From positions 434,001 to 498,000 of the forward strand of contig NZ_KI629782.1 in assembly GCF_000503775.1 (NCBI RefSeq): 64,000 nt of DNA, read 5' to 3'. Made by a program: the position numbers and the translations under genes. Under the pieces are notes generated by a model that saw only the letters and a list, made by a program, of their open reading frames with translations, was not told the origin of the DNA and did no database searches. This document shows positions 1 through 64,000 of the stretch, in pieces (positions within the stretch are counted from its first letter, which is position 1; every line of letters starts with the position of its first letter). The stretch is from Brevibacillus panacihumi W25. GTDB lineage: Bacteria; Bacillota; Bacilli; Brevibacillales; Brevibacillaceae.

Positions 1-24
1 GATCAGGGACACCCATTGGTACAT
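1..24 (-). CDS. spmB: Spore maturation protein B, first 8 codons (partial)
   Basis: Only the start of this gene is in the window: ATG plus seven codons (MYQWVSLI), preceded by a GGGGGGAG ribosome binding site that overlaps the end of spmA. Identity rests on position: in Bacillus, spmB follows dacB-spmA in one operon and its product works with SpmA in spore core dehydration. The hydrophobic start fits a membrane protein, but eight residues cannot prove it. Confidence 0.6.
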
Positions 25-36
25 GCGGCTCCCCCC

Positions 37-627
37 TTACCTGTAGCGTCTGTTCGTGCGATAACGATACCAACGGTCAATCACAATGGCGACAAACGTT
101 GCAGCAAACGAGGACAGCAGCGTTGTCCCGACAATCTCCACTGGATTGGCCGATCCGTATTGCATCCGTATGGCAATCATCGTCGTAGGAATGAGCGTAA
201 TGCTCGCTGTGTTGATCGCAAGCAGTGTGCACATCGCCGGTGATGCCTGCTGCTTGTCAGGATTTAATTTTTGCAGTTCCTCCATCGCTTTCAGGCCCAT
301 CGGTGTAGCTGCATTCCCCAGCCCGAGCAGATTCGCGCTCATATTGGACATGATATAGCCCATTGCCGGATGTCCTTTCGGGATGTCAGGAAAGAGCAGC
401 GAGATGACCGGAGACAACGCACGTGCGACTAGCTCCATCAAGCCCGTTTTTTCCGCTATACGCATGATGCCCATCCAGAATGCCAATACGCTGAGAAGCC
501 CGAAACAGACTGTGACACCTGCTTTCGCACCCGCAAAGGCTGCCTGATTCATCGCCTCCATGCGCCCAGTGACCGCCGCAACGATAATGCTGCTCACGAT
601 CAGCACAAGCCAGATGATGTTAAGCAC
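37..627 (-). CDS. spmA: Spore maturation protein A
   Basis: A 196-residue polytopic membrane protein of the nucleoside-recognition (Gate) domain family. SpmA and SpmB are needed for full spore core dehydration in Bacillus, acting with DacB in the mother cell. The N-terminal hydrophobic segment, the LLGLGNAATPMGLKAM stretch (a family hallmark) and the late hydrophobic helices are all present and the length is normal. The start is GTG with GGAGGG 7 bases upstream. The first 8 bases overlap the end of dacB, and spmB follows with 12 bases between, so dacB-spmA-spmB is one operon with translational coupling. In Bacillus this operon depends on sigma-E. Confidence 0.95.
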   Translation of the reverse strand: MLNIIWLVLIVSSIIVAAVTGRMEAMNQAAFAGAKAGVTVCFGLLSVLAFWMGIMRIAEKTGLMELVARALSPVISLLFPDIPKGHPAMGYIMSNMSANLLGLGNAATPMGLKAMEELQKLNPDKQQASPAMCTLLAINTASITLIPTTMIAIRMQYGSANPVEIVGTTLLSSFAATFVAIVIDRWYRYRTNRRYR

Positions 628-1795
628 GGAACAGCCCTCCTGCCATCAGATTCCAGAACTGCTGCCAGAAATCAGCCCCTGTATCCTCGTTGGTATTTGC
701 CCAAGTCGGGGTATCGACCTGCACTTTCAATGGAACCTGACCGATCATCTGATCCCGGAAATGGAACTGCAGGAACCCGATGATTTGCCCATTCATCTTT
801 TCTGTCACGACTGATTCACTCATCACCATCCGTTTTGTTACATCAGGAATTTCCTCTGGCTTGAGGGGGTAGCGAAACGCATTCGTGGTAACGAGCTGAA
901 CCCCTTCTTTTAACGTGACCGCAGGCTCTGGTTGGATGGTTTCCCCGTACTGGACGAATTCCTTCATGGCGAAATGACGGAAGCCCCAATCCAGCATCTC
1001 GGCCGAATCATTCCAGTCATCAGGCGCGTTCAATGTAATCGCCGCCAGTTGTCTGCCGTCTCTTGTCGCCGATGAAGCCAGGCAGCGCTTCGCCAGTTTG
1101 GTATATCCCGTCTTTACCCCATCCGCGCCATTGTACAAATGAAGGAGCTTATTCTTGTTGAGAAGACGCCTATTGTACTCCTCCCCTTCCCAGGAGATGT
1201 CCTTCACCTTGGTGGAGACAATCTGCCGAAATACAGGATTCCTCAGAGCGTATGCCGACAACAAGGCCATATCCTCGGCAGTGGAGTAATGCATGTTGCT
1301 GTCATCCAAGCCGTGTGGATTGGTGAAATTGGTATGCGTCATCCCGATCAGAGCTGCCTTTTCATTCATCAGGTAGACAAAACCCGGAACCGATCCCCCT
1401 ACATGTGTCGCTACGGTCACAGCAGCGTCATTCCCCGAGCGCAGCATGAGTCCGTAAAGCAGCTCTTCCAGTGTCAGCTTCTCGTTCTTTTTCAGATAGA
1501 TCGAGGAGCCCTCCACTCCTACTGCTTCCGGCGGAACCGTTACCTCGTCCTTTAGCTGTCCCATTTCAATCGCCACAATGGCCGTCATGGTTTTGGTCAG
1601 ACTGGCAATTCGCATTTTCTTGTCGCCATTTTTGGAATAGAGTATGCGCCCGCTCGCCACGTCGATCAAAGCGGCACTCTCTGCGGATATGTTAGGAGGT
1701 CCGGCATTTGCCCTGACTTCCGCAACAGGCAGCAAAAGGAGCTGTATAAAAAGAAAAACGACGAGCACGCCGCATAAACGTTTCCGCACCCTCAT
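620..1795 (-). CDS. dacB: Sporulation D-alanyl-D-alanine carboxypeptidase (PBP5* type)
   Basis: A 391-residue serine DD-carboxypeptidase (peptidase S11) that trims pentapeptide side chains and so controls cross-linking of the spore cortex. The N-terminus is a signal peptide (basic MRVRKR, then a hydrophobic run to about residue 29). All three active-site motifs are present: SLTK at 65-68, SGN at 120-122 and KTG at 228-230. I chose the ATG at 1795 rather than the upstream ATG at 1810 because GGGGAGG sits 6 bases before it. It overlaps spmA by 8 bases. The pairing with spmA/spmB separates it from dacF, the other S11 enzyme in this window. Confidence 0.93.
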   Translation of the reverse strand: MRVRKRLCGVLVVFLFIQLLLLPVAEVRANAGPPNISAESAALIDVASGRILYSKNGDKKMRIASLTKTMTAIVAIEMGQLKDEVTVPPEAVGVEGSSIYLKKNEKLTLEELLYGLMLRSGNDAAVTVATHVGGSVPGFVYLMNEKAALIGMTHTNFTNPHGLDDSNMHYSTAEDMALLSAYALRNPVFRQIVSTKVKDISWEGEEYNRRLLNKNKLLHLYNGADGVKTGYTKLAKRCLASSATRDGRQLAAITLNAPDDWNDSAEMLDWGFRHFAMKEFVQYGETIQPEPAVTLKEGVQLVTTNAFRYPLKPEEIPDVTKRMVMSESVVTEKMNGQIIGFLQFHFRDQMIGQVPLKVQVDTPTWANTNEDTGADFWQQFWNLMAGGLFRA

Positions 1796-1840
1796 CCACA
1801 TCCTCCCCATTCCAAAGTACAGATCACAAGGTTTGTACCA

Positions 1841-1870
1841 AGTATATGGGGACGAGTCAGGGGTTAGTAC
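1841..1870 (-). promoter_or_regulatory. Candidate sigma-E promoter of dacB-spmAB
   Basis: Upstream of dacB the minus strand has CATATACT, 7 of 8 matches to the sigma-E -10 consensus CATACACT. A poor -35 match (GTACTAA) lies 15 bases before it. Bacillus dacB is sigma-E dependent, so the position fits, but the -35 is weak. Confidence 0.3.
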
Positions 1871-1887
1871 GAAAAAGTCAACAGCAT

Positions 1888-2472
1888 CTAGTCGTTTCTC
1901 GTCTCATCTGCTTTTCCGAACAATGCGGAAGCCTCCATTCGGGCCTCTTCAACGTCCAGATTGACAGGCGGTGGAGGCAAATCGGAGAGCTCGCGCAATC
2001 CAAAATGCTCCAGAAAATCTTTCGTTGTCGCATAAAGGATCGGTCGCCCGATTCCCTCCGCTCTCCCGGCTTCACGGATCAATTGCTTCGAGATGAGCGT
2101 ATTCAAGGCCTTCTCGCATTTCACACCGCGAATCTCCTCGATTTCGGTACGAGTGAGCGGCTGCTTGTACGCGATGATGGCCAACGTCTCCAACGCCGCT
2201 TGCGACAACGTGGACTGGCTGGGGGAACTGGCGAGCCGTTCAAAGTATTCGGCATGCTCCGGCAAAGTGGTCAATTGATACGCTTTTGCCACCTCCACGA
2301 TTTGAATGCCTCTACCAGCACGGCGAAAATCTGCTTTCATGTCCTCGATCAGGTCGATGATTTCATCTTCCGGCACCTGGGTGATCTCGCTGATCTCCTT
2401 GGCGGCGAGGCCTTCATCGCCCGAGATGAACAACAAGCCCTCAATGACACCCTTCAGCTTGTCATAGTCCAT
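1888..2472 (-). CDS. scpB: Segregation and condensation protein B
   Basis: A 194-residue winged-helix protein that binds ScpA and, with SMC, forms the condensin-like complex that organises and segregates the chromosome. The conserved core is clear: MDYDKLKGVIEGLLFISG at the N-terminus, SQAALETLAIIAYKQPLT in the middle, then IRGVKCEKAL and the GRPILYATT wing. The start is taken at ATG 2472, which matches the family N-terminus, rather than 10 codons upstream. It overlaps the end of scpA by 11 bases, the usual scpA-scpB arrangement. The C-terminal tail after about residue 165 is charged and variable. Confidence 0.95.
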   Translation of the reverse strand: MDYDKLKGVIEGLLFISGDEGLAAKEISEITQVPEDEIIDLIEDMKADFRRAGRGIQIVEVAKAYQLTTLPEHAEYFERLASSPSQSTLSQAALETLAIIAYKQPLTRTEIEEIRGVKCEKALNTLISKQLIREAGRAEGIGRPILYATTKDFLEHFGLRELSDLPPPPVNLDVEEARMEASALFGKADETRND

Positions 2473-3232
2473 CGGTGGGGACCCCTTTCGTATTGTTCTC
2501 ACAAATCATGATATCTGTAAAAAGCTGATTCTGAATGCACTGAATCTCCTTGGCCTTCATCAATTCCAGGAGGGCAAGGAAGGTCGTGACAATCTGCGAG
2601 CGCGTCACTTCTTTGGAGAAAAGCTGCGAAAAGCGGACCATCCCGCCGCCAACCCGGACGAACTGGCGGATCTCCTGCATCCGGTCCTTGATCGAAATCT
2701 CGTCCCGCGATACTTTCGTGAGTGGCTGCTCTTTTTCCTTTGCTTTTTTTACCATCTTCTCCAACGCGCTAATCAGATCGTAAAGCGTGACATCCTTCAC
2801 GGTGTTCTCTTCTTCTCGAATATACGGCGTCAGATTTTCTGCAGGCCGGGTAAAGACCTGACTGCGGCCGCTCTCCATCTCCCGAAGCTGTTCGGCAAGG
2901 AGCTTGTAGCGCTTGTACTCCAGAAGCCGCTGAACCAGTTCCTCTCTCGGGTCTACCTCTTCCACATCCATATCCAGATACGGCTGAAAGACTTGCTCTT
3001 CTTTTTTCGGGAGAAGCATTCTGCTTTTGATGGATAGAAGCGTCGCAGCCATGACGACAAATTCACTCGCCACGTCCAGCTGCATCTGGTGCATGGTATC
3101 GATCGTCGCCAGATACTGCTCGGTGATTTCCGCCACGGGGATGTCGTAGATGTCCACTTCCGCCTTGTCGATCAGATGAAGCAACAGGTCGAGCGGCCCC
3201 TCGAAGGAGTCCAGTTTGATGCTGTATGCCAA
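2462..3232 (-). CDS. scpA: Segregation and condensation protein A
   Basis: A 256-residue kleisin subunit of the SMC-ScpAB complex. The N-terminal SMC-neck binding part (KLDSFEGPLDLLLHLIDK, then VDIYDIPVAEITEQYL) and the LLSIKSRMLLP segment are typical. A charged linker around residues 85-165 joins them to the C-terminal winged helix that binds the SMC head. The start is TTG with GAGGGG 5 bases upstream. The site-2 protease gene ends 18 bases upstream and scpB overlaps downstream, so the three are probably cotranscribed. The length is normal for Firmicutes. Confidence 0.96.
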   Translation of the reverse strand: MAYSIKLDSFEGPLDLLLHLIDKAEVDIYDIPVAEITEQYLATIDTMHQMQLDVASEFVVMAATLLSIKSRMLLPKKEEQVFQPYLDMDVEEVDPREELVQRLLEYKRYKLLAEQLREMESGRSQVFTRPAENLTPYIREEENTVKDVTLYDLISALEKMVKKAKEKEQPLTKVSRDEISIKDRMQEIRQFVRVGGGMVRFSQLFSKEVTRSQIVTTFLALLELMKAKEIQCIQNQLFTDIMICENNTKGVPTDGL

Positions 3233-3250
3233 GATAACCCCTCGTTTCTG

Positions 3251-3919
3251 TTAAAGGAAAGGACGTAAAATCGAGAACGCAATCTCCTGCACCCCATTGA
3301 TGACATAGGCCATCGGGATGCCAAATATGACCGAGCGGACACCTGGAATAAAAATCAGCAAAAGCAAGATCCAAGGTCCGTAGATTTCATAGCTGTAATA
3401 GAAACGGTCCCATCCCCTAGGGGAGAGAAACCGCAAGATCTTGTAACCGTCGAGCGGAGGGACGGGCAACAGGTTAAAGACAAACAGCGCTGCGTTGATA
3501 ATGACGCTGTATTCCAATGTCAATTTAATTGCGTAATTCCACTTGTCACTTGTATCCGCGAGCATCCCCGCTTGGAGGACATAGAGGTAAATGACAGCAA
3601 ACAATATGCCCAGCACAAGGTTAACCAACGGCCCCGCAACGGAAACATAGACCATCCCAAGACGTTTGTTGCCGCGGAATTTCAACGGATTGACCGGTAC
3701 GGGCTTGGCCCAGCCAAACGGTCCGAACAAAATCAAGATCAACCCAAACGGATCAATATGGGGGATCGGGTTGACGGTAAGTCTCCCCTCGTCCTTGGCT
3801 GTGTTGTCACCAAGCTTCCATGCGACAAAAGCATGGGCGTATTCATGAAGGGAGAAGGCAATTACGAACGCGATCAAGCGAAACGGCACTGTCTCCCACT
3901 CAAAGTGAAAAAGATCCAT
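3251..3919 (-). CDS. M50 family site-2 protease-like membrane metallopeptidase
   Basis: A 222-residue integral membrane protein of the small M50 (S2P class 3) group. The zinc-binding HExxH is HEYAH at 25-29 inside a hydrophobic helix, and the third ligand motif is NLLPVPPLDG at about 149-158. These motifs place the active site in the membrane. Family members cleave membrane-embedded substrates by intramembrane proteolysis; the substrate here is unknown. Proteins of this group often lie next to scpA in Bacillales. The ATG start has a GAGGAGGAG site. It differs from SpoIVFB, which has C-terminal CBS domains that are absent here. Confidence 0.88.
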   Translation of the reverse strand: MDLFHFEWETVPFRLIAFVIAFSLHEYAHAFVAWKLGDNTAKDEGRLTVNPIPHIDPFGLILILFGPFGWAKPVPVNPLKFRGNKRLGMVYVSVAGPLVNLVLGILFAVIYLYVLQAGMLADTSDKWNYAIKLTLEYSVIINAALFVFNLLPVPPLDGYKILRFLSPRGWDRFYYSYEIYGPWILLLLIFIPGVRSVIFGIPMAYVINGVQEIAFSILRPFL

Positions 3920-3981
3920 TGGCTCCTCCTCGAAAATCGTCTACCTTTTAAGATAACAGCATGGAGATAGGCTTACAAGCC

Positions 3982-4021
3982 TAAAAAAGACACTGGCGAC
4001 GCGATGTCACCAGTGTCTTTG
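3982..4021 (-). terminator. Rho-independent terminator after ppiB
   Basis: On the minus strand a 15-base stem with one wobble pair (AAAGACACTGG... paired with ...CCAGTGTCTTT) is followed by TTTTTT, 12 bases past the ppiB stop. Confidence 0.85.
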
Positions 4022-4032
4022 ACAAGTCACAA

Positions 4033-4461
4033 TTACGATACGACTACTGTGCTCATTTTGTCGCCTTGTTTGATTGCATCCACATGCTCCATGCCGGAAG
4101 TCACGCGGCCAAACACTGTATGTACTCCGTCGAGATGCGGGAAGGAATCATAGCAGATAAAGAATTGGCTGCCGCCTGTGTCTTTTCCAGCGTGCGCCAT
4201 CGAAAGCGCGCCACGGAGATGCTTGTGCGGGTTGCCTTTTGTCTCGCATTTGATGGTGTAGCCAGGACCGCCTGTTCCTGTACCATGCGGGCAACCGCCT
4301 TGCGCTACGAAGCCAGGAATCACACGGTGGAAGGACAATCCATTGTAGAAACCTTCATTCGCCAGTTTTTCAAAGTTGCCAACGGTGCCAGGAGCTTCCT
4401 GATCAAACAGCTCCAGCTCGATTTGATTGCCATTCTCCATGGTGATAAGCGCTTTTTTCAT
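4033..4461 (-). CDS. ppiB: Peptidyl-prolyl cis-trans isomerase, cyclophilin type
   Basis: A 142-residue cytoplasmic cyclophilin that speeds proline isomerisation during folding. The active-site signature is intact: [13 protein letters not shown] (catalytic Arg in FHR, Gln in AQGG), then [19 protein letters not shown] and the [13 protein letters not shown] end. There is no signal peptide. The start at ATG 4461 was chosen over one 11 codons upstream because GGAGG lies 7 bases before it and the family begins with MKKA-like sequence. It is a single-gene unit: lysA is next on the same strand, about 140 bases further, and a strong terminator follows. Confidence 0.96.
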
Positions 4462-4600
4462 ATGTAAGCCTCCAGACCTGATAAAGTTAACCATTCTATT
4501 CTATCATGCAAGAGACGCATTCGTCCAATTGTCGGGAATTTGAAAATGCCCCTTTCGTCATTTCCGACTCCAGAGGCACTCATGATTTTTGTATGTGGTA

Positions 4601-5923
4601 CTACCGTTGCAACTGGGCGCGCTTGGGCAAAAGATCGTGGCTGACGACGTCTTGGTACGTCTCCCGCTTTACGACCAGCTCCGCTTCCCCTTCCTTCACA
4701 AACACGACAGCAGGACGGGCAATGCGATTGTAGTTGTTGGACATGGAGTAGCCGTAGGCACCAGTACTGGTTACCGCCAAAATATCGCCTGCGTCCGCTT
4801 CTGGAAGCATCACGTCCCAGATCAGCATGTCACCGGATTCACAGCATTTTCCTGCGATGGACACCTGCTCAGTGGCAGGAGCGTTCATTTTGTTGGCGAT
4901 CGCCGCTTCATATACCGCCTGGTAGAGGGCAGGACGCAGATTGTCTGTCATCCCTCCATCGACTGCCACGTATTTGCGTACATTCGGAATATGCTTGTGG
5001 GACCCGATGCGATACAAGGTGGTCCCTGCATCCCCGACGATACTGCGGCCGGGCTCGATCCACAGCTCTGGCAAAGGAAGCTGTCGCTGAGTCATCTCAT
5101 CCCGCACCGTATCCGTAATCGCCTTGATATACGTCTCTGCAGTAAGCGGTGTATCGCTTTCTACATAGCGGATGCCGAAGCCCCCGCCGACATTGAGGAC
5201 CTCGGAGATAAATCCATGCTGCTCTCTCGCCTCTTCCAACAGTTCGATCAACCGCTTGATCGCAACGATAAAGCCCTCAGCTTCAAAGATCTGCGATCCG
5301 ATATGGCTGTGTACGCCGAGCAAATGAAGCTGCTTGCTTTCATGCGCGTATTTGATTGCTTCCAATGCCTGACCGTTTTGCACATCGAAGCCGAATTTGG
5401 AATCAACTTGTCCGGTGGAAATGTACTCATGCGTGTGGGCCTCTACCCCTGGTGTCACACGCAGCAAGACCGCTACTTTCTCGTCTCGCTCTTGGGCAAT
5501 CTCATCAAGCGTAGCCAACTCATAAAAATTGTCTACTACGAAGCAACCAATCTTGGCATCCAGGGCCATATGGATCTCTTCGATAGATTTGTTGTTTCCA
5601 TGAAAATGGATTCGTTCTGCAGGAAAGCCTGCCTGCAAGGCAGTATACAGTTCCCCGCCCGAAACGACATCCAACGACATGCCTTCTTCTTCGACCAGCT
5701 TGCACATGGCCATCGTGCAAAATGCCTTGCTCGCATAAGCTACCTGAAAGGCAAATCCCGATTGGCGAAACGCATCGATATACGCCCTGCACTTGCTGCG
5801 GATCAGTGCTTCATCATAGACATACAGTGGCGTGCCATAGGTAGCTGCCAATTGGGTGACATCACATCCCCCAATCTCCAAATTCCCTTTCTCGTTCACT
5901 CTACTTGTCCCATGTAAATACAT
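4601..5923 (-). CDS. lysA: Diaminopimelate decarboxylase
   Basis: A 440-residue PLP enzyme (fold III) that converts meso-diaminopimelate to lysine, the last step of lysine synthesis. The PLP lysine is K66 in VAYASKAF. HSHIGSQ and NVGGGFGIRY bind the cofactor phosphate, and CCESGD carries the active-site cysteine supplied to the partner subunit. The start MYLHGTSR matches the family; a TTG seven codons upstream is less likely because GGGGGAAA precedes this ATG. Diaminopimelate is also a cortex wall building block, which suits a place next to the spoVA operon as in Bacillus. The 243 bases between lysA and spoVAF show no lysine riboswitch and no convincing terminator. Confidence 0.97.
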   Translation of the reverse strand: MYLHGTSRVNEKGNLEIGGCDVTQLAATYGTPLYVYDEALIRSKCRAYIDAFRQSGFAFQVAYASKAFCTMAMCKLVEEEGMSLDVVSGGELYTALQAGFPAERIHFHGNNKSIEEIHMALDAKIGCFVVDNFYELATLDEIAQERDEKVAVLLRVTPGVEAHTHEYISTGQVDSKFGFDVQNGQALEAIKYAHESKQLHLLGVHSHIGSQIFEAEGFIVAIKRLIELLEEAREQHGFISEVLNVGGGFGIRYVESDTPLTAETYIKAITDTVRDEMTQRQLPLPELWIEPGRSIVGDAGTTLYRIGSHKHIPNVRKYVAVDGGMTDNLRPALYQAVYEAAIANKMNAPATEQVSIAGKCCESGDMLIWDVMLPEADAGDILAVTSTGAYGYSMSNNYNRIARPAVVFVKEGEAELVVKRETYQDVVSHDLLPKRAQLQR

Positions 5924-6166
5924 TACCCGTTTCCCCCAGTCCAACTAGGTCACTCGGACCCATTCCAGATCGCCACACGCATGCCTTTTTCTATTGTGAA
6001 CGGCAAACCGCTAGAAAACTTGTACTTCCTCTATTTCATAGCGATTTCGTTTGAAAAACCGATCCTATCATCCGGTTATGTCCGTACCATGCCTTCAGGC
6101 TTATCATAAAATGTACTACATGGCTGTGCATTTGACAATGGGTGGCTGGAGCCTGTTGTCAGAATA

Positions 6167-7636
6167 TTATTGACGGGAGGAATTTTGGGAGCGAACAATA
6201 CTCGGGCGCTTCTTTTTCATGGGAACTGCCATGCGGATGGCAACATCCTTGAACGCTTTGTAATCAAAGGGGATCAGAGGCCACAGATAGGGCGTGTCGA
6301 GCGAACGCGTCACTGCCAACCCGATCAATACCAGCAATACCCCAAGCACCAATCCCGTCGTGGAGAAGAAGCCGACCATCAGGATGAGGAAAATTCGTAC
6401 GAGTCGATTCGCCAAGCTCAGCTCATAGCTTGGCGTCGCGAACATCCCGACAGCAGCTACAGCCAAGTAAAGGATCACTTCAGGAGTAAACAGTCCTACC
6501 TTGATCGCAACGTCCCCAACCAGAATAGCGGCTAGCAAGCCCATCGCGACAGACAGCGGGGATGGAGTGTGAATCGCTGCCATTCTCATCAGATCCAGGC
6601 CGAGCTCTGCAAGCAGAAATTGGGCTAACAACGGAATGCTCCCCTTGTCTTTAATCCCGAGAAAATGCAATTGCTCTGGAATCATGGCTGGATGCATCAC
6701 CAAAAGCAACCAGATCGGCAAGAGGATAAGAGAGGCAAAAATGCCCAAGAAACGTACCCATCGCAGATACGCGCCAACGACTGGAGTCTGGCGGTACTCC
6801 TCGGCGTGCTGGACATGGTGGAAATACGTGGCAGGGGTAATCATCACGCTTGGTGATGTGTCTACATAAATCAGCACGTGGCCCTCGAGGAGATGAACCG
6901 CTGCCACATCGGGTCGTTCTGTATACCTCACCATCGGAAACGGGTTCAACGTCTTGCCGATGATAAATTCCTCTACCGTTTTTTCCGCCATCGGAATCCC
7001 GTCAATTTGGATATTTTGCAGACGATTCCTCAATGTCTCTACCAAGTCCTGATTGGCTATGTCCTTGATATAACAGATGCAAACATCCGTCTTGCTCCGT
7101 TCGCCGATTTGCATAATCTCAAAGCGGAGCCGCTCATCCCGAATTCGTCTTCTGGTCAGCACGGCGTTGGTCACCAGCGTTTCGGTAAACCCATCATGCG
7201 CTCCCCGCACAATCCGCTCCGTGTCCGGTTCCTCGGGATTCCGGGTTGGGAGTACTTTGGCATCCATCAGGATCGCTTCAGAAGAATTGTCAATGATTAA
7301 CCCTACTTGACCGACCAACAGTTTATCCAAAAACTCATTTGTCGTTGTTACTTTGGCCAATTGAAAAAAGGGAATGTACTTATAGTAGAGATAATCGAAT
7401 AATTCATCCCGCAAATGGCGATCACGCAAATCATTCAAATCACGCATGATTTGCGTGATGTTCTGACTGTCAGCAAAGCCATTTATGTAATAAATCAAGA
7501 TGCGTGTGCCACCAACGTAAAAATCGTGGACCCCGATGTCGAAACTGCTGCCGACTCCAAGCTTGTCATTGAGATAGGTTTTGTTTTCCTCCAGATTCTC
7601 CGAGATGGGACGCCGCTTCTCCGTGATCTCTGTCAT
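6167..7636 (-). CDS. spoVAF: Stage V sporulation protein AF (GerA-type A subunit homologue)
   Basis: A 489-residue membrane protein of the GerA/SpoVAF family. It has a large hydrophilic N-terminal domain (to about 285), including LVGQVGLIIDNSSEAILMD and GKTLNPFPMVRYTERPDV, followed by five or so transmembrane helices and a basic tail. It is a late member of the spoVA operon and is thought to modulate germination rather than be required for dipicolinate uptake. The start is ATG 7636, with AAAGGAG 7 bases before it; a longer frame would start inside spoVAEA without a binding site. The first 71 bases overlap the end of spoVAEA. Confidence 0.95.
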   Translation of the reverse strand: MTEITEKRRPISENLEENKTYLNDKLGVGSSFDIGVHDFYVGGTRILIYYINGFADSQNITQIMRDLNDLRDRHLRDELFDYLYYKYIPFFQLAKVTTTNEFLDKLLVGQVGLIIDNSSEAILMDAKVLPTRNPEEPDTERIVRGAHDGFTETLVTNAVLTRRRIRDERLRFEIMQIGERSKTDVCICYIKDIANQDLVETLRNRLQNIQIDGIPMAEKTVEEFIIGKTLNPFPMVRYTERPDVAAVHLLEGHVLIYVDTSPSVMITPATYFHHVQHAEEYRQTPVVGAYLRWVRFLGIFASLILLPIWLLLVMHPAMIPEQLHFLGIKDKGSIPLLAQFLLAELGLDLMRMAAIHTPSPLSVAMGLLAAILVGDVAIKVGLFTPEVILYLAVAAVGMFATPSYELSLANRLVRIFLILMVGFFSTTGLVLGVLLVLIGLAVTRSLDTPYLWPLIPFDYKAFKDVAIRMAVPMKKKRPSIVRSQNSSRQ

Positions 7637-8204
7637 TTGCTTTGCTCCTTTCCAGTATCCATTGCACTGCTTTCTTGGTAATAGGACTGCCTTTGCGCAG
7701 ACTATCGCGGCCATCCATTTTTCCAATATCTCCAATCCCGATCAGATTGGGGATGTGAAAGGAATTCAAAACATCGACGGTATCGCCATAGATCCGATTC
7801 TCCAAATCGACATCCGCATACCCATCCTTATCCACTGCCTCTTCCACCAATCTCCCGTGGTTGTCAATCGAGTATTTGACGGTTGCTCCCCTGACCCATC
7901 GGGTATTGGAAGCAACCGCAATCGCACCGATCACCTCGATCTCCGGATGCTTGACCAAATATTCAATGGCTTGCTCGCCCTTACCCCTGCCGTAATTGCC
8001 GTTGTCGTCAAACATCACCAGTACAGGATCATGGGGCGTCATTTTTATCAGCTCGACCATCTGGCTGCCATCTAGCGGCGTCGGATTGCCTGCAGACAGC
8101 GAGATGCACCGCCCGCCCAAGTCTTTCGCTACCGCTTCGATTACTTTCTGGGCAATATGGTCGCCATCCGTGACGAGAATAACTCTTCTTCGTGGTTCTG
8201 CCAT
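7566..8204 (-). CDS. spoVAEA: Stage V sporulation protein AE, soluble subunit (SpoVAEA)
   Basis: A 212-residue soluble protein of the spoVA operon. It begins with a beta strand and loop, RRRVILVTDGD, and contains LVMFDDNGNYGRGKGEQA and GDTVDVLNSFHIPNLIGIGDIGKMDG, typical of this family. It probably acts at the inner spore membrane in dipicolinate handling with the other SpoVA proteins. I chose ATG 8204. A GTG at 8216 is an alternative, because the best purine-rich site (GAGGAC) is 15 bases from the ATG but only 3 from the GTG. The charged C-terminal tail runs 71 bases into spoVAF, an unusually long overlap. Confidence 0.9.
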   Translation of the reverse strand: MAEPRRRVILVTDGDHIAQKVIEAVAKDLGGRCISLSAGNPTPLDGSQMVELIKMTPHDPVLVMFDDNGNYGRGKGEQAIEYLVKHPEIEVIGAIAVASNTRWVRGATVKYSIDNHGRLVEEAVDKDGYADVDLENRIYGDTVDVLNSFHIPNLIGIGDIGKMDGRDSLRKGSPITKKAVQWILERSKANDRDHGEAASHLGESGGKQNLSQ

Positions 8205-8235
8205 ATGCTGGATCACCGTCCTCGCTACATCGCGT

Positions 8236-8586
8236 TTATCCCTTCGGCTTGAACACGAGCGAGGCCAGAAAGCCAAACGCAATCGCTGCCGAAATTCCAG
8301 CGCTCGTCACCTCAAAAATCCCGGTAACGACCCCGATCAGGCCATGTGTCTGCGCCTCGCTGATCGCACCGTGATAGAGTGAATGCCCAAAGCTGGTGAT
8401 CGGAACGGTAGCACCTGCTCCGGCGAAGTCAATCAGCTTGTCATAGATACCAAAAAAGTCGAGGACAACCCCCGAAACAACCAAGGTACTCATCACGTGG
8501 GCGGGAGTCAGCTTGCCTACATCCAGCAATAATTGGCCGATGACGCAAATCAAGCCGCCGACGGCAAAAGCAATCACGTATTCCAT
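8236..8586 (-). CDS. spoVAEB: Stage V sporulation protein AE, membrane subunit (SpoVAEB)
   Basis: A 116-residue membrane protein related to SpoVAC; both carry GG-IC-IGQ near the start and [16 protein letters not shown] in the centre. It belongs to the SpoVA channel that carries Ca-dipicolinic acid into the forespore and out on germination. Two ATGs are adjacent. The first (8589) overlaps the spoVAD stop as ATGA; the second, used here, lies 6 bases from GGAGG. Three or four transmembrane helices are expected. The gene is followed closely by spoVAEA. Confidence 0.94.
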
Positions 8587-9611
8587 CATGCTCCTCCTTC
8601 GAATGCAACCGCGTGCGCGATGCAGGGAATGGAATTTCCTTGCTGATAACTGATCGGGCTGAGCAACGCTCCCGTTGCGCAGACCAAAACGCGCTTCAAC
8701 AGTCCCCGATTTATTTGATCCATGATGTAGCTGTAGGTAACGACCGCACTGCTGGCACAACCGCTTCCCCCTGCGAACACCTCTTGTTCGGGATAATAAA
8801 TCATCAGCCCGCAGTCATTGTACATATCCTCCATCGCATATCCTTGCGCCAACATCAATTCTTTCACGATGGGATAGCCCACTGCGGCCAGATCCCCTGT
8901 CACAATCAAATCGTAATCTTTTGGAGTACGTCCTGTATCCTGGAAATGAGAGTGGATCGTCGAAACGGCTGCCGGGGCCATCGCCGAGCCCATGTCAAAT
9001 GGATCTTTAATGCCCATATCCGTGACTTTGCCCATGGTGGCGTATGTAATGCGCGGCCCTTTTCCACCAATTCCGACCAATCCTGCACCCGCTCCTGTCA
9101 CCGTCCATTGCGCACTCGGCGGTTTCTGGCCCCCGTACTCGGTCGGGTAGCGGTATTGTCTCTCAGCTGTCGCATTGTGGCTGCTGCAGGCCGCAATTGC
9201 TTTTTTCACATAGCCCGCGTTGACAAGAGCTGCTGCTGTAGCCAATGTAAGCATGGAGGTGGAACACGCGCCGTACATCCCCATTAAGGGAATTTCCAAT
9301 TTCTCCGCAGTAAAGTTGGTCGTGATGTTTTGATTCAGCAGATCCCCTGCCAAAATGACATCCACATCTTGCTCCTTTATGGATGCCTTTTGCAATAAAA
9401 TGGTGACCGCATCCTCCATCAGCTTTCGCTCGGCATCCTCCCAGGTTTGCTGGCCGACATATACATCATCATGGATCTGATCAAAGTAGGAGGACAATGG
9501 TCCTTCTCCTTCTTTGGGGCCGACCGACACAGCAGAAGCCTGCACGCGAACATCTTCTGCAAAGTGCCAGGTTTGACGGCTGATCCGCGCTGTTTGCTTC
9601 TTGCTATCCAT
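8586..9611 (-). CDS. spoVAD: Stage V sporulation protein AD (dipicolinate-binding, thiolase fold)
   Basis: A 341-residue protein with a thiolase/ketoacyl-synthase-like fold. Structural work on the Bacillus protein shows that it binds dipicolinic acid rather than acting as a thiolase. Recognisable parts are [12 protein letters not shown] near the start, [20 protein letters not shown] (the nucleophile-elbow region), [11 protein letters not shown] and the C-terminal [11 protein letters not shown]. It is peripheral at the forespore inner membrane and delivers dipicolinate to the SpoVAC/SpoVAEB membrane parts. It starts 12 bases after spoVAC and overlaps spoVAEB, so it sits mid-operon. Length and motifs are normal. 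Confidence 0.96.
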
Positions 9612-9623
9612 CGTAAGCCCTCC

Positions 9624-10109
9624 TCAGAAAATCATCTTGAGCACGCTCTTGATAATGCCTGCGAGAAAGGCAGCAACGACACCGAAGACAATCACTGAGC
9701 CTGCCAGTTTAAACATGTTGCCGCCCACCCCGAGCACAAATCCTTCGCTGCGATGCTCAATGGCAGCCGATGCGATGGAATTGGCAAATCCAGTTACCGG
9801 GACTGCTGAACCCGCTCCGGCGTACTGGCCGATGTTGTCGTATATCCCCAGGCCGGTCAGCAATACAGCGATGAAGATCAGCGTTGCCACTGTGGGGTTG
9901 CTTGCCGTTTTCTCTGTAAAGCCAAAAAAGTGAATGTACATATTTTGCAGGGCTTGTCCCAAAAGACAGATCGTACCGCCAACCCAGAATGCGCGAAAGC
10001 AATTCAACAAGACATTTCGTTTTGGCTGGTACTTGGACGCCTGCTGCTGGTACATCTGTTTAGTCATCTGCATAGAGCCGATTGGTTTTGTTTTTGTTTT
10101 GGTCGCCAT
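9624..10109 (-). CDS. spoVAC: Stage V sporulation protein AC
   Basis: A 161-residue membrane protein. The Bacillus protein behaves as a mechanosensitive channel in the inner spore membrane and takes part in dipicolinate movement. The N-terminal 30 residues are basic and Gln-rich. They are followed by FWVGGTICLLGQ, GIYDNIGQYAGAGSAVPVTG and VLGVGGNMFKLAG, shared with SpoVAEB. About four transmembrane helices are visible. The 98 bases before it (after spoVAB) hold no clear terminator, so it is probably read from the upstream operon promoter. Confidence 0.96.
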   Translation of the reverse strand: MATKTKTKPIGSMQMTKQMYQQQASKYQPKRNVLLNCFRAFWVGGTICLLGQALQNMYIHFFGFTEKTASNPTVATLIFIAVLLTGLGIYDNIGQYAGAGSAVPVTGFANSIASAAIEHRSEGFVLGVGGNMFKLAGSVIVFGVVAAFLAGIIKSVLKMIF

Positions 10110-10207
10110 GCCAGTTCACTCCTTTGCCATTCCTGCCTTGGTCCAAACACACCATATCTATATTCTTCCTGTTAACCCTCATCCTATGAATAGCGGTATT
10201 TACCAGA

Positions 10208-10627
10208 TCAAAGATGAAGCATCCATTGCAAGAGAGAGCCAGTGATTTTGCCCAAGACCATTGCCATCAGCAAATAGAGCAGGCTTGAATCCATATGCAA
10301 GCGTTTGGCGATGATCGGGAAGACATTCAATGCTTCAGTGAGACCGGCAGCCAAGGTACCTACGAAAATACCGGCAAACAAGCCATAGAGAGAGGTAACA
10401 TAAATCGGGAGAGCAGCTTGGATGGGAAAAAAGTCGATCAGGGTAAAAAATAGGGCACCACTCACCAATGCCCACTCCAGCTTGCGAATATGCTGATGGG
10501 CATTGGTCAGTTGCGTCAGCCTCGGGATGATGTCCAGCACGGTAATAAAAGCGACAAAACCGCTTCCCACTGCGATTCCCCAGCCCAATCCAACTACGAC
10601 CACGAACAGCAGCTCCAGGATCATCAT
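10208..10627 (-). CDS. spoVAB: Stage V sporulation protein AB
   Basis: A 139-residue, very hydrophobic protein with four to five predicted membrane helices and the family motif GWGIAVGSGFVAFITVLDIIPRL-like start (residues about 14-36). It is the second gene of the spoVA operon and is needed with SpoVAA for dipicolinate uptake; its exact role is unknown. The start ATG overlaps the spoVAA stop (ATGA), so translation is coupled. The length matches the family. Confidence 0.95.
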   Translation of the reverse strand: MMILELLFVVVVGLGWGIAVGSGFVAFITVLDIIPRLTQLTNAHQHIRKLEWALVSGALFFTLIDFFPIQAALPIYVTSLYGLFAGIFVGTLAAGLTEALNVFPIIAKRLHMDSSLLYLLMAMVLGKITGSLLQWMLHL

Positions 10628-11238
10628 GTTTTCGTCCGTTGATTCTCCTTGTTTTCATGCTCGATGTAATACTGATCGAGGTTTTGCTGGTACATGAACA
10701 GCTCTACTTCCAGCGGGCTGGGCTCCTCGTTGATTTTTTTCTGAAAGATATGGTTGAAAAACAGAATCATCCCCAAGCCGATCCCGATCGAATAAGGAAT
10801 CTGCAGCCAGAGCGGGTGCTGATTTTTCTCTCCGGTAATCAAATAGAAAATTCGCCGATGCACTTCCGGCATGCTCACATCGGTATGAAAGTTCATGATA
10901 GCCAGTCCCGCTCCGATAAAGAGAAGCACCCAAACTAACGTGACCAGAACGGGATTGGCTTTTTTGCGTGGATTTAAAACCTCTACGATGATTTGTGATG
11001 CCCCCTGTACCTCCAGTTCGACCTCGGGGTAAGCAAAACGAAGCCTTTCGATCACTTGCATGATGTCAATAATCACCAAGTTCCCATCCTCTGGCTTTAC
11101 CCTGTAAATCGGAATTCGCGAAATTGCTTCCTCCCGTTTGCCGTCCCAGAATAGCTGGCAGATATCTCCCAAGGTAATGACAGACTGCGGCTTTACTGCC
11201 AACCGTTTGCGCAGGCGCAAATACAACGGGTCATGCAT
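10624..11238 (-). CDS. spoVAA: Stage V sporulation protein AA
   Basis: A 204-residue protein: a soluble N-terminal domain of about 95 residues (LYLRLRKRL, VTLGDI-like segment, IPIYRV) followed by two transmembrane helices (about 98-118 and 147-167) and a charged tail. It is the first gene of the spoVA operon. Its ATG is preceded by GGAGGGG. A sigma-G promoter match lies 37-65 bases upstream, which fits forespore expression of spoVA in Bacillus. The gene is separated from sigF by a 414-base gap holding the sigF terminator, repeat copy A and this promoter. Confidence 0.95.
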   Translation of the reverse strand: MHDPLYLRLRKRLAVKPQSVITLGDICQLFWDGKREEAISRIPIYRVKPEDGNLVIIDIMQVIERLRFAYPEVELEVQGASQIIVEVLNPRKKANPVLVTLVWVLLFIGAGLAIMNFHTDVSMPEVHRRIFYLITGEKNQHPLWLQIPYSIGIGLGMILFFNHIFQKKINEEPSPLEVELFMYQQNLDQYYIEHENKENQRTKT

Positions 11239-11274
11239 CTGATCCCCTCCTGTACAGCATCTCTTTCACGTTTG

Positions 11275-11303
11275 TAGTATGTGCCAGGTTATTAAACCAA
11301 TAC
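11275..11303 (-). promoter_or_regulatory. Sigma-G promoter of the spoVA operon
   Basis: The minus strand has CATACTA, a perfect sigma-G -10, with GTATT (4 of 5 to the GHATR -35) 17 bases upstream. It sits 37 bases before the spoVAA start. Bacillus spoVA is sigma-G dependent. Confidence 0.65.
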
Positions 11304-11320
11304 CAAGTAGTGGTCGACGA

Positions 11321-11548
11321 GCTGTAGTGGTGGGGGAGGAAAACGGGGAAACGCTCCAGTGGGTTGGGATCTTTGCTGGGGGTCATTCCTGGCCGCCTCC
11401 CACTCCAAAGGCGGAACCGCGGCCAAAAGCAGCCGACTTCGAAAAAGTCATTCAAGGTTGCCCGCTGAGTGCGTGTTCCGCCTTTTCCGTTCCGGCATGG
11501 TCAAGATCCCAAAACGCCTTCGCTTTTTCCCCGATTTCCACAACCAGC
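11321..11548. repeat. Structured dispersed repeat, copy A
   Basis: A 228-base element whose second copy lies at 14637-14860 in the same orientation. Both begin GCTGTAGTGGTGG. The ends pair with each other: CGGGGAAA with TTTCCCCG, flanked by GGAAA/TTTCC. Next inside is a perfect 10-base stem, TTGGGATCTT with AAGATCCCAA, then GGCGGAAC with GTTCCGCC, and a small GACTT...AAGTC hairpin. The middle, from GGGTCATTCCTGGCCGCCT through GGCGGAACCGCGGCC, is nearly identical in both copies. It lies between the sigF terminator and the spoVA promoter and has no credible protein. It may be a MITE-like element or a structured RNA. Confidence 0.85.
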
Positions 11549-11602
11549 TTTGTCTGCTCTCCCTGCTGCTATCTTTGTAGGTTTCTCTAGGTATGAAATA
11601 CA

Positions 11603-11641
11603 AGAAAAGACACCAGACCAGCATGATCGCTGTCGGTGTCT
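11603..11641 (-). terminator. Terminator after sigF
   Basis: The minus strand reads AGACACC-GA-CAGC, loop, GCTG-GT-CT-GGTGTCT, then TTTTCTTG, 12 bases past the sigF stop. It closes the dacF/spoIIA transcription unit before spoVA. Confidence 0.8.
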
Positions 11642-11652
11642 CTTCATGTTTT

Positions 11653-12408
11653 TCAGTGTTCAATTTGATCTTTGATCGTCTGCAGGATGCGCTTCTCCAG
11701 CCTCGAGACCTGCACCTGGGAAATGCCCAGGCGCTCGGCGACCTCTGACTGGGTTTGATCCTTGTAATACCGCAAGTACACGATTAACTGCTCCCGTTCG
11801 CTCAGTCTGCTGATCGCATCCTTCAATGCGATTTTCTCAAACCATTTGTTAACGCCCTCATCTGCGATTTGATCGATGAGCGTGATCGGATCTCCGTCAT
11901 TTTCGAACACGGTTTCGTGGATGGAAGAAGGTGTCCGGCTCGCTTCTTGGGCAAACACAACATCCTCAGGAGTTATCCCTACCGCTTCGGCTACCTCTGA
12001 AATCGTCGGAGCACGTCCGAATTGCTTGTACAATTCATCCTTGGCACGACGAACCTTGTTGGCGGTCTCCTTGAGCGAGCGACTGACCTTGACGGTGCCA
12101 TCATCCCTCAGAAAGCGCTGGATTTCTCCGATAATCATCGGCACAGCATACGTAGAGAAACGCACATCGTAGGAAAGATCGAACTTGTCGACGGCTTTCA
12201 ACAGGCCGATGCAGCCAATCTGAAACAAATCATCTGCTTCGTACCCACGGTTGATAAAACGCTGGACGACAGACCAGACCAGTCTGATATTGCTGTTCAC
12301 CAAAAGCTCGCGGGCGTCGCTGTCTCCCTCCTGGCTTTTGGCGATCAAGTCTTTTACTTGGTCATTGGTCAGAAATGGTTGACTCGCATTTTTAATATCG
12401 GCACCCAT
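11653..12408 (-). CDS. sigF: RNA polymerase forespore sigma factor F
   Basis: A 251-residue sigma-70 family factor that starts the forespore programme. Region 2 is seen in LLVNSNIRLVWSVVQRFINRGYEADDLFQIGCIGLLKAVDKFD, with the typical DLFQ core. Region 3 and the region 4 helix-turn-helix (SEVAERLGISQVQVSRLEKRIL) follow. It is held inactive by SpoIIAB until SpoIIAA releases it. I took ATG 12408, 8 bases from GGGG, over a GTG two codons upstream that is too close to that site. It begins 11 bases after spoIIAB and ends the spoIIA operon. Confidence 0.97.
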   Translation of the reverse strand: MGADIKNASQPFLTNDQVKDLIAKSQEGDSDARELLVNSNIRLVWSVVQRFINRGYEADDLFQIGCIGLLKAVDKFDLSYDVRFSTYAVPMIIGEIQRFLRDDGTVKVSRSLKETANKVRRAKDELYKQFGRAPTISEVAEAVGITPEDVVFAQEASRTPSSIHETVFENDGDPITLIDQIADEGVNKWFEKIALKDAISRLSEREQLIVYLRYYKDQTQSEVAERLGISQVQVSRLEKRILQTIKDQIEH

Positions 12409-12419
12409 TGGCACTACCC

Positions 12420-12869
12420 CTAATTTTGCAATGCTTTGGCAAACGACAGGCGTTTGGTCAGGCGTACAGTCGTTCCTTTGCCGACAGCGGTCGCCACTTC
12501 CAAAGAGTCCATGAAATTCTCCATAATGGTAAAGCCCATCCCGGAGCGCTCCAGCTCCGGCTTCGTTGTGTACAGCGGCTGCATCGCCTGCTCTACATCC
12601 TCAATTCCTTTACCTTGGTCTTCTACAACGACGTCGACAACCCCATCATTGATCTGCACGGAAATATGTACCACACCCTCTGGATTTTCGTCATATCCGT
12701 GGATGATTGCGTTTGTTACTGCTTCAGAAACGACTGTTTTGATCTCTTCCAGTTCATCCATCGTGATATCCAATTGTGAAATGAATGAAGCTACTGCTAC
12801 GCGGGCAAATGCCTCATTCTGGCTTACCGCAGCAAACGAAACCGTCATAAAATTGCGTTGCGCCTTCAT
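12420..12869 (-). CDS. spoIIAB: Anti-sigma-F factor and SpoIIAA kinase
   Basis: A 149-residue GHKL-fold protein. It binds sigma-F, and it phosphorylates SpoIIAA with ATP. The N-box [13 protein letters not shown] and the G-boxes VEDQGKGI and [10 protein letters not shown] are intact. Its ATG shares one base with the spoIIAA stop (TAATG), so synthesis is coupled to its antagonist. Length and sequence are those of the family and nothing odd is seen. It lies between spoIIAA and sigF as in all Bacillales. Confidence 0.97.
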
Positions 12870-13219
12870 TACGCCACCCCCAGGATCAGCAGTGCTTCTG
12901 CCTCGTTTTCACGAAACTTGATCACCTTGAACAATCCCGACATCTCAAAAATCCGATAGATCGTGGGATTGACTCGGCAGACGTACATTTCACCCGAACG
13001 GGCTGAAATCTGCTTGTATCTGCCAAGGATCACGCCAATTCCTGAACTGTCCATAAACGCCAAATCGGCAAGGCTGAGCACGATATGGCGAATCGAAGAG
13101 GTACGTAGGGCTTCATCCATCTTGCTGCGCAATTCCTCCGCAGTATGATGGTCCAATTCTCCTTGCAAACGGACGACCAAGACATCTTGTCGGGTCTCCA
13201 TCGCGATCCGCAAACTCAT
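12869..13219 (-). CDS. spoIIAA: Anti-anti-sigma factor SpoIIAA
   Basis: A 116-residue STAS-domain protein. Unphosphorylated SpoIIAA displaces sigma-F from SpoIIAB; SpoIIE phosphatase activates it and SpoIIAB kinase inactivates it. The phosphorylated serine is S58 in [17 protein letters not shown], the same position as in B. subtilis. The start MSLRIAMET at ATG 13219 was chosen over a GTG three codons upstream because the GGAG site is 10 bases from this ATG but 1 base from the GTG. A sigma-H promoter match lies about 35-65 bases upstream. Confidence 0.97.
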
Positions 13220-13253
13220 AGCTGACACTCTCCTTCATCCCGTAGTCTTTCTC

Positions 13254-13283
13254 TCATTCTTCTCTTCTTTAACCAATTCCTGC
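13254..13283 (-). promoter_or_regulatory. Sigma-H promoter of spoIIAA-spoIIAB-sigF
   Basis: GCAGGAATT matches the sigma-H -35 RNAGGAWWW exactly. After 12 bases comes GAAGAATGA, one mismatch to RNNGAATWW. Sigma-H (with Spo0A-P) drives spoIIA in Bacillus. No clear 0A box was found beside it. Confidence 0.65.
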
Positions 13284-13298
13284 CAGGCGACAAAAGAA

Positions 13299-13344
13299 CA
13301 AAAAAATCGAGCAGCCACAATCCTTCATTCGAGGCAACTCGATT
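13299..13344 (-). terminator. Terminator after dacF
   Basis: On the minus strand AATCGAG-T-TGCC pairs with GGC-TGCTCGATT, followed by a run of T. It lies upstream of the spoIIA sigma-H promoter, and read-through from dacF into spoIIA is known in Bacillus. Confidence 0.75.
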
Positions 13345-13375
13345 CTTTTCGCGCTTCTGTCGTCATGTCGTCCGC

Positions 13376-14551
13376 TTAATAACGAAGCAACACCTTCTTC
13401 GTTGTCCGCTTGAGAATCTCCCACATGCCTGCCTCATTTACTGCATGCTCCGGATACAGGTCGATGCGGCTTACTTCATTGCCATCCTTGGAGCGAATAA
13501 ATATATGGCCAACTACCTGATCCTTTTGAACAGGCGCATTCACCGTTTTGTTCAAGACCACCTCTTTTTGGAAGTCTTCCGCTGCTTCCCCTTTTTTCAT
13601 CAACAGGCTGACGGCATGCGGTGTTACGATGTTCAACTGAGGTTGTTGGCCTTTGTCTACAGTAATTTGATCGACTGTCTCTCCTTTTTTGTACATCGGC
13701 ATGACTTTGTAATGCGTGAACGCGTAATTAAACATCGTCGTCACATCGTTGTTTCTTGTCTTCACGTCAGGCTCTCCCATGACAACGGAGATGACGCGCA
13801 TATTATTTCGCTTGGCTGTCGCCGTTAAGCAGTATTTGGCTTCTCCGGTATAGCCTGTTTTCAAGCCGTCCACCCCTTGGTAAAAGCGGACGAGACGATT
13901 GGTATTGACCAGCCAGAACGGATTTTCAGAGTCTTTTCGTAAATAGTCCTGATACGTTCCTGTAAATTTGGTGATCTGTTCATGCTTTAACAACTCTTTG
14001 GACATAATGGCAATATCATAGGCAGAGGCGTAATGATTCTCTGCAGGAAGACCATTGGAATTGACAAAATGAGTGTTTTTCATGCCCAATTCCTTGGCCC
14101 GCTCGTTCATCCGTTTGACGAAAGCTTCCTCCGTACCCTCCAGATGCTCCGCCATCGCGACAGAAGCATCGTTGCCGGATGCAATGGCAATTCCTTTGAC
14201 CATATCTTCGACAGTCATTTCCTCGCCGGGCTGCAAGAAGATTTGAGATCCTCCCATCGAAGCTGCGCGTTCGCTTGTCCGCACCATGTCGGTCATCTTG
14301 AGCTCTCCGCGCTCGATCGCCTCCATGATGAGCAATAAGGTCATCACCTTGGTGATGCTGGCAGGCGGCAGCTTCTCGTGCGCATTCTTTTCAAATAGAA
14401 CGGTCCCTGTATCGGCTTCAATCAAAACAGCAGAACGTGCACTCGGCGCAAAATTCATGGGTTCAGGCTTCTCACTGGCTGCAAAAGCCTGAGGAGAAAA
14501 GATGGTGAACAACATCATGATGCATAGAGCGAGATACCCTTTCCGTTTCAT
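13376..14551 (-). CDS. dacF: Forespore D-alanyl-D-alanine carboxypeptidase
   Basis: A 391-residue S11 penicillin-binding protein expressed in the forespore, adjusting cortex or germ-cell-wall cross-linking. It has a signal peptide with likely cleavage after AFA (about residue 24), SITK at 65-68, SGN at 125-127 and KTG at 231-233, then a beta-rich C-terminal domain. It lies directly upstream of spoIIA as in Bacillus. A sigma-F type promoter is 30-58 bases upstream and a GGAGGG site precedes the ATG. Closely similar in design to dacB at 620, but the neighbours show their different compartments. Confidence 0.95.
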   Translation of the reverse strand: MKRKGYLALCIMMLFTIFSPQAFAASEKPEPMNFAPSARSAVLIEADTGTVLFEKNAHEKLPPASITKVMTLLLIMEAIERGELKMTDMVRTSERAASMGGSQIFLQPGEEMTVEDMVKGIAIASGNDASVAMAEHLEGTEEAFVKRMNERAKELGMKNTHFVNSNGLPAENHYASAYDIAIMSKELLKHEQITKFTGTYQDYLRKDSENPFWLVNTNRLVRFYQGVDGLKTGYTGEAKYCLTATAKRNNMRVISVVMGEPDVKTRNNDVTTMFNYAFTHYKVMPMYKKGETVDQITVDKGQQPQLNIVTPHAVSLLMKKGEAAEDFQKEVVLNKTVNAPVQKDQVVGHIFIRSKDGNEVSRIDLYPEHAVNEAGMWEILKRTTKKVLLRY

Positions 14552-14580
14552 AACAGTCTCTTCCCTCCATTCATGGTTTT

Positions 14581-14609
14581 ATTCTCACCAACCGGACAGG
14601 AAAATATTC
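14581..14609 (-). promoter_or_regulatory. Sigma-F promoter of dacF
   Basis: GGTGAGAAT fits the sigma-F -10 GGNNANANT at every fixed position. GAATA, 15 bases upstream, fits GYWTA at 4 of 5. It lies 30 bases before dacF, which is sigma-F dependent in Bacillus. Confidence 0.65.
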
Positions 14610-14636
14610 ACAACTTCTTTGTTTGGTTGTTCCCAT

Positions 14637-14860
14637 GCTGTAGTGGTGGAAAGGAAAAAGAGGAAAACACCTCAGGCCGGTTGGGATCTTCATTGGGGGT
14701 CATTCCTGGCCGCCTCCACTCCAAAGGCGGAACCGCGGCCAAAAGCAGCCGCTTCGAAGAAGAGGCTCAAGGTTGTCCGCTAAAAACGTGTTCCGCCTTC
14801 TCCGTTCCGGCTCGGTTAAGATCCCAAATGCCTTCCGCTTTTTTCCTCTTTTTCCTCAGC
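14637..14860. repeat. Structured dispersed repeat, copy B
   Basis: The second copy (224 bases) of the element at 11321-11548, same orientation, about 3.3 kb away. The outer stem here is GGAAAAAGAGGAAAA paired with TTTTCCTCTTTTTCC, with GCTG and CAGC at the ends. Where copy A has CGGGGAAA/TTTCCCCG, this copy has AGAGGAAA/TTTCCTCT, so both arms changed together and pairing is kept. The TTGGGATCTT/AAGATCCCAA and GGCGGAAC/GTTCCGCC stems are identical to copy A. It sits between the chemoreceptor terminator and the dacF promoter. No protein or insertion-sequence gene is inside. Confidence 0.85.
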
Positions 14861-14885
14861 AAGCTCTTCTTGGTCCCCGTAACAT

Positions 14886-14920
14886 TAAAAATCCCTTCCG
14901 CAATACTTTGCAGAAGGGAC
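14886..14920 (-). terminator. Terminator after the chemoreceptor gene
   Basis: The minus strand has TCCCTTC-TGCAAAG, loop, GC-GGAAGGGA then TTTTTAA, about 23 bases past the stop. Confidence 0.8.
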
Positions 14921-14942
14921 TCTTCATTAATAGTTGACCATG

Positions 14943-17018
14943 CTAGATCACAAAACGACTTACATTATTTGTCAGTTCGTCCGCCATCTTTTTCAATTGC
15001 TCCACATTTTCGTTGATCCTTGCGATCGAATGGAGCTGCTCATCCACGGTTTTCACCACTCCGTTGATGGACTCCTTGATTTCGTCCGATACGGCGGCCA
15101 GGCGTTCGATGGAATCAGTCACGACTTGGTTGCCTGCGGCCATCTCTTCGGAAGTCGCGGTCATCGATTCGCTTTGCTCTGCTGCTGATTGGATGTCGGC
15201 CACGATATTCTGGAAGGAGACACCGACGGACTCTACGGACTGCAAGCCTTCGCCGACCATGCTGACGATCTCGTCCATGTGCTTGCTCATTTCCATGGCT
15301 TCGTCATTGATCGAGTGCGCGATGGCGGCAATTTTATCGGAAAAGAGGTTGCTTTCCTCCGCCAGCTTCCGCACCTCTGTGGCGACGACAGAGAAACCGC
15401 GCCCTGCGTCTCCTGCTCTGGCAGCCTCAATCGCTGCATTGAGCGCCAGCAGATTCGTCTGGGAAGCGATGCTGCTGATCATCTCGACAATACTTGTTAT
15501 TTCCCGTGCTCGTTCACGCAGGCTGTGCATTTGCTTGGCCGTACGTTCTACCTCACTGGAGGCCTGCCGGACCGTGCCAATGACATTACCGACCTGCTTC
15601 ATGCCATCCTGAGCCCGCTCAAACGTCCGAGTCGTCGCAACAGAGGTCGATTCCGCAGCAATGGCAACCTGCTGTACACCTTGTGAGATTTCCGAGACAG
15701 TCTGAGCCGTAGCCTGTACCTCATCCGTCTGCTGGGAAACACGCTGTGCGATCGAGGAGATATTATTCGTAATCACCTGAATAGCGCCTTTATTGTCCTC
15801 CGCGAATTGCGTCATTTCCTCTGTAGCCACGTTCAGTTGGGTAGCTTGTCCCTGGACCAGGGAGATCAGCTTGCGCAATTCCGCTGCCATCTCGTTCATT
15901 TTCGAACCGACCATCGCCAACTCGTCATTGCCCTTCACCTGGATGTTCACATCAAAATGACCGGAACCGATGCGATCCATATCCTGCGCGACTGCGAAAA
16001 GGGAAGATCGGATGCGATTCGAAAACCACCAGATGAGCCACATCGATACGGCAACAATCGGAATGGCAAACAAGATAAAGTACCAAACCATGGTGTCGAC
16101 CTCGCCGTACACCTCTTCAACACCTGTCGTGAGCACAAGGCTCCAGTTCAAAAGCGGAATCGGAGCTAGTGCTGCAAAGGATTCTTTTCCTTCATCCGTA
16201 TAAATCAAGCTGTTGCTAACCTGTTGATTTGCTGTTGCCATCAGATCAGCATATTCAGGACGATCCTGCAGCACCAATTCGTTGTTGAATTCTGGTTTTT
16301 TATGAGCCACAACCAAGCCGTCCGGGCGGATGACCATGGCATGCCCGTTTTTCATAAACGATATTCCCTGCGCTTTGACGATCAATTCGGTCATATCGAA
16401 ACCGACGACCAACAATCGCGAATCGCTGCTATTATGCTCTCCTACTTTGGATGCCACATATAAATAGCTTTTGTTGATCCCTTTGACAATCTCTTCGTCG
16501 GACATGACGGCGTCCGATGAGTTGACCGCATCCTGGAAGTATTTCATCGTCTTAAAATCAAAATCAGTTTTCCCGGTCAAGGAGTACAGCATTTTCCCGG
16601 TACTGACATCGATCAGATAGATTTTGCTAATCTCTTTGTGCTCTTGTACCAACAGACGGAATTGCTCCAAGATAAGCGGCTCCATCTCGGTCAGCATGAT
16701 TCGCTTGGCAGCTGTCTGTTTTGCTGAGATCCGAATCGAATTGATCCAATCATTCATGCTCTGGGCGTGCTGCTCTGCCAGCATGATGGATTGATTAGAG
16801 GTAATGTTCATTAAAGTAGATTTCGATAATGAAATCGCTATGTAGTTCATAGCTCCAAGAATGATGAGAACAAGGATAAGACCGAATAACATCATTTTTT
16901 TCGCGATGGAACCTTTGAAACGACTTGTTGTCTGAGCGAATAGGGAAGACTTGTCATGATTCCTTGCTTTGGAAGATACGAAATTCTTATTTTTATTCTG
17001 AAAGCGGAATAGGTTCAT
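14943..17018 (-). CDS. Methyl-accepting chemotaxis protein
   Basis: A 691-residue transmembrane chemoreceptor. TM1 is at about 42-62, a periplasm-type sensor follows to about 310 (features such as [10 protein letters not shown] and [10 protein letters not shown] suggest a double-Cache domain), then TM2, a HAMP linker and a long helical signalling domain. The hairpin tip is [31 protein letters not shown]-like (I see [19 protein letters not shown]). It would control CheA activity in response to a small ligand. The start at 17018 has GAGGGAG 8 bases upstream; a longer frame would run back into oppF. Its place after the opp operon might hint at peptide or amino acid sensing, but terminators separate the two. 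Confidence 0.93.
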
Positions 17019-17068
17019 GTTCTCTGCTCCCTCACTAAGTAATCCCATATTTTGCTGAAAGTAGTGGT

Positions 17069-17109
17069 AAAAAAACGGGTTCCCAGTCAGAGCTGTACTG
17101 GAAACCCGC
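17069..17109 (-). terminator. Terminator of the opp operon
   Basis: The minus strand has CGGGTTTCCAGT, loop, ACTGGGAACCCG (one mismatch) then TTTTTTT, just past the oppF stop. Confidence 0.85.
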
Positions 17110-17125
17110 ACCATGTATTTGTCTC

Positions 17126-18085
17126 TTAGTTGTATAAATGGCAGGCCGCAAAATGTCCTTTTTCGATTTCCTTCCAGACTGGCTCTTTTGCAGCGCATTC
17201 TGGCATTGCTTTCGGGCAGCGTGTACGGAAATGACAGCCGCTTGGCGGATTCATCGGGCTCGGTACATCTCCCTGCAACACGATTCGCTCGCGATTGCGC
17301 TCCACTTCCGGGTCTGGAATCGGAATGGCCGACAGCAAGGCTTGCGTGTACGGATGGAGAGGTTTTTCATACAGCGCTTCACTGTCTGCCAGCTCGACCA
17401 TTTTGCCGAGATACATGACCGCTACACGGTCGGAGATGTATTTCACCATCGACAGATCGTGGGCAATAAACATATAGGTCAGGCCCATTTTCTCCTGGAG
17501 CTGTTCAAGCAGGTTGACTACCTGTGCTTGAACCGATACATCCAGTGCAGAGATCGGCTCGTCACAGACGATAAACTTCGGTTCTACAGCCAACGCGCGG
17601 GCAATCCCGATCCGCTGGCGTTGACCACCGGAAAACTCATGCGGGAACCGGTTCATATGCTCCGGATTCAGGCTAACCAGGGAGAGAAGCTCTTGAATGC
17701 GCTCTTTGCGCTTTTGTCCGGTAGCCAGACCATGGATATCAAGCGCTTCACCGATGATGTCTCCTACTGTCATCCGCGGGTTCAAAGAAGCGTACGGATC
17801 CTGGAAGATCATCTGCATGTTGCGGCGCATCGCCTTCATTTCCTGGTTGTTCAATTTCATGATGCTTTTGCCTTCGAACAAGACATCCCCGTCGGTAGCA
17901 TCGTACAAGCGCAGAAGCGTACGTCCTGCTGTCGATTTGCCACAACCGGACTCCCCTACCACACCGAGAGTCTCGCCGCGTTTGATCTCAAAGGAGATGT
18001 CATTCACAGCTTTGAGTGTATTTTCGCCAATCGTGAAAAACTTTTTCAGATTGCGTACTTCAATTAAGGTATCTTGATTTGCCAC
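17126..18085 (-). CDS. oppF: Oligopeptide ABC transporter ATP-binding protein OppF
   Basis: A 319-residue ABC ATPase, second ATPase of an oligopeptide importer. Walker [17 protein letters not shown]-loop [18 protein letters not shown], signature [16 protein letters not shown], Walker [15 protein letters not shown] and the H-loop are complete. The C-terminal oligopeptide extension [19 protein letters not shown] has the cysteine pattern ([14 protein letters not shown]) typical of OppD/DppD type proteins, which may bind a metal cluster. It lies 16 bases after oppD and is the last gene of oppABCDF. Opp and Dpp importers cannot be told apart from sequence alone. Confidence 0.93.
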
Positions 18086-18101
18086 TGTATAACCCTCCCT
18101 C

Positions 18102-19097
18102 TTACGATCCTGAGCGGTTCTGAGCTAGCGGATGCTGCAACCAGCAAGCTGTACGCTGCGTGGAACTTACGTCGTTCAATTCAGGATCCATCTCCTGACA
18201 TACACGCATCGCAGATTCGCAGCGAGCCGTAAATCCGCATCCTGTCGGTGGACGCAAGAGATCTGGCGGTGTACCGAAGATCGGTGTCAACGGCTCATCC
18301 CGATTCAGGTCCAGACGCGGCACCGAACGAAGCAATCCTTTGGTATACGGGTGTTGCGGGTTGTAGAAGATGTCATCTACCGTCCCTGTTTCAATGACTT
18401 TACCAGCGTACATGACGATGACGCGTTCGCACATTTCGGCGACAACACCCAGATCATGCGTAATCAGAATAATGGATGTACCCATTTTTTTCTGCAGGTC
18501 TTTCATCAAATCCAAAATCTGAGCCTGAATCGTCACATCAAGGGCTGTGGTCGGCTCATCCGCAATCAACAGCTTAGGCGAGCAAGCCAGCGCGATCGCG
18601 ATCATGGCACGTTGCCGCATCCCACCGGAAAATTCGTGCGGATACTGTTCGATACGCTTTTCGGGTTGCGGGATTCCCACCAGCTCGAGCAGCTCGATCG
18701 CCCGGTTGCGAGCGTCTGTGCGTGACATGTTCTGGTGTTTAATCAATCCCTCAGTGATCTGGTTCCCAATCGTCATGGTTGGATTGAGAGATGTCATCGG
18801 GTCCTGGAAAATCATCCCGATGTCTTTCCCGCGGATCGCTTCCATTTCCTTATTTGATTTGTTTACAAGATTTTCGCCATTGAAAAGGATTTCTCCTTTT
18901 TTAATATCTCCCGGAGGCATCGGAATCAATTTCATCAGAGATTGTGCCGTAACGGATTTACCGCAGCCCGACTCCCCTACAATCGCAACCGCTTCTCCGC
19001 GATTGACGTGAAAATTAACACCGCGAACAGCTTTTACTTCTCCCGCATAAGTGTGGAAGGAGACATGCAGGTCTTTGACATCAAGTATACGTTCCAT
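18102..19097 (-). CDS. oppD: Oligopeptide ABC transporter ATP-binding protein OppD
   Basis: A 331-residue ABC ATPase, partner of OppF. Walker [17 protein letters not shown]-loop [15 protein letters not shown], signature [16 protein letters not shown] and Walker [17 protein letters not shown] are all intact. The C-terminal extension [18 protein letters not shown] carries the cysteines of the oligopeptide-import subfamily. It forms a heterodimer with OppF on the OppB-OppC membrane pair and powers peptide uptake. It sits 14 bases after oppC. Length is normal. Confidence 0.93.
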
Positions 19098-19111
19098 TAT
19101 GATCTTCCCTC

Positions 19112-20029
19112 CTATTTCCGCAGGCGTGGGTCTACTGCGTCGCGCAGACCGTCACCGAACAAGTTGAATGCCAAGATCGTAATCGAAATAAACACTGCCG
19201 GGAACATCAACCTCCATGGGAAGTACTTCATCGCCGGCAAGCCCTCAGAAGACATCGTGCCCCATGAAGCGATCGGTGCTGCAACCCCCAAACCAATGAA
19301 GGAAAGGAAGGATTCCGCAAAAATCGCATTTGGCACGGTCAAGCTCAAGGTAACGATGATCGGACCGAGAGCATTAGGAATCAAGTGCTTGAAGATGAGA
19401 CGACTGCTATTCGCACCCAGTGAACGAGCCGCGAGGACAAATTCCTGTGATTTCAGCTGCAAGATCTGCCCGCGAACGATCCGCGCCATCCCGATCCATC
19501 CCGTGATGGTCAAGGCGATAATAATGGTCGTCACCCCTGGTTCTAACACAACCATGAGCAAAATAACAACGAGAAGATATGGAATGGCAAACAAAATATC
19601 GGCGATACGCATCATGATCTCATCCACTTTGCCGCCATAAAATCCTGCAATTCCACCCCAGATTACGCCGATAATCAAGTCGATCAAAGCGGCAAAAATC
19701 CCTACTTCCAAGGAAATTCTCGCACCATGCCAGATACGGACAAAAATATCGCGGCCGAGGTCGTCTGTACCAAACCAGTGTTCAGCAGAGGGTTTTTGGT
19801 TCTTTCCTGCCAGATTCGTCGTAAAATAATCATTGTTGGTCATCATTGGCACGAAGATCGCGCAAAGAATCAAAGCAATAATGAAAATCATGGAAACCAT
19901 CGCAACCTTGTTCATTCTCAGGCGGCGCCATACGTCAGCCCAGAATGAAAGGCTAGGACGCTTGATGGCTTCTGATTGACGGAGGTCAACGGAAATTGGC
20001 TCAAAATGCTCTTTACTCAATTGCATCAT
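19112..20029 (-). CDS. oppC: Oligopeptide ABC transporter permease OppC
   Basis: A 305-residue membrane permease. It has an N-terminal helix at about 40-60 and an extracytoplasmic stretch with HWFGTDDLGRDIFVRIWHGAR, typical of OppC/DppC. Five more helices carry the cytoplasmic EAA loop (FVLAARSLGANSSRLIFKHLIPNA). It pairs with OppB to form the peptide channel. Two adjacent ATGs open the frame; the gene follows oppB by 3 bases, so translation is likely coupled. Confidence 0.94.
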   Translation of the reverse strand: MMQLSKEHFEPISVDLRQSEAIKRPSLSFWADVWRRLRMNKVAMVSMIFIIALILCAIFVPMMTNNDYFTTNLAGKNQKPSAEHWFGTDDLGRDIFVRIWHGARISLEVGIFAALIDLIIGVIWGGIAGFYGGKVDEIMMRIADILFAIPYLLVVILLMVVLEPGVTTIIIALTITGWIGMARIVRGQILQLKSQEFVLAARSLGANSSRLIFKHLIPNALGPIIVTLSLTVPNAIFAESFLSFIGLGVAAPIASWGTMSSEGLPAMKYFPWRLMFPAVFISITILAFNLFGDGLRDAVDPRLRK

Positions 20030-20032
20030 TCA

Positions 20033-20965
20033 TTACTCCCTTCCTGCGTCTGCCAGCTTGATCCGTGGGTCTACAAGGGTGTACGCGATATCGACGATCA
20101 GAATCATGACAACGAGAATGATCGAGTAGAATACCGTCGTACCCATAATGACTGTATAGTCACGGTTGGTAATGGAGAGTACGAATTCGCGTCCCAAACC
20201 AGGAACCCCGAAGATACGCTCGATTACAAATGCCCCTGTCAAAATGTTGGCAACGAGTGGGCCCAGGTAAGTAATGACCGGCAACAAAGCATTGCGGATC
20301 GCGTGTTTCACGGTAATGGTTACGGTATGCAAACCTTTTGCCTTCGCCGTCTTGATGTAGTCTTGACCCAGTACCTCAATCATGTTGGAACGAGTCAAGC
20401 GTGCGATAAACGCCAATGGTGATGCAGCCAAGGCCAAGGATGGAAGAACTGTATAGGAAAAGCCTTCCCATTTCGCAATCGGGAAGAGGCCCCATTGAAT
20501 CGCGAAGAAATACTGAAGGAATGATGCCAAGATAAAGCCGGGAACGGATAAGCCGAGAACTGCTATGACCATCGCCGTGTAATCTTGCCATTTATTATGT
20601 TTGAGCGCCGCTATGACCCCGAGGATAATTCCGCCGAAAATGGCTATAATGAGCGCTTGAAGCCCCAAGTGCGCCGATACCGGGAAACCTCGATTAATCA
20701 TTTGATTAACAGTTGAGGATTTCTCTGTAAAGGAAGGCCCCAGATCCCAGGTAATTACCCCTTTCAGATAGTTCAGATACTGTTCATGCAGCGGCAGGTC
20801 AAGCTTGTATTTCGCCTCAAGTGCTTTTTTAATTTCCTCAGGAACATTTTTCTCTGATGTAAATGGGCCGCCCGGTACTGCCTGCATAATAAAGAAGGTG
20901 GCCGTTACGATCAGAAAAAGCGAAATGAGCATAAAGATGATACGCTTACCAAGATAACGGATCAA
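20033..20965 (-). CDS. oppB: Oligopeptide ABC transporter permease OppB
   Basis: A 310-residue permease with six predicted transmembrane helices. The N-terminus MIRYLGKRIIFMLISLFLIVTATFFI is typical of OppB. The EAA loop is DYIKTAKAKGLHTVTITVKHAIRNALLPV. It forms the translocation path with OppC. A 311-base gap with several hairpins separates it from oppA upstream, so the stoichiometry of binding protein to permease may be set there. oppC follows at once. Confidence 0.94.
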   Translation of the reverse strand: MIRYLGKRIIFMLISLFLIVTATFFIMQAVPGGPFTSEKNVPEEIKKALEAKYKLDLPLHEQYLNYLKGVITWDLGPSFTEKSSTVNQMINRGFPVSAHLGLQALIIAIFGGIILGVIAALKHNKWQDYTAMVIAVLGLSVPGFILASFLQYFFAIQWGLFPIAKWEGFSYTVLPSLALAASPLAFIARLTRSNMIEVLGQDYIKTAKAKGLHTVTITVKHAIRNALLPVITYLGPLVANILTGAFVIERIFGVPGLGREFVLSITNRDYTVIMGTTVFYSIILVVMILIVDIAYTLVDPRIKLADAGRE

Positions 20966-21276
20966 CTAACTTACCCCCTTAACGGTTTCTGTGAAAAACG
21001 TCGAGATGTTTTTCATAAAAGTAAACCTGACCGCTTGCGGTCACAAAACGATCTCAGCCGTTTTGTATGCTTTCACGTCCCATCTTTACACTGCGGACGT
21101 TTATGGACACAGTGCAAAAATCGGCTGTGTAAATAACCCGTAAATGAACTCTTGCGAAAAGCTTTCTCTCTCTATTTGGCTTATTAGCCCATTCTCTATC
21201 GGAAGAGTCGGCATAAGATAAGGTATATGGAAGGCCATATACCTTATCCTCGCCAAACTCAATTCCTTTGTATCAA
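20966..21276 (-). other. oppA-oppB intercistronic region with three hairpins
   Basis: This 311-base gap has no gene. Its features are a perfect 14-base-pair inverted repeat at 21217-21248, CAAAACG...CGTTTTG at 21044-21065 and GACCGC-TT-GCGGTC at 21029-21042. The first hairpin lacks a T run on either strand. The region most likely processes or attenuates the opp message so that more OppA than permease is made; a separate oppB promoter is also possible. Confidence 0.6.
21217..21248 (-). repeat. Perfect 14-bp inverted repeat after oppA
   Basis: GATAAGGTATATGG, a 4-base loop, then CCATATACCTTATC. It lies about 29 bases past the oppA stop and would form a very stable RNA 3-prime end, protecting oppA mRNA. 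There is no T tract, so it is not a standard terminator. Confidence 0.75.
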
Positions 21277-22938
21277 TTACTCAACGTAAGCCCATTTCCA
21301 GTCTACGTCGCCAAGGCCAGTAATTTGTACGCCTTTGACGCTTTCGTTTTGCACCCAGCTTTGTGTATAGAAGTAGATTGGCGCGATCGGCATTTCATCC
21401 ATGAGCACTTGCTCTGCATCTGCCAGAATCTTTTTGCGCTTGTCCATATCCATTTCCAGTGCAGACTGGTTCAGGAGTTCCTTGAACTTCGGATGCTCCC
21501 AGCGAGTATCGTTGTTTCCGCCGTATTTATCCTTGTACAGCTCGAGGAAGTTGATTGGGTCGTTGAAGTCACCCAGCCATCCCATACGACCGATTTGGAA
21601 GTTCCCTTCGTGCATGTCTTCGAGGTAAACTTTCCACTCTTTGTTCTCCAGCTTTACTTCTACGCCAAGATTTTTCTTCCATTGGTCTTGAATCGCTTCG
21701 GCAATTTTTTTGTGGCCTTCCGAAGTATTGTAAGACAAGGTGATCGGCGGCAGGCTGGTGATTCCCAGCTCTTGCATACCTTCCTCGAGAAGTTTTTTCG
21801 CTGTCTCGAGATCGTTGTCTTTGAAGTATCCGTCTTTGTTCAACGCCATGGATGGAGGAACTGCTCCAGTCGCAGGGAGTTGGCCCGCTTGAAGGATATT
21901 GTCGATCAACGATACGCGATCGATCGAATAAGTGAAGGCTTTCCGGATCTTCACGTTGTTGAATGGCGCTTTTTCTGTATTGAATTTGTACCAGTACGTA
22001 CCAGCGATCGGCTGAGTGGTCATTTTGCCAGAATCTTTCAATGCAGGGATCGCATCTGTCGGCAGGGCGCTTGTCGGAGCACCTGCCCAGTCCAACTCGC
22101 CATTTTCAAACATGGACAATTCTGTATTTTCGTCTTCTACCATCGAGAATTCGATTTTTTCCAGCTTCACGCTGTCTTTGTCCCAATAATTCTCGTTCTT
22201 AACCAGCGTGATTTTGCTTTTGTGCTCCCACAGCTCCATTTTGAACGGACCGTTACCTACGTGTGTTGCTGCTTCAGCTGCCCATTTTTCATTGGCTTCA
22301 TGTACTTTTTGGTTGATTGGGAAGTAGGTACGGAATGCGAGCAGCTCCAGGAAGAATGGAGTTGGATTTTCCAGCTTCACTTCCAGCGTTTTGTCGTCGA
22401 GTGCCTTCACGCCAACTTCGTCAAGCTTTGCTTCGCCTTTGTTCGCTTTTTCTGCATTTTTCAAATAGTACAGTTGATATGCATAGTTGGAAGCTGTTTT
22501 TGGATCCAAGACACGCTTCCATGCAAATTCAAAGTCATGTGCAGTAACAGGGTCGCCATTGCTCCATTTGTGATCACGGATCTTGAATGTGTAAGTAAGC
22601 AGGTCGTCAGATACAGTGTAGCTCTCAGCAGCTGCCACTTCTGGTTTGTCTTTTACGATCCTTGTCAGACCATCGAAGGTTGCCAGAATGATCGCTCCGG
22701 ATGTGGTATCCTCAGCGAGACCCGGGTCAGCCGTCGGCGGCTCGGAGTGGAGGTTAAAACGCAGTACTTGTGGCTTCGCTTCTGCCGCAGGCGCTGGTGT
22801 CTCTGTCGTTGTACCTGTATTCCCTGCCGGCTGCTGCGCAGGCGGTGTAGCTGTTTGTTGTCCACCTGAGCAACCAGCCAATGCCGTTCCCAATACTGCC
22901 AATGAACTTACTACTGCAAATACGCTCTTTTTCAACAC
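21277..22938 (-). CDS. oppA: Oligopeptide-binding lipoprotein OppA
   Basis: A 553-residue extracellular solute-binding protein (family 5). The signal peptide ends in the lipobox ALAGC, so Cys22 or so is lipidated and anchors it to the membrane. A low-complexity Gln/Pro/Thr linker (to about residue 53) precedes the binding domain, with RFNLHSEPPTADPGLAEDTTSGAI and later SIDRVSLIDNILQAGQLPATGAVPP, typical of OppA. It captures peptides for OppBCDF. GTG and TTG starts are adjacent (codons 1 and 2) behind GGGGG; either is possible. Confidence 0.94.
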   Translation of the reverse strand: MLKKSVFAVVSSLAVLGTALAGCSGGQQTATPPAQQPAGNTGTTTETPAPAAEAKPQVLRFNLHSEPPTADPGLAEDTTSGAIILATFDGLTRIVKDKPEVAAAESYTVSDDLLTYTFKIRDHKWSNGDPVTAHDFEFAWKRVLDPKTASNYAYQLYYLKNAEKANKGEAKLDEVGVKALDDKTLEVKLENPTPFFLELLAFRTYFPINQKVHEANEKWAAEAATHVGNGPFKMELWEHKSKITLVKNENYWDKDSVKLEKIEFSMVEDENTELSMFENGELDWAGAPTSALPTDAIPALKDSGKMTTQPIAGTYWYKFNTEKAPFNNVKIRKAFTYSIDRVSLIDNILQAGQLPATGAVPPSMALNKDGYFKDNDLETAKKLLEEGMQELGITSLPPITLSYNTSEGHKKIAEAIQDQWKKNLGVEVKLENKEWKVYLEDMHEGNFQIGRMGWLGDFNDPINFLELYKDKYGGNNDTRWEHPKFKELLNQSALEMDMDKRKKILADAEQVLMDEMPIAPIYFYTQSWVQNESVKGVQITGLGDVDWKWAYVE

Positions 22939-23049
22939 AATTACCCCCAGTACGTTTTTCTTTATTTGTCTCTTTTCAGAAAACAGCGAACGAAAAAAAG
23001 AACAATACGCGAAACAAGCGTGACTTCAGCCTGGAGGCATCAACCCCTT

Positions 23050-23520
23050 TCATTGCAATGTCACATCGTCATCCTGAACGAAAGAGAAGGAATCCTTGTA
23101 CTGCTTGAGTTCGAGTGAAACATCAGCAGACACAATTCCTTCAATTTGAGAGAGTCGCTCGTTGACGAACGTGATAAGCTCATCATTGCTATGGAAACAC
23201 GCTTGGATGATCAAGTCGTGCTTACCGCTAAAAGAGCCCACAAACCGGACGGCAGAAAATTTGCTCAACTCTTCAGCAACTTTTATCTGCGATCCAAGCC
23301 TGGTGGTTAACCCGATGATTGCCTGCACGTGTAAGCCTAACTTTTCGGGGTCTGGATGAATAATGAACTGAAAAACACCGTCTTGCAATAGGCGGGTGAT
23401 TCTGGCTCGTATCGTACCTTCACTTACCCCAAGCTGATGGGCAATTTCAGTGTAAGGAATGCGGCCATCTTCCTGGAGGATCTGCAGGATCTGCTTGTCA
23501 ACATGGTCCAGCTTTTTCAT
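23050..23520 (-). CDS. Lrp/AsnC family transcriptional regulator
   Basis: A 156-residue Lrp-type regulator. The N-terminal helix-turn-helix is VDKQILQILQEDGRIPYTEIAHQLGVSEGTIRARITRL, followed by the RAM ligand-binding domain (VGSFSGKHDLIIQACFHSNDELITFV). Such proteins sense amino acids and control transport or metabolism. It is codirectional with oppA and ends 111 bases before it, so the opp operon is a plausible target, but this is inference. The nearest GGAGG is 19 bases from the ATG with an in-frame stop between, so the start lacks a good binding site; weak or leaderless translation is possible. Confidence 0.88.
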   Translation of the reverse strand: MKKLDHVDKQILQILQEDGRIPYTEIAHQLGVSEGTIRARITRLLQDGVFQFIIHPDPEKLGLHVQAIIGLTTRLGSQIKVAEELSKFSAVRFVGSFSGKHDLIIQACFHSNDELITFVNERLSQIEGIVSADVSLELKQYKDSFSFVQDDDVTLQ

Positions 23521-23832
23521 AGATACGAATTTTTAAGAACCTCCATCCTTTTTTTACGAAATTCGAAAAAAACTTTCATATTCGTTTGTTACAATAAAAG
23601 TAATCGGAAATGATAGCGGTGTCAACGAAATTTGACAAGTAGAATAATAAAATATTATAAAGAGCATCCTAACAATAAAAAAAATTTTATAAAACTGCTC
23701 AAAAGTATACTTCTATTGAATATGAAAAACCAATTTTGATCAATATATTTTTTCCGAAAAAATACTTCCAACCGATGCCAAATGAGAGGGATTTCCGAAG
23801 AAATCCCCTCATTTATTTGAAAACCTCTGTGG
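23521..23832. other. AT-rich intergenic region upstream of the Lrp-type gene
   Basis: A 312-base gap, much richer in A and T than its surroundings (runs such as AATAAAATATTATAAAG). It carries the pdp terminator at one end and the regulator leader at the other. No open frame with a binding site and no riboswitch-like fold was recognised. It may hold the promoter and autoregulatory sites of the Lrp-type gene. Confidence 0.6.
23778..23817 (-). terminator. Terminator after pdp
   Basis: The minus strand has AAATGAGGGGATTTC, a TTCG tetraloop closed by C-G, then GAAATCCCTCTCATTT. The stable UUCG loop shows that the minus strand is the transcribed one. The T tract is short. Confidence 0.75.
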
Positions 23833-25137
23833 TTACTCCACAATTTTATAGATCAACGCTTGCTTCTCAGGCGGCTGCTGCGCGATCAAAAAGGCATCTT
23901 GCATCGCTTCCAGGGCGCTTCTCAACAGCGTCTCCTGATTGGCGTGAATTGTAGCCAAAGGCTCCCCCGCCGTCACTTGATCTCCGCGCTTTTTGTGCAG
24001 GACAATCCCTACAGCCAGGTCAATCGGCATGTCTTTCGTCTGTCTGCCTGCGCCCAGCACGACAGAAGCATGGCCGATCGCCTCTGCATCAATCTCTGCG
24101 ACATAGCCGTCCTCTTTGGCTAGGATGGCATGCAAAATCTGCGCCTGCGGAAGCTTTTCCGGGCTGTATACCTCGTCTTTGACTCCACCTTGCGCTTCTA
24201 CCATCTCTGCCAGTTTGTCAACAGCCTTGCCGGAAGCTATGATTTCTAGAAGCTTCTGGCGTCCTTCTTCTACAGAGGAGACAAGGCCCCCAAGCACAAG
24301 CATCCGCGAGCCGATCGCCAGAGCCAGTTCTGTCAGATCTTCGGGACCTTTGCCTGCCAGGGTTTCGATCGCTTCCTTGACTTCCAGGGCATTGCCCACA
24401 GCGAAGCCAAGCGGCTGGTTCATGTCGCTGATGACCGCCACCGTTTTACGTCCCACCTGGCTGCCGATCTCCACCATCGCGCGGGCAAGTGTCTCCGCCT
24501 GCTCCAAGCTCTTCATGAAAGCTCCCTTGCCTACTTTTACGTCGAGCAGGATCGCGTCCGCGCCTGCCGCAATTTTTTTGGACATGATGGAGCTCGCGAT
24601 CAATGGCACCGCTTCTACTGTCGCCGTGACGTCACGCAGGGCGTAGAGCTTCTTGTCAGCAGGCGTGAGATTGCCGGATTGACCGATGACCGAGACGCCA
24701 ATGTCGCGAACCTGCTGTAAAAATTGCTCCCGTGAGCGTTCCACTTGAAAACCCGTGAAGGATTCCAGCTTGTCGATTGTCCCGCCTGAATAGCCCAGGC
24801 CTCTGCCTGACATTTTGGCGACGGGTATCCCTGCAGCAGCGACCAGCGGGGCGACGACCAAAGTAATCTTGTCCCCCACTCCGCCTGTGCTGTGCTTGTC
24901 AACCTTCATTCCGGGAAGCGAGCTCAGATCAAGCTGCTCCCCGGAACCCGCCATCGCCAATGTCAAATCTCCCGTCTCCCGAGCTGTCATGCCGCGAAAC
25001 AGGACCGCCATCGCCCAAGCGGACATCTGGTAATCCGGAATGCTTCCGTCCGTGTAACCCGTGACGAGGAAACGAATCTCTTCTGTCGACAGTTCTCCGC
25101 CATCCCTTTTCTTGGCAATGATATCCACCATACGCAT
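23833..25137 (-). CDS. pdp: Pyrimidine-nucleoside phosphorylase
   Basis: A 434-residue phosphorylase that splits uridine, deoxyuridine or thymidine with phosphate into base and (deoxy)ribose-1-phosphate. The signature is [16 protein letters not shown] (one conservative change from the usual T/A); [12 protein letters not shown] binds phosphate. The start [13 protein letters not shown] at 25137 matches the Bacillus protein and has GGAGGG 8 bases upstream. It is last in deoB-punA-pdp, so the sugar phosphate made here feeds DeoB. Length is normal. Confidence 0.95.
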
Positions 25138-25159
25138 GGGTATATCCCTCCGCTCTTCC

Positions 25160-25969
25160 TTACAGCTTCGCAATAACTCCTTGCACGAGCGACAGGAACT
25201 GCGCCTTCACGCGCTCTGTTGTCGCCATAACCTCTTCATGCGACAGCGGCTGTTCCAGAATTCCAGCAGCCATGTTGCTGATGCAGGAGATCCCCAGAAC
25301 TTTTACATTCATGTGGCGGGCGACGATTACTTCCGGAACGGTCGACATCCCGACCGCATCTGCTCCCAAAGTACGCAGCATGCGAATTTCCGCCGGAGTC
25401 TCATAGCTTGGTCCCAAGAGACCTACGTAGACACCCTCTTGCAGGTTGATGCCCAACTCGGCTGCCACGTTCTTCGCAAGCTGGCGCAGTTCTTTGGAAT
25501 AGGCTTCTGACATATCGGGAAAACGAGTTCCCATTGTCTCGTCATTTGGCCCGATCAACGGATTGCGCGCAGTCAGGTTGATGTGGTCAGCAATCAGCAT
25601 CAGGTTGCCTTCCCCATAGCTCTCGTTGATGCCGCCAGCCGCGTTGGTGATGACCATGGTCTCTACACCCAAGAACTTCATGACGCGGATCGGAAATACA
25701 ACCGCATCCAAGTCATGGCCTTCGTAAAAGTGGAAACGTCCTTGCATCGCGACGACCTGCTTGCCTTGCAGCTTCCCAATCACCAGTTGGCCTTTGTGCC
25801 CTGCGACTGTCGACTTGGTAAACCCGGGAATCTCATCGTAGGGGATGACGACCGGATTTTCGATTTCATCTGCCAATACTCCCAAGCCGGAGCCCAGTAC
25901 CAAACCAATGGTTGGTTTTTCCGTTACCTTCGGTTGAATATACGCGACTGCATCCTGAACATTTGCCAA
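25160..25969 (-). CDS. punA: Purine-nucleoside phosphorylase
   Basis: A 269-residue trimeric-type purine nucleoside phosphorylase (B. subtilis PupG type), acting on guanosine, inosine and their deoxy forms. Motifs are [36 protein letters not shown] and [16 protein letters not shown], then [15 protein letters not shown] and [15 protein letters not shown] place the start at TTG 25969 (8 bases from AGGAG) rather than GTG 25978, which is too close to that site. It lies between deoB and pdp in a nucleoside salvage operon. Confidence 0.95.
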
Positions 25970-26013
25970 GTGAAACACTCCTCTTCTTTATTATGTCTGC
26001 AGAATAATACGAT

Positions 26014-27186
26014 CTAGATCTTTTTCAAAAAGCTTTCCCCGATGGCAGGAGCTTCGACGCCGAAGTTGTCTGCAATCGTCGCACCGACATCTGCGAAGGT
26101 TTGCCGGATGCCCAAGTCGCTTCCCGCATCCATCTGCTTGTGGTAGACAAGAAGCGGCACATACTCACGGGTGTGGTCCGTTCCATGATGCGTCGGATCA
26201 TTCCCGTGATCCGCCGTAATGATCAACAGGTCATTCTCCTGCAAGGCAGACAAAAGCTCGGGTACACGGGCATCAAATTCCATCAAGGCCTGCCCATAGC
26301 CCTGCGGATCACGGCGATGGCCGTATTTTGCATCGAAGTCGACGAGATTCACAAAGCTGAGACCAGTAAACTCCTCTTTCATGGTCGCCAGCATTTGGTC
26401 GACCCCATCCATGTTGTCCTTCGTGCGAATGGCCCGGGTAACTCCCTCATCTGCGTAGATATCGCTGATTTTGCCGATTGCGATGGAAGCGAGGCCTGCA
26501 TCTTGCAATCGGTTCATGACGGTTGGGGCAAATGGTTTGACCGAGTAGTCATGGCGGTTGGAGGTACGGGTGAAGCTGCCCGGCTTCCCGACAAACGGTC
26601 TGGCGATAACCCGTGTGACGGCATACTCGTCACGCAATGTCAATTCTCGGGCTACCTCGCAAATCCGGTACAACTCCTCTAACGGAATGACCTCCTCGTG
26701 AGCAGCGATCTGAAATACGCTGTCCGCAGAGGTGTAGACGATGACATTGCCGGTCTCCATGTGTTCTTCGCCCAGTTCGTCCAGAATGTCGGTCCCGGAG
26801 GCAACTTTGTTGCCAAGAACCTTGCGTCCGATCCGCTCCTCGAACTCTGCGATCAGCTCCGCTGGAAATCCGTCCGGATACGTATTGAATGGAACCGCTA
26901 CATGCAGCCCCATGATTTCCCAATGTCCTGTAGTCGTGTCCTTGCCCATGGAGATTTCCTGCATCTTGCCGTAATGCGCCTGCGGATTGGCTACGGCAGG
27001 CATGTTGTGCAGCGGCGCGATATTCGCCAGGCCCAATTTTTCCAGATTGGGCATCCGAAAGCCCTCCACGCGCTGCGCAATATGTCCGAGCGTGTGGGCG
27101 CCTTCATCCCGAAACCGTGGAGCATCCGGCAGTTCGCCGATACCCACACTGTCCATCACGATTAAAAACACGCGAGAAAAACGCAA
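26014..27186 (-). CDS. deoB: Phosphopentomutase
   Basis: A 390-residue metal-dependent mutase of the alkaline phosphatase superfamily that converts (deoxy)ribose-1-phosphate to the 5-phosphate. [12 protein letters not shown] near the start and [14 protein letters not shown] (with the phosphorylated Thr) are typical, and [24 protein letters not shown] supplies metal ligands. The start is TTG with AGGAGG 8 bases upstream. It is the first gene of deoB-punA-pdp. It links nucleoside breakdown to the pentose phosphate pathway. All residues expected for the two-metal site appear to be present. Confidence 0.96.
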
Positions 27187-27259
27187 TTGTAACGCCTCCT
27201 AGTCAAAAAAGGATTGTCTGCCCGCTTAGGTCGTCAGACGTCTGACCTGCTGTGTAAAA

Positions 27260-27290
27260 GTTGGCTCCGTCCGGAATGCGACGGAGTAAA
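27260..27290 (-). terminator. Probable terminator after xerD
   Basis: The minus strand has CTCCGTC, an 8-base loop, then GACGGAG, followed by CCAACTTTTAC. The T tract is displaced by four bases, so termination may be partial, with read-through into deoB. Confidence 0.5.
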
Positions 27291-27308
27291 GGAATTCAGA
27301 TGATGTTT

Positions 27309-28196
27309 TTACGCTCGTGGATGCGTTTTGGCATAGATATCCTTGATCCGGGTGCGGGTAACATGGGTATAGATCTGGGTTGTTGAAATATCCGCGTGAC
27401 CGAGCATTTCTTGAACCGACCGCAAATCCGCACCGTTCTCCAGCAAATGGGTAGCAAAGGAGTGCCGCAGGGTATGCGGCGTGATCTCCGTGCGAATATT
27501 TGCCTTCAATGCGTACCGCTTGATGATTTTCCAAAAGCCCTGCCGGGTAATCTGCTTGCCCAGATGGTTCAGAAACAGTCCGGTCTCATCCTTGCCTTTG
27601 ATCAGCTTCGGCCGTCCAGTCATCATGTAGTTGCGGACCATCTGAATCGCTACTGATCCGAGCGGTATAATTCTCTCTTTGGAGCCTTTCCCCATGCATT
27701 TGACAAAGCCCATCTCCAGATTGACATCTGCGACATCTAGACTCACCAGTTCCGAGACGCGAATCCCGGTCGCGTACAACAGCTCCAGCATGGCCTTGTC
27801 GCGAAGTCCTGCCGGATGATTGACCGGTGGACTCTCCAGCAAACGCTCCACTTCTTCGATCGAAAGAACTTTCGGAAGGCGTTTCTCGATTTTGGGAGTC
27901 TCCAGATGGATGGAAGGATCCATGTCCAGGTACTTGTCCCGTACCAGGAACTGATAAAAAGCGCGAATCGAAGCCATATTCCGTGACAAGGTGGCAGTAG
28001 CCCGCCCCTTTTCCCGCAGGAGCAGCAGATATCCGAGGATATGCGTTCGCGCTGAATCCTCGATTCGCACCACGCCTTGTTCCTGCAAATAGGAGGTATA
28101 GGCCACCATATCCCGCTGATAGGATTCCAAGGTGTTGGGAGAAAGCCCCTTCTCTACAGCCAGGAAATGGATAAATTGATCGATCAGACTGTCCAT
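27309..28196 (-). CDS. xerD: Site-specific tyrosine recombinase XerD
   Basis: A 295-residue tyrosine recombinase that acts with its partner at dif sites to resolve chromosome dimers. The N-terminal core-binding domain is [29 protein letters not shown]. The catalytic domain has [13 protein letters not shown] (first Arg), [19 protein letters not shown] (His and second Arg), [16 protein letters not shown] (His and the Tyr nucleophile). The start at ATG 28196 fits the family; a frame 15 codons longer has no binding site. Its place beside yqzK and fur is as in Bacillus (ripX). Confidence 0.95.
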
Positions 28197-28283
28197 GAAG
28201 CCGTCCCCTTCGGATGTTAAGTATCTCGTATTGCATTCCACGTGGATAAAAAAAATCCTCCTTTTCCAGCGAAAAATCTACAC

Positions 28284-28523
28284 TTATTCACCCGTAACAT
28301 AAAAAAGCTGAAGCCTGGTCAGATAGCCCTCCCAATCCTGCGGCTCGGACGAATGAATCAGTTTGACCACTTTGACGGCTTCCCCGTCTGGAACGTGATA
28401 CGGATTGGACGGAAGAAAGGCATGGGATAAAAAGCTAATAATACCATACGACAAAAGCGTGCAAGTGACAAACAGAAGCAGGAAACGAAGTACCTCCATG
28501 AGGCGACGGTACGACACTCGCAT
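28284..28523 (-). CDS. yqzK: YqzK/DUF4227 family small membrane protein
   Basis: A 79-residue protein with one clear transmembrane helix (about 11-33, LRFLLLFVTCTLLSYGIIS) and a short soluble C-terminus with HVPDGEAVKVV. Its place between fur and xerD is that of B. subtilis yqzK, and the membrane-anchor layout agrees. The function is unknown. The start is ATG 28523 with AGGAG about 8 bases upstream; the longer frame starts without a site. Confidence 0.8.
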   Translation of the reverse strand: MRVSYRRLMEVLRFLLLFVTCTLLSYGIISFLSHAFLPSNPYHVPDGEAVKVVKLIHSSEPQDWEGYLTRLQLFYVTGE

Positions 28524-28670
28524 CCGGGCATCTCCTCTCCTCGCGTTTCCTTCCACTATATGCTTTTGTCCCATCGTCCATGACAGGGCTGATCTCGTTG
28601 TATCCGCCATCCAGAAATTCCACATCCTGCTTTAGGTTGCCACAGGCTAACGCTGCCCATAACCGAAAAA

Positions 28671-28699
28671 GAAAAAACTTCTCCGACAAAGAGAAGTTT
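28671..28699 (-). terminator. Terminator after fur
   Basis: AAACTTCTC, a 7-base loop, GAGAAGTTT and TTT on the minus strand, ending 3 bases from the fur stop. Confidence 0.85.
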
Positions 28700-28701
28700 G
28701 C

Positions 28702-29166
28702 TTATTTGAAATCTTCCACATTTACTTTATCAATGCAACGGCTGCAGATCCCATAAAAAGTCAAGCGGTGATCGGTAATGTAAAAGTTGTAAACATTCTT
28801 GACTTTTTCTTCTGCAGAGACGAGCAGGTCTTCAAAAATTTCGTCCACGGTTCCGCAGTGAAGACAGATCAAGTGATGGTGATGATAGGCGGCATTGTCA
28901 TCGCGCAGATCATAGCGAGATACACCGTCGCCGAAATTCATTTTGTGAAGGATTTTCAATTCACTCAACAGCTCCAAGGTCCGATACACCGTGGCCAGCC
29001 CGATTTCAGGCGCTTTATCCTTGACCAGCAGATAAACATCCTCTGCGCTGAGATGATCTTCTTCATTTTCTAATAAAACGCGAACAGTGGCTTCACGTTG
29101 TGGCGTCAACTTGTAGTTTTGTGCATGAAGTTGTTGCTTTATTTTTTCTAACTTTTCTTCCAACAT
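28702..29166 (-). CDS. fur: Ferric uptake regulator family repressor
   Basis: A 154-residue metalloregulator. The N-terminal winged helix includes NYKLTPQREATVRVLLEN and IGLATVYRTLELLSEL. Metal sites are shown by YDLRDDNAAYHHHHLICLHCGTV and the C-terminal CSRC. Genomic position (next to yqzK-xerD) points to Fur rather than PerR or Zur. It represses iron uptake genes when Fe(II) is plentiful. A consensus-like promoter lies 36-65 bases upstream, and a Fur/PerR-type box further up. Confidence 0.93.
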   Translation of the reverse strand: MLEEKLEKIKQQLHAQNYKLTPQREATVRVLLENEEDHLSAEDVYLLVKDKAPEIGLATVYRTLELLSELKILHKMNFGDGVSRYDLRDDNAAYHHHHLICLHCGTVDEIFEDLLVSAEEKVKNVYNFYITDHRLTFYGICSRCIDKVNVEDFK

Positions 29167-29201
29167 TAGTGCCCCTCCCCGCTCGCTTGAAACCTGCTCC
29201 T

Positions 29202-29231
29202 ATTATAGTAGAGGGGTATAGAGTAAGTCAA
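29202..29231 (-). promoter_or_regulatory. Sigma-A promoter of fur
   Basis: TTGACT, 18 bases, then a perfect TATAAT, 36 bases before the fur start on the minus strand. Confidence 0.8.
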
Positions 29232-29248
29232 ATACATAAGTTCTTATC

Positions 29249-29263
29249 TGATAATCATTCTTA
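29249..29263 (-). promoter_or_regulatory. Fur/PerR-type box upstream of fur
   Basis: TGATAATCATTCTTA on the plus strand matches 13 of 15 positions of the Fur 7-1-7 box TGATAATNATTATCA. It lies 18 bases upstream of the fur -35 and overlaps the spoIIM stop. An adjoining ATAAGTTCTTAT palindrome is at 29236-29247. A role in fur autoregulation is inference. Confidence 0.5.
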
Positions 29264-29887
29264 ATTAAGCACAAGCTGCATCAGCCGGGGCGAAACAAAC
29301 GTCTCAAACAGGGAAGCGATCATCAGCACAGCAAGCATGGCGATCACCAGTACCGTGTAGCCCACAAAATGCGGCATGATACCGTCCCGCTTGCTCACCA
29401 GCCTTGTTTTGATCAGACGCAGTGAGAAGGAGATTCCGCTGACGCCTACAATAAACAGCGCCGGGACGACCAGCAGATTTTGCGGCAATACCCCCATCAT
29501 CGCAAATCTGAGTCCTTCCCACTGCATCTGGCTGACGAGGAAGCCGACGGTAAACCCTACGACAACCCCTTTTAAAAACAATATCAGAAGGATCATCGGC
29601 AGTCCGATGATGGAGAGTCCCAGCACCCACATGATTCCGACCGTCTTGGCGTAATGGCCGAATGACTCCTGAAAATGAGGCCGAGATGCGGGTATGCCCT
29701 GCTGGCCCAGATGATGAAAAAAGTACTGCAAAAAACCAAGCAGCTCCTGCTTCTGCGAAAGAGGCAATGATTGCACGAGCACAGCCCCGAAAATAATCCC
29801 CATGGCAAACAGGACTATCGTGAACCAATAGAGCGACTGATGCTCTTTGGCATAGCTTTGGATGGTTTGTCCGATACGTGTACGCAA
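29261..29887 (-). CDS. spoIIM: Stage II sporulation protein M
   Basis: A 208-residue membrane protein with about five helices. SpoIIM forms the SpoIID-SpoIIM-SpoIIP complex in the mother cell, which removes septal peptidoglycan and drives engulfment. The family features LLGFLQYFFHHL, GIMWVLGLSIIGLPMILLILFLKGVVVGFTVGFLV are clear. The start is TTG 29887, 7 bases from GGGAGGGG; a TTG 12 codons upstream lacks a site. It is codirectional with endoQ-nudF upstream and fur downstream. In Bacillus it is under sigma-E; I did not find a convincing sigma-E promoter here. Confidence 0.93.
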   Translation of the reverse strand: MRTRIGQTIQSYAKEHQSLYWFTIVLFAMGIIFGAVLVQSLPLSQKQELLGFLQYFFHHLGQQGIPASRPHFQESFGHYAKTVGIMWVLGLSIIGLPMILLILFLKGVVVGFTVGFLVSQMQWEGLRFAMMGVLPQNLLVVPALFIVGVSGISFSLRLIKTRLVSKRDGIMPHFVGYTVLVIAMLAVLMIASLFETFVSPRLMQLVLN

Positions 29888-29952
29888 GTTGGGTCCCCTC
29901 CCGCTTCGCTGATTACTGTACAACTTATGCGGACGAGTCCTCCCCTATGCCA

Positions 29953-31143
29953 TTAACGGTCCACGATCCTGCCATATGTTCCTGCCGCCCCCGCCTGCAC
30001 TGCCAACCCGCCTTCCCGAGCCCGGACGATCAGCGCGGCTATTTTTTCTCCTGTGACATCTGCCAGATCCTGCTCGGACGCGCGATGCAGGACGTCCATC
30101 TGGGTTCCGAAGGTGGCGTATAGCTTTTGCAAAAGCTTGGGACCCACTCCCGGAATGAACTCCAGTGGTACTTGCTCGACGTATGGCGGGCGAAAGGACG
30201 GATGTTGTCCCAGCTCCCGATCCGCCAACTGCTCAATGCGGGCCGCCACACCCCGCACCACCCGCTTGAAGCCACAAACCGGACAGCGAAGCGAGGAATC
30301 CGGGGGCAAAAGCGTTTGACAGCCCTGACAGGCAGTCAAATGATACTTGCCAAGCTGAGGCGAGAGACCGTAGTTGACTAGGACGCCTCTGCCATCTTCC
30401 CGCTTGAGCGCTTTTCTCCATTCCGTGTAGGAGCGCTCTGCCATCAGAATCGATTGATACTCCCTGCCGATTTTGCCCAGCGAATGGGCATCTGAATTCG
30501 TCAGAAATGTTTTGTCCCACAGCTCCGAAATCTGGTCCGCCATCTGGGTATTGGCGCTTAACCCAAGCTCGACTGCTTCGACCAGCCCCGGATTCATGAC
30601 TTCCCGCATGGAATCCGTGCAGCTGCCGTACAGCCCTTTATGCGGGGTGAAAATATGCGCCGGAACGACCGTTCCTCCCAGCTCGCTGGCGATCTCCTGC
30701 AGATCCTGAATGCTGGCATGGATTCGTTGGGAGCTGAGATGAACATTTTTACAACGGGCACTCAACCATCGGGTAAAAGCCTGCATCGCAGCCAGGGTAG
30801 GCAAATACACGAGGAAATGGGCTTCCCCTCTTCCCTCCTCTTTGATCTCTACCTCGCAGCCGAGGATCAATACCGTCTGCTGAAACGCAATGCCCCCCGC
30901 ATCAAGCTCTCGCGCCTCGCCTTGGGAAATCAAGTCGAGAAGCTCTTCCTGAACCTCCGGGGAGTGAGCGTCAATGACACCGATCATTTCCATCCCTTTT
31001 CGATTCGAGGCTTCCTCCAAGATCCGCGTGATCGTCATGGAGCGGGAAGCCGTAATTTTTACCGGTCTACCGGAACGGGTCCCGCCGATGTGGATATGCA
31101 TATCACAAAAAAACGGCTTCCATGGATGACTTTTCTTATCCAT
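29953..31143 (-). CDS. Endonuclease Q (PHP-domain, YqxK-type)
   Basis: A 396-residue protein. An N-terminal PHP metal-dependent phosphoesterase domain begins FFCDMHIHIGGTRSG and has TVVPAHIFTPHKGLYGSC and FLTNSDAHS. A zinc ribbon follows (CQGCQTLL...CPVCGF), then a C-terminal helix-hairpin-helix (PLEFIPGVGPKLLQKLYATFG). This order matches endonuclease Q, which nicks DNA 5-prime of deaminated bases (hypoxanthine, uracil) in archaea and some Bacillus. It would repair deamination damage, useful in dormant spores. ATG 31143 overlaps the nudF stop by 8 bases, so the two are coupled. Confidence 0.88.
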   Translation of the reverse strand: MDKKSHPWKPFFCDMHIHIGGTRSGRPVKITASRSMTITRILEEASNRKGMEMIGVIDAHSPEVQEELLDLISQGEARELDAGGIAFQQTVLILGCEVEIKEEGRGEAHFLVYLPTLAAMQAFTRWLSARCKNVHLSSQRIHASIQDLQEIASELGGTVVPAHIFTPHKGLYGSCTDSMREVMNPGLVEAVELGLSANTQMADQISELWDKTFLTNSDAHSLGKIGREYQSILMAERSYTEWRKALKREDGRGVLVNYGLSPQLGKYHLTACQGCQTLLPPDSSLRCPVCGFKRVVRGVAARIEQLADRELGQHPSFRPPYVEQVPLEFIPGVGPKLLQKLYATFGTQMDVLHRASEQDLADVTGEKIAALIVRAREGGLAVQAGAAGTYGRIVDR

Positions 31144-31699
31144 TGGCACGGAGCAATCGGTTCTCCCAGGCGAACAGGGCAACGATTGTCTTGGCATCAC
31201 AAATTTCTCCCGTACGATGAAGCTCATGAGCTTCATCCAAAGTCAGCTCGATCATGTCGACGAATTCATCCTCGTCTGGGCGGCTCTCCCCTTTGGTCAA
31301 GCCTGTCGCCACGTAGACATGCAGCAGCTCATCCGCAAAGCCGGGAGATGTATAGAAGGAACTAAGCTTTTCATAATGGCGCGCGGTATACCCGGTCTCT
31401 TCCTCCAGTTCGCGCTTGGCGCAGTCAAGCGGATCTTCCCCCCGCTCCAATTTGCCAGCGGGTATCTCCACGATCGCTTTCTCCAAAGGCTTGCGAAACT
31501 GGCGGACCACGACCAGCTTGCCATCCTCTGTCAAAGGAATGACTGCCACTGCTCCCTGATGTTTGACGATCTCCCTTTTGGCTGTATTTCCGTTCGGCAG
31601 CAACACTTCATCGACCTGCACCTTGATGATGCGGCCGTCATAGATAGGCTGCGTAGAAATGGTTTTCTCAAAAAGATGATTCTGTTGTCGTTGACTCAC
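31136..31699 (-). CDS. nudF: ADP-ribose pyrophosphatase (Nudix)
   Basis: A 187-residue Nudix hydrolase that cleaves ADP-ribose to AMP and ribose-5-phosphate. The Nudix box is GEDPLDCAKRELEEETGY within PAGKLERGEDP..., with the expected Gly, Glu, Arg-Glu and Glu-Glu residues. The upstream region VVRQFRKPLEKAIVEIPAGK is typical of NudF. It is the first gene of a nudF-endoQ pair. The gene is divergent from mciZ, whose promoter region it shares, as in B. subtilis. Confidence 0.93.
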   Translation of the reverse strand: MSQRQQNHLFEKTISTQPIYDGRIIKVQVDEVLLPNGNTAKREIVKHQGAVAVIPLTEDGKLVVVRQFRKPLEKAIVEIPAGKLERGEDPLDCAKRELEEETGYTARHYEKLSSFYTSPGFADELLHVYVATGLTKGESRPDEDEFVDMIELTLDEAHELHRTGEICDAKTIVALFAWENRLLRANG

Positions 31700-31726
31700 G
31701 TTTATCCTCCTCGATTACAAATCTGG

Positions 31727-31755
31727 TTCTATTCGCATAAAAACCTCCATAGGCT
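31727..31755 (+). promoter_or_regulatory. Candidate sigma-E promoter of mciZ
   Basis: TTCTATT, 14 bases, CATAGGCT: 5 of 7 to the -35 KMATATT and 6 of 8 to the -10 CATACACT. Position (43 bases before the start) and the mother-cell role of MciZ fit, but the match is modest. Confidence 0.3.
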
Positions 31756-31798
31756 GGAAGCATGAAGCCTGTCCACACTATTGTATCGGAGGAGATCA

Positions 31799-31942
31799 AT
31801 GATGAAAACCTATGTTGGCGAAAAGGAACTGCGCATGGTCGGCAAAGCATGGGAAATCAGAGCAGCCCTTCGTTCCTGGTCAAATAAAGACCTAACGCTG
31901 CAAGCATATCTGGCGAAGCGGAGCAATCCGAACCGGCGTTAA
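31799..31942 (+). CDS. mciZ: MciZ, mother-cell inhibitor of FtsZ (long variant)
   Basis: A 47-residue peptide on the plus strand, too short for most ORF lists. Its core MVGKAWEIRAALRSW matches the B. subtilis MciZ core (LVGKAWEIRAKLKEY). MciZ binds the C-terminal subdomain of FtsZ and caps filaments, blocking a second division in the mother cell. The neighbour nudF is as in B. subtilis. GGAGGAG is 5 bases from the first of two ATGs. The peptide is longer than the 40-residue B. subtilis form, with a basic tail (AKRSNPNRR). The last 86 bases overlap the DUF3866 gene antisense. Identity is from remembered sequence and context. Confidence 0.85.
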   Translation: MMKTYVGEKELRMVGKAWEIRAALRSWSNKDLTLQAYLAKRSNPNRR

Positions 31943-33056
31943 TGCGTTCCTTTATATAGCCTAGACTCAAGACTGCCTGGTCTGCTGCCAGGACAGCAGT
32001 CAGAAACGGAATAGGGTCCTCACGCCAACCGCGCCCCATCGACGCAAATGGTAGGCCATACTCCTGTTCCAGATCTGCAAGGCGTGTTTCGGATCCGCAC
32101 TCTCCCCAGACCACCACATGCTTATTCGACTCTTGAAACGAAGCGATTTGTGATCTCATCAGCTGCTCTCGATCACCGCCTGTTTTCGGCATAAGCAAGA
32201 GAACAGGCCGCAGGACATAGCGCCCAAGAATCGCCAGAGTATGATGGCTGACTCCTCGATGGCGGGGTCTGGGATCGGCAAAGCTGAGCCGCGGCAAAAA
32301 GTACGGGATTCCGCCCAACACAGACACTGCATGGACCACTTCCGACAGTTGCACGCCGGAGAACCCATATGGGGTACCTGTACCGGCCACACCTGGCCCC
32401 AGCATGCAAAGAATGACATCTGCCTTCTCAATATGACGGGCTGCCAGCAAGCCGCTGTGGATCGTGACAGCTTCCCGATCTCCCCCCCAGGCATGACCCG
32501 TGGTGATAACCGCGTCCAGCATCCCCTTTGCTTTTAGCTGCTGGACATGCCGGCTCATGGAGGCGGGCAACGACGCCGCATCTGGCATCACATAGGCTAT
32601 TCTGCCCATTTTCCCGTGACATTTCAAAGCCGCAGCAACGACAGGAAGCAAGCTATGCAGTTCGCCGATAATGACGGGTGTAGCCTCCAAAGAAAGATCC
32701 TCACGCAAAAAAAGCTGGTGAAATGGGCTTGCCTGTTCTTCGACCGTATCGACGGCAAGCTGCCACGGAGCATAGCGCATTTTCATCACGTGGCCCCAGT
32801 TCCCCTGCGCGAGATCTCGCTCCGTGTGATCCCCTGCTTTCGCCACGACCAGGTGAAAGCCGCCAGTACCCAGCTTCAAACGGATAGCCGTTGTATTGAG
32901 AATCAGCATTTCTCCTGGCTCGTATGATTCATCAGCGAACGAGATGGCCTGCGCAGTTTCTTTTTGTTCTCCCTCACCAAGCTGTACTTCGATGATTTGC
33001 ATTCCCTGGCGTTTCTCCATGACTCTTGAGACCATTCCTACAGCCATTCGAAGCAT
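31857..33056 (-). CDS. DUF3866 family protein
   Basis: A 399-residue protein of unknown function. It opens with a small beta-rich region (IIEVQLGEGEQKETAQAISF...GEMLILNTTA). The main domain contains VVAAALKCHGKMGRIAYVMPDAASLPASMSRHVQQL, LDAVITTGHAWGGDREAVTIHSGLLAARHIEKADVILCMLGPGVAGTGTPYGFSG and the C-terminal LSLGYIKERINAGSDCSASPDMLAALG. The Gly-rich middle suggests a nucleotide- or sugar-binding fold, but no catalysis can be named. ATG start with GGGGG 7 bases before. Its 3-prime end runs antisense across the last part of mciZ. Confidence 0.85.
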   Translation of the reverse strand: MLRMAVGMVSRVMEKRQGMQIIEVQLGEGEQKETAQAISFADESYEPGEMLILNTTAIRLKLGTGGFHLVVAKAGDHTERDLAQGNWGHVMKMRYAPWQLAVDTVEEQASPFHQLFLREDLSLEATPVIIGELHSLLPVVAAALKCHGKMGRIAYVMPDAASLPASMSRHVQQLKAKGMLDAVITTGHAWGGDREAVTIHSGLLAARHIEKADVILCMLGPGVAGTGTPYGFSGVQLSEVVHAVSVLGGIPYFLPRLSFADPRPRHRGVSHHTLAILGRYVLRPVLLLMPKTGGDREQLMRSQIASFQESNKHVVVWGECGSETRLADLEQEYGLPFASMGRGWREDPIPFLTAVLAADQAVLSLGYIKERINAGSDCSASPDMLAALGLYLTRNEGLL

Positions 33057-33164
33057 TCCCGTTCCCCCTTCCCGTTACCATGTATTCTGCTCTTTGCCTT
33101 GATATCCGCAGACCACCCTTCTTACCATTCTATGTCCATGCAGGCCCGTCCCACTCACTGGAAC

Positions 33165-33200
33165 GAAAAAAAGTCGGAACTCCCGAAGGAGATCCGACTT
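33165..33200 (-). terminator. Terminator after the peptidase gene
   Basis: AAGTCGGA-T-CTCC, a TTCG loop, GGAG-T-TCCGACTT then TTTTTT on the minus strand, 17 bases past the stop. Strong. Confidence 0.9.
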
Positions 33201-33216
33201 GTTGCTACCCTTATTG

Positions 33217-34332
33217 TTATTTTTGCACTGCCTGAATAACCGCAAGCACCAGCTCGGCAGCCTTGTTCAATTCTGCAATCGGCATGCGCTCGTTCTTGGT
33301 ATGAATCTCTTCATAGCCGATCGCGAAGTTGACGCTTGGCACATTGTAGCCGTTGAACACATTCCCGTCGCTGCCGCCGCCGCTCGCCACCAGTTCAGGA
33401 TTGCGTCCAATGCTTTTCACAGCTGCGATCGCTTTTTGGACAACAGGTGTCTCTTCGCTGAATTTGTAGCCATGGTACATGAAAATGACGTCATTCTCGC
33501 AGGTAGCGCCCATTTCTGCTGCCGCCTCTTCAAAAGCAGTCGTCATTTTTTTCACTTGGGCTTCCAGTTTGTCCATCACCAGGCTGCGGGCTTCGGACCA
33601 GACTTCCACGTAATCGGTGACGATATTGTAGGCCTTTCCGCCCTCGAAGCGGCCAATATTGGCTGTTGTATCTTCATCGATACGACCCAACGGCATCCTC
33701 GAAATCGCCTTGCTAGCCACCGTGATCGCGCTGATTCCGTCCTCGGGATTGACACCTGCATGCGCCGCTTTGCCGTGGATTTTCGTCACGATGCGGTATT
33801 GACCCGCACCAGCTACCGTAATTTTACCGACTGGCCCCTCCGAATCCAGGATAAAGCCCATCTCGGCTTTCAGCAGGCTTGCATCCATCGCACGGGAACC
33901 GACCAATCCGGATTCTTCGCCAACCGTCAGGACAACCTGGATGGTCGGATGCGGGAGGTTCTGTTCTTTCAGCGTGCGAATTCCCTCAAAAATGGCTGCG
34001 ATGCCCGCTTTATCGTCTGCTCCGAGGATCGTGGTTCCATCCGAGTAGACATAGCCATCGCGGATTTGCGGCTTAATTCCATTTCCTGGAACAACCGTGT
34101 CCATATGGCTGCTGAACAAGATTGTTGGCCCGCTTCCCGTCCCTTCCAGGGTGGCAATCAGATTGTTGCCCCCATGTCCGGTCTTGGCTGCTGCGTCATC
34201 CTCTTCAACCGTGAATCCCATCGCAGTCAACTTTTCTTTCAGCACTTTGTTGATCTGCGCTTCGTTTTTCGTCTCGCTGTCAATCTGGACAAGCTCTAAA
34301 AACTCGTTTAACAAACGCTCTTGATTAATCAC
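33217..34332 (-). CDS. M20 family peptidase, PepT-like (YqjE type)
   Basis: A 371-residue zinc aminopeptidase-type enzyme of the M20/M42 clan. Metal and catalytic residues are seen in LFSSHMDTVVPG (His-Met-Asp), GTTILGADDKAGIAAIF (bridging Asp), LTVGEESGLVGSRAMD (Glu-Glu) and ILDSEGPVG. The dimerisation lid lies between. B. subtilis YqjE is also about 371 residues. The GTG at 34332 is favoured, 8 bases from GGAGG; an ATG two codons upstream is only 2 bases from it. It probably releases amino acids from small peptides in the cytoplasm. It lies next to mce, as yqjE is near yqjC in Bacillus. Confidence 0.88.
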   Translation of the reverse strand: MINQERLLNEFLELVQIDSETKNEAQINKVLKEKLTAMGFTVEEDDAAAKTGHGGNNLIATLEGTGSGPTILFSSHMDTVVPGNGIKPQIRDGYVYSDGTTILGADDKAGIAAIFEGIRTLKEQNLPHPTIQVVLTVGEESGLVGSRAMDASLLKAEMGFILDSEGPVGKITVAGAGQYRIVTKIHGKAAHAGVNPEDGISAITVASKAISRMPLGRIDEDTTANIGRFEGGKAYNIVTDYVEVWSEARSLVMDKLEAQVKKMTTAFEEAAAEMGATCENDVIFMYHGYKFSEETPVVQKAIAAVKSIGRNPELVASGGGSDGNVFNGYNVPSVNFAIGYEEIHTKNERMPIAELNKAAELVLAVIQAVQK

Positions 34333-34419
34333 AGGCATAACCTCCAGATCATGCTCCAATTTGGGTATGTACGCTACTCTTCCAGTATACAGCAAAAAAA
34401 TTTTCTCGACCACGTTCTC

Positions 34420-34851
34420 TCAATCGAGGTGAGGCTCTTCCTTCTGGGGATATTGACAAAGCTCATACAAAACGCCATGAGCTGCCTTCGGATGCAGGAA
34501 TGCGATCAAGGCGTTGTGCGCCCCTTCTTTGGGCTGTTCATGAATCAGCGGAACTCCGTTTTCCTTCAATCGGTCCAGTCGGGCTTGCACATCCTCCACA
34601 TCCAGCGCAATATGGTGGATCCCCTCCCCGCGTTTCTCGATGAACTTGGCGATAGCGCTTTCAGAAGTCAGCGGCTCCAGCAATTCGATCCTGCTTTCCC
34701 CAATTTCCAGAAATGCGACTTTCACCTGTTCACTTGGCACGACTTCTGTACCGAGCAGCTTCAACCCCAGATGCTCCGTATAAAAGGGAAGGGAATCTTC
34801 CAGGCTTTTCACGGCAATTCCAATATGGGCGATCTTATTGGGTGCTGTCAA
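34420..34851 (-). CDS. mce: Methylmalonyl-CoA epimerase
   Basis: A 143-residue vicinal-oxygen-chelate protein. It has two beta-alpha-beta-beta-beta units: IAHIGIAVKSLEDSLPFYTEHLGLKLLG and GIHHIALDVEDVQARLDRLKENGV. The metal ligands are His in AHIGIAV, Gln in PSEQVKVAF, His in IHHIALDV and Glu in LYELCQ. It converts (R)- and (S)-methylmalonyl-CoA, linking odd-chain and branched-chain breakdown to succinyl-CoA; the bkd operon nearby makes the same link. Start TTG 34851, 7 bases from AGAGGTGG, gives the family N-terminus. Confidence 0.88.
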   Translation of the reverse strand: MTAPNKIAHIGIAVKSLEDSLPFYTEHLGLKLLGTEVVPSEQVKVAFLEIGESRIELLEPLTSESAIAKFIEKRGEGIHHIALDVEDVQARLDRLKENGVPLIHEQPKEGAHNALIAFLHPKAAHGVLYELCQYPQKEEPHLD

Positions 34852-35009
34852 TGTTCTTCCACCTCTTCTCGTAATTGTTGCCTCCGCTTGAACAGTTGGG
34901 TACAATTTGTGGTAGTCTATCCCTATTTATTCTAGCACAGCTTCTGAACGATAAAATGGCGAATCCACTAGCATGAACTAATTATATGCGCGAGAGGAGG
35001 GATATTCCA

Positions 35010-35096
35010 TTGAAGCAGTCTGCCGTAGCCAAAGCGCTGATCGTAGTCCTGGTCATTTCTTTGGTTGTTCCGATGTTTTTCACTTTTCCCTGGTAA
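35010..35096 (+). CDS. Putative 28-residue single-pass membrane peptide
   Basis: A TTG-started frame of 28 codons on the plus strand behind GGAGGG (about 8-10 bases upstream). It reads MKQSAVAKALIVVLVISLVV and then a Pro/Phe-rich end (PMFFTFPW): two lysines, one membrane helix, almost no outside part. A strong terminator starts right after the stop and works on this strand, which supports a real transcript. I do not recognise the family. Similar layout to Prli42-type stressosome peptides, but the motif match is not convincing. Confidence 0.5.
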   Translation: MKQSAVAKALIVVLVISLVVPMFFTFPW

Positions 35097-35142
35097 AAAG
35101 CTGAGGCCACCCTGTCTAGCGACATGAGGTGGCCTCTTTTTT
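35097..35142. terminator. Bidirectional terminator
   Basis: GAGGCCACC, a 16-base loop, GGTGGCCTC, with TTTTTT on the plus side and, on the minus side, AGCTTTTT. It serves both the small peptide (plus) and the secreted repeat protein (minus). Confidence 0.85.
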
Positions 35143-35156
35143 AGTACTGCCAAATT

Positions 35157-37334
35157 TTATTTATAGACGTAAACGCTGGAGGTGCTGGCATCCCAGCCTA
35201 CTTTATAGCCAAGGTTGTCGGTGACGAAGCGCACCGGAACCATCGGCATGCCGTCTTTGAGCACGACTGGTGAAGTCAAGGTATAGGATTTGTTGCCGAC
35301 AGTCGCCTTGTCAGAACCAACGTTGAATTTCACAACTGTAGTACCGCTGATAATGGCTACTGTGTAGTTGTTCCATTGAGTGGTCAATGACAATCCTTCT
35401 TTGAAGAACTGTGCAGGCACCATCGTGGTATTTCCATTCGCCAAGTAAGGAGCTACTTTCAGTGGGTAGCTCTTGCCCGCCAATGTGTAGCTGTTCGTGC
35501 CCAGTTTAAACAACACTGCGTTGGCGGGGATGTTTGCTGGTTGTTGTGCTGCAGGTGCTGGCGTCTGTGCTGGTGCTGGTGTAGGAGTTACAGCAGGCTG
35601 CGCAGGTGCAGGCATTCCTACGCCAACAGAGCGCGCGAACAGCAAGCCTTTTTCCTCCGAAGTAAATACGCTGATGCTATAGGCGTTCTTAACATTCGGA
35701 TTGATGATGTTGGCGCTCGGGCTGATTACCACATTGGCTGCAGAACCTGCAGGCAGATCTTGCGAAGGATAGATCAGCACGTTTTGTCCGCGAACGGATA
35801 CGAAGTTGGCGGCAGTACCGTTTACAGAGACAAGTCCAGGAGCGATATAAGCAGGGACAGTATAGCCGGCAGGGAAAACAAGCTCAATGAAGTCCCGTTG
35901 TTTCGCCAGCGGGGCTCCGAGGCTCTTGATCGAAATTGTCAGTCCTGTCGCTTGACCCATCGCTGTAGAGCCCAGCACGATCGTGGCTGTATTGTTGTTG
36001 TTCACATTCGCAGGCGCTGTTGGATTCGTTGTTGTTGGCGTCGTTGGCGCTGTCGGTGTGGTCGGATTCGGATAGAGGGACGAACCCGATACCGTGAAGT
36101 CCTTCGACGTAGCCGTGCGATTGTCCACAGTCGCTTTGATATTGTAGGTGCCTGCTGTTTTCGGGTTGGTAATCCATGCACCAAAAGCGACTTCCACCTT
36201 TATGTTGCTGTCCTTGGAGAAATTGCTCGGTGCTGTAACGTACACCTTGTTGCCGGAAGCAGCTACTCGCTTGGCTGTTTTGCCATTGAGCGTGAATTCC
36301 GACGCGGACAGCATGCCTGGGATCATGTCTGCAGATGGGAATTCCAAGAGAAGCTGCTCATCCGGCAACAACTGCTTGTTGCCAAAGTCCACTTCAAAGG
36401 AATAACTGGTGCGGGCACCTGCTGTTGGGTCGGACAGACTCACCGTGAAGGAACTAGCTGTAGAGGAGCTGGAACCCGTTCCCTTGATGGAAAACTTCTC
36501 GGACGTGTATGTAGTGCCATCATACTTGATTTTAAAGGTGTAATCACCATTGGACGGCGTCACGATCCCTGCGTTTTTCAGGAATTCAAGATTGATGTAA
36601 TCGTGGCCGTTCGCACCGCTTGGCACTTCGATTTCTACTGTATTGCCATTGATACTGACATCTCTCGCGTTTTTACCATTTACTTTGACATCGCTTGTAG
36701 AGATTTTCTTAGGCAGCATGCCTTTCTCAGGGAAAGTTACGGAAATGACCTTACCTGTTTTCAGCTCGTCGCTGCCGCTCAGATCAAAATCGCCCAATTC
36801 GATAGCGGTTTTTTCATCTGGTTTTGTAGAGTCCAGGTCTACTTTGAAGTTTTTGCTGCTGCTCTTGCTGCCACTGCTGCTGGAACCGATTTTCACTTTT
36901 TCGTAGTCGGAGCTTTCTTTTTCCGTTTCTACTTCTACTCTGTAATCCCCTTTGGAATCAGGGTTGGTGATGACACCGCTGATGACGATCTCGATTTCAT
37001 CGCCTTCTTCGTAATCTTTGCTGAGCGTGATGGTAATCTCGTTATTTTTGAATGACACGCTTTTTGGCGATTTTCCGTCAACCTTGATATCGCTCTTGGA
37101 AATGCTTTTGCTAATGGAAAACTCGTCATCGAAGGTAATGTAAATCTCTTCACCGGCATCGAGATCTTCTTCGAGTTCAAAGGTAATTTCGTAATCCGAC
37201 TTCTTGTCTGCTGATGTGTTATCCGCTTCTACACTCAAATCTGTAATCGCGAAAGCTTGTGGCGCTGCCACCAGCGGCGTAGCAGCGAGCGCGGTCGCTA
37301 CGACAAGAGAAAGGGGTTTTTTACTTTTTTTCAT
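35157..37334 (-). CDS. Secreted protein with four beta-domain repeats and a copper-amine-oxidase-N-like end
   Basis: A 725-residue exported protein. Signal peptide to about residue 29 (ends AFA). Four repeats of about 115 residues follow, at roughly 30-150, 160-285, 293-412 and 440-570. Each has the plan: beta strands, DVKVNGK-like loop (DIKVDGKSPKSV, DVKVNGKNARDV, EFTLNGKTAKRV, LVSVNGTAANFV), NxxxI strand, then I-(T/N)-NP...Y. Linkers are Ser-rich or Thr/Pro-rich (PTTPTAPTTPTTTNP). The end (about 610-725) is two copper-amine-oxidase-N1-like units, DGMPMVPVRFVTDNLGYKVGWD, a wall-associated domain seen in Paenibacillaceae surface proteins. No catalytic site is evident. Function unknown; surface role likely. 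Confidence 0.85.
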   Translation of the reverse strand: MKKSKKPLSLVVATALAATPLVAAPQAFAITDLSVEADNTSADKKSDYEITFELEEDLDAGEEIYITFDDEFSISKSISKSDIKVDGKSPKSVSFKNNEITITLSKDYEEGDEIEIVISGVITNPDSKGDYRVEVETEKESSDYEKVKIGSSSSGSKSSSKNFKVDLDSTKPDEKTAIELGDFDLSGSDELKTGKVISVTFPEKGMLPKKISTSDVKVNGKNARDVSINGNTVEIEVPSGANGHDYINLEFLKNAGIVTPSNGDYTFKIKYDGTTYTSEKFSIKGTGSSSSTASSFTVSLSDPTAGARTSYSFEVDFGNKQLLPDEQLLLEFPSADMIPGMLSASEFTLNGKTAKRVAASGNKVYVTAPSNFSKDSNIKVEVAFGAWITNPKTAGTYNIKATVDNRTATSKDFTVSGSSLYPNPTTPTAPTTPTTTNPTAPANVNNNNTATIVLGSTAMGQATGLTISIKSLGAPLAKQRDFIELVFPAGYTVPAYIAPGLVSVNGTAANFVSVRGQNVLIYPSQDLPAGSAANVVISPSANIINPNVKNAYSISVFTSEEKGLLFARSVGVGMPAPAQPAVTPTPAPAQTPAPAAQQPANIPANAVLFKLGTNSYTLAGKSYPLKVAPYLANGNTTMVPAQFFKEGLSLTTQWNNYTVAIISGTTVVKFNVGSDKATVGNKSYTLTSPVVLKDGMPMVPVRFVTDNLGYKVGWDASTSSVYVYK

Positions 37335-37510
37335 GTTTTTCCTCCCATAATTGCCAAAAATAATCCAAATCTTTCAATGATCCATCCCAGTTTACCATAT
37401 TCATCACAGAGAGGAAATCTATACTAGAAAAATGATAGGCAGATCTTCCCCCTAATTGGTAAGACGATAGACCCCCAACATTTGTTACACATTTGGAAGA
37501 AAAAATTGCT

Positions 37511-37552
37511 AAAAAAGCCGCCCCTGCCATGGAAATGGCCTGGACGGCTCTT
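37511..37552 (-). terminator. Terminator of the bkd operon
   Basis: GCCG-T-CC..CCAT, loop, ATGG..GG-G-CGGC then TTTTTT on the minus strand, 11 bases past bkdB. Confidence 0.85.
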
Positions 37553-37562
37553 TCGCCATCTG

Positions 37563-38894
37563 TCAATACAATTTGGTATCCGGTCCGATGCTCTCCAAAC
37601 GCTGCTTGACGCTTTGCAAGAAACGCCCGCAGATCAGACCATCCAGTACGCGATGATCCAGGGAGAGGCACAGATTGACCATGGAGCGGATCGCAATCAT
37701 ATCGTCGATGACGACGGGACGCTTGACAATCGCTTCTACGCTGAGAATCGCTGCCTGAGGGGAATTGATAATCGGCATGGATTGTACCGAGCCGAAAGAG
37801 CCCGTATTGTTCACCGTGAAGGTGCCGCCCGACATATCATCCATCGTCAGTTTGCCGGCACGAGTGCGTGCTGCCAGATCATCTACCGACTTGGCGATGC
37901 CAAGAATCGATTTTTGGTCGGCGTCTTTGATCACAGGAACATAAAGCGCGTCCTCTGTGGCAACGGCTATCGAGATATTGATATTTTTCTTGACGATGAT
38001 TTTGTCTCCAGCCCAGGTCGAGTTCATCATCGGGTATTCCTTGAGCGACTCTACGACAGCTTTGATAAAAAACGGCAGGAAGGTCAGATTGAGTCCTTCC
38101 TTGCGCTTGAACTCATCCTTGGCCTGATTGCGGAAGTTGACCAGATTGGTCACATCGACCTCGACCATGGTCCAGGCATGCGGCGCTTCGTGCTTGCTTT
38201 GCACCATGCGGTTGGCAATCGTACGGCGAACCGCACTGACCGGAATGATTTGATCCCCTGGTGCGGCTTCGACAGACGATGCTGCAGCAGAGGCCGGCAC
38301 CGCTGTTTCGCGGGTGACTTGTGGAGCCGCGGTGTCTGAAGTCTGTACCGGAGCCGTCGCGATCGCAGGTGCTTGACCTCCAGCATCGATGATGGCCTGC
38401 ACATCTTTTCTGGTCACACGTCCGCCCATTCCTGTACCTGTAACCCGGGACAAGTCGATGCCATGCTGCTGGGCCAAATGCATGACCGCTGGCGAATAGC
38501 GCGGTTTGCCGCCGCCTTGAGCTGGCTGGGAAGGCACAGCCTTCACGTCTGCCTGCACGGAAGCAGTCGGTGCAGGTGCAGGAGAAGTCTCCTGTTGCGT
38601 CACAGCAGCAGGTTGTTCTGGAGCGGATGGGGCTGGCTCGCCGCCTCCCGCCGCACCTGTTTCTTCTATATATAAGATCAACGTTCCAATCGCTACTGTC
38701 TCGCCCTCTGCTACGACGATTTCTGTGACCCGGCCCGCCACGGTAGAGGGGACTTCAGCGTTTACCTTATCCGTACTGACTTCTGCCAACGGATCGTATT
38801 TGTTAACCGTATCGCCCACCTTCACCAGCCACTTGCTGATGGTGCCCTCGGTCACGCTTTCACCGAGCTGGGGCATGAGAACTTTTGTCGCCAT
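37563..38894 (-). CDS. bkdB: Branched-chain alpha-keto acid dehydrogenase E2
   Basis: A 443-residue dihydrolipoyl acyltransferase. The N-terminal lipoyl domain carries the lipoylated lysine K43 in VSTDKVNAEVPS. An Ala/Pro/Gln-rich linker leads to the peripheral-subunit-binding domain (RYSPAVMHLAQQHGIDLSRVTGTGMGGRVTRKDV), a second linker and the catalytic domain with LSLDHRVLDG (His414, Asp418). It transfers branched acyl groups to CoA for the branched fatty acids of the membrane. It is last in bcd-lpdV-bkdAA-bkdAB-bkdB, under the sigma-54 promoter at 43697. PDH E2 is unlikely given the bcd and bkdR neighbours. Confidence 0.95.
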   Translation of the reverse strand: MATKVLMPQLGESVTEGTISKWLVKVGDTVNKYDPLAEVSTDKVNAEVPSTVAGRVTEIVVAEGETVAIGTLILYIEETGAAGGGEPAPSAPEQPAAVTQQETSPAPAPTASVQADVKAVPSQPAQGGGKPRYSPAVMHLAQQHGIDLSRVTGTGMGGRVTRKDVQAIIDAGGQAPAIATAPVQTSDTAAPQVTRETAVPASAAASSVEAAPGDQIIPVSAVRRTIANRMVQSKHEAPHAWTMVEVDVTNLVNFRNQAKDEFKRKEGLNLTFLPFFIKAVVESLKEYPMMNSTWAGDKIIVKKNINISIAVATEDALYVPVIKDADQKSILGIAKSVDDLAARTRAGKLTMDDMSGGTFTVNNTGSFGSVQSMPIINSPQAAILSVEAIVKRPVVIDDMIAIRSMVNLCLSLDHRVLDGLICGRFLQSVKQRLESIGPDTKLY

Positions 38895-38915
38895 GCTGTA
38901 CGCTCCTCCTCGCCT

Positions 38916-39899
38916 TTAAAAATGGGCCAATTCCTTCATCGCTTCATATACTTTGTCCGGATTGAGCATAAAGAATTTTTCCATAGGGGGGCTGTATGGC
39001 ATGGCTGGTACATCGGGTCCGCACAGGCGTTTGATCGGAGCATCCAGATCGAACAAACACTTCTCTGCGATAATCGCCGCTACTTCTCCGCCAACGCCGC
39101 CTTCCTTGTTGTCCTCGTGCACGATCAGGACCTTGCCAGTCTTGGACGCAGCTTCTGCGATCGCTTCCTTATCGAGAGGATAAAGCGTGCGCAAATCAAG
39201 CACATGGACGCTGATCCCTTCCTGCTCGAGCTTTTCAGCCGCTTGCAGACAGAAGTGAAGGGCCAGACCGTACGAAATCACGGTAATGTCGCTGCCCTCG
39301 CGCTTGACGTCAGCCTTACCAATCGGCACCGTGTAATCCGTCTCGGGAACCTCGCCCTTGATCAGGCGGTAGCAGCGCTTGTGCTCGAAGAAGAGCACCG
39401 GATCCTCGTCACGAATCGCGGCTTTCAGCAAGCCTTTGGCGTCATAAGGCGTGGACGGAGCCACTACTTTCAGACCAGGCACATTGGTAAACATCGCTTC
39501 TACCGATTGCGAGTGATACAAGGCGCCATGCACGCCACCGCCATAAGGAGCGCGGATGGTAATCGGACAAGTCCAGTCGTTGTTCGAGCGATAGCGCATC
39601 TTCGCCGCCTCGCTGACGATCTGGTTGACCGCGGGCATGATGAAATCCGCAAATTGAATCTCAGCGATCGGACGCATGCCGTACGCCGCAGCGCCAATCC
39701 CGACACCCACGATTGCTGATTCCGCCAGGGGTGTGTCGATCACCCGCGCTTCCCCAAATTCTTCGATCAGACCAACCGTAGCACGGAACACGCCGCCGCG
39801 CACCCCGACGTCTTCCCCGAGTACAAATACATTGGAATCGCGACGCATCTCTTCCCGCATCGCCATCGTAATCGCATCAATATATGAGATGACTGCCAT
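38916..39899 (-). CDS. bkdAB: Branched-chain alpha-keto acid dehydrogenase E1 beta
   Basis: A 327-residue transketolase-like subunit. Motifs are FVLGEDVGVRGGVFRATVGL, ESAIVGVGIGAAAYGMRPIAEIQFADFIMPAVNQIVSEAAKMRYRS, RAPYGGGVHGALYHSQSVEAMF and the C-terminal VVHEDNKEGGVGGEV. With BkdAA it makes the alpha2-beta2 E1 that decarboxylates 2-oxoacids of Val, Leu and Ile. It lies 11 bases after bkdAA and 21 before bkdB. Length is normal and no key residue appears lost. Confidence 0.95.
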   Translation of the reverse strand: MAVISYIDAITMAMREEMRRDSNVFVLGEDVGVRGGVFRATVGLIEEFGEARVIDTPLAESAIVGVGIGAAAYGMRPIAEIQFADFIMPAVNQIVSEAAKMRYRSNNDWTCPITIRAPYGGGVHGALYHSQSVEAMFTNVPGLKVVAPSTPYDAKGLLKAAIRDEDPVLFFEHKRCYRLIKGEVPETDYTVPIGKADVKREGSDITVISYGLALHFCLQAAEKLEQEGISVHVLDLRTLYPLDKEAIAEAASKTGKVLIVHEDNKEGGVGGEVAAIIAEKCLFDLDAPIKRLCGPDVPAMPYSPPMEKFFMLNPDKVYEAMKELAHF

Positions 39900-39910
39900 C
39901 CGAATCCCCC

Positions 39911-40903
39911 CTATTCCCCGTATACGTGAGTCAGTGTCGATTCCGGCGTCGGATACGGCGCTTGTTCCGCGTACTCCGTCGCTTCATCCACTTCCTGCTG
40001 CACTCGCGCCAACAGCTCTTTTTCCTTCTCCTCGTCGAGCAAGCCGATGTCCCGCAGATAAGCGGCGAACACGATCAATGGATCTTTTTTCTTCGCTTCC
40101 TCCACTTCCTCGCGAGTACGGTATACACGGTCGTCATCGTCGCTGGAATGCGGAACGAGTCGATACATGACCGCTTCAATCAGGGTAGGTCCTTCTCCAT
40201 TGCGGGCCCGCTCCACCGCTTCCTTCATCACGCGGTATACTTCGATCGGGTCGTTGCCGTCGACACTGTAGCCAGGAAATCCGTATCCAATCGCGCGATC
40301 TGCTACACTTTCGCAAGCCAATTGCTTTTTCAGTGGAACAGAAATCGCGTACTTGTTGTTTTGGCAAAAGAAAATGACTGGCAGCTTGTGAACACCCGCA
40401 AAGTTGGCTCCCTCATGGAAATCTCCCTGATTGCTGGAGCCTTCTCCAAAGGATGTATAGACGACCAGGTCTTCCTGTCTCATTCTCCCCGCCAAAGCGA
40501 CTCCTACGGCATGCGGGACCTGCGTAGTCACCGGACTGGAGCCTGTGAGGATGTTGAATTTTTTGCCGCCGAAGTGACCGGGCATTTGGCGGCCGCCGCT
40601 ATTGGGGTCTTCCGCTTTGGCGAAGGCAGACAGCATGCAGTCACGCGCCGTCTGTCCAAATACCAGCACAAGCCCCAAGTCGCGGTAGTACGGACACAAG
40701 AAGTCCTTGTTTGGTTGCAAGGCAAAAGCGGCACCTACCTGTGCGGCTTCCTGCCCCTGGCAAGAAATGACGAACGGCACCTTGCCTGCTCTATTCAACA
40801 GCCACTGGCGTTCATCGATTTTGCGCGCCAACAGCATGTAATAATACATATCGACCACTTGCGCATCGGTAAGTCCCACTTCTTCATGGCGTTTGCTAGT
40901 CAT
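39911..40903 (-). CDS. bkdAA: Branched-chain alpha-keto acid dehydrogenase E1 alpha
   Basis: A 330-residue thiamine diphosphate subunit. The ThDP motif runs GEGSSNQGDFHEGANFAGVHKLPVIFFCQNN (GDG-type motif here GEGSS...NN). The phosphorylation-loop-like region is IEAVMYRLVPHSSDDDDRVYRTREEVE. The N-terminus has MYYYMLLARKIDERQWLLNRAGKVPF. It does the first decarboxylation in the branched-chain complex. GGAGGG precedes the ATG by 9 bases. lpdV ends 19 bases upstream. Family members for pyruvate look similar, but the operon makes this assignment secure. Confidence 0.95.
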   Translation of the reverse strand: MTSKRHEEVGLTDAQVVDMYYYMLLARKIDERQWLLNRAGKVPFVISCQGQEAAQVGAAFALQPNKDFLCPYYRDLGLVLVFGQTARDCMLSAFAKAEDPNSGGRQMPGHFGGKKFNILTGSSPVTTQVPHAVGVALAGRMRQEDLVVYTSFGEGSSNQGDFHEGANFAGVHKLPVIFFCQNNKYAISVPLKKQLACESVADRAIGYGFPGYSVDGNDPIEVYRVMKEAVERARNGEGPTLIEAVMYRLVPHSSDDDDRVYRTREEVEEAKKKDPLIVFAAYLRDIGLLDEEKEKELLARVQQEVDEATEYAEQAPYPTPESTLTHVYGE

Positions 40904-40922
40904 CGTCGGATACCCTCCTTCA

Positions 40923-42344
40923 CTAATTGTGAATCGCTTTGCCGTCTACGGCCAATGCTGCTTCCATGATCGCTTCGGACAATGTCGGATGGGGATGGAT
41001 CGTCTGTCCGATCTCCCACGCCGTCGCATCCAGCACGCGCGCCAGTCCCGCTTCCGAAATCATATCCGTCACATGCGGACCGATCATGTGCACCCCGAGG
41101 AGGTCATTGGTCTTGACGTCGACTACCAGCTTGACGAAGCCGTCATTTTCCCCTTCGATCAATGCCTTGCCCAGAGATTTGAAGCTGAATTTGCCGACCT
41201 TCACCTCAAAGCCTTGCTCGCGTGCCTCTTTTTCCGTCCAGCCGACATTCGCCACTTGCGGACGGCTGTAGGTGCATTTGGGCACCTGTGTATAATCCAG
41301 CGGATGCGGCTGCAAACCTGCCATGTGCTCGACTGCCAAAATCCCTTCGTGGGAAGCGACGTGCGCCAGCTGCAAACCGCCGATTACATCACCAATGGCA
41401 TAGATGTGAGATTCAGCCGTTTGGAAATGCTCGTTGACCACGACAGCCCCTTTTTCCACCTTGATTTCTGTCGCTTCCAGCCCCAGGTTCTCCACGTTGG
41501 CCTGTCGCCCGACGGAAACGAGAATTTTGACAGCTTCAAAGGTTTGAACACCGTTTGCCGTCTCCGCCTGAATTTTGACCTGACCGTCTCCCTTTTCTAC
41601 GGACTCAGCCAGCACCTTGGCTCCGGTCACAATCTGCACCTTGCGTTTTTTCAGCAATCGGGCCATTTCCTTGCTGACTTCCTCATCTTCCGTCGGGAGG
41701 ATGCGGTCTGCGTATTCGACTACCGTCACCTCTACTCCGAAATCATTCAGCATGGATGCCCATTCGATGCCGATCACGCCACCACCCACGATGACGACGG
41801 ACTTGGGCAGCTCTTCCCACTCCAAGGCCTCATCGCTCGTTACGACCTGTGTCCCGTCGATCGTCAGGCCAGGCAATGTCCGAGGCCGCGAGCCTGTCGC
41901 CAGCAAAAGAAAACGAGGAACGATCATTTCCTGATCTCCGTTCTCCTTCTCGATTCGCACTGCGCCTGCCTGAGGGGAAAAGATAGAGGGCCCCATGACC
42001 CGGCCGAAGCCTTCAAAGATGGTGATGCTGCCTTTTTTCATCAGAAACTGGACGCCTTTGTGCAGCTGCTCAATGATGTTTTTCTTGCGTTCCTGGACCT
42101 TGCCGAAGTCGTAGCCTACCTCTCCTGCCAGCACGCCGTACTTGTCGCTCTCCTTCAAGGTTGCGAACACTTCCGCACTGCGCAACAAGGCTTTCGAGGG
42201 AATGCATCCTTTATGCAGACAGGTTCCGCCCAGCTTTTCCTTTTCTACGATCGCGACCTTCATCCCGAGTTGGGAAGCGCGTATCGCTGCAACATAGCCT
42301 CCTGTTCCCCCACCCAGGACAACCAGATCAAACTCCTGAGACAT
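40923..42344 (-). CDS. lpdV: Dihydrolipoamide dehydrogenase (E3)
   Basis: A 473-residue FAD flavoprotein that reoxidises the lipoyl group of BkdB using NAD+. The FAD fold is LVVLGGGTGGYVAAIRASQLG, the redox cysteines are C42 and C47 in GGTCLHKGC, the NAD site is VVIVGGGVIGIEWASML, and the dimer-interface His-Glu is in HPHPTLSEAIMEAAL. ATG 42344 is preferred, 9 bases from GGGG; an ATG three codons earlier touches the site. A 161-base gap separates it from bcd upstream, where Bacillus has buk. Confidence 0.95.
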   Translation of the reverse strand: MSQEFDLVVLGGGTGGYVAAIRASQLGMKVAIVEKEKLGGTCLHKGCIPSKALLRSAEVFATLKESDKYGVLAGEVGYDFGKVQERKKNIIEQLHKGVQFLMKKGSITIFEGFGRVMGPSIFSPQAGAVRIEKENGDQEMIVPRFLLLATGSRPRTLPGLTIDGTQVVTSDEALEWEELPKSVVIVGGGVIGIEWASMLNDFGVEVTVVEYADRILPTEDEEVSKEMARLLKKRKVQIVTGAKVLAESVEKGDGQVKIQAETANGVQTFEAVKILVSVGRQANVENLGLEATEIKVEKGAVVVNEHFQTAESHIYAIGDVIGGLQLAHVASHEGILAVEHMAGLQPHPLDYTQVPKCTYSRPQVANVGWTEKEAREQGFEVKVGKFSFKSLGKALIEGENDGFVKLVVDVKTNDLLGVHMIGPHVTDMISEAGLARVLDATAWEIGQTIHPHPTLSEAIMEAALAVDGKAIHN

Positions 42345-42505
42345 GTGTGACATCCCCTTTCATCCCGGAAGCAAGCAGCGCCGGGTCTCTTCCACGCTGT
42401 ATGGAATCGCTAGTATGAATATTCGAAAGAACGTTGCGTATGTAGACCCTGACCCCTCTACCAGAGGGAGAGCAGGCCAGGGAATCGATTATGCTTCACT
42501 TTTTG

Positions 42506-43597
42506 TTAACGATGGTAAACAGTCTTGCCATTTTGCAAGAAAGTATTACGTGATTTTGCGACACTTGCGATTCTTTCTTCGGCCATGCGGTCTGCCGCCT
42601 TGTAGGAGGGAACCCCGTCCCGCTCGGCAATCTCGAATACCCGCAAGATATTGTCATAGATGGTCTCCACTTTTTTCAGCGCGCGTTCGCGATTGTAGCC
42701 CTGGAGCTCATCGGCCACGTTGATGACACCGCCCGCATTGATCACGTAGTCAGGCGCATAGATGAGGCCCATCTCGTGAATTTGATCGCCGTGTCTTTCT
42801 TCTTTCAGCTGATTGTTGGCTGCCCCCGCGATCACTTTTGCCTTGAGCAAAGGAATCGTGTCGTCGTTGATCACAGCGCCCAGCGCGCAAGGAGAGAAAA
42901 TGTCGCACTCAACACTGAAGATTTCATTGACGCCGACCGCTTTCGCACCAAAATCATTCACAGCGCGATTGACATTCTCTTCATTGATGTCCGTAACGAT
43001 CAGATGGGCGCCTTCCTCATGCAGGTGGCGGCAGAGATTGTATGCGACATTTCCGACACCTTGCACAGCCACGACGCGACCGGATAATTCATCGCTGCCG
43101 TAAGCACGCTTGGCTGCGGCTTTCATCCCCCGGTATACACCGTACGCTGTCACCGGAGAAGGATTCCCGCTGGAGCCGAATGCAGGAGATACGCCCGTGA
43201 CGTAATCCGTTTCGAGATGGATCAGGTCCATGTCGGCTACAGAGGTTCCCACGTCCTCGGCAGTGATGTAGCGCCCATTCAACCCCTGGATGTAGCGTCC
43301 GAAAGCGCGGAACAGCTCCTCGCTCTTATGCTGGCGCGGATCCCCGATAATGACGGCCTTTCCGCCTCCAATATTGAGTCCTGCAGCGGCATTTTTGTAT
43401 GTCATTCCGCGTGCAAGGCGCAAAACATCGACAATCGCTTCTTCCTCGTTTTTGTACGGCCACATGCGAGTACCGCCCAGTGCCGGGCCAAGTGTTGTAT
43501 CGTGAATACAAATGATGGCTTTGAGACCGGAATTCTGATCCTGGCAAAAAACCAACTGCTCGTAATCGTATTTTTGCATGTAATCAAAAATGCTCAA
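42506..43597 (-). CDS. bcd: Leucine (branched-chain amino acid) dehydrogenase
   Basis: A 363-residue NAD-dependent dehydrogenase that deaminates Leu, Val and Ile to the oxoacids used by the Bkd complex. The catalytic lysine motif is [13 protein letters not shown], with [23 protein letters not shown] before it; the NAD fold is [23 protein letters not shown]. The TTG start at 43597, 8 bases from GGAGG, aligns with the B. subtilis N-terminus. It is the first gene behind the sigma-54 promoter. Phenylalanine dehydrogenase is a related alternative; the operon favours Bcd. Confidence 0.96.
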
Positions 43598-43696
43598 TGA
43601 AGAAACCTCCCTAGTATCATTCAGTCTCTGCTTCGTATGTCGATCAGCCCTCTGCCAAGATGCAGGAGAGCGTGTATGACTCACTATCTACTACAT

Positions 43697-43713
43697 TGCA
43701 AGTGCCGTGCCAA
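43697..43713 (-). promoter_or_regulatory. Sigma-54 (SigL) promoter of the bkd operon
   Basis: TTGGCACGGCACTTGCA on the minus strand is a full match to YTGGCACG-N4-TTGCW. It lies 100 bases upstream of bcd and needs BkdR for open complex formation. Confidence 0.93.
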
Positions 43714-43727
43714 CAGACGAGCAGTTG

Positions 43728-43741
43728 TGAAAGCGCTTTAT
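43728..43741 (-). promoter_or_regulatory. Putative cre site between the bkd promoter and activator sites
   Basis: TGAAAGCGCTTTAT, read on the plus strand, matches the CcpA site TGAAAGCGCTTTCA at 12 of 14 positions. It lies between the -24 element and the BkdR sites, where a bound repressor could block looping. Direct test is missing. Confidence 0.5.
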
Positions 43742-43780
43742 TTTACTGGCTTTTGATACAAAATAGGATCGAGCTACCCT

Positions 43781-43826
43781 GCAATTTTTTGCATTATCAC
43801 GCAAGAAATTGCATGCAAAAATTTGC
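43781..43826 (-). promoter_or_regulatory. Three tandem GCAA-N4-TTGC sites, probable BkdR upstream activating sequence
   Basis: Three 12-base palindromic sites: 43781-43792, 43801-43812 and 43815-43826. Each is GCAA, four A/T-rich bases, TTGC. They lie 68-113 bases upstream of the -24 element and start 18 bases from the bkdR stop. The spacing suits a sigma-54 enhancer. Confidence 0.8.
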
Positions 43827-43843
43827 GCGGTTCATCTTTCTGA

Positions 43844-45910
43844 TTACTGCTCCCCTTCTGTTATCCCAAGTTTTTCCATTTTGTAGTACAGGCTCCGTAC
43901 TGCAATCCCCAATCGTTTTGCCGCCAAGGTGCGATTTCCTTTGGCCGCCTCCAGTTCTTGCAGGATATGGCGGCGCTCAGCTTCTTCAACAGCTTCCTTC
44001 AAGGTTTTGCCGGATGACTGGACGTCCATTGCTTTATCCGCCTCTGCGCTGGCAATCTTGCGCTCCAGCGGAGGGAGATGCTCCGGCAAAATGACCCGTT
44101 CGTGCAACCGCATGTGGATCATCGCCCTCCCGAGGACATTTTCCAGCTCGCGCACGTTTCCTGGCCAAGAATAGCTGTGCAGCATCCGCAAGGTATCCGG
44201 GGCAATCTGTTCGACATTGCGGCCGTACTCCTGGTTTTCTTTACGCAACAGGTGCATCGCCAAAGGCTCGATGTCATCCTGACGCTGACGCAGCGGCGGT
44301 ATGTAGATGGGGATGACATGCAGCCGATAGTAGAGGGCTTCGCGGAAGCGGCCTGCTTGAATGGCGGATTCCAGATTCACGTGCGTCGCTGCGATCACGC
44401 GGACATTGATGGCAATCGGTTTGGTTCCTCCGACGCGGACAATTTCACGTTCCTGCAGGACGCGCAACAGCTTGACCTGCATGCCCATCGACAATTCGCC
44501 GATCTCGTCCAAAAAAATCGTCCCATCGCTTGCCTCTTCAAACAGACCCCGCTTGCCGCCTCGACGTGCACCGGTAAACGCTCCTTCTTCATAGCCGAAC
44601 AGCTCGCTTTCCAGCAGACTCTCGGAGATGGCGGCGCAATTGACACGGATGAAGGGCTTGTATTTTCGCGCACTCTCATTGTGAATCGCATGGGCGAAAA
44701 GCTCTTTTCCCGTCCCCGATTCTCCCCTAAGCAAAACCGTGGCCGGCGTCATGGCTGCCCGTTTGGCTTGTTCGATCGCAGCATGCATCGATTCGCTGCG
44801 TCCGATAATGTCCGCAAACGTGTACTTTGCTTCCAACGTACGAATTATGCGATGCGCCTTTTCCAGCTCTTCCGTCAGACGCTTGAACTCGGAAATGTCG
44901 TGTACAACCCCGACACTCCCCTTCAATTGGCCGTCGACGAGGACGGGCGCGACGTTGACAATAACATCCTTGCGCTTGGACCCTACCTTCATGGGCACTC
45001 CTCGGACGGCTTTTCGCGTTTGGAGCACTTGCATATGCATGCTTTCGCCTTCCGAAATATCGACAGTCGCCGGTTTTCCGATGACGTCCTCAGGCGTTAG
45101 TCCCGTCAACCTCGTGTACGCCGGATTGATCATCAGCCCGTTGCCATTCTGGTCCACGACCGAGATCGCCTCGTCGGAGCATTGGATGATCGCTTCCAGC
45201 ATGCTTTGCAATTCTTTCAGATCCGTAATTTCCTCCGCCAGCGCCATCACTTCCGTACTGTCCCGGAAAATGGCGACTGCCCCGACGACCGCTCCCCGCT
45301 CATTTCTCACAGGCACCCGATTGGTGATAATGCGCGTCTTGTTGGGAAGAATCTGCTTCTGGTTCAATTCGGGCTGACCAGTCTCTAATACGATATGTAA
45401 CCGGGTGTTGGGGATTCGCTCTTCTACCCTAGTATCCAGCACAGAAGCGGCATCCATCCCCATCAATCGTTCTGCTGCCTTGTTAAAAAGCGTAATGATT
45501 CCATGGCGGTTGACGCCAATAATGGCATCATGTGTTGAGTTGAGCATGGTTTCACGTTCCCGCTGATTTTGCATCATGGCTGCAATCAGCTTGTCTCGCT
45601 CACGAATCAATCGCATCACGATCCGTGTAAAGGTGCCGGGGATCAGTACTGTCTTTTCCGGCTTCAGACGCCTCAGACACTCGTACTCCCGAACATCACC
45701 GGTCGCTTCCAAAATGACATCCAGATCATCGTCCAGGTAATCCCGATAGTCCGTGTCTACCTGTATTCCGAAGGATCGGGCCAAAGCAAGCCCTGGTGCA
45801 TCGTCACTCCGATCCACCACCGCGACGATCTTCATCCGTTCCATCTGATTGAGCATCCGCAGCAGGGCTGTTCCGCCCCGTCCCGCACCTACGATCAGCA
45901 GCTTGTGCAT
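43844..45910 (-). CDS. bkdR: Sigma-54-dependent activator BkdR
   Basis: A 688-residue enhancer-binding protein. Residues 1-70 look like a Rossmann domain ([17 protein letters not shown]). Two PAS domains follow at about 120-230 and 240-345, then an AAA+ domain with Walker A GESGTGKE (396-403), the sigma-54 contact GAFTGA (443-448) and Walker [12 protein letters not shown] Fis-type helix-turn-helix ends the protein ([20 protein letters not shown]). It binds upstream sites and drives SigL transcription of the bkd genes, which lie just downstream on the same strand. Its own promoter would be in the 212-base gap shared with yqzF. Confidence 0.95.
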
Positions 45911-46122
45911 GGCACGCCCCTCACTTTACCCTTACTCGCTATCCATTGTACTCCAATGAAGCATGGATGGACAGGCGATCTTCCCTAACGTGCGCTCGCT
46001 CAATGCTTTTACGCTTCTGGACAAGCCACAGGGCTTCCGCTATGATGAGAAAAGGAATAGACAGTGATCGTCGTTGCATCGCCGGGTGAGAGTCCGGCCA
46101 TGAAGAAAGGTGTGAACCACCC

Positions 46123-46383
46123 TTGCTGGGTCAAAAATTAATCGCGCTTCTGATCATGGTGATCCCTGCTGCCATCGCCATGTTTGGGATCAAGCTGATT
46201 CGGGATGCCTTTTTCTTTTCCATGGACCCGGATGTCGGCTTCTTATGGGGAAAACTGACCCTCGGGGTGCTGTGCTTTGCGATCCCGATGGCGTTTATAG
46301 CTGGCTTTATCCTGCATCATGAGCGCAAAAAAAATCGGGTTCAGCCGCGTTTCATGATTCCTGAACCGGAAGATGATGAGTAA
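46123..46383 (+). CDS. yqzF: YqzF/DUF2627 family membrane protein
   Basis: An 86-residue protein with two transmembrane helices (about 5-28 and 42-65) and a charged tail. IAMFGIKLIRDAFF and AGFILHHERKKNRVQPRF match the DUF2627 pattern of B. subtilis YqzF. The function is unknown. The start is TTG, 10 bases from AAGGTG. It is divergent from bkdR, and its terminator overlaps the end of the convergent transferase gene. Confidence 0.88.
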   Translation: MLGQKLIALLIMVIPAAIAMFGIKLIRDAFFFSMDPDVGFLWGKLTLGVLCFAIPMAFIAGFILHHERKKNRVQPRFMIPEPEDDE

Positions 46384-46397
46384 GAGTAAGGCAACTG

Positions 46398-46432
46398 GGA
46401 GAACCAAGCATTTAGGTGCTTGGTTCTTTTCT
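46398..46432 (+). terminator. Terminator after yqzF
   Basis: GAACCAAGC, an 8-base loop, GCTTGGTTC, then TTTT on the plus strand. The loop contains the stop codon region of the opposite gene. Confidence 0.85.
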
Positions 46433-47320
46433 ATGATTGGCCATCTCGGCCGATCTGCCCCAGCGGTCCATCCGCTCCAGCCACTTGACGCGGGCGATGA
46501 TCTGGGAAAACGAGACGAATTCCGCGAGCACATGGAGCAGGACGAAAAACAGCAGAAGCAATGCTTGTCCCTCCCAGGAGATTCCCCGAATGAGCGCAAA
46601 GCCAGCAGCGAAGCCCAGGGCATTGGCTCCGGTGTCACCAAGCATGATTTCCCCCCTGGCATCGTGGCGAAACAGCAAAAGCGAAGAGACGAGCAGCGGG
46701 AACAGCCAGATCCAGACAGACGGTTGGCTGTAGCCGCGCAAGGAGAAAAGCGAACCGACCACACCGACGATAAGAATCAGCCAAAAAACCTTGATCGCCC
46801 GGGCTGGCCGCAAATCAAACAGATTGAGCAGATTCGCGGAGCAAGCCAGCAGACAAGCCGCGAGCAGCCACATGGCAAAAGAATCGGTCAACCCGTACGC
46901 GACCGCCATGGCCGTGCAGCCTCCTCCCCACACTTTCCACAGGCCGCTCGTCACCTTTCGCTCGCGCCACAGAACGCCAAAATGACCGCGAAAACCTTTG
47001 GCCTCCTTATCCGGCGAGACATCGTCCAGCCAGCCCCAAAAAGCCATCGACAAGAGTCCCGCCAAAAGCAGCCAGCCCTCTATCAAAACCTCTTTCTCTA
47101 CCTGCTTCCATCCCCAGTAAGCGAGTATCGCTGTCCAGGCAGCCGCACTTGACGCGACCAGTAGCAGCCCTCCAGCAGTCACCACTTGCAAGCCTTTATA
47201 GTTCGTTCGAGTCATTCCCCTGTCCGTCAACTTCTGCTGGACAACAGGTAAAAGCGGCCCCTGCAACAGAATGGGAATCCCCAATCCAAGCACCAAGGCC
47301 GTTATCCATTCCGCGCCCAT
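46412..47320 (-). CDS. MraY-like polyprenyl-phosphate sugar-phosphate transferase family protein (GT4/PNPT)
   Basis: A 302-residue membrane protein with about ten helices. Family marks are GWLDDVSPD (the DD pair), CSANLLNLFDLRPARAIK (NxxNLxD) and LGDTGANALGF. These place it in the MraY/WecA/TagO superfamily, which transfers a sugar-phosphate to undecaprenyl phosphate. It is shorter and more divergent than MraY, so the substrate is unknown. Start ATG 47320, 7 bases from GGGAGGG. It overlaps the GT2 gene by 19 bases and ends the steA-steB-GT2 cluster. Confidence 0.82.
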   Translation of the reverse strand: MGAEWITALVLGLGIPILLQGPLLPVVQQKLTDRGMTRTNYKGLQVVTAGGLLLVASSAAAWTAILAYWGWKQVEKEVLIEGWLLLAGLLSMAFWGWLDDVSPDKEAKGFRGHFGVLWRERKVTSGLWKVWGGGCTAMAVAYGLTDSFAMWLLAACLLACSANLLNLFDLRPARAIKVFWLILIVGVVGSLFSLRGYSQPSVWIWLFPLLVSSLLLFRHDARGEIMLGDTGANALGFAAGFALIRGISWEGQALLLLFFVLLHVLAEFVSFSQIIARVKWLERMDRWGRSAEMANHRKEPST

Positions 47321-47994
47321 ATTTGTCCCTCCCACCACTTGCGGCAAAGGGTTCGACCGATTGCCAAAAACTCTTTTCCCCGGTGTCGATAGCCAGACCA
47401 GTCATTGCCTGTTTCCCGATGAGAAAACGACACGGGAATCTCCATGACCCGATACCCTGCGCGAAGGGCGTCCACCGTCATTCCTACCTCGACCCCAAAC
47501 CCGCCATCCAGTTTTCGCAAGTGATGCAGCAGTTCGCGTCGCACCGCCCGTTGTCCAGACAGCGGAGCATTCGGCTCAAATCCGGTCAGATAGCGAATGC
47601 CGTGATAAGCCAAGCCCTTGGCCAGTCCAAGGCCTGCCCGTGCCTTTGGTCTTGGCAGTACCGCGACAGCCAAATCACAACGATTCTCCAAAACCGGTGT
47701 CAGCAGATGGACTGCCTCCCCGGCGCTTTCCCGCAAATCCGCATCGAGCAGCAGGATGATATCTCCCGTCGCTTGCTGCCAACCAACCTGCAGCGCAGCA
47801 CCTTTCCCCTGATTGGTGGGCATGGGGATAACCAGATCGGCCCATTGTTTCGCCAGCTCCCGCGTGTTGTCTGTACTGCCGTCATCCACGACGATGACTT
47901 CTTCACTGATGAATCTCTCACGGATTGCCCGCAGCGTTGTACTGATCGTCTCCGCTTCATTGTAGGCCGGGATCACGATGCTAACTCTTTTCAT
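47302..47994 (-). CDS. Family 2 glycosyltransferase
   Basis: A 230-residue inverting glycosyltransferase (GT-A fold) of the dolichyl-phosphate-sugar synthase type. VSIVIPAYNEAETI opens the fold, VVDDGSTDNTREL binds nucleotide, ILLLDADLRES is the DXD-type motif, and LSGQRAVRRELL and FGVEVGMTVDALRAGYRVMEIPVSF are typical of polyprenyl-phosphate transferases. No membrane anchor is obvious. It probably loads a sugar onto a lipid carrier for a surface polymer with the neighbouring MraY-like enzyme. It overlaps steB by 14 bases. Confidence 0.88.
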   Translation of the reverse strand: MKRVSIVIPAYNEAETISTTLRAIRERFISEEVIVVDDGSTDNTRELAKQWADLVIPMPTNQGKGAALQVGWQQATGDIILLLDADLRESAGEAVHLLTPVLENRCDLAVAVLPRPKARAGLGLAKGLAYHGIRYLTGFEPNAPLSGQRAVRRELLHHLRKLDGGFGVEVGMTVDALRAGYRVMEIPVSFSHRETGNDWSGYRHRGKEFLAIGRTLCRKWWEGQIWARNG

Positions 47995-48538
47995 GTTCGA
48001 TCCTCATTTCAGCAAGGAGTTTTTGTACATTCTCCAGTAATTCCCATTGGCCAGCAGGCGTGATTGGGACCTGCTCCACCTGCAGCCAGCGGCTATGACT
48101 GGGCAACTGCGACAGCCAGTCCGGCTTCGCCTGCCCAAACAGCAAAAGAGGTCCATCGATCTGGGCGATTCCACCCTCGACTTTCACCAGCTCGATACCG
48201 ACGGATTCCATCACTTGTGCTATTCGCCCCAATTGCAGGTCTGGTTGATGCCACAAGTACACCCTTTTTCCCTGCAAGTCGTTGGCATAGCGCATCGCCA
48301 TCAGATGGATGACATCCTGGTTGCTTTGTTCCATTTCCTTCAACAGCTGCCTCATCTGTTGCTTCAGTTCATTGTTGCTTTTCAAGGCCCGATCATACTT
48401 CTCTTCCATTCTCGTCAGCACTTCTTTTTCTCCCAGGGCGAACCAGTTCTGACCCGCTGTCCCTCCCAGCAGAATCCCTACTCCCAGTGCAAAAAAAACC
48501 GCAATCAGGGAAAGGAGATGATAGCGAAAATGAATCAT
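47981..48538 (-). CDS. SteB/MctB-like membrane protein (annotated copper transporter family)
   Basis: A 185-residue protein with an N-terminal membrane helix (about 8-27) in the hallmark MIHFRYHLLSLIAVFFALGVGILLGG, then a coiled coil (about 38-75, EKYDRALKSNNELKQQMRQLLKEMEQ) and a small globular end. The family includes mycobacterial MctB (Rv1698) and corynebacterial SteB. The copper role is doubtful here: no metal motif is seen. SteB works with SteA in cell separation. The gene starts 10 bases after steA and ends in an overlap with the GT2 gene. Confidence 0.85.
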   Translation of the reverse strand: MIHFRYHLLSLIAVFFALGVGILLGGTAGQNWFALGEKEVLTRMEEKYDRALKSNNELKQQMRQLLKEMEQSNQDVIHLMAMRYANDLQGKRVYLWHQPDLQLGRIAQVMESVGIELVKVEGGIAQIDGPLLLFGQAKPDWLSQLPSHSRWLQVEQVPITPAGQWELLENVQKLLAEMRIEHEKS

Positions 48539-48548
48539 GCCCTACCTC

Positions 48549-49721
48549 CTAAAACGCCCATAATCGCCACTGCATCCACAGCATTTGAGCCGCGTGACGG
48601 GCGACGGGATTGATGGCGAGGGCAGCTCCGATCGGCACGAGCATCGCGACCAGACACCAGCCCCACAGCTTCCAGGACCAACGCGGCTGATACAATTGAC
48701 TTACTCCCTTGGCATCGACCAGCTTGGGCCCGATCTTGGTGCGTACCAACAAGGTGCTCGCCATGCCTTTTCGTCCTTTTTCCAGAAAATCAATCATGTT
48801 GGTATGCGTACCGATCGTGACGATCAGCTCTGCCTCCTGCTCAAAGGCCAACAGCATCGCAACGTCCTCGCTCGTACCGGGTGCAGGCAGTATCTGATAA
48901 GGAATGCCCAATTGCTCGACCCGCTCTTTTCCTGGAGAACTTCCGTCCGGAAATGCATGGACTACGACTTCTGCACCACATAGCAGGGCTCGGTCTGAAA
49001 TACTGTCCATATCCCCCACGATCAGATCCGGCTGATAACCTGATTCGAATAACGCATCGGCTCCCCCATCGACACCGATCAGGACAGGACGGCATTCTCG
49101 GATATACGGGGCGAGTGTGGTCAAGTCTTCCTTGTAATGTTTGCCTCGCACGACGACGACCACATGCTTTCCTGTCATCTGTACTTTCAGCCTCAACGGA
49201 CAAAGCGGTTTTAAAAACAGGTCCTTTTCACGTCCTGCGTACTGCAGGGTGTTGTCAATAAACAAGGACAAGGTATGGTCCAGACGCGAATGGGCTTCCT
49301 TCCTTTTTGCGTAAATTTTCTCGTCCGTTACGGGGCGCAATGCTGTGAGCGGATTCCATTCCGACGTTGAATATGTAAATAACACGTGATCGCGAATGCT
49401 GATATATCGGCCGTCCAACGCTTCGATCCAGTCGGTCGGACTTTGCAGTGGATCTTGTTCCCACTCAAAAAGCGGCACACCGGCTCGCAACAGCAAAAGA
49501 GCTCCTTCCGCCGGATAATGCCCTGTCATGAAAGGAGACAAGTTGATGACAGCCTTCACACCCGCTTCCAACAAGGAGCGGGCAGCCATTTCGTCCACAT
49601 CGGCGTGATCAATCAAGGCGATCTGCTGCGGGAGGATTCGCTTACATAATTGCTTCGTCCTGCGGTCGGCTGCTGCGACGGCGGTATACGATTGAATACT
49701 CGGATGTTTACGCTTCGCCAC
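48549..49721 (-). CDS. SteA-like putative cytokinetic ring protein
   Basis: A 390-residue protein with a thiamine-pyrophosphokinase-like fold: VVVVVRGKHYKEDLTTLAPYIRECRPVLIGVDGGADALFESGYQPDLIVGDMDSIS, then a C-terminal helix (about 360-382) that anchors it in the membrane. An N-terminal domain (LCKRILPQQIALIDHADVDEMAA) is typical of SteA. In Corynebacterium SteA goes to the division septum with SteB. Start GTG 49721, 8 bases from GGAGG; the longer frame has no site. It heads the steA-steB-GT2-GT4 cluster. Confidence 0.85.
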   Translation of the reverse strand: MAKRKHPSIQSYTAVAAADRRTKQLCKRILPQQIALIDHADVDEMAARSLLEAGVKAVINLSPFMTGHYPAEGALLLLRAGVPLFEWEQDPLQSPTDWIEALDGRYISIRDHVLFTYSTSEWNPLTALRPVTDEKIYAKRKEAHSRLDHTLSLFIDNTLQYAGREKDLFLKPLCPLRLKVQMTGKHVVVVVRGKHYKEDLTTLAPYIRECRPVLIGVDGGADALFESGYQPDLIVGDMDSISDRALLCGAEVVVHAFPDGSSPGKERVEQLGIPYQILPAPGTSEDVAMLLAFEQEAELIVTIGTHTNMIDFLEKGRKGMASTLLVRTKIGPKLVDAKGVSQLYQPRWSWKLWGWCLVAMLVPIGAALAINPVARHAAQMLWMQWRLWAF

Positions 49722-49780
49722 CTGCTCCACCTCCCTTCCTAGTATGCTAAATATTTCCGGCTGCCATGCGTGAAAATGCG

Positions 49781-49835
49781 AAAAAGGGGCTGACTCCAAG
49801 GTAGAGAAAATCTACCTTGGGTCAGCCCCTTTTTA
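49781..49835. terminator. Strong terminator between steA and the small membrane gene
   Basis: AAAAAGGGGCTGAC-CCAAGGTAGA stem with a short A-rich loop and matching arm; one bulged base. T runs on both strands. It ends the small gene at 49854 and precedes steA. Confidence 0.9.
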
Positions 49836-49853
49836 CCTAGAGCGTTACTTGCT

Positions 49854-50027
49854 CTATCCTTGTGTAGCGTAGTAAATGATCAGTCCATCACAGAACAGAA
49901 AAACCACCAGAGAGATGAAAGCAAATGCGCTGGCGAATTTGTTCTTCGCTTTTACAGAGCGCAAGAAACCCCATGCAATCAAGATTGTGAAGACCAACAT
50001 CAGAAAATCGAAGAAAATAATCTTCAT
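49854..50027 (-). CDS. 57-residue two-helix membrane protein (DUF2759-like)
   Basis: A small frame not usually listed: MKIIFFDFLMLVFTILIAWG, a short loop (FLRSVKAKNKFASAF), then a second helix and the end YYATQG. AAGGAG lies about 9 bases before the ATG. The helix-RxxKxKN-helix plan resembles DUF2759 proteins of Bacillus, but I am not sure. It is its own transcription unit, followed by a very strong terminator. Function unknown. Confidence 0.7.
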   Translation of the reverse strand: MKIIFFDFLMLVFTILIAWGFLRSVKAKNKFASAFAFISLVVFLFCDGLIIYYATQG

Positions 50028-50148
50028 AGTTGTAACAACTCCTTTAAAGAGATGAAGCTAACCGGAATACAATGCCAATTTTCATTATATAGCTTCGCCC
50101 ATTCTGTTACAAGTCGAATCCTATTTGTGACAGCGGAATTCACAATTA

Positions 50149-50949
50149 CTAGGTTATTGACGCTAGTATTCCTCTATCTCTTTTCCCTATCCAAATACTC
50201 CAGCGATCCTGCTCAAGTATTTCGGTATGCCCGTCAAGCTGCTGTTTCATGACGGAGATCAGCTCGTCCAGCTCCGAATCTGTCAGTACATGCAGAATAG
50301 AGCGCCCCGTGCGTGCCCGCAAATCAGCTTCAAGCTCGAACCAATCTCGGTACCTGCGTCTCGTCTCCAGCAAACGTCGGCACTCTAATGCCGTAAAACC
50401 ATTCTTTTCCATCCCATCTTGTACCTGACTGATTTCGGGGCGACGGTCTTTTTCCTTGTCCAGGAGATGAGGAAAGACCTCGAAGAAAAAACCCCGTATA
50501 TGCTGGGGTGAACCCGGGATCATGACGTCCTCCATCGTCCGATCCTGCACGATAGCCAATCCTCCCGGCACCAACAGCCTGCGCACCTCGGCAAAAAAAC
50601 CATCCAGGTCCGTCAAATGATGAATCAAGGCACGGGCAAAGACAATATCTGCGCTGGCGTCAGGCAAACCTGTATGAAGGGCATCGCCATATACAAAAGC
50701 AAGTGCGTCCTGCCCCGCCGCCTGACTGCGTGCTGTCTCAAGCATAGCGTGGGAAAAATCGACACCGACGACGGATTCGGCTCCGAGTGCGAGCCAAGCC
50801 TGGCTGTAAATGCCGCCTCCACATCCGATGTCGACCACGCGCTTGCCAGCGGGATCGACGATGGCCCTCATCGCCTCAAGCCAGGTCGCGTCAGCTGATC
50901 GTCCGCTGTAGGCGGCTTTGTTCTTTTCATCATGAAAATTGATGTTCAT
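50149..50949 (-). CDS. Class I SAM-dependent methyltransferase
   Basis: A 266-residue cytoplasmic methyltransferase. Motif I is VVDIGCGGGIYSQAWLALGA, followed by VVGVDFSHAMLETAR, YGDALHTGLPDASADIVFARALIHHL and RRLLVPGGLAIVQDR. The C-terminal 110 residues are Arg/Glu-rich and not diagnostic. The substrate is unknown. It follows the VOC gene by 2 bases, so methyltransferase-VOC-methyltransferase form one operon read away from the LysR gene. Confidence 0.85.
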   Translation of the reverse strand: MNINFHDEKNKAAYSGRSADATWLEAMRAIVDPAGKRVVDIGCGGGIYSQAWLALGAESVVGVDFSHAMLETARSQAAGQDALAFVYGDALHTGLPDASADIVFARALIHHLTDLDGFFAEVRRLLVPGGLAIVQDRTMEDVMIPGSPQHIRGFFFEVFPHLLDKEKDRRPEISQVQDGMEKNGFTALECRRLLETRRRYRDWFELEADLRARTGRSILHVLTDSELDELISVMKQQLDGHTEILEQDRWSIWIGKRDRGILASIT

Positions 50950-50951
50950 GG

Positions 50952-51326
50952 CTATTTTGCTTCCATGAACTCAAGCCGGTTGCCAAACGGGTCCTCGGTA
51001 AAAAAGCGAATGAGTCCCGGGATCTCATCGTCCAGCCGATAAGCAACTCCATGCTCCTCCAGATGCCGCATCAGGGTTTCGATATTGCGGACGAGGAAGG
51101 CCGGATGCGCTTTTTTGGCCGGTACAAACGAAGCCTCTACTCCGACATGGATCATTTGCATGCCGCAGCGAAACCAAGCTCCGCCTCTGACCCGCAGTTT
51201 TTCTGGCTTTTCTACTTCCTCCATGCCCAGCAATCCGGAGAAAAAGCGGCGCGCCTCCTCCTCACAACCTGCTGGAGCCGCCAATTGCACGTGATCCAGT
51301 CCCATCCATTCAAACGTCATCGCCAT
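50952..51326 (-). CDS. VOC family (glyoxalase/bleomycin resistance-like) protein
   Basis: A 124-residue protein with two VOC half-domains: MGLDHVQLAAPAGCEEEARRFFSGLLGM and HPAFLVRNIETLMRHLEEHGVAYRLDDE...FFTEDPFGNRLEFME. Potential metal ligands are His in LDHVQLA, His in AHPAF and Glu in LEFME. Ligand or reaction is unknown. Start choice: ATG 51326 follows the upstream stop by one base; ATG 51335 is possible but touches the AAAGGA site. Middle gene of a three-gene operon. Confidence 0.82.
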   Translation of the reverse strand: MAMTFEWMGLDHVQLAAPAGCEEEARRFFSGLLGMEEVEKPEKLRVRGGAWFRCGMQMIHVGVEASFVPAKKAHPAFLVRNIETLMRHLEEHGVAYRLDDEIPGLIRFFTEDPFGNRLEFMEAK

Positions 51327-51327
51327 G

Positions 51328-52125
51328 TTAATCATTTCCTTTCTTTTGACAGATCGCCATCCACTCGTCCAGCTGATGGGTCAGCACACGCTGATTTTCC
51401 ACTTTTACCTCCAGGTAGGCCTGCCATTGTTCTTTTGCTTCAAGAATGAATTGCTCCACTGCAGCTTCTTGCTGCGGTCCTTCGGAAGTCCGCCGCACCC
51501 ACGCGGGGAAGTCAAAACGCTTTTTCCGATCACGCTGACGCAAGACCTGCAAGCGATTGGCTGCAAACAGCTGCTGCCATTGTTCTACGGAAAGACAACG
51601 GCCATGGCTGCGGTCGCGCATTTTTTCGATGCGGTTGATAAAGTCTGCCAGCTCCGGGTCTGCGGGGACCACATTATCGATAAAAAGGAACCGTCCTCCT
51701 GGCCTTAATACCCGTGAAACCTCGCGAATAAACTGCTCCGGCTGCGGGAAATGATGTGCGGCAATGCGGCAAGTCACCGCTTCAAAGGATTCGTCCAGAA
51801 AAGGCAATTGCTCTGCGTCTGCCTGTACGTAGAGGATATTCTTCGTCCCCGCTCGCTGATTGGCACGGGATGCCGCTTCAAGCATGGGTCGCGTCAGATC
51901 GGTGGCAACGACCTGTTGGACATGGGGAGCCAATGTACGGGCCACATGCCCGCCACCGGTTGCGATATCGAGCACGATCCACTGCGGCTGCGGTTCAATC
52001 CAATCCTTCAGCAATGCAAGATCGTCCCCCTGGGCATGGCTCGGGCTTTGCACGTAGTGCTCCGCATTTTTCCCAAACTGTTCCTGCACGGCCTGTTTCT
52101 GCTCATTCGTTCCTTTCTGTGGCAT
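51328..52125 (-). CDS. Class I SAM-dependent methyltransferase (UbiE/YcgJ-like)
   Basis: A 265-residue methyltransferase with VLDIATGGGHVARTLAPHV (motif I), VVATDLTRPMLEAA, ILYVQADAEQLPFLDESFEAVTCRIAAHHFPQPEQFIREVSRVLRPGGRFLFIDN. This is the UbiE-like plan of B. subtilis YcgJ. The substrate is unknown. ATG 52125 is 8 bases from GGAGG; the GTG three codons upstream is too near. First gene of the operon divergent from the LysR regulator, with the probable operator between them. Confidence 0.85.
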   Translation of the reverse strand: MPQKGTNEQKQAVQEQFGKNAEHYVQSPSHAQGDDLALLKDWIEPQPQWIVLDIATGGGHVARTLAPHVQQVVATDLTRPMLEAASRANQRAGTKNILYVQADAEQLPFLDESFEAVTCRIAAHHFPQPEQFIREVSRVLRPGGRFLFIDNVVPADPELADFINRIEKMRDRSHGRCLSVEQWQQLFAANRLQVLRQRDRKKRFDFPAWVRRTSEGPQQEAAVEQFILEAKEQWQAYLEVKVENQRVLTHQLDEWMAICQKKGND

Positions 52126-52182
52126 GACTACCACCTCCTGTCCTCATTGTATTCCCAATAGGTACCATTTTGTTATAGAATA

Positions 52183-52212
52183 TCGATAACCTGTTATCGA
52201 AAAACTCGATAA
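52183..52212. promoter_or_regulatory. LysR-type operator between divergent genes
   Basis: A perfect inverted repeat TCGATAAC-CT-GTTATCGA at 52183-52200, with a further half site TCGATAA at 52206-52212. It lies in the 106-base gap between the LysR gene and the methyltransferase operon, as expected for a LysR recognition and activation pair. Confidence 0.65.
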
Positions 52213-52231
52213 TCAAAAAGGAGAGCAGCAG

Positions 52232-53098
52232 ATGGATCAACAAAGCTTGGAGGTTTTTCTCGCAGTCGCCCGCCATGGTTCGATCAATCGCGCAGCCCAA
52301 GCCCTCTTTTTGGCTCAGTCCACCGTCACCCACCGCATTCAGCAATTGGAAAAACAGCTGGGGACGGCTTTGTTTATCCGCAGTTCCTCTGGCGTGGAGC
52401 TCTCTGGTGAGGGAAGAAGATATCTACCAATCGTCGCGGGCATCGTCGAGCAGATGCGGCTATTGACAACACCATCTGAGCAGCGCCAATCCCTTACCAT
52501 CGTCGCCGGCAAGTCATTTATCGCCACGGAGCTGCCGCGGCTGCTAGGAAAATACCATAAAGCTCATCCACAGTTCACCTGTTATGTACGCTCGACGCTT
52601 TATGAGGAGTCACTTTCGGCTCTCCTGAGCGGAACGGCAGACATCGCTTTCTTGGGAAGCGAAATCTACCACCCGCACATCCACCAGGAATTTCTGCCAA
52701 GCGATCGCATCCTTCTGGTTACCGCACCGACACATCCTTGGGCGATGCATTTTCCCGGCTTCCAGAATTGGGGAAACGAACCGATGATCGTTTTTGGCAA
52801 TCACACTGCACCCTTTCGGCAACGCGTAGACCGTTTTTTGGCACAGCAAGGCGTATTCCCGAACATCATCATGGAATTGGACAGCTTCAGCGCCGTGAAA
52901 AAAATGGTGGAGCAGCAATTAGGCATTGCCTTGCTCCCTTCTCGCATCGTCCAGGAGGAAGTTGAATCGAGGCGCCTGTGCGTTCATGATATCGCTGACG
53001 GCTCTTTGACCCGCCCGACTCTTCTGGCTTATTTGCAGCCAAAAAAAGAGGACGACCTGGTTGTGCAGTTCATCCACTGGTTAAAAGCTCATTATTAG
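52232..53098 (+). CDS. LysR family transcriptional regulator
   Basis: A 288-residue regulator. The N-terminal winged helix is SLEVFLAVARHGSINRAAQALFLAQSTVTHRIQQLEKQLGTALFIR. The rest is a two-lobed effector domain (LLSGTADIAFLGSEIYHPHIHQEFL, VKKMVEQQLGIALLPSRIV). It is the only large plus-strand gene here and is divergent from the methyltransferase-VOC-methyltransferase operon, its probable target. The inducer is not known. GGAG lies about 8 bases before the ATG. Confidence 0.92.
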   Translation: MDQQSLEVFLAVARHGSINRAAQALFLAQSTVTHRIQQLEKQLGTALFIRSSSGVELSGEGRRYLPIVAGIVEQMRLLTTPSEQRQSLTIVAGKSFIATELPRLLGKYHKAHPQFTCYVRSTLYEESLSALLSGTADIAFLGSEIYHPHIHQEFLPSDRILLVTAPTHPWAMHFPGFQNWGNEPMIVFGNHTAPFRQRVDRFLAQQGVFPNIIMELDSFSAVKKMVEQQLGIALLPSRIVQEEVESRRLCVHDIADGSLTRPTLLAYLQPKKEDDLVVQFIHWLKAHY

Positions 53099-53121
53099 GG
53101 TTTGTAGATGGTATGGTCGTA

Positions 53122-53691
53122 CTATTTCACTTCATCGTATCCATTGACTACCACGTCCAACCTTCCTGTAGCCGGATCAATTAATAATCCGTGTACCGGA
53201 ATGTCGGATGGTAGGAGGGGGTGATTCTTGATCGTCCGCACGCTTTCCTTCACACTGTCGTCTACACAGTCGAAGCCTTGCAGCCAGCCGTTCAGATCAA
53301 TACCCGAATTTTCGATGACAGACAAAGTCTCTGGTGAAATCCCTTTCTGTGTCATGTTTTTCATCACACGCTTGCCATCGATGACACTCATCCCGCAATC
53401 ATAATGACCGATAACCATGACCTCTGCGGCGTTCAATTCGTAGATCGCCACCATGATACTCCGCATAATAGCGCCAAACGGGTGGGATACGACTGCTCCT
53501 GCGCTTTTTACGTGCTTGATGTCGCCGTTTCGCATGTTCATCGCTTTGGGAAGAAGCTCCTCCAGGCGCGTGTCCATACAAGACAAGACCACCATTCGTT
53601 TATCCGGAAACTTGGTTGTATGGTATTTTTCATATTCTTTGTTCGCAACGAATTCTCGGTTGAATGCAAGAATCTCATCCAAATTACGCAT
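53122..53691 (-). CDS. Beta-carbonic anhydrase family protein (YtiB-like)
   Basis: A 189-residue beta-class carbonic anhydrase homologue. The Cys-x-Asp-x-Arg motif is SCMDTRLEELL and the second zinc ligands are in VIGHYDCGM (His and Cys). Strong overall agreement with B. subtilis YtiB (EYEKYHTTKFPDKRMVVLSCMDTRL). It would hydrate CO2 to bicarbonate. Start ATG 53691, about 11 bases from GAGGAC. It is convergent with the LysR gene, 23 bases apart, and no clear terminator is seen between them. Confidence 0.9.
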   Translation of the reverse strand: MRNLDEILAFNREFVANKEYEKYHTTKFPDKRMVVLSCMDTRLEELLPKAMNMRNGDIKHVKSAGAVVSHPFGAIMRSIMVAIYELNAAEVMVIGHYDCGMSVIDGKRVMKNMTQKGISPETLSVIENSGIDLNGWLQGFDCVDDSVKESVRTIKNHPLLPSDIPVHGLLIDPATGRLDVVVNGYDEVK

Positions 53692-53793
53692 GGTGCACCA
53701 CGTCCTCTCGTCTCGTAGGTTTTTCATTTATTTTACATATTTTCTGCCGAGGATCAACAAGATTAGGCACTTTTAAGAAAAATGTACGGGCTG

Positions 53794-53988
53794 CTACTCT
53801 TTGAACCTAGACGGTTTATCCACGTAGCTTTCCAGCACGTAGCCGCATTGAGTGCAGATGTGGTGGATGATCTGGGATCCCATTGCAAAAAATTTGTTGT
53901 TGGGCAAGACAACTGCGTGTCCTGCTTGTTTTCCTTGGCCAATTTCTTTGCAGCCACATTTGGGGCATTGTTCAGATTGTTTTTCCAT
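53794..53988 (-). CDS. 64-residue zinc-ribbon protein
   Basis: A small protein with two CPxCG-type knuckles: QCPKCGCKEIGQG near the start and HICTQCGYVLESYV near the end. The four cysteines should bind one zinc. GAGG lies about 9 bases from the ATG. Similar short proteins in Bacillus are labelled TFIIIB-like, without a known role. It stands alone between two unrelated genes. Confidence 0.75.
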   Translation of the reverse strand: MEKQSEQCPKCGCKEIGQGKQAGHAVVLPNNKFFAMGSQIIHHICTQCGYVLESYVDKPSRFKE

Positions 53989-54057
53989 GGTTCGGTACCT
54001 CGTTTTTTGAATTCGTGTAAAACAGGTGGGATTGTTAATCTTGAGTTGATCCGCAGC

Positions 54058-54474
54058 CTATACGTCTATTGTACATGATCTTTTTCGAGCAATACCAGAT
54101 CTTGTTTCAGTGCAGCCCGTTTCAACCTGTTCGCCACATAACATTGTTGTTTCATTAGCTGTCTTATAAATCCATATCCCATGAGGATTGATGAACGTAT
54201 CGACAATGAAATATACAATGAATAGAAACAATAACAGATGAGTGATACTGATCCCTAAGAGTAAAGTAGCCTGCCCTTTGAGTTTAGCACGATGTAAAAG
54301 AAAGAAAGTTATTCCAGCCAGTATGAGTGCAATAAGTGGGATAATCCACGTATTTATCAATAAAACAGATCCAAAAGGGGTAATTAGATAAGCAGATAAT
54401 AGTAACGCATAATAATTAGCAATGGAAGCTATCGAGACCAATAACCTTGTAATGAAAGGAGTAAATATTCTCAT
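54058..54474 (-). CDS. Hypothetical four-helix membrane protein
   Basis: A 138-residue protein I do not recognise. It has four hydrophobic segments (about 7-28, 32-52, 62-82 and 84-96) and a hydrophilic end with two cysteines (LCGEQVETGC). ATG 54474 has GGAG 8 bases upstream; ATG 54507, 11 codons earlier, also has a GGGG site, so the start is uncertain. No homologue can be named. It lies directly downstream of the TPR lipoprotein gene (71 bases) and may be cotranscribed with it. Confidence 0.6.
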   Translation of the reverse strand: MRIFTPFITRLLVSIASIANYYALLLSAYLITPFGSVLLINTWIIPLIALILAGITFFLLHRAKLKGQATLLLGISITHLLLFLFIVYFIVDTFINPHGIWIYKTANETTMLCGEQVETGCTETRSGIARKRSCTIDV

Positions 54475-54544
54475 CTGATCTTCTCCGAATTTTAAACAGT
54501 TTTTCATTAGCAAGACCCCTCTCGCGAAAAAAAGCGGGCATGCT

Positions 54545-55312
54545 TTATTTGACTCGAGCTAAACTGGCCATTGCATTTTCATTTGTGGGATCGAGCTCTA
54601 CAGCTTTTTGATACGCCTCCTTCGCTTTCACAAAATCCTTCATAACTTCGTAACAGATGCCGATTACGTTATAGCCGCCCGCCTGCTCCTTTTTTCCTTC
54701 GGTAGATGATACGAATTGTTTTGCTGCAGCTATTGCTTCCTCATACCTGCCCAACGAGGCATATGCTATGGACAGGCCATAATGCGCTTGATAATAGGAA
54801 GCATCGCGTTTTAAGGCTTCATGAAACCACTTGGCCGCCTCGTTTTCATTCCTTCCCTCTATTTTAGTTCCATTTATGTACAACCAGCCAATACTATTTT
54901 GTAGGGCAGGAATCCCTTCCCCGTACTTCTTGTCGGAAAACACCTTCCATTCCCCGTTTTCAGCAACCACTGAGCATTTATAAGAGACACTCTCTTCTTT
55001 ATCCTTGTCAATATCGAGCAGCTTTTCGACTACGTCAAAAACGACCGAATCACTGTTATTATCCGTTTGTATTATCTCAACACCGTTCAACTTGTACAGA
55101 TCTGCATTCAGCCGCATAAACAGCACGAAATCCTCTTTACTCGTTGCCTTCCGATCTGCTTCCGCGAGTATCTCATAAGCTGCGTCATAGTTCGCGTCCA
55201 TTACGTTGTTATAGAATGTCTTTAGCGTCTCTTGCGGATCGCCTTTCGGGGAGCATCCGGCTAATGCGGCAATTAGCGACAGTATGAAAAATAATAGCAC
55301 GACTCGTTTCAA
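54545..55312 (-). CDS. TPR-containing lipoprotein
   Basis: A 255-residue exported lipoprotein. The signal peptide ends in the lipobox AALAGC. Residues about 25-130 resemble a small NTF2/DUF4878-like domain (QETLKTFYNNVMDANYDAAYEILA). The C-terminal part is two to three TPR units (AAKWFHEALKRDASYYQAHYGLSIAYASLGRYEEAI, VKAKEAYQKAVELDPTNENAMASLA). The start is TTG 55312, 8 bases from GGAGG. TPRs suggest a protein-binding role on the outer face of the membrane; the partner is unknown. Confidence 0.82.
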   Translation of the reverse strand: MKRVVLLFFILSLIAALAGCSPKGDPQETLKTFYNNVMDANYDAAYEILAEADRKATSKEDFVLFMRLNADLYKLNGVEIIQTDNNSDSVVFDVVEKLLDIDKDKEESVSYKCSVVAENGEWKVFSDKKYGEGIPALQNSIGWLYINGTKIEGRNENEAAKWFHEALKRDASYYQAHYGLSIAYASLGRYEEAIAAAKQFVSSTEGKKEQAGGYNVIGICYEVMKDFVKAKEAYQKAVELDPTNENAMASLARVK

Positions 55313-55454
55313 GGCACTTCCCTCCATGTTCCGTATTATACCATAGCGATGGTTACATACCTTTTATAAACAGTCACCCCTGAGATTTTGGGGCAACATC
55401 GCCGGAGACTCCCCTGTGGATAGAACATCTAATCCGTTCGATGAGGTCACGCAA

Positions 55455-55492
55455 CGAAAAAAAAAAACGTCACCCGATTCGGGCAACGTTTG
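55455..55492 (-). terminator. Terminator after spo0A
   Basis: AACGT-TG-CCCGAATCGGG-TG-ACGTT followed by about ten T on the minus strand, 58 bases past the spo0A stop. Confidence 0.88.
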
Positions 55493-55550
55493 ATTTCGCA
55501 TGAACATAAATATTAATGATCACCGTTCAAAAACGCAGGAATAACACACT

Positions 55551-56339
55551 TCAGCTTATCTTCGCCTCAATCCGCAGCTTGTCCGCCACCATCGCGATGA
55601 ACTCGCTGTTGGTCGGTTTTGCCTTGGTATTGGAGATGGTGTATCCGAACAGGCTAGAGATGGAGTCCAGATTTCCACGGGACCATGCCACCTCAATGGC
55701 GTGACGGATGGCGCGCTCTACACGGCTTGCGGTGGTGTTGAACTTTTTCGCGATGTCCGGGTACAGCACTTTGGTGATGGAACCGAGCAGCTCCACATCG
55801 TTGTAGACCATGGTGATCGCTTCGCGCAAATACAAATAACCTTTGATGTGCGCCGGAACGCCGATTTCATGGATAATGCTGGTAATGCTCGCATCCAGAT
55901 TTCTTCCTCTGACTGCAAGAGAAGATGACGGTTTGCTTGCGGAGACAAAGGAAGATGCTGGCTTGGAATTGGTGATCTGGCGGATTCGCTGCGCCAAGAC
56001 CTCCATATCGAATGGCTTGAGAATATAGTAGGCCGCACCCAGTTCAACCGCTTTTTTCGTAATCTCTTCTTGGCCAAACGCCGTAAGCATAATGATTTTG
56101 GGTTGCGGACTCAGTCTCATGGCTTGAATCTGCTCAAGGACAGCCAGTCCATCCAGGTGAGGCATAATAATATCCAGGATCAGTACATCTGGGACTCGTT
56201 CTTGAAGTAATTTGACTACCTCATTGCCATTGTAAGCTACACCGATGACATCCATGTCATGCTGGCTGCTCATGTACTCCTCCAACAGGCTTACAAATTC
56301 ACGATTATCATCTGCCAACAACACTTCAATCTTGCTCAA
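55551..56339 (-). CDS. spo0A: Sporulation master response regulator Spo0A
   Basis: A 262-residue response regulator. The receiver has the acidic pair D10-D11, the phosphorylated D56 ([13 protein letters not shown]), T84-type Thr in IMLTAFGQE and Lys in LKPFDM. A variable linker (Ser-rich, about 122-145) leads to the DNA-binding domain, [28 protein letters not shown]...[23 protein letters not shown], almost identical to Bacillus. The TTG start 56339 is 7 bases from GGGGG. Two perfect 0A boxes lie upstream, pointing to autoregulation. spoIVB is upstream, as in all spore formers. Confidence 0.98.
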
Positions 56340-56442
56340 GGTCGTTCCCCCTAACAAATGAACGGTCTTTTGGAAAGAAGATGACATTCTAAGAAGTTAT
56401 ACATCCGAATGAGTCGATACCATCTTTTCACTCTGAAAAGGA

Positions 56443-56451
56443 TTCGACAAA
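56443..56451 (-). promoter_or_regulatory. 0A box, proximal
   Basis: TTTGTCGAA on the minus strand, a perfect match to the Spo0A-P box core TGTCGAA, 104 bases upstream of spo0A. A weak sigma-H-like pair (GCAGGAAAG ... GTCGAATCC) overlaps it. Confidence 0.75.
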
Positions 56452-56501
56452 CCCTATTCCTTTCCTGCCAATGACGAAAGTTTGAATGATTTACCTGATA
56501 T

Positions 56502-56510
56502 TTCGACAAA
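56502..56510 (-). promoter_or_regulatory. 0A box, distal
   Basis: A second TTTGTCGAA on the minus strand, 59 bases upstream of the first, in the 301-base gap between spoIVB and spo0A. The two sites suggest phosphorylation-dependent autocontrol of spo0A. Confidence 0.7.
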
Positions 56511-56599
56511 GAATCCTGATTCTTGCCAGATCTCGCTTAACCGTTCTTCAAATTTAGACGTTTTCTTCTCCTGTTCGGTTACACTTCAGATGAAAGGCA

Positions 56600-56630
56600 A
56601 AGCCGCCTCGCGGAAGATGCGTGACGGCTT
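56600..56630 (-). terminator. Terminator after spoIVB
   Basis: AAGCCGTCACGC, a 6-base loop, then CGCGAGGCGGCTT on the minus strand (some mismatches), followed by TGCCTTTC. A weak T run makes it a modest terminator. Confidence 0.55.
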
Positions 56631-56640
56631 CGTAATGGTT

Positions 56641-57975
56641 TCATGCTGCCGAATCGGCAGGGGCTTGAGAATTCGGGGTAGGCCGTACATTGATTCCTGC
56701 GTCTTGCAGCATCCATTCGATGTAGCAACCGTAGCCGGACGTAGGATCATTGACGAATACATGGGTTACAGCGCCTACAATTTTTCCTTTTTGGATGATG
56801 GGGCTGCCGCTCATGCCTTGGACAATCCCGCCTGTCTTTTCCAAAAGGCGCTTATCTGTCACCTTGATGATCATTCCTTTTGTTGCGGGGAAATGCTGTT
56901 TGACTACGTTGGCGATTTCAATATCAAATTCTTCTACCTTCTGCCCGTTTACAACCGTCAAGATTTTGGCGGGGCCTTCCTCCACCTGTTCTGCCAATGC
57001 AATCGGCAAGGGCTCATTGTAGTAGCTCCGTTTTGGCTCGTCCTTCATTTTCCCGAAGATGCCAAATTGCGTATTCTTGGTGATATTCCCGAGCACTTCA
57101 CTTTCATTGTAAAAGCGGGCGAACTTCTCGCCAGGATTTCCGCTTTGCCCTTTTTCAATCGATGTCACGCTGGCTTGCACGATTTGGCCATCTCCCACGA
57201 CGATAGCCTGTCCCGTATCTACGTCGGAGATGACATGCCCCAATGCTCCATACGCCTTGGAATTGGGGTCGTAAAACGTGAGGGTCCCCACTCCTGCAGC
57301 AGAATCCCGAATGTAGAGTCCCATCCGGTATTCATCGTCCTTCTGATCCTTGACTGGATGCAGGACGAGCGTTAATTTCTCCTTGCCACGAACCACCAGC
57401 AGCTGCACAGGTGCATTCTTTTTACCTGCTTCGTTGATCAGCTTTTTTACTTCGTTCATGTCGTTGATGTACATGTCGTTGATTTTGACGATCATGTCGC
57501 CAACATGAATGCCAGCCTGCTCTCCCGGTGAAACCTTTACTGTTCCGTTACTGACGAGATGATGTCCCACTACGAGTACTCCCGCCGTTTGCAATTTTAC
57601 CCCGATGGACTGGCCCCCCGGGTAAAGACGCAAATCAGGAAGCACATTTACTTTCACTGACTTCAGCGGAATGTTTCGCCATTTCACCTGCAGGTTGGCT
57701 TCACCTGCACGTCTTGGCTCAACAGACATGGGCTTGCTTAAATCAACGGACACTTCGCGCGCCTCTGTCCCATTCACGTGCAAAATGTCTGGGTTGCTGT
57801 TGACCAAAGTTCCCATTACTGGCATAGAAACACGCAATTGTTCGAGAGACCCTTCCATGATACGCAGCTCGCGAGGGAAGGAGGACAGATCGCGGAACGG
57901 GGTGGAACAGACGACAAGCGCCGTGAAGAGAAGCAGCAAACTTCCCATCCATTTTTTATTCTTCTGTCGGATCAC
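56641..57975 (-). CDS. spoIVB: SpoIVB serine peptidase (forespore signalling)
   Basis: A 444-residue secreted-type serine peptidase (S55). N-terminal signal anchor (about 10-26), then a PDZ domain (PGEQAGIHVGDMIVKINDMYINDMNEVKKLI), then the protease domain with YGALGHVISD (His) and GGIVQGMSGSPIIQKGKIVGAVTHVFV (the GMSGSP nucleophile serine at about 389). It is made in the forespore and triggers pro-sigma-K processing via SpoIVFA/FB. Start GTG 57975, 9 bases from AGGAG. A group II intron separates it from recN. Confidence 0.96.
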   Translation of the reverse strand: MIRQKNKKWMGSLLLLFTALVVCSTPFRDLSSFPRELRIMEGSLEQLRVSMPVMGTLVNSNPDILHVNGTEAREVSVDLSKPMSVEPRRAGEANLQVKWRNIPLKSVKVNVLPDLRLYPGGQSIGVKLQTAGVLVVGHHLVSNGTVKVSPGEQAGIHVGDMIVKINDMYINDMNEVKKLINEAGKKNAPVQLLVVRGKEKLTLVLHPVKDQKDDEYRMGLYIRDSAAGVGTLTFYDPNSKAYGALGHVISDVDTGQAIVVGDGQIVQASVTSIEKGQSGNPGEKFARFYNESEVLGNITKNTQFGIFGKMKDEPKRSYYNEPLPIALAEQVEEGPAKILTVVNGQKVEEFDIEIANVVKQHFPATKGMIIKVTDKRLLEKTGGIVQGMSGSPIIQKGKIVGAVTHVFVNDPTSGYGCYIEWMLQDAGINVRPTPNSQAPADSAA

Positions 57976-58039
57976 CAGCAATCACTCCTACCGTTCCCTA
58001 CCTACACCTACATGAAACACCTCCACCTTGTGTAATTAT

Positions 58040-58068
58040 AATGTTGCCTTGAGCCATGCGGATTATGT
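58040..58068 (-). promoter_or_regulatory. Sigma-F/sigma-G promoter of spoIVB
   Basis: GGCAACATT fits GGNNANANT at all fixed positions; ACATA, 15 bases upstream, fits GYWTA at 4 of 5 except the first base. It lies 65 bases before spoIVB, between the gene and the intron, so the insertion has left it intact. Confidence 0.55.
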
Positions 58069-58109
58069 CAGGAAAATAAGCCTCCTGCACAATCCATTTT
58101 GTAAACAAA

Positions 58110-59995
58110 ATCGAGTAGGAGGGGGTGACTAACCCCCGTCCTCTCACACCACCGTACGTACCGTTCGGTATACGGCGGTTCATTTAGGTATGACGCAAAT
58201 AGGTGTATCTGTCTGACAAACTCTTCAAACCTTGATTACGCCAGTAAGCATTATTCAATGCTCGGTGAAGAATTGGACTACATGCAATTCGCCATTGTTT
58301 CTTTCGTGAATTGCCCCATTCATAGGCTTTTTCCTTGGGAACTCCTAAGGAGATAAGCCTTTTTACTTTTGTTTTCGGGCGCTTCCACTCTTTCCAGAGA
58401 CACATTCGGAGTCTTCTTCGAATCCATTCGTCAAGATGGCTGAACACCGAAGGGGTATCAGCCAAGGCAAAATAGCCACACCAACCTGTAAGGTACTCAT
58501 TGAGATCGTCAATTCTGTATTCCATTGGGAGTGGTTTAGTGCGGGAGGTGATCTCCCGAATCCTCTGTTTTGCTCGCTTCAGACTATCGTTCGCTATTCG
58601 AATCTTGGGCGATTTGTTCACCGTGAAACTGAAACCAAGAAATTTACGATTCCATGGGCGATCAACGGCGCTTTTCTCCATGTTGACTTTTAGCTTGAGC
58701 TTTCTCTCAATGAACGTGGTCACGGAATCCATCACGCGGATTCCTGCCTTCTTTGACTTCACATAGATGTTGCAGTCATCTGCGTAGCGAAGGAATCGAA
58801 GCCCCCGCTTTTCCAGTTCCTTGTCGAGTTCGTGCAACATGATATTGGATAAGAGCGGACTCAACGGGCCACCTTGCGGCACCCCTTGATCGCTTTCAAT
58901 TTCCATACCATTAACCATAATCCCTGATTCGAGATAGCGTCGGATGAGGGTTAGGATAGTTCTGTCTTTGACATGTTTTGCGATAAGCCCCATAAGTTTA
59001 TCGTGGTTTACCTTATCGAAGAACTTCTCAAGATCCATGTCTACGACCCAACGGTATCCTTCCTCGATGTATGTCTGTGCCTTCTTGACTGCGTCATGTC
59101 CCCGTCTTCTTGGACGGAATCCATGACTATGTTCGGAGAACATAGGATCAAATATCGGAGAAAGAACCTGTGCAATTGCTTGTTGGATGAGACGGTCGGT
59201 CACGGTAGGAATGCCTAATAGCCGAACACCACCGTTCAGTTTCGGGATTTCGACTCGTCGGACTGGCGAAGGTACATAGGTTCCATTCTCCAATGACGCT
59301 CGTAGGGAGTCCCAGTTGGATAAGATATGTTGACGTAGGGATTTTACGGACATACCATCCACACCGTGGCTTCCTTTGTTCTTTTCTACTCGCTTTAGTG
59401 CCAACAGGAGGTTTTCCCGTGACAGCAGTTGTCCCATCATAAAACCAGATATCCTTTCGCGTGAACGTTCTTTCTACTTGTGCCACTCTCTATTCCGCCC
59501 TCTTGAAGTCCCCCATGGATTCACCATTTCCTCCTTCAAGTAAGTCCATCCGAATTGTCTGCATCATCATAAAGAGTGAACGCCTAGCGTCCCGTTCTTC
59601 CTAAATGTTCGGCCCTTCCCGTTTCAAGCGTCCTCTACTCCGGTACTATGGCCTCTGCTGACTCCTGACCGTTCAGTTTCTCCTAGCGGAGAAGGTTACC
59701 ATGAGGGCATGGCGTCCCAGTCAGGTCTCCCCGGGTAAGAACGTTGTCTTTCCCTCCATCCACCTGCTTCATTTACTCCCGATAGCCTTTGGCAACATGG
59801 ACTTCGTCTTGTATGGCAGACTCATCCAGCTATCGTTAGCCTCATATGAAGTTCGTGTTCCTCAGGCCGGAGGTTTGCCGCAGACTTCCTTCAGATTCCA
59901 CCTCGCGGTGGACACCCTTGTCGTAAGCTAGTGGCTACTGTTGCCTTCGCCATTCGGGACTTTCACCCTAGAGACAACGCCCATGCCGGGCACAC
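58110..59995 (-). mobile_element. Complete group IIC intron
   Basis: A 1.89-kb intron on the minus strand. The 5-prime end is GTGTGCCCGGCATGGGCG, as in class C introns. Domain IV holds a 418-residue reverse transcriptase. Just past its stop is a domain V-like hairpin (GAACCGCCGTATACCG ... CGGTACGTACGG), then a domain VI hairpin (GGGGGTTAGTCACCCCC) and the end CCTACTCGAT. It sits 7 bases downstream of the recN terminator stem, the usual target for IIC introns, and the host recN and spoIVB reading frames are whole. Exact ends are within a few bases. Confidence 0.9.
58184..59440 (-). CDS. ltrA: Group II intron reverse transcriptase/maturase (class C)
   Basis: A 418-residue intron-encoded protein. 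RT domains run from about 25 to 265, with GVRLLGIPTVTDRLIQQAI, VVDMDLEKFFDKVNHDKLM, GVPQGGPLSPLLSNIMLHELD and the YADD catalytic box at 219-222. The maturase (X, GIIM) domain follows (LNEYLTGWCGYF...), and the protein ends soon after, with no endonuclease domain. This length and lack of endonuclease are typical of class C. It helps splicing and makes cDNA for retrohoming. No frameshift is seen. Confidence 0.95.
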   Translation of the reverse strand: MMGQLLSRENLLLALKRVEKNKGSHGVDGMSVKSLRQHILSNWDSLRASLENGTYVPSPVRRVEIPKLNGGVRLLGIPTVTDRLIQQAIAQVLSPIFDPMFSEHSHGFRPRRRGHDAVKKAQTYIEEGYRWVVDMDLEKFFDKVNHDKLMGLIAKHVKDRTILTLIRRYLESGIMVNGMEIESDQGVPQGGPLSPLLSNIMLHELDKELEKRGLRFLRYADDCNIYVKSKKAGIRVMDSVTTFIERKLKLKVNMEKSAVDRPWNRKFLGFSFTVNKSPKIRIANDSLKRAKQRIREITSRTKPLPMEYRIDDLNEYLTGWCGYFALADTPSVFSHLDEWIRRRLRMCLWKEWKRPKTKVKRLISLGVPKEKAYEWGNSRKKQWRIACSPILHRALNNAYWRNQGLKSLSDRYTYLRHT

Positions 59996-59998
59996 CAC

Positions 59999-60028
59999 AA
60001 AAAAAGACTGCCCTATTGAGCAGTCTTT
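59999..60028 (-). terminator. recN terminator, intron target
   Basis: AAAGACTGC, an 8-base loop, GCAGTCTTT and then four further T. The recN stop codon lies in the loop. The intron begins 7 bases past the stem. Confidence 0.85.
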
Positions 60029-61737
60029 CGTTCACGCCCGAGCATGATCATTTCGCGCGCGTGTTCTTCTGTTTTGGTGGTTACCTCTGCTCCTCCGAGC
60101 ATTCTCGCCAGTTCGATAACCCGTTCGTCGTCTGTCAAACGCTCGACGCGGGTCATCGTTTCCATTTCGCTCATTTCTTTTTTGATCAGAAAATGAGCGT
60201 CTGCCATGGAAGCGACCTGCGGAAGATGGGTAATGCAGAGCACCTGCCGTTTGCTTGCGACGCGTACCAGCTTTTCCGCGATGGCCTGCGCGGCTCTCCC
60301 GCTTACCCCCGTGTCCACCTCGTCGAAAATCAGGGTTTCCACCTGGTCGGTGCCTGCCAGGATTGTTTTGATCGCAAGCATTACCCGTGAAAGCTCCCCG
60401 CCGGAAGCAATCTTGGCCAGTGAGCGCAAGGGTTCTCCTGGGTTGGGGGAGATGAGAAACTCTACCTGGTCCATTCCGTTGGCGTCGATTTGACGGCGTA
60501 CTCCCTCGATCTCCACACCATCCTCATCCGTCGTCTGACGAACGTCGATGGCGAAACGGGCACGCTCCATATGCAGCTCTTTTAGCTGCTGCTCGATTTC
60601 TTTTGCCAGCTTGTCCGCACAGTCTCTGCGGATTACAGACAGCTCGAGCGCCTCGACAGCCAGGTCTGCAGCCAGCTCTTGGAGACGAGACTGCACCTGA
60701 AGCAGGCGGTCCTCATAATGATGCATGTCATCCAGCTCATCCTGGATGGAGGCGGCATATTCCAGGATGTCGTCCACATTTTTTCCGTACTTGCGCTTCA
60801 AGGATTGGATCTGATCGAGACGCCGTTCCACTTCCGCCAGCTGCTCAGGATTAAAATCCATCTGATACGAGAGGTTGCGCAATTGATGGACGGCATCCTC
60901 TACTTGATAATACGCATTTTGCACTGACTCCACGATCGGGGTCAGCTGCTCGTCGAATGAGGCTACGCGCTCCAGTTCGCTCATGGCATGCCCGAGCCAG
61001 TCCATGCCCTTCTGATCGCCGTAGAGCGAACGATACGCATCCTGAATGGAGGCGTATACCTTTTCAATATTCATCCACTTCTTGCGCTGCTGGGCAAGCT
61101 TTTCATCCTCGCCAGGCGTCAGGGAAGCCGCTTCGATCTCATTGAGCTGATATTGCAATAGATCGATTCGTTGGGCCAGCTCCCGATCATTGCGCGTCAT
61201 ATGCTCCAGATCCTGCTTGGTCCGACGATACGAAGCGTACAGCTTGCTGTACTCCTGCTTGGCTGTCCCAAGCGCTTGTTCCCCGTAGGCATCGAGCCAG
61301 TTGATGTGCTTGTCCGCCTGCATCAGCATATGGGTGTCATGCTGTCCATGCACCGTCACGAGCCAAGGACCCAATTCCCGCAGCATCGCGAGCGTAATCA
61401 GCTGACCGTTCAAGCGGATAATGCTTTTTCCCTGGCTGGAGATGTCTCTGCGTACGACCAGCATGCCATCCTGTTCGATCTGCACCCCGATGCTTTCACA
61501 TACTGCCAGTGCAGGATGACCTGCCGGCAGCTCAAACAAGCCCTCCACCTCAGCACGGGCCTGACCGTAGCGGACAAAATCTGCGGAAGCCCTTCCGCCA
61601 AGCAGCAGACCCAAAGCGTCGATGATAATGGATTTACCCGCTCCCGTTTCCCCCGTCAGGATGTTCAAGCCTTTTTGAAACGAAATCGTGACTTCCTTGA
61701 TAATCGCAAAGTTTCGGATCGAAAGTTCCACTAACAT
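60013..61737 (-). CDS. recN: DNA repair protein RecN
   Basis: A 574-residue SMC-like ATPase for double-strand break repair. Walker A is GETGAGKS at 29-36 and the head is completed by LASIASGGELSRVML (ABC signature) and VETLIFDEVDTGVSGRAAQAIAEKL (Walker B). A long coiled coil runs in between (about 150-370). Position after argR is as in Bacillus. GGAGG is not close to the ATG; a GGGTGG motif is about 8 bases away. It is the last gene of tlyA-nadK-argR-recN. Confidence 0.96.
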   Translation of the reverse strand: MLVELSIRNFAIIKEVTISFQKGLNILTGETGAGKSIIIDALGLLLGGRASADFVRYGQARAEVEGLFELPAGHPALAVCESIGVQIEQDGMLVVRRDISSQGKSIIRLNGQLITLAMLRELGPWLVTVHGQHDTHMLMQADKHINWLDAYGEQALGTAKQEYSKLYASYRRTKQDLEHMTRNDRELAQRIDLLQYQLNEIEAASLTPGEDEKLAQQRKKWMNIEKVYASIQDAYRSLYGDQKGMDWLGHAMSELERVASFDEQLTPIVESVQNAYYQVEDAVHQLRNLSYQMDFNPEQLAEVERRLDQIQSLKRKYGKNVDDILEYAASIQDELDDMHHYEDRLLQVQSRLQELAADLAVEALELSVIRRDCADKLAKEIEQQLKELHMERARFAIDVRQTTDEDGVEIEGVRRQIDANGMDQVEFLISPNPGEPLRSLAKIASGGELSRVMLAIKTILAGTDQVETLIFDEVDTGVSGRAAQAIAEKLVRVASKRQVLCITHLPQVASMADAHFLIKKEMSEMETMTRVERLTDDERVIELARMLGGAEVTTKTEEHAREMIMLGRERKTAQ

Positions 61738-61751
61738 ACCCGGACCACCCT

Positions 61752-62201
61752 TTACAGCATCTTCAACAAGCGCTGTGTCACTTCATCTGTCTGTTCCTTC
61801 GAGCGGCAGATGATCATAATCGTATTGTCACCGCTGATCGTCCCCATGATTTCCTCCCAAGGCAGGTTGTCGATCAGCTCGGCTACTGCATTGGCGTGGC
61901 CAGACAAGGTTTTCAACACGATAAAATGGTCTGCATTATCGATGCTGATGAAAGAATCCACCAGCATCCGTTTTAATTTTTGCAATGGGTTAAACTTTTG
62001 TTCTGTCGGCATCGAGTACTTGTACCGTCCATCGGGCAGCGGCACCTTTACGAGATGCAGCTCCTTAATGTCGCGAGAAACCGTCGCCTGGGTGACGGAG
62101 TATCCTGCTGCCCGCAAACGCTCCACGAGTTCATCCTGTGTCTCTACTTCTTCGCTGTTGATGATGTCACGAATTCGGATATGACGTTGCCCTTTGTTCA
62201 T
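61752..62201 (-). CDS. argR: Arginine repressor ArgR/AhrC
   Basis: A 149-residue hexameric regulator. The N-terminal winged helix has [33 protein letters not shown]. The C-terminal oligomerisation and arginine-binding domain has [42 protein letters not shown]. It represses arginine synthesis and may activate catabolism, and its presence before recN is a conserved Firmicute arrangement. The ATG is 6 bases from the nadK stop. AHRC is the Bacillus name. Confidence 0.96.
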
Positions 62202-62207
62202 TGTGAA

Positions 62208-63065
62208 TTACTCCCATTCTCCTTGAAATTTCGTGCGAATCGCCTCAAAAAAGCCACTTTTATTCAGCTTGATCAACGGCGTGCTGTACGGGGATTTGCG
62301 GATGTAGATCTGGTCCCCTCCCTCCAAGCGGTAGCCCAATTGCCCATCGATGGATAGTCCCATTTTCTGGTGGATGGCATCAACCTCGACCCGAATGGTC
62401 TCATCCCCGTTAAAAATCATCGGCCTTGCCGTCAGAGAATGCGGCGCTACAGGCGTCAGCAGGAGCATGTCTACATTGGGCGCAACGATTGGACCGCCTG
62501 CCGACAAGGAATACGCTGTGGAGCCCGTCGGCGTCGAAACAATGACACCGTCGCCGCTAAATGTCGCTACATATGAATCATTGAGGTAGACGGCACACTG
62601 AATAATCCGGCAAAAGGAGCCTTTCGCGATACCGATATCGTTCATGGCTGTGTACTTCCCGAGCGCATGTCCCTTGCGTATCAACGTCGCTTCCAGCATC
62701 ATGCGTTCTTCAATCGCGTATTGGCCCGACAACAGATTATCTACTGCATGAGGCAGGTTGTCCGGCTCAGCCTCTGATAAAAAGCCCAACGTCCCCAAAT
62801 TGATACCAAGAATCGGTACCGAAAGACCGGCAAGCTTGCGGGCGATTCCGAGCAAGGTCCCATCCCCGCCAAGCACACATATCAAAGCAGCGCGCTTGCC
62901 AATCTCCTCTACAGTCATGCCCAGCTCCGGTCTTCCTACGTCAGAGGCTACGCTTTCATCCAGTAACACCTGTGCTCCGCGGATTTCGAGGAGGTAAAGA
63001 AGCTCTCTGGCCACGATCCGGGCCTCAGGCTTTCCTTTATTTACGATGATTCCGATATTCTTCAC
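62208..63065 (-). CDS. nadK: NAD kinase
   Basis: A 285-residue kinase (PpnK) that makes NADP from NAD and ATP or polyphosphate. The GGDGT motif is ICVLGGDGTLLGIAR. The NE/D segment is TAMNDIGIAKG, and DGVIVSTPTGSTAYSLSAGGPIV and SIDGQLGYRLEGGDQIYI follow. GTG 63065 is favoured (MKNIGIIVNKGK, as in the family), behind GGGGTGGG; the longer frame has 19 extra codons that do not resemble NAD kinase. It lies between tlyA and argR. Confidence 0.94.
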   Translation of the reverse strand: MKNIGIIVNKGKPEARIVARELLYLLEIRGAQVLLDESVASDVGRPELGMTVEEIGKRAALICVLGGDGTLLGIARKLAGLSVPILGINLGTLGFLSEAEPDNLPHAVDNLLSGQYAIEERMMLEATLIRKGHALGKYTAMNDIGIAKGSFCRIIQCAVYLNDSYVATFSGDGVIVSTPTGSTAYSLSAGGPIVAPNVDMLLLTPVAPHSLTARPMIFNGDETIRVEVDAIHQKMGLSIDGQLGYRLEGGDQIYIRKSPYSTPLIKLNKSGFFEAIRTKFQGEWE

Positions 63066-63126
63066 ATGGCCCACCCCAAACTGGTTGGAAATCCTTATAC
63101 AAGTATACAACTTCTTATGCATAAAT

Positions 63127-63161
63127 AAAAAGCCTCGATCGAGACAAAAAACTCGAGGCTT
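63127..63161 (-). terminator. Terminator after tlyA
   Basis: AGCCTCGA, a 14-base loop, TCGAGGCT then TTTTT on the minus strand, 15 bases past the tlyA stop. It puts a boundary between tlyA and nadK, which may have its own promoter. Confidence 0.8.
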
Positions 63162-63175
63162 CCATGTTTTTTCTT

Positions 63176-63994
63176 TTATTTCAATGTTTCATGCGCGGTG
63201 CGCACCACTTGGGCTACGCAATCCAGCCAGGCTGGCTCATCCATACCACCTGTATTTTTTTGCAGATGCATCACGAACTCGATGTTCCCTTCTCCTCCCG
63301 TGATGGGCGAGAAGTCCAAGCCGCGCAAGGAAAAACCAAGTCCCAAGGCGAACTGGCCGATGTCTGCCAGGACGGCCTGGTGAATCGCAGGGTCGCGGAC
63401 GATGCCGTTTTTCCCTACATTTTCTTTCCCCGCTTCAAACTGCGGTTTGACCAATGCGACGACATCGCCATTCTCCTGCAAAAAACGGTACAGCACAGGC
63501 AGAATAATTTTTAGCGAGATAAATGAAACGTCAATGGATGCGGAATCCGGTCTCTCGTGCTCAAAAGACTCGGGGTCCAGGTGACGAAAATTGGTTCTCT
63601 CCATTACTACGACCCGCTCGTCCTGCCGAAGACTCCAGGCAAGCTGTCCGTACCCGACATCGATGGCATACACGCGACGTGCGCCATGCTGCAGGGCACA
63701 ATCGGTAAATCCTCCCGTCGAAGCCCCGATGTCCATCATCACGCGATTGCTCATATCGATGCCAAATACCCGCAATGCCTTTTCCAGCTTGAGGCCTCCC
63801 CGGCTGACGTAAGGATGCACTTCGCCTTTTACCGTAATAGCGGCATCCTCCGCAATCTTCGTCCCCGGTTTGTCGCATCGCTCGCCTGCAACCTGCACGA
63901 GTCCAGCCATGACTGCTGCTTTTGCTTTTTCACGGGTTTCGTAATGTCCGCGTTCGACGAGAAGGACATCCAGTCGTTCCTTCCTTACACTCAT
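63176..63994 (-). CDS. tlyA: TlyA family rRNA (cytidine-2'-O)-methyltransferase / hemolysin-type protein
   Basis: A 272-residue protein. The N-terminal S4 RNA-binding domain is RKERLDVLLVERGHYETREKAKAAVMAGLVQVAGERCDKPGTKI, and the FtsJ-like methyltransferase domain has YVSRGGLKLEKALRVFGID, MMDIGASTGGFTDCALQHGARRVYAIDVGYGQLAWSLR and PQFEAGKENVGKNGIVRD. Proven TlyA enzymes methylate ribose in 16S and 23S rRNA. It is the first gene of this window at the right end; the upstream end has only 6 bases, so promoter and upstream gene (often dxs or ispA) are not visible. Confidence 0.94.
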   Translation of the reverse strand: MSVRKERLDVLLVERGHYETREKAKAAVMAGLVQVAGERCDKPGTKIAEDAAITVKGEVHPYVSRGGLKLEKALRVFGIDMSNRVMMDIGASTGGFTDCALQHGARRVYAIDVGYGQLAWSLRQDERVVVMERTNFRHLDPESFEHERPDSASIDVSFISLKIILPVLYRFLQENGDVVALVKPQFEAGKENVGKNGIVRDPAIHQAVLADIGQFALGLGFSLRGLDFSPITGGEGNIEFVMHLQKNTGGMDEPAWLDCVAQVVRTAHETLK

Positions 63995-64000
63995 GCTTCC

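Follow-up and report, generated by a model that had tools for sequence, protein, structure and literature searches.

The window, a 64,000-nucleotide stretch of the Brevibacillus panacihumi W25 genome (contig NZ_KI629782.1, positions 434,001 to 498,000), contains dacF, spoIIAA, spoIIAB and sigF between two direct copies of a hairpin-forming repeat, here called copy A and copy B. The SpoIIAA, SpoIIAB and SigF products score above the NCBIfam cut-offs; the dacF product matches D-Ala-D-Ala carboxypeptidase models only, below the NCBIfam cut-off. The gene following copy A, of 204 aa, had no NCBIfam match and is taken as spoVAA by position and a reader's judgement. Copy A sits between the terminator-like hairpin of sigF and the promoter-like boxes of the next operon, and its reverse strand follows both the fork direction and the direction of the sig genes. 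The features are the following:

11275..11304, minus strand: promoter-like boxes GGTATTGG / GCACATACTA for the next operon, adjoining copy A, presumably of the sigma-G type
11310..11320, plus strand: conserved 5' flank of copy A, GTGGTCGACGA, which is GTGGTCCACCA-like in many copies of the W25 genome
11321..11549, plus strand by orientation convention: copy A, a hairpin of subfamily A running from GCTG to AGCT, 180.5 bits with the covariance model
11344..11351, plus strand: 5' arm of the copy A outer stem, CGGGGAAA, pairing with TTTCCCCG
11526..11533, plus strand: 3' arm of the copy A outer stem, TTTCCCCG, pairing with CGGGGAAA
11550..11591, plus strand: 3' tail of copy A, whose end ...GTAGGTTTCTCTAGG is common to many copies; there is no such tail after copy B
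11608..11641, minus strand: terminator-like hairpin 3' of sigF
14637..14865, plus strand: copy B, likewise a subfamily A hairpin from GCTG to AGCT, 199.7 bits with the covariance model
14659..14666, plus strand: 5' arm of the copy B outer stem, AGAGGAAA, pairing with TTTCCTCT
14842..14849, plus strand: 3' arm of the copy B outer stem, TTTCCTCT, pairing with AGAGGAAA

The preliminary description had reported two direct copies in the same orientation, with nested stems and with outer-stem arms that changed together, and this was confirmed by the sequence, the alignment and the covariance model. Copies A and B align in four blocks with 72, 92, 100 and 79% identity (5' to 3'). The model was trained on 38 copies that include both of these, so their bit scores are no independent test. 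In many W25 copies the conserved sequence reaches past the element as first reported, by roughly 11-15 bp on the upstream side and by about 40 bp on the downstream side. No protein had been reported inside the copies, and the three ORFs overlapping them (93-147 aa) gave no Pfam match to E 0.1.

The repeat as a whole is an intergenic, non-coding element of about 230 bp, foldable end to end as one branched hairpin, with internal asymmetric loops conserved across copies and, at the hairpin foot of many copies, GCTGTAGTGG, in which the GTAG letters are variable. Folded as RNA, the plus strand gave z-scores of -3.3 (copy B) and -3.1 (copy A), and the minus strand of copy B gave -4.1. Folded as DNA, the minus strand gave -4.6 for copy B and -1.9 for copy A, which makes copy A the weaker hairpin.

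The pair around dacF and sigF belongs to a much larger set. A covariance model search of the W25 genome, of the kind proposed in the preliminary description, found about 67 loci, 49 of them full-length, so the pair stands but not as the total; the genome has mostly single copies of subfamily A. The count results from 83 rows, reduced to 74 by removing nine mirror rows and to 67 by merging by hand seven second halves split off by an intron, and the weakest few of the 67 are unverified fragments. The family is present in all 26 genomes of the genus and in 34/39 genomes of the order, ranging down to 2-5 model rows in four genus genomes and to none in five genomes of the order; these row counts exceed copy numbers, since the element is nearly palindromic and gives a score on the opposite strand as well. 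Among 398 genomes sampled across the phylum, the only matches were the window's own. The outcomes that the preliminary description had named as refuting, only two copies with no covariation in other genomes or a match to a known element or RNA, did not occur: copies are many and covary, and the family is absent from Rfam and from the plasmid and phage collections searched. At gathering scores, Rfam 15 matched only group II introns elsewhere in the window; three loci (L001, L010 and L028) had no Rfam match to E 5, and seven loci carrying copies of subfamilies A, B and C, searched to E 1, gave group II intron and c-di-AMP matches, none on the element. The plasmid and phage collections had no match to the element, and a phage or plasmid vehicle was rejected on this ground. 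Three IMG/VR contigs share a 20-mer, but none of the three scores with the covariance model, and four loci in non-Brevibacillus MAGs also fail it. Among the matches listed from open-licence PMC literature, no title or abstract opening describes the repeat in Brevibacillus.

The sporulation connection of the copies looks incidental, since the genes downstream of 30 fetched copies are diverse by eye, which led to the rejection of a sporulation regulon, and since the model found a copy after sigF in only 2/26 genus genomes, spoIIAB being present in 26/26. The spacer downstream of sigF has 417-420 nt in the two filled genomes against 88-199 nt in 23 others (it was not measurable in G009), and at the sequence junction the divergence from G015 was too great to read. 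Recombination between copies A and B, which would delete dacF to sigF, is possible in principle; the analysed data hold no sign of its occurrence.

The arms of the hairpin are held Watson-Crick complementary, without a G-U preference on either strand. Covariation was found at 22/41 pairs in 38 copies, and two-sided Watson-Crick changes at 38/53 pairs in 117 distinct copies, which supports the proposed selection on paired structure; subfamily B showed covariation at 15/63 pairs in 19 copies. Wobble cells numbered 60 G-T against 85 A-C in subfamily A and 21 against 17 in subfamily B, whereas an identical count on SAM riboswitches gave 36 G-T and no A-C (Fisher test for A against SAM, 3e-12). Neither A nor B therefore has the G-U-tolerant, A-C-intolerant helices of a functional RNA, and the absence of a G-U excess points to pairing kept at the DNA level. 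The choice between RNA and a mobile DNA hairpin, as the preliminary description had put it, is supported, and the wobble test points towards DNA and against RNA; mobility in the strict sense is not supported, neither a clean empty site nor a target duplication having been found. A resemblance of GGCGGAACCGCG to a T-box, suggested by its look, was not supported, there being no Rfam T-box match.

With respect to replication, subfamily A has one orientation and B mostly the opposite one. In four complete genomes, A follows replication in 127/130 rows: all 40 rows over 140 bits share one polarity in G007 (24/24 by loci), as do 87/90 rows with E 1e-25 or better in G005, G006 and G023 (68/71 by loci). 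Among the best rows of five genomes, 68/68 loci are polarised, and among the 90 rows of the fuller list there are three exceptions. Of these, two lie 41.3 kb and one 100 kb from the contig end. G007 has a C-like row that is likewise turned, at 41 kb from the end, so they may represent one old locus near the origin. The GC skew of G007 supports the replichore split (17/17 and 8/8 fetched loci). G002 agrees with the polarity only if its origin lies elsewhere than at the contig start, since 9/12 loci fit with the origin there and 12/12 at the best rotation. Subfamily B leans opposite to A in 16/19 copies, counted from 24 scanned loci after setting aside one composite-partner copy and one copy that lacks its 3' arm; among the 19, one adjoins an A copy and two adjoin each other. 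Subfamily C is polarised in 19/20 rows of 78-95 bits, by a hand count in which four rows were read as sequence. The polarity of A exceeds that of gene-linked elements, as 7/9 listed SAM riboswitches of G007, out of 14 matches, are codirectional with the fork and the nearest left ORF is so in 19/25 non-IS loci, counted by hand. In G007, A also faces B as inverted pairs in tandem arrays with a 520-bp period, and A-B pairs were likewise read in G006 and G023.

Copies that two close species carry at matching places are inherited and slow to change. Over 12 copy pairs, with some alignment slips and one pair covering only 42 stem sites, stems changed at 21/1205 sites and other sites at 39/1122 (p 0.009), a difference that hints at a use at each site; none of the 21 stem changes was two-sided. 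Target-site duplications and empty sites, proposed earlier as a check, were sought and neither was found clean in the compared genomes. Only truncated, replaced or too-diverged sites were seen in G016, at sigF in 26 genomes, and in G006, G007 and G023. Of 38 W25 copies tested in G016, whose sequence was largely element-selected, 14 had both flanks and none of these had a clean empty site, so recent movement is not supported. Indels between close species are half-hairpin deletions or replaced segments. No transposase was identified as a mover: the Y1 domain PF01797 occurs in 21/38 genomes of the order and is absent from seven copy-rich ones (G016, G006, G023, G012, G008, G009 and G017, which have 24-85 model rows each when mirror rows are counted), so Y1/RAYT is not supported as the present mover. 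The repeat is itself entered, with repeated homing of an IS110 element (DEDD, 449 aa) to one site and of a group II intron to one site.

As in the IS200/IS605 family, which has folded single-stranded DNA, a lagging-strand orientation bias and subterminal hairpins, the repeat is proposed to fold as single-stranded DNA and has an orientation bias that would most simply concern the lagging strand; unlike that family, it is one end-to-end hairpin with near-absolute polarity and several carriers lacking the Y1 enzyme. PMC3733652 names bcr1 of the Bacillus cereus group. Bacterial MITEs of this sort are non-coding, dispersed, 70-300 bp long and found in Gram-positive hosts. The repeat is likewise non-coding, dispersed, under about 300 bp and in a Gram-positive host, but no target-site duplication was found and its orientation is replication-locked. 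REP/BIME elements are described (PMC2817692, PMC3733652; see also PMC3116915) as 20-40 bp palindromes with an unpaired GTAG or CGTC foot tag and a RAYT transposase. The repeat resembles REPs, BIMEs and REPINs in its high-copy intergenic palindromes, a tag-like foot sequence with variable GTAG letters, the complementary stem changes, the use of both as IS targets, and the inverted pairs and tandem composite intergenic arrays, which the G007 arrays display. It differs in its length of about 230 bp, its branching, its conserved internal motifs, the strict replication-linked orientation of A, the absence of a Y1 transposase from several copy-rich genomes, and its hosts, Brevibacillus and relatives. 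IS110-family elements target REPs (PMC1525189; see also PMC11208160); the IS110 element likewise enters one site in the repeat, which is a new host repeat and a new target. BoxC/TM intrastrand-triplex repeats of E. coli, for which PMC4666352 gives a 37-nt consensus and no strand bias, are similarly intergenic palindromes with purine/pyrimidine tracts in DNA.

These observations suggest that the repeat, whether mobile or chromosome-structuring, is of an undescribed kind. Here it is proposed, at slightly better than even confidence, that it is a REP/BIME-like hairpin repeat acting at the DNA level, dispersed by a trans-acting enzyme and later used as a landing pad by the IS110 element and the intron. 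The relevant unit would be the hairpin in its DNA form, extruded from a single strand and, in the simplest case, from the template of the lagging strand. A new copy would arise when the enzyme recognises the tagged foot (GCTGYRGTGG, GGGGAG) together with the hairpin and inserts it in one orientation, akin to REP/BIME or IS200-type single-strand transposition via another enzyme, and resident copies would afterwards become landing pads for both elements. The simple lagging-strand model does not predict subfamily B, which faces the opposite way. A true REP/BIME moved by a RAYT (Y1 HUH) transposase since lost in many species would agree with the tagged hairpins, inverted pairs, tandem arrays and intergenic sites of published REP/BIME (PMC2817692, PMC3733652), but is very unlikely given the seven copy-rich genomes without PF01797 and a hairpin far longer than 20-40 bp.

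Selection for chromosome architecture, in which a replication, segregation or condensation protein reads the hairpin or its asymmetric loops and function fixes the orientation, has a precedent in polar motifs such as KOPS or Chi, and it is favoured by a polarity of A above that of SAM riboswitches and left ORFs and by the constrained stems at matching places. We regard it as unlikely, because model rows drop to very few or none in some genomes, the position is not conserved at the sole site tested genus-wide (sigF), and B is polarised the opposite way. Template switching at quasi-palindromes as they replicate, which would keep the arms complementary by mutation alone and without selection on structure, predicts two-sided Watson-Crick changes without wobble preference and could depend on replication direction; it is quite improbable, since no stem change at matching places was two-sided, the conserved asymmetric loops were not erased, and dispersal is left unexplained. 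A structured non-coding RNA or RNA leader made from each copy would suit the strong folds and a fork-facing strand often 57-198 nt upstream of an ORF. As the main reading an RNA family was rejected on the Rfam searches and the wobble control, and it is highly improbable: neither strand has the G-U excess of the true RNA control, the three loci searched to E 5 had no Rfam match, orientation tracks replication above genes, and the downstream genes are diverse.

To our knowledge, bacterial repeat families that show compensating changes are for the most part short REPs or have been filed as RNAs. In this repeat, simply counting wobbles tells DNA-level pairing from RNA-level pairing, and the replication polarity of subfamily A is close to absolute. 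More tentatively, and at clearly less than even confidence, the repeat could represent a class of DNA element in which a long hairpin is selected on one exposed fork strand, each subfamily having one fork polarity, that spreads without Y1 in several carriers and without a detected phage or plasmid vehicle, and that serves as a preferred pad for an RNA-guided IS110 element and a retrohoming group II intron. Finding its mover could reveal a new way for DNA to disperse as a single strand coupled to the fork. In addition, the repeat offers fixed, repeated targets for the IS110 element and the group II intron, making both target choices testable in one genus.

Paired changes in the outer-stem arms of both window copies were read directly in the sequence, in line with the preliminary description.
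11321-11549, plus strand: copy A, subfamily A
14637-14865, plus strand: copy B, subfamily A
The ORFs overlapping them have no Pfam match. The flanking genes encode SpoIIAA, SpoIIAB and SigF (NCBIfam), together with a D-Ala-D-Ala carboxypeptidase (NCBIfam match below the cut-offs), called dacF from its position. Copy A is followed by a 204-aa gene without a name, labelled spoVAA from its position, and has a terminator-like hairpin after sigF on one side and the following operon's promoter-like boxes, presumably sigma-G, on the other. The protein 5' of copy B resembles methyl-accepting chemotaxis receptors (NCBIfam match below the cut-offs).

At its foot the element carries the tag GCTGYRGTGG...GGGGAG. 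Above this come a purine/pyrimidine outer stem, then a second stem (TTGGGACAC / GTGTCCCAA type) and an asymmetric core, in which AGGGGG...ACTGNCCG and CTGGGTAGG-like motifs are conserved; a stem-loop forms the apex. This plan and the reading direction, compared by eye, are common to subfamilies A (that of the window), C and B. The proposed covariance-model search showed a family rather than two copies: the model R1, built from 38 element copies, gave 83 rows in the window's genome, 74 without mirror rows (49 of them above 120 bits), and 67 loci after hand-merging seven second halves of split copies, the weakest few being unconfirmed. R1 matches were found in all 26 genomes of the genus and in 34 of 39 genomes of the order (zero in five), and the copies most similar to those of the window's genome are in genome G016. 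In an even draw of 398 genomes from the phylum, including the window's own, which was searched under tighter filters with six candidates scored in each, the window's genome alone had a match; no sequence of the plasmid, phage and virus collections was accepted by R1. A weak match (34 bits) upstream of the spoIIA genes of genome G025 (L126:1519-1717) is possibly a distant subfamily.

The preliminary description had attributed the paired changes to selection on RNA or on a mobile DNA hairpin. An alignment of 117 distinct A copies was scored at the 53 pairs that both strands are predicted to form: 5869 cells were Watson-Crick, 60 G-T, 85 A-C and 144 other mismatches, with Watson-Crick change on both sides in 38 pairs; the 63 pairs of B (15 two-sided) gave 1133, 21, 17 and 25, respectively. 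As a control, SAM riboswitches of the order were counted alike at 30 loci (27 distinct) and gave 691, 36, 0 and 1 (A versus control, Fisher p = 3e-12, the cells of related copies not being independent), a comparison limited by the A alignment being fitted to a model and the others made by MAFFT. G-U pairs are tolerated in RNA helices, whereas the element helices have no G-U preference on either strand, so the pairing constraint is best placed on DNA.

In the complete genome G007, the strand of A switches with the replichore in 40 of 40 rows (24/24 loci after 15-kb clustering), and the assumed replichore split matches GC skew (17/17 and 8/8 loci). A rows also follow the replichore in G023 (26/27), G006 (25/26) and G005 (36/37), pooled as 68 of 71 loci, the three exceptions lying 41, 41 and 100 kb from a contig end. 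Among the matches listed, 14 of 14 loci fit in G022, and G002 has 9/12 if the contig start is taken as the origin and 12/12 at the best rotation. In the window's genome, 63 of the 67 hand-merged loci are on the majority strand of their own contig, and the flanks of 29 of the 30 loci fetched show GC skew of the expected sign; IS110 is present in two of the four strand exceptions, so local inversion is possible there. Subfamily C follows the polarity of A (19/20 rows, hand count), and B leans the opposite way (16/19 copies, two-sided p = 0.004). SAM riboswitches in G007 follow the fork in 7 of 9 cases among the matches listed; gene-linked elements follow replication less strictly than A.

Two kinds of insertion were found inside the element.
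L238-L246 and L134:14234-17496: group II intron, one exact apical-loop site, ten diverged element copies
L308-L312 (also L015, L018, L020, L023, L024): IS110, one identical site in an outer-stem arm, five copies
The intron, 98.5-99% identical, is in nine of 12 fetched weak-row stretches, with L134 as the tenth, and its junctions are identical (left 9/9, right 8/8 read). The L134 intron has a reverse transcriptase-maturase ORF, in which Pfam detected no endonuclease domain, and its domain V is matched by Rfam. The sense strand of the intron coincides with the element strand that faces the fork (the reverse strand as oriented here), which by the polarity of A would be the lagging-strand template. 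For RmInt1, an endonuclease-less intron, the lagging-strand template is the target reported (PMC8914252). The IS110 (449 aa, both Pfam domains) is in five of the first 30 element copies at one target, ...GGAGGAAA / IS / GAAAAAGG...; REP-targeting IS110 elements are already known (PMC1525189). The L134 insert also has an IS3-type transposase (ORFs of 94 and 265 aa); the same stretch carries a deleted remnant of the element's IS110 (~13930-14115) and a c-di-AMP riboswitch just outside the element copy (13577-13711, minus strand). The window itself has a second, distinct group II intron at 58120-59990 (minus strand), with a 418-aa reverse transcriptase-maturase. It lies directly downstream of a terminator-like hairpin, as class C group II introns do; the genes on either side were read as recN-like and spoIVB-like.

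At the sigF site, R1 finds the element in the window's genome and G016 only among the 26 genomes searched, and the spacers agree in 25 of 26. Between these two genomes, 12 copies at matching places differ at 21 of 1205 stem and 39 of 1122 other sites; at one more, the 3' half is missing from the G016 copy. Together, these comparisons indicate that dispersal is slow or past. None of the 12 has a two-sided change, so such changes did not arise in place over this span of time. G006, G007 and G023 differ from one another by deletion of half a hairpin or by replacement of a segment. Comparisons of close species revealed no target duplication and no clean empty site. Partial or half hairpin losses at the same site in close species (L263 ~11215, L260 ~5799-5867, L197 ~4620-4660) are as expected from replication slippage at long palindromes. 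G007 carries A followed by inverted B as a 520-bp pair in tandem repeats (L208 and L271, read; L209 and L210, model rows), the B partner having a stem sequence unlike most other B copies; the units are very similar, which suggests recent local amplification. A-B pairs were also read in G006 and G023. Where G006 and G007 have such a pair (L266/L217), G023 has ~6.5 kb of other DNA (L267 10326-16833), a possible insertion hot spot.

The element works like a REP/BIME, but it fails both the size and the RAYT tests for membership of that class. An element of chromosome architecture, kept in one orientation by its function, stays alive as an explanation because B is polarised opposite to A, clean empty sites are lacking and copies at matching places are constrained, all of which count against dispersal of a hairpin at the fork. 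Such dispersal, with selection, is nevertheless the most likely mechanism: the hairpin would form on single-stranded DNA at the replication fork, a putative enzyme would disperse it, and selection would retain the hairpin form.
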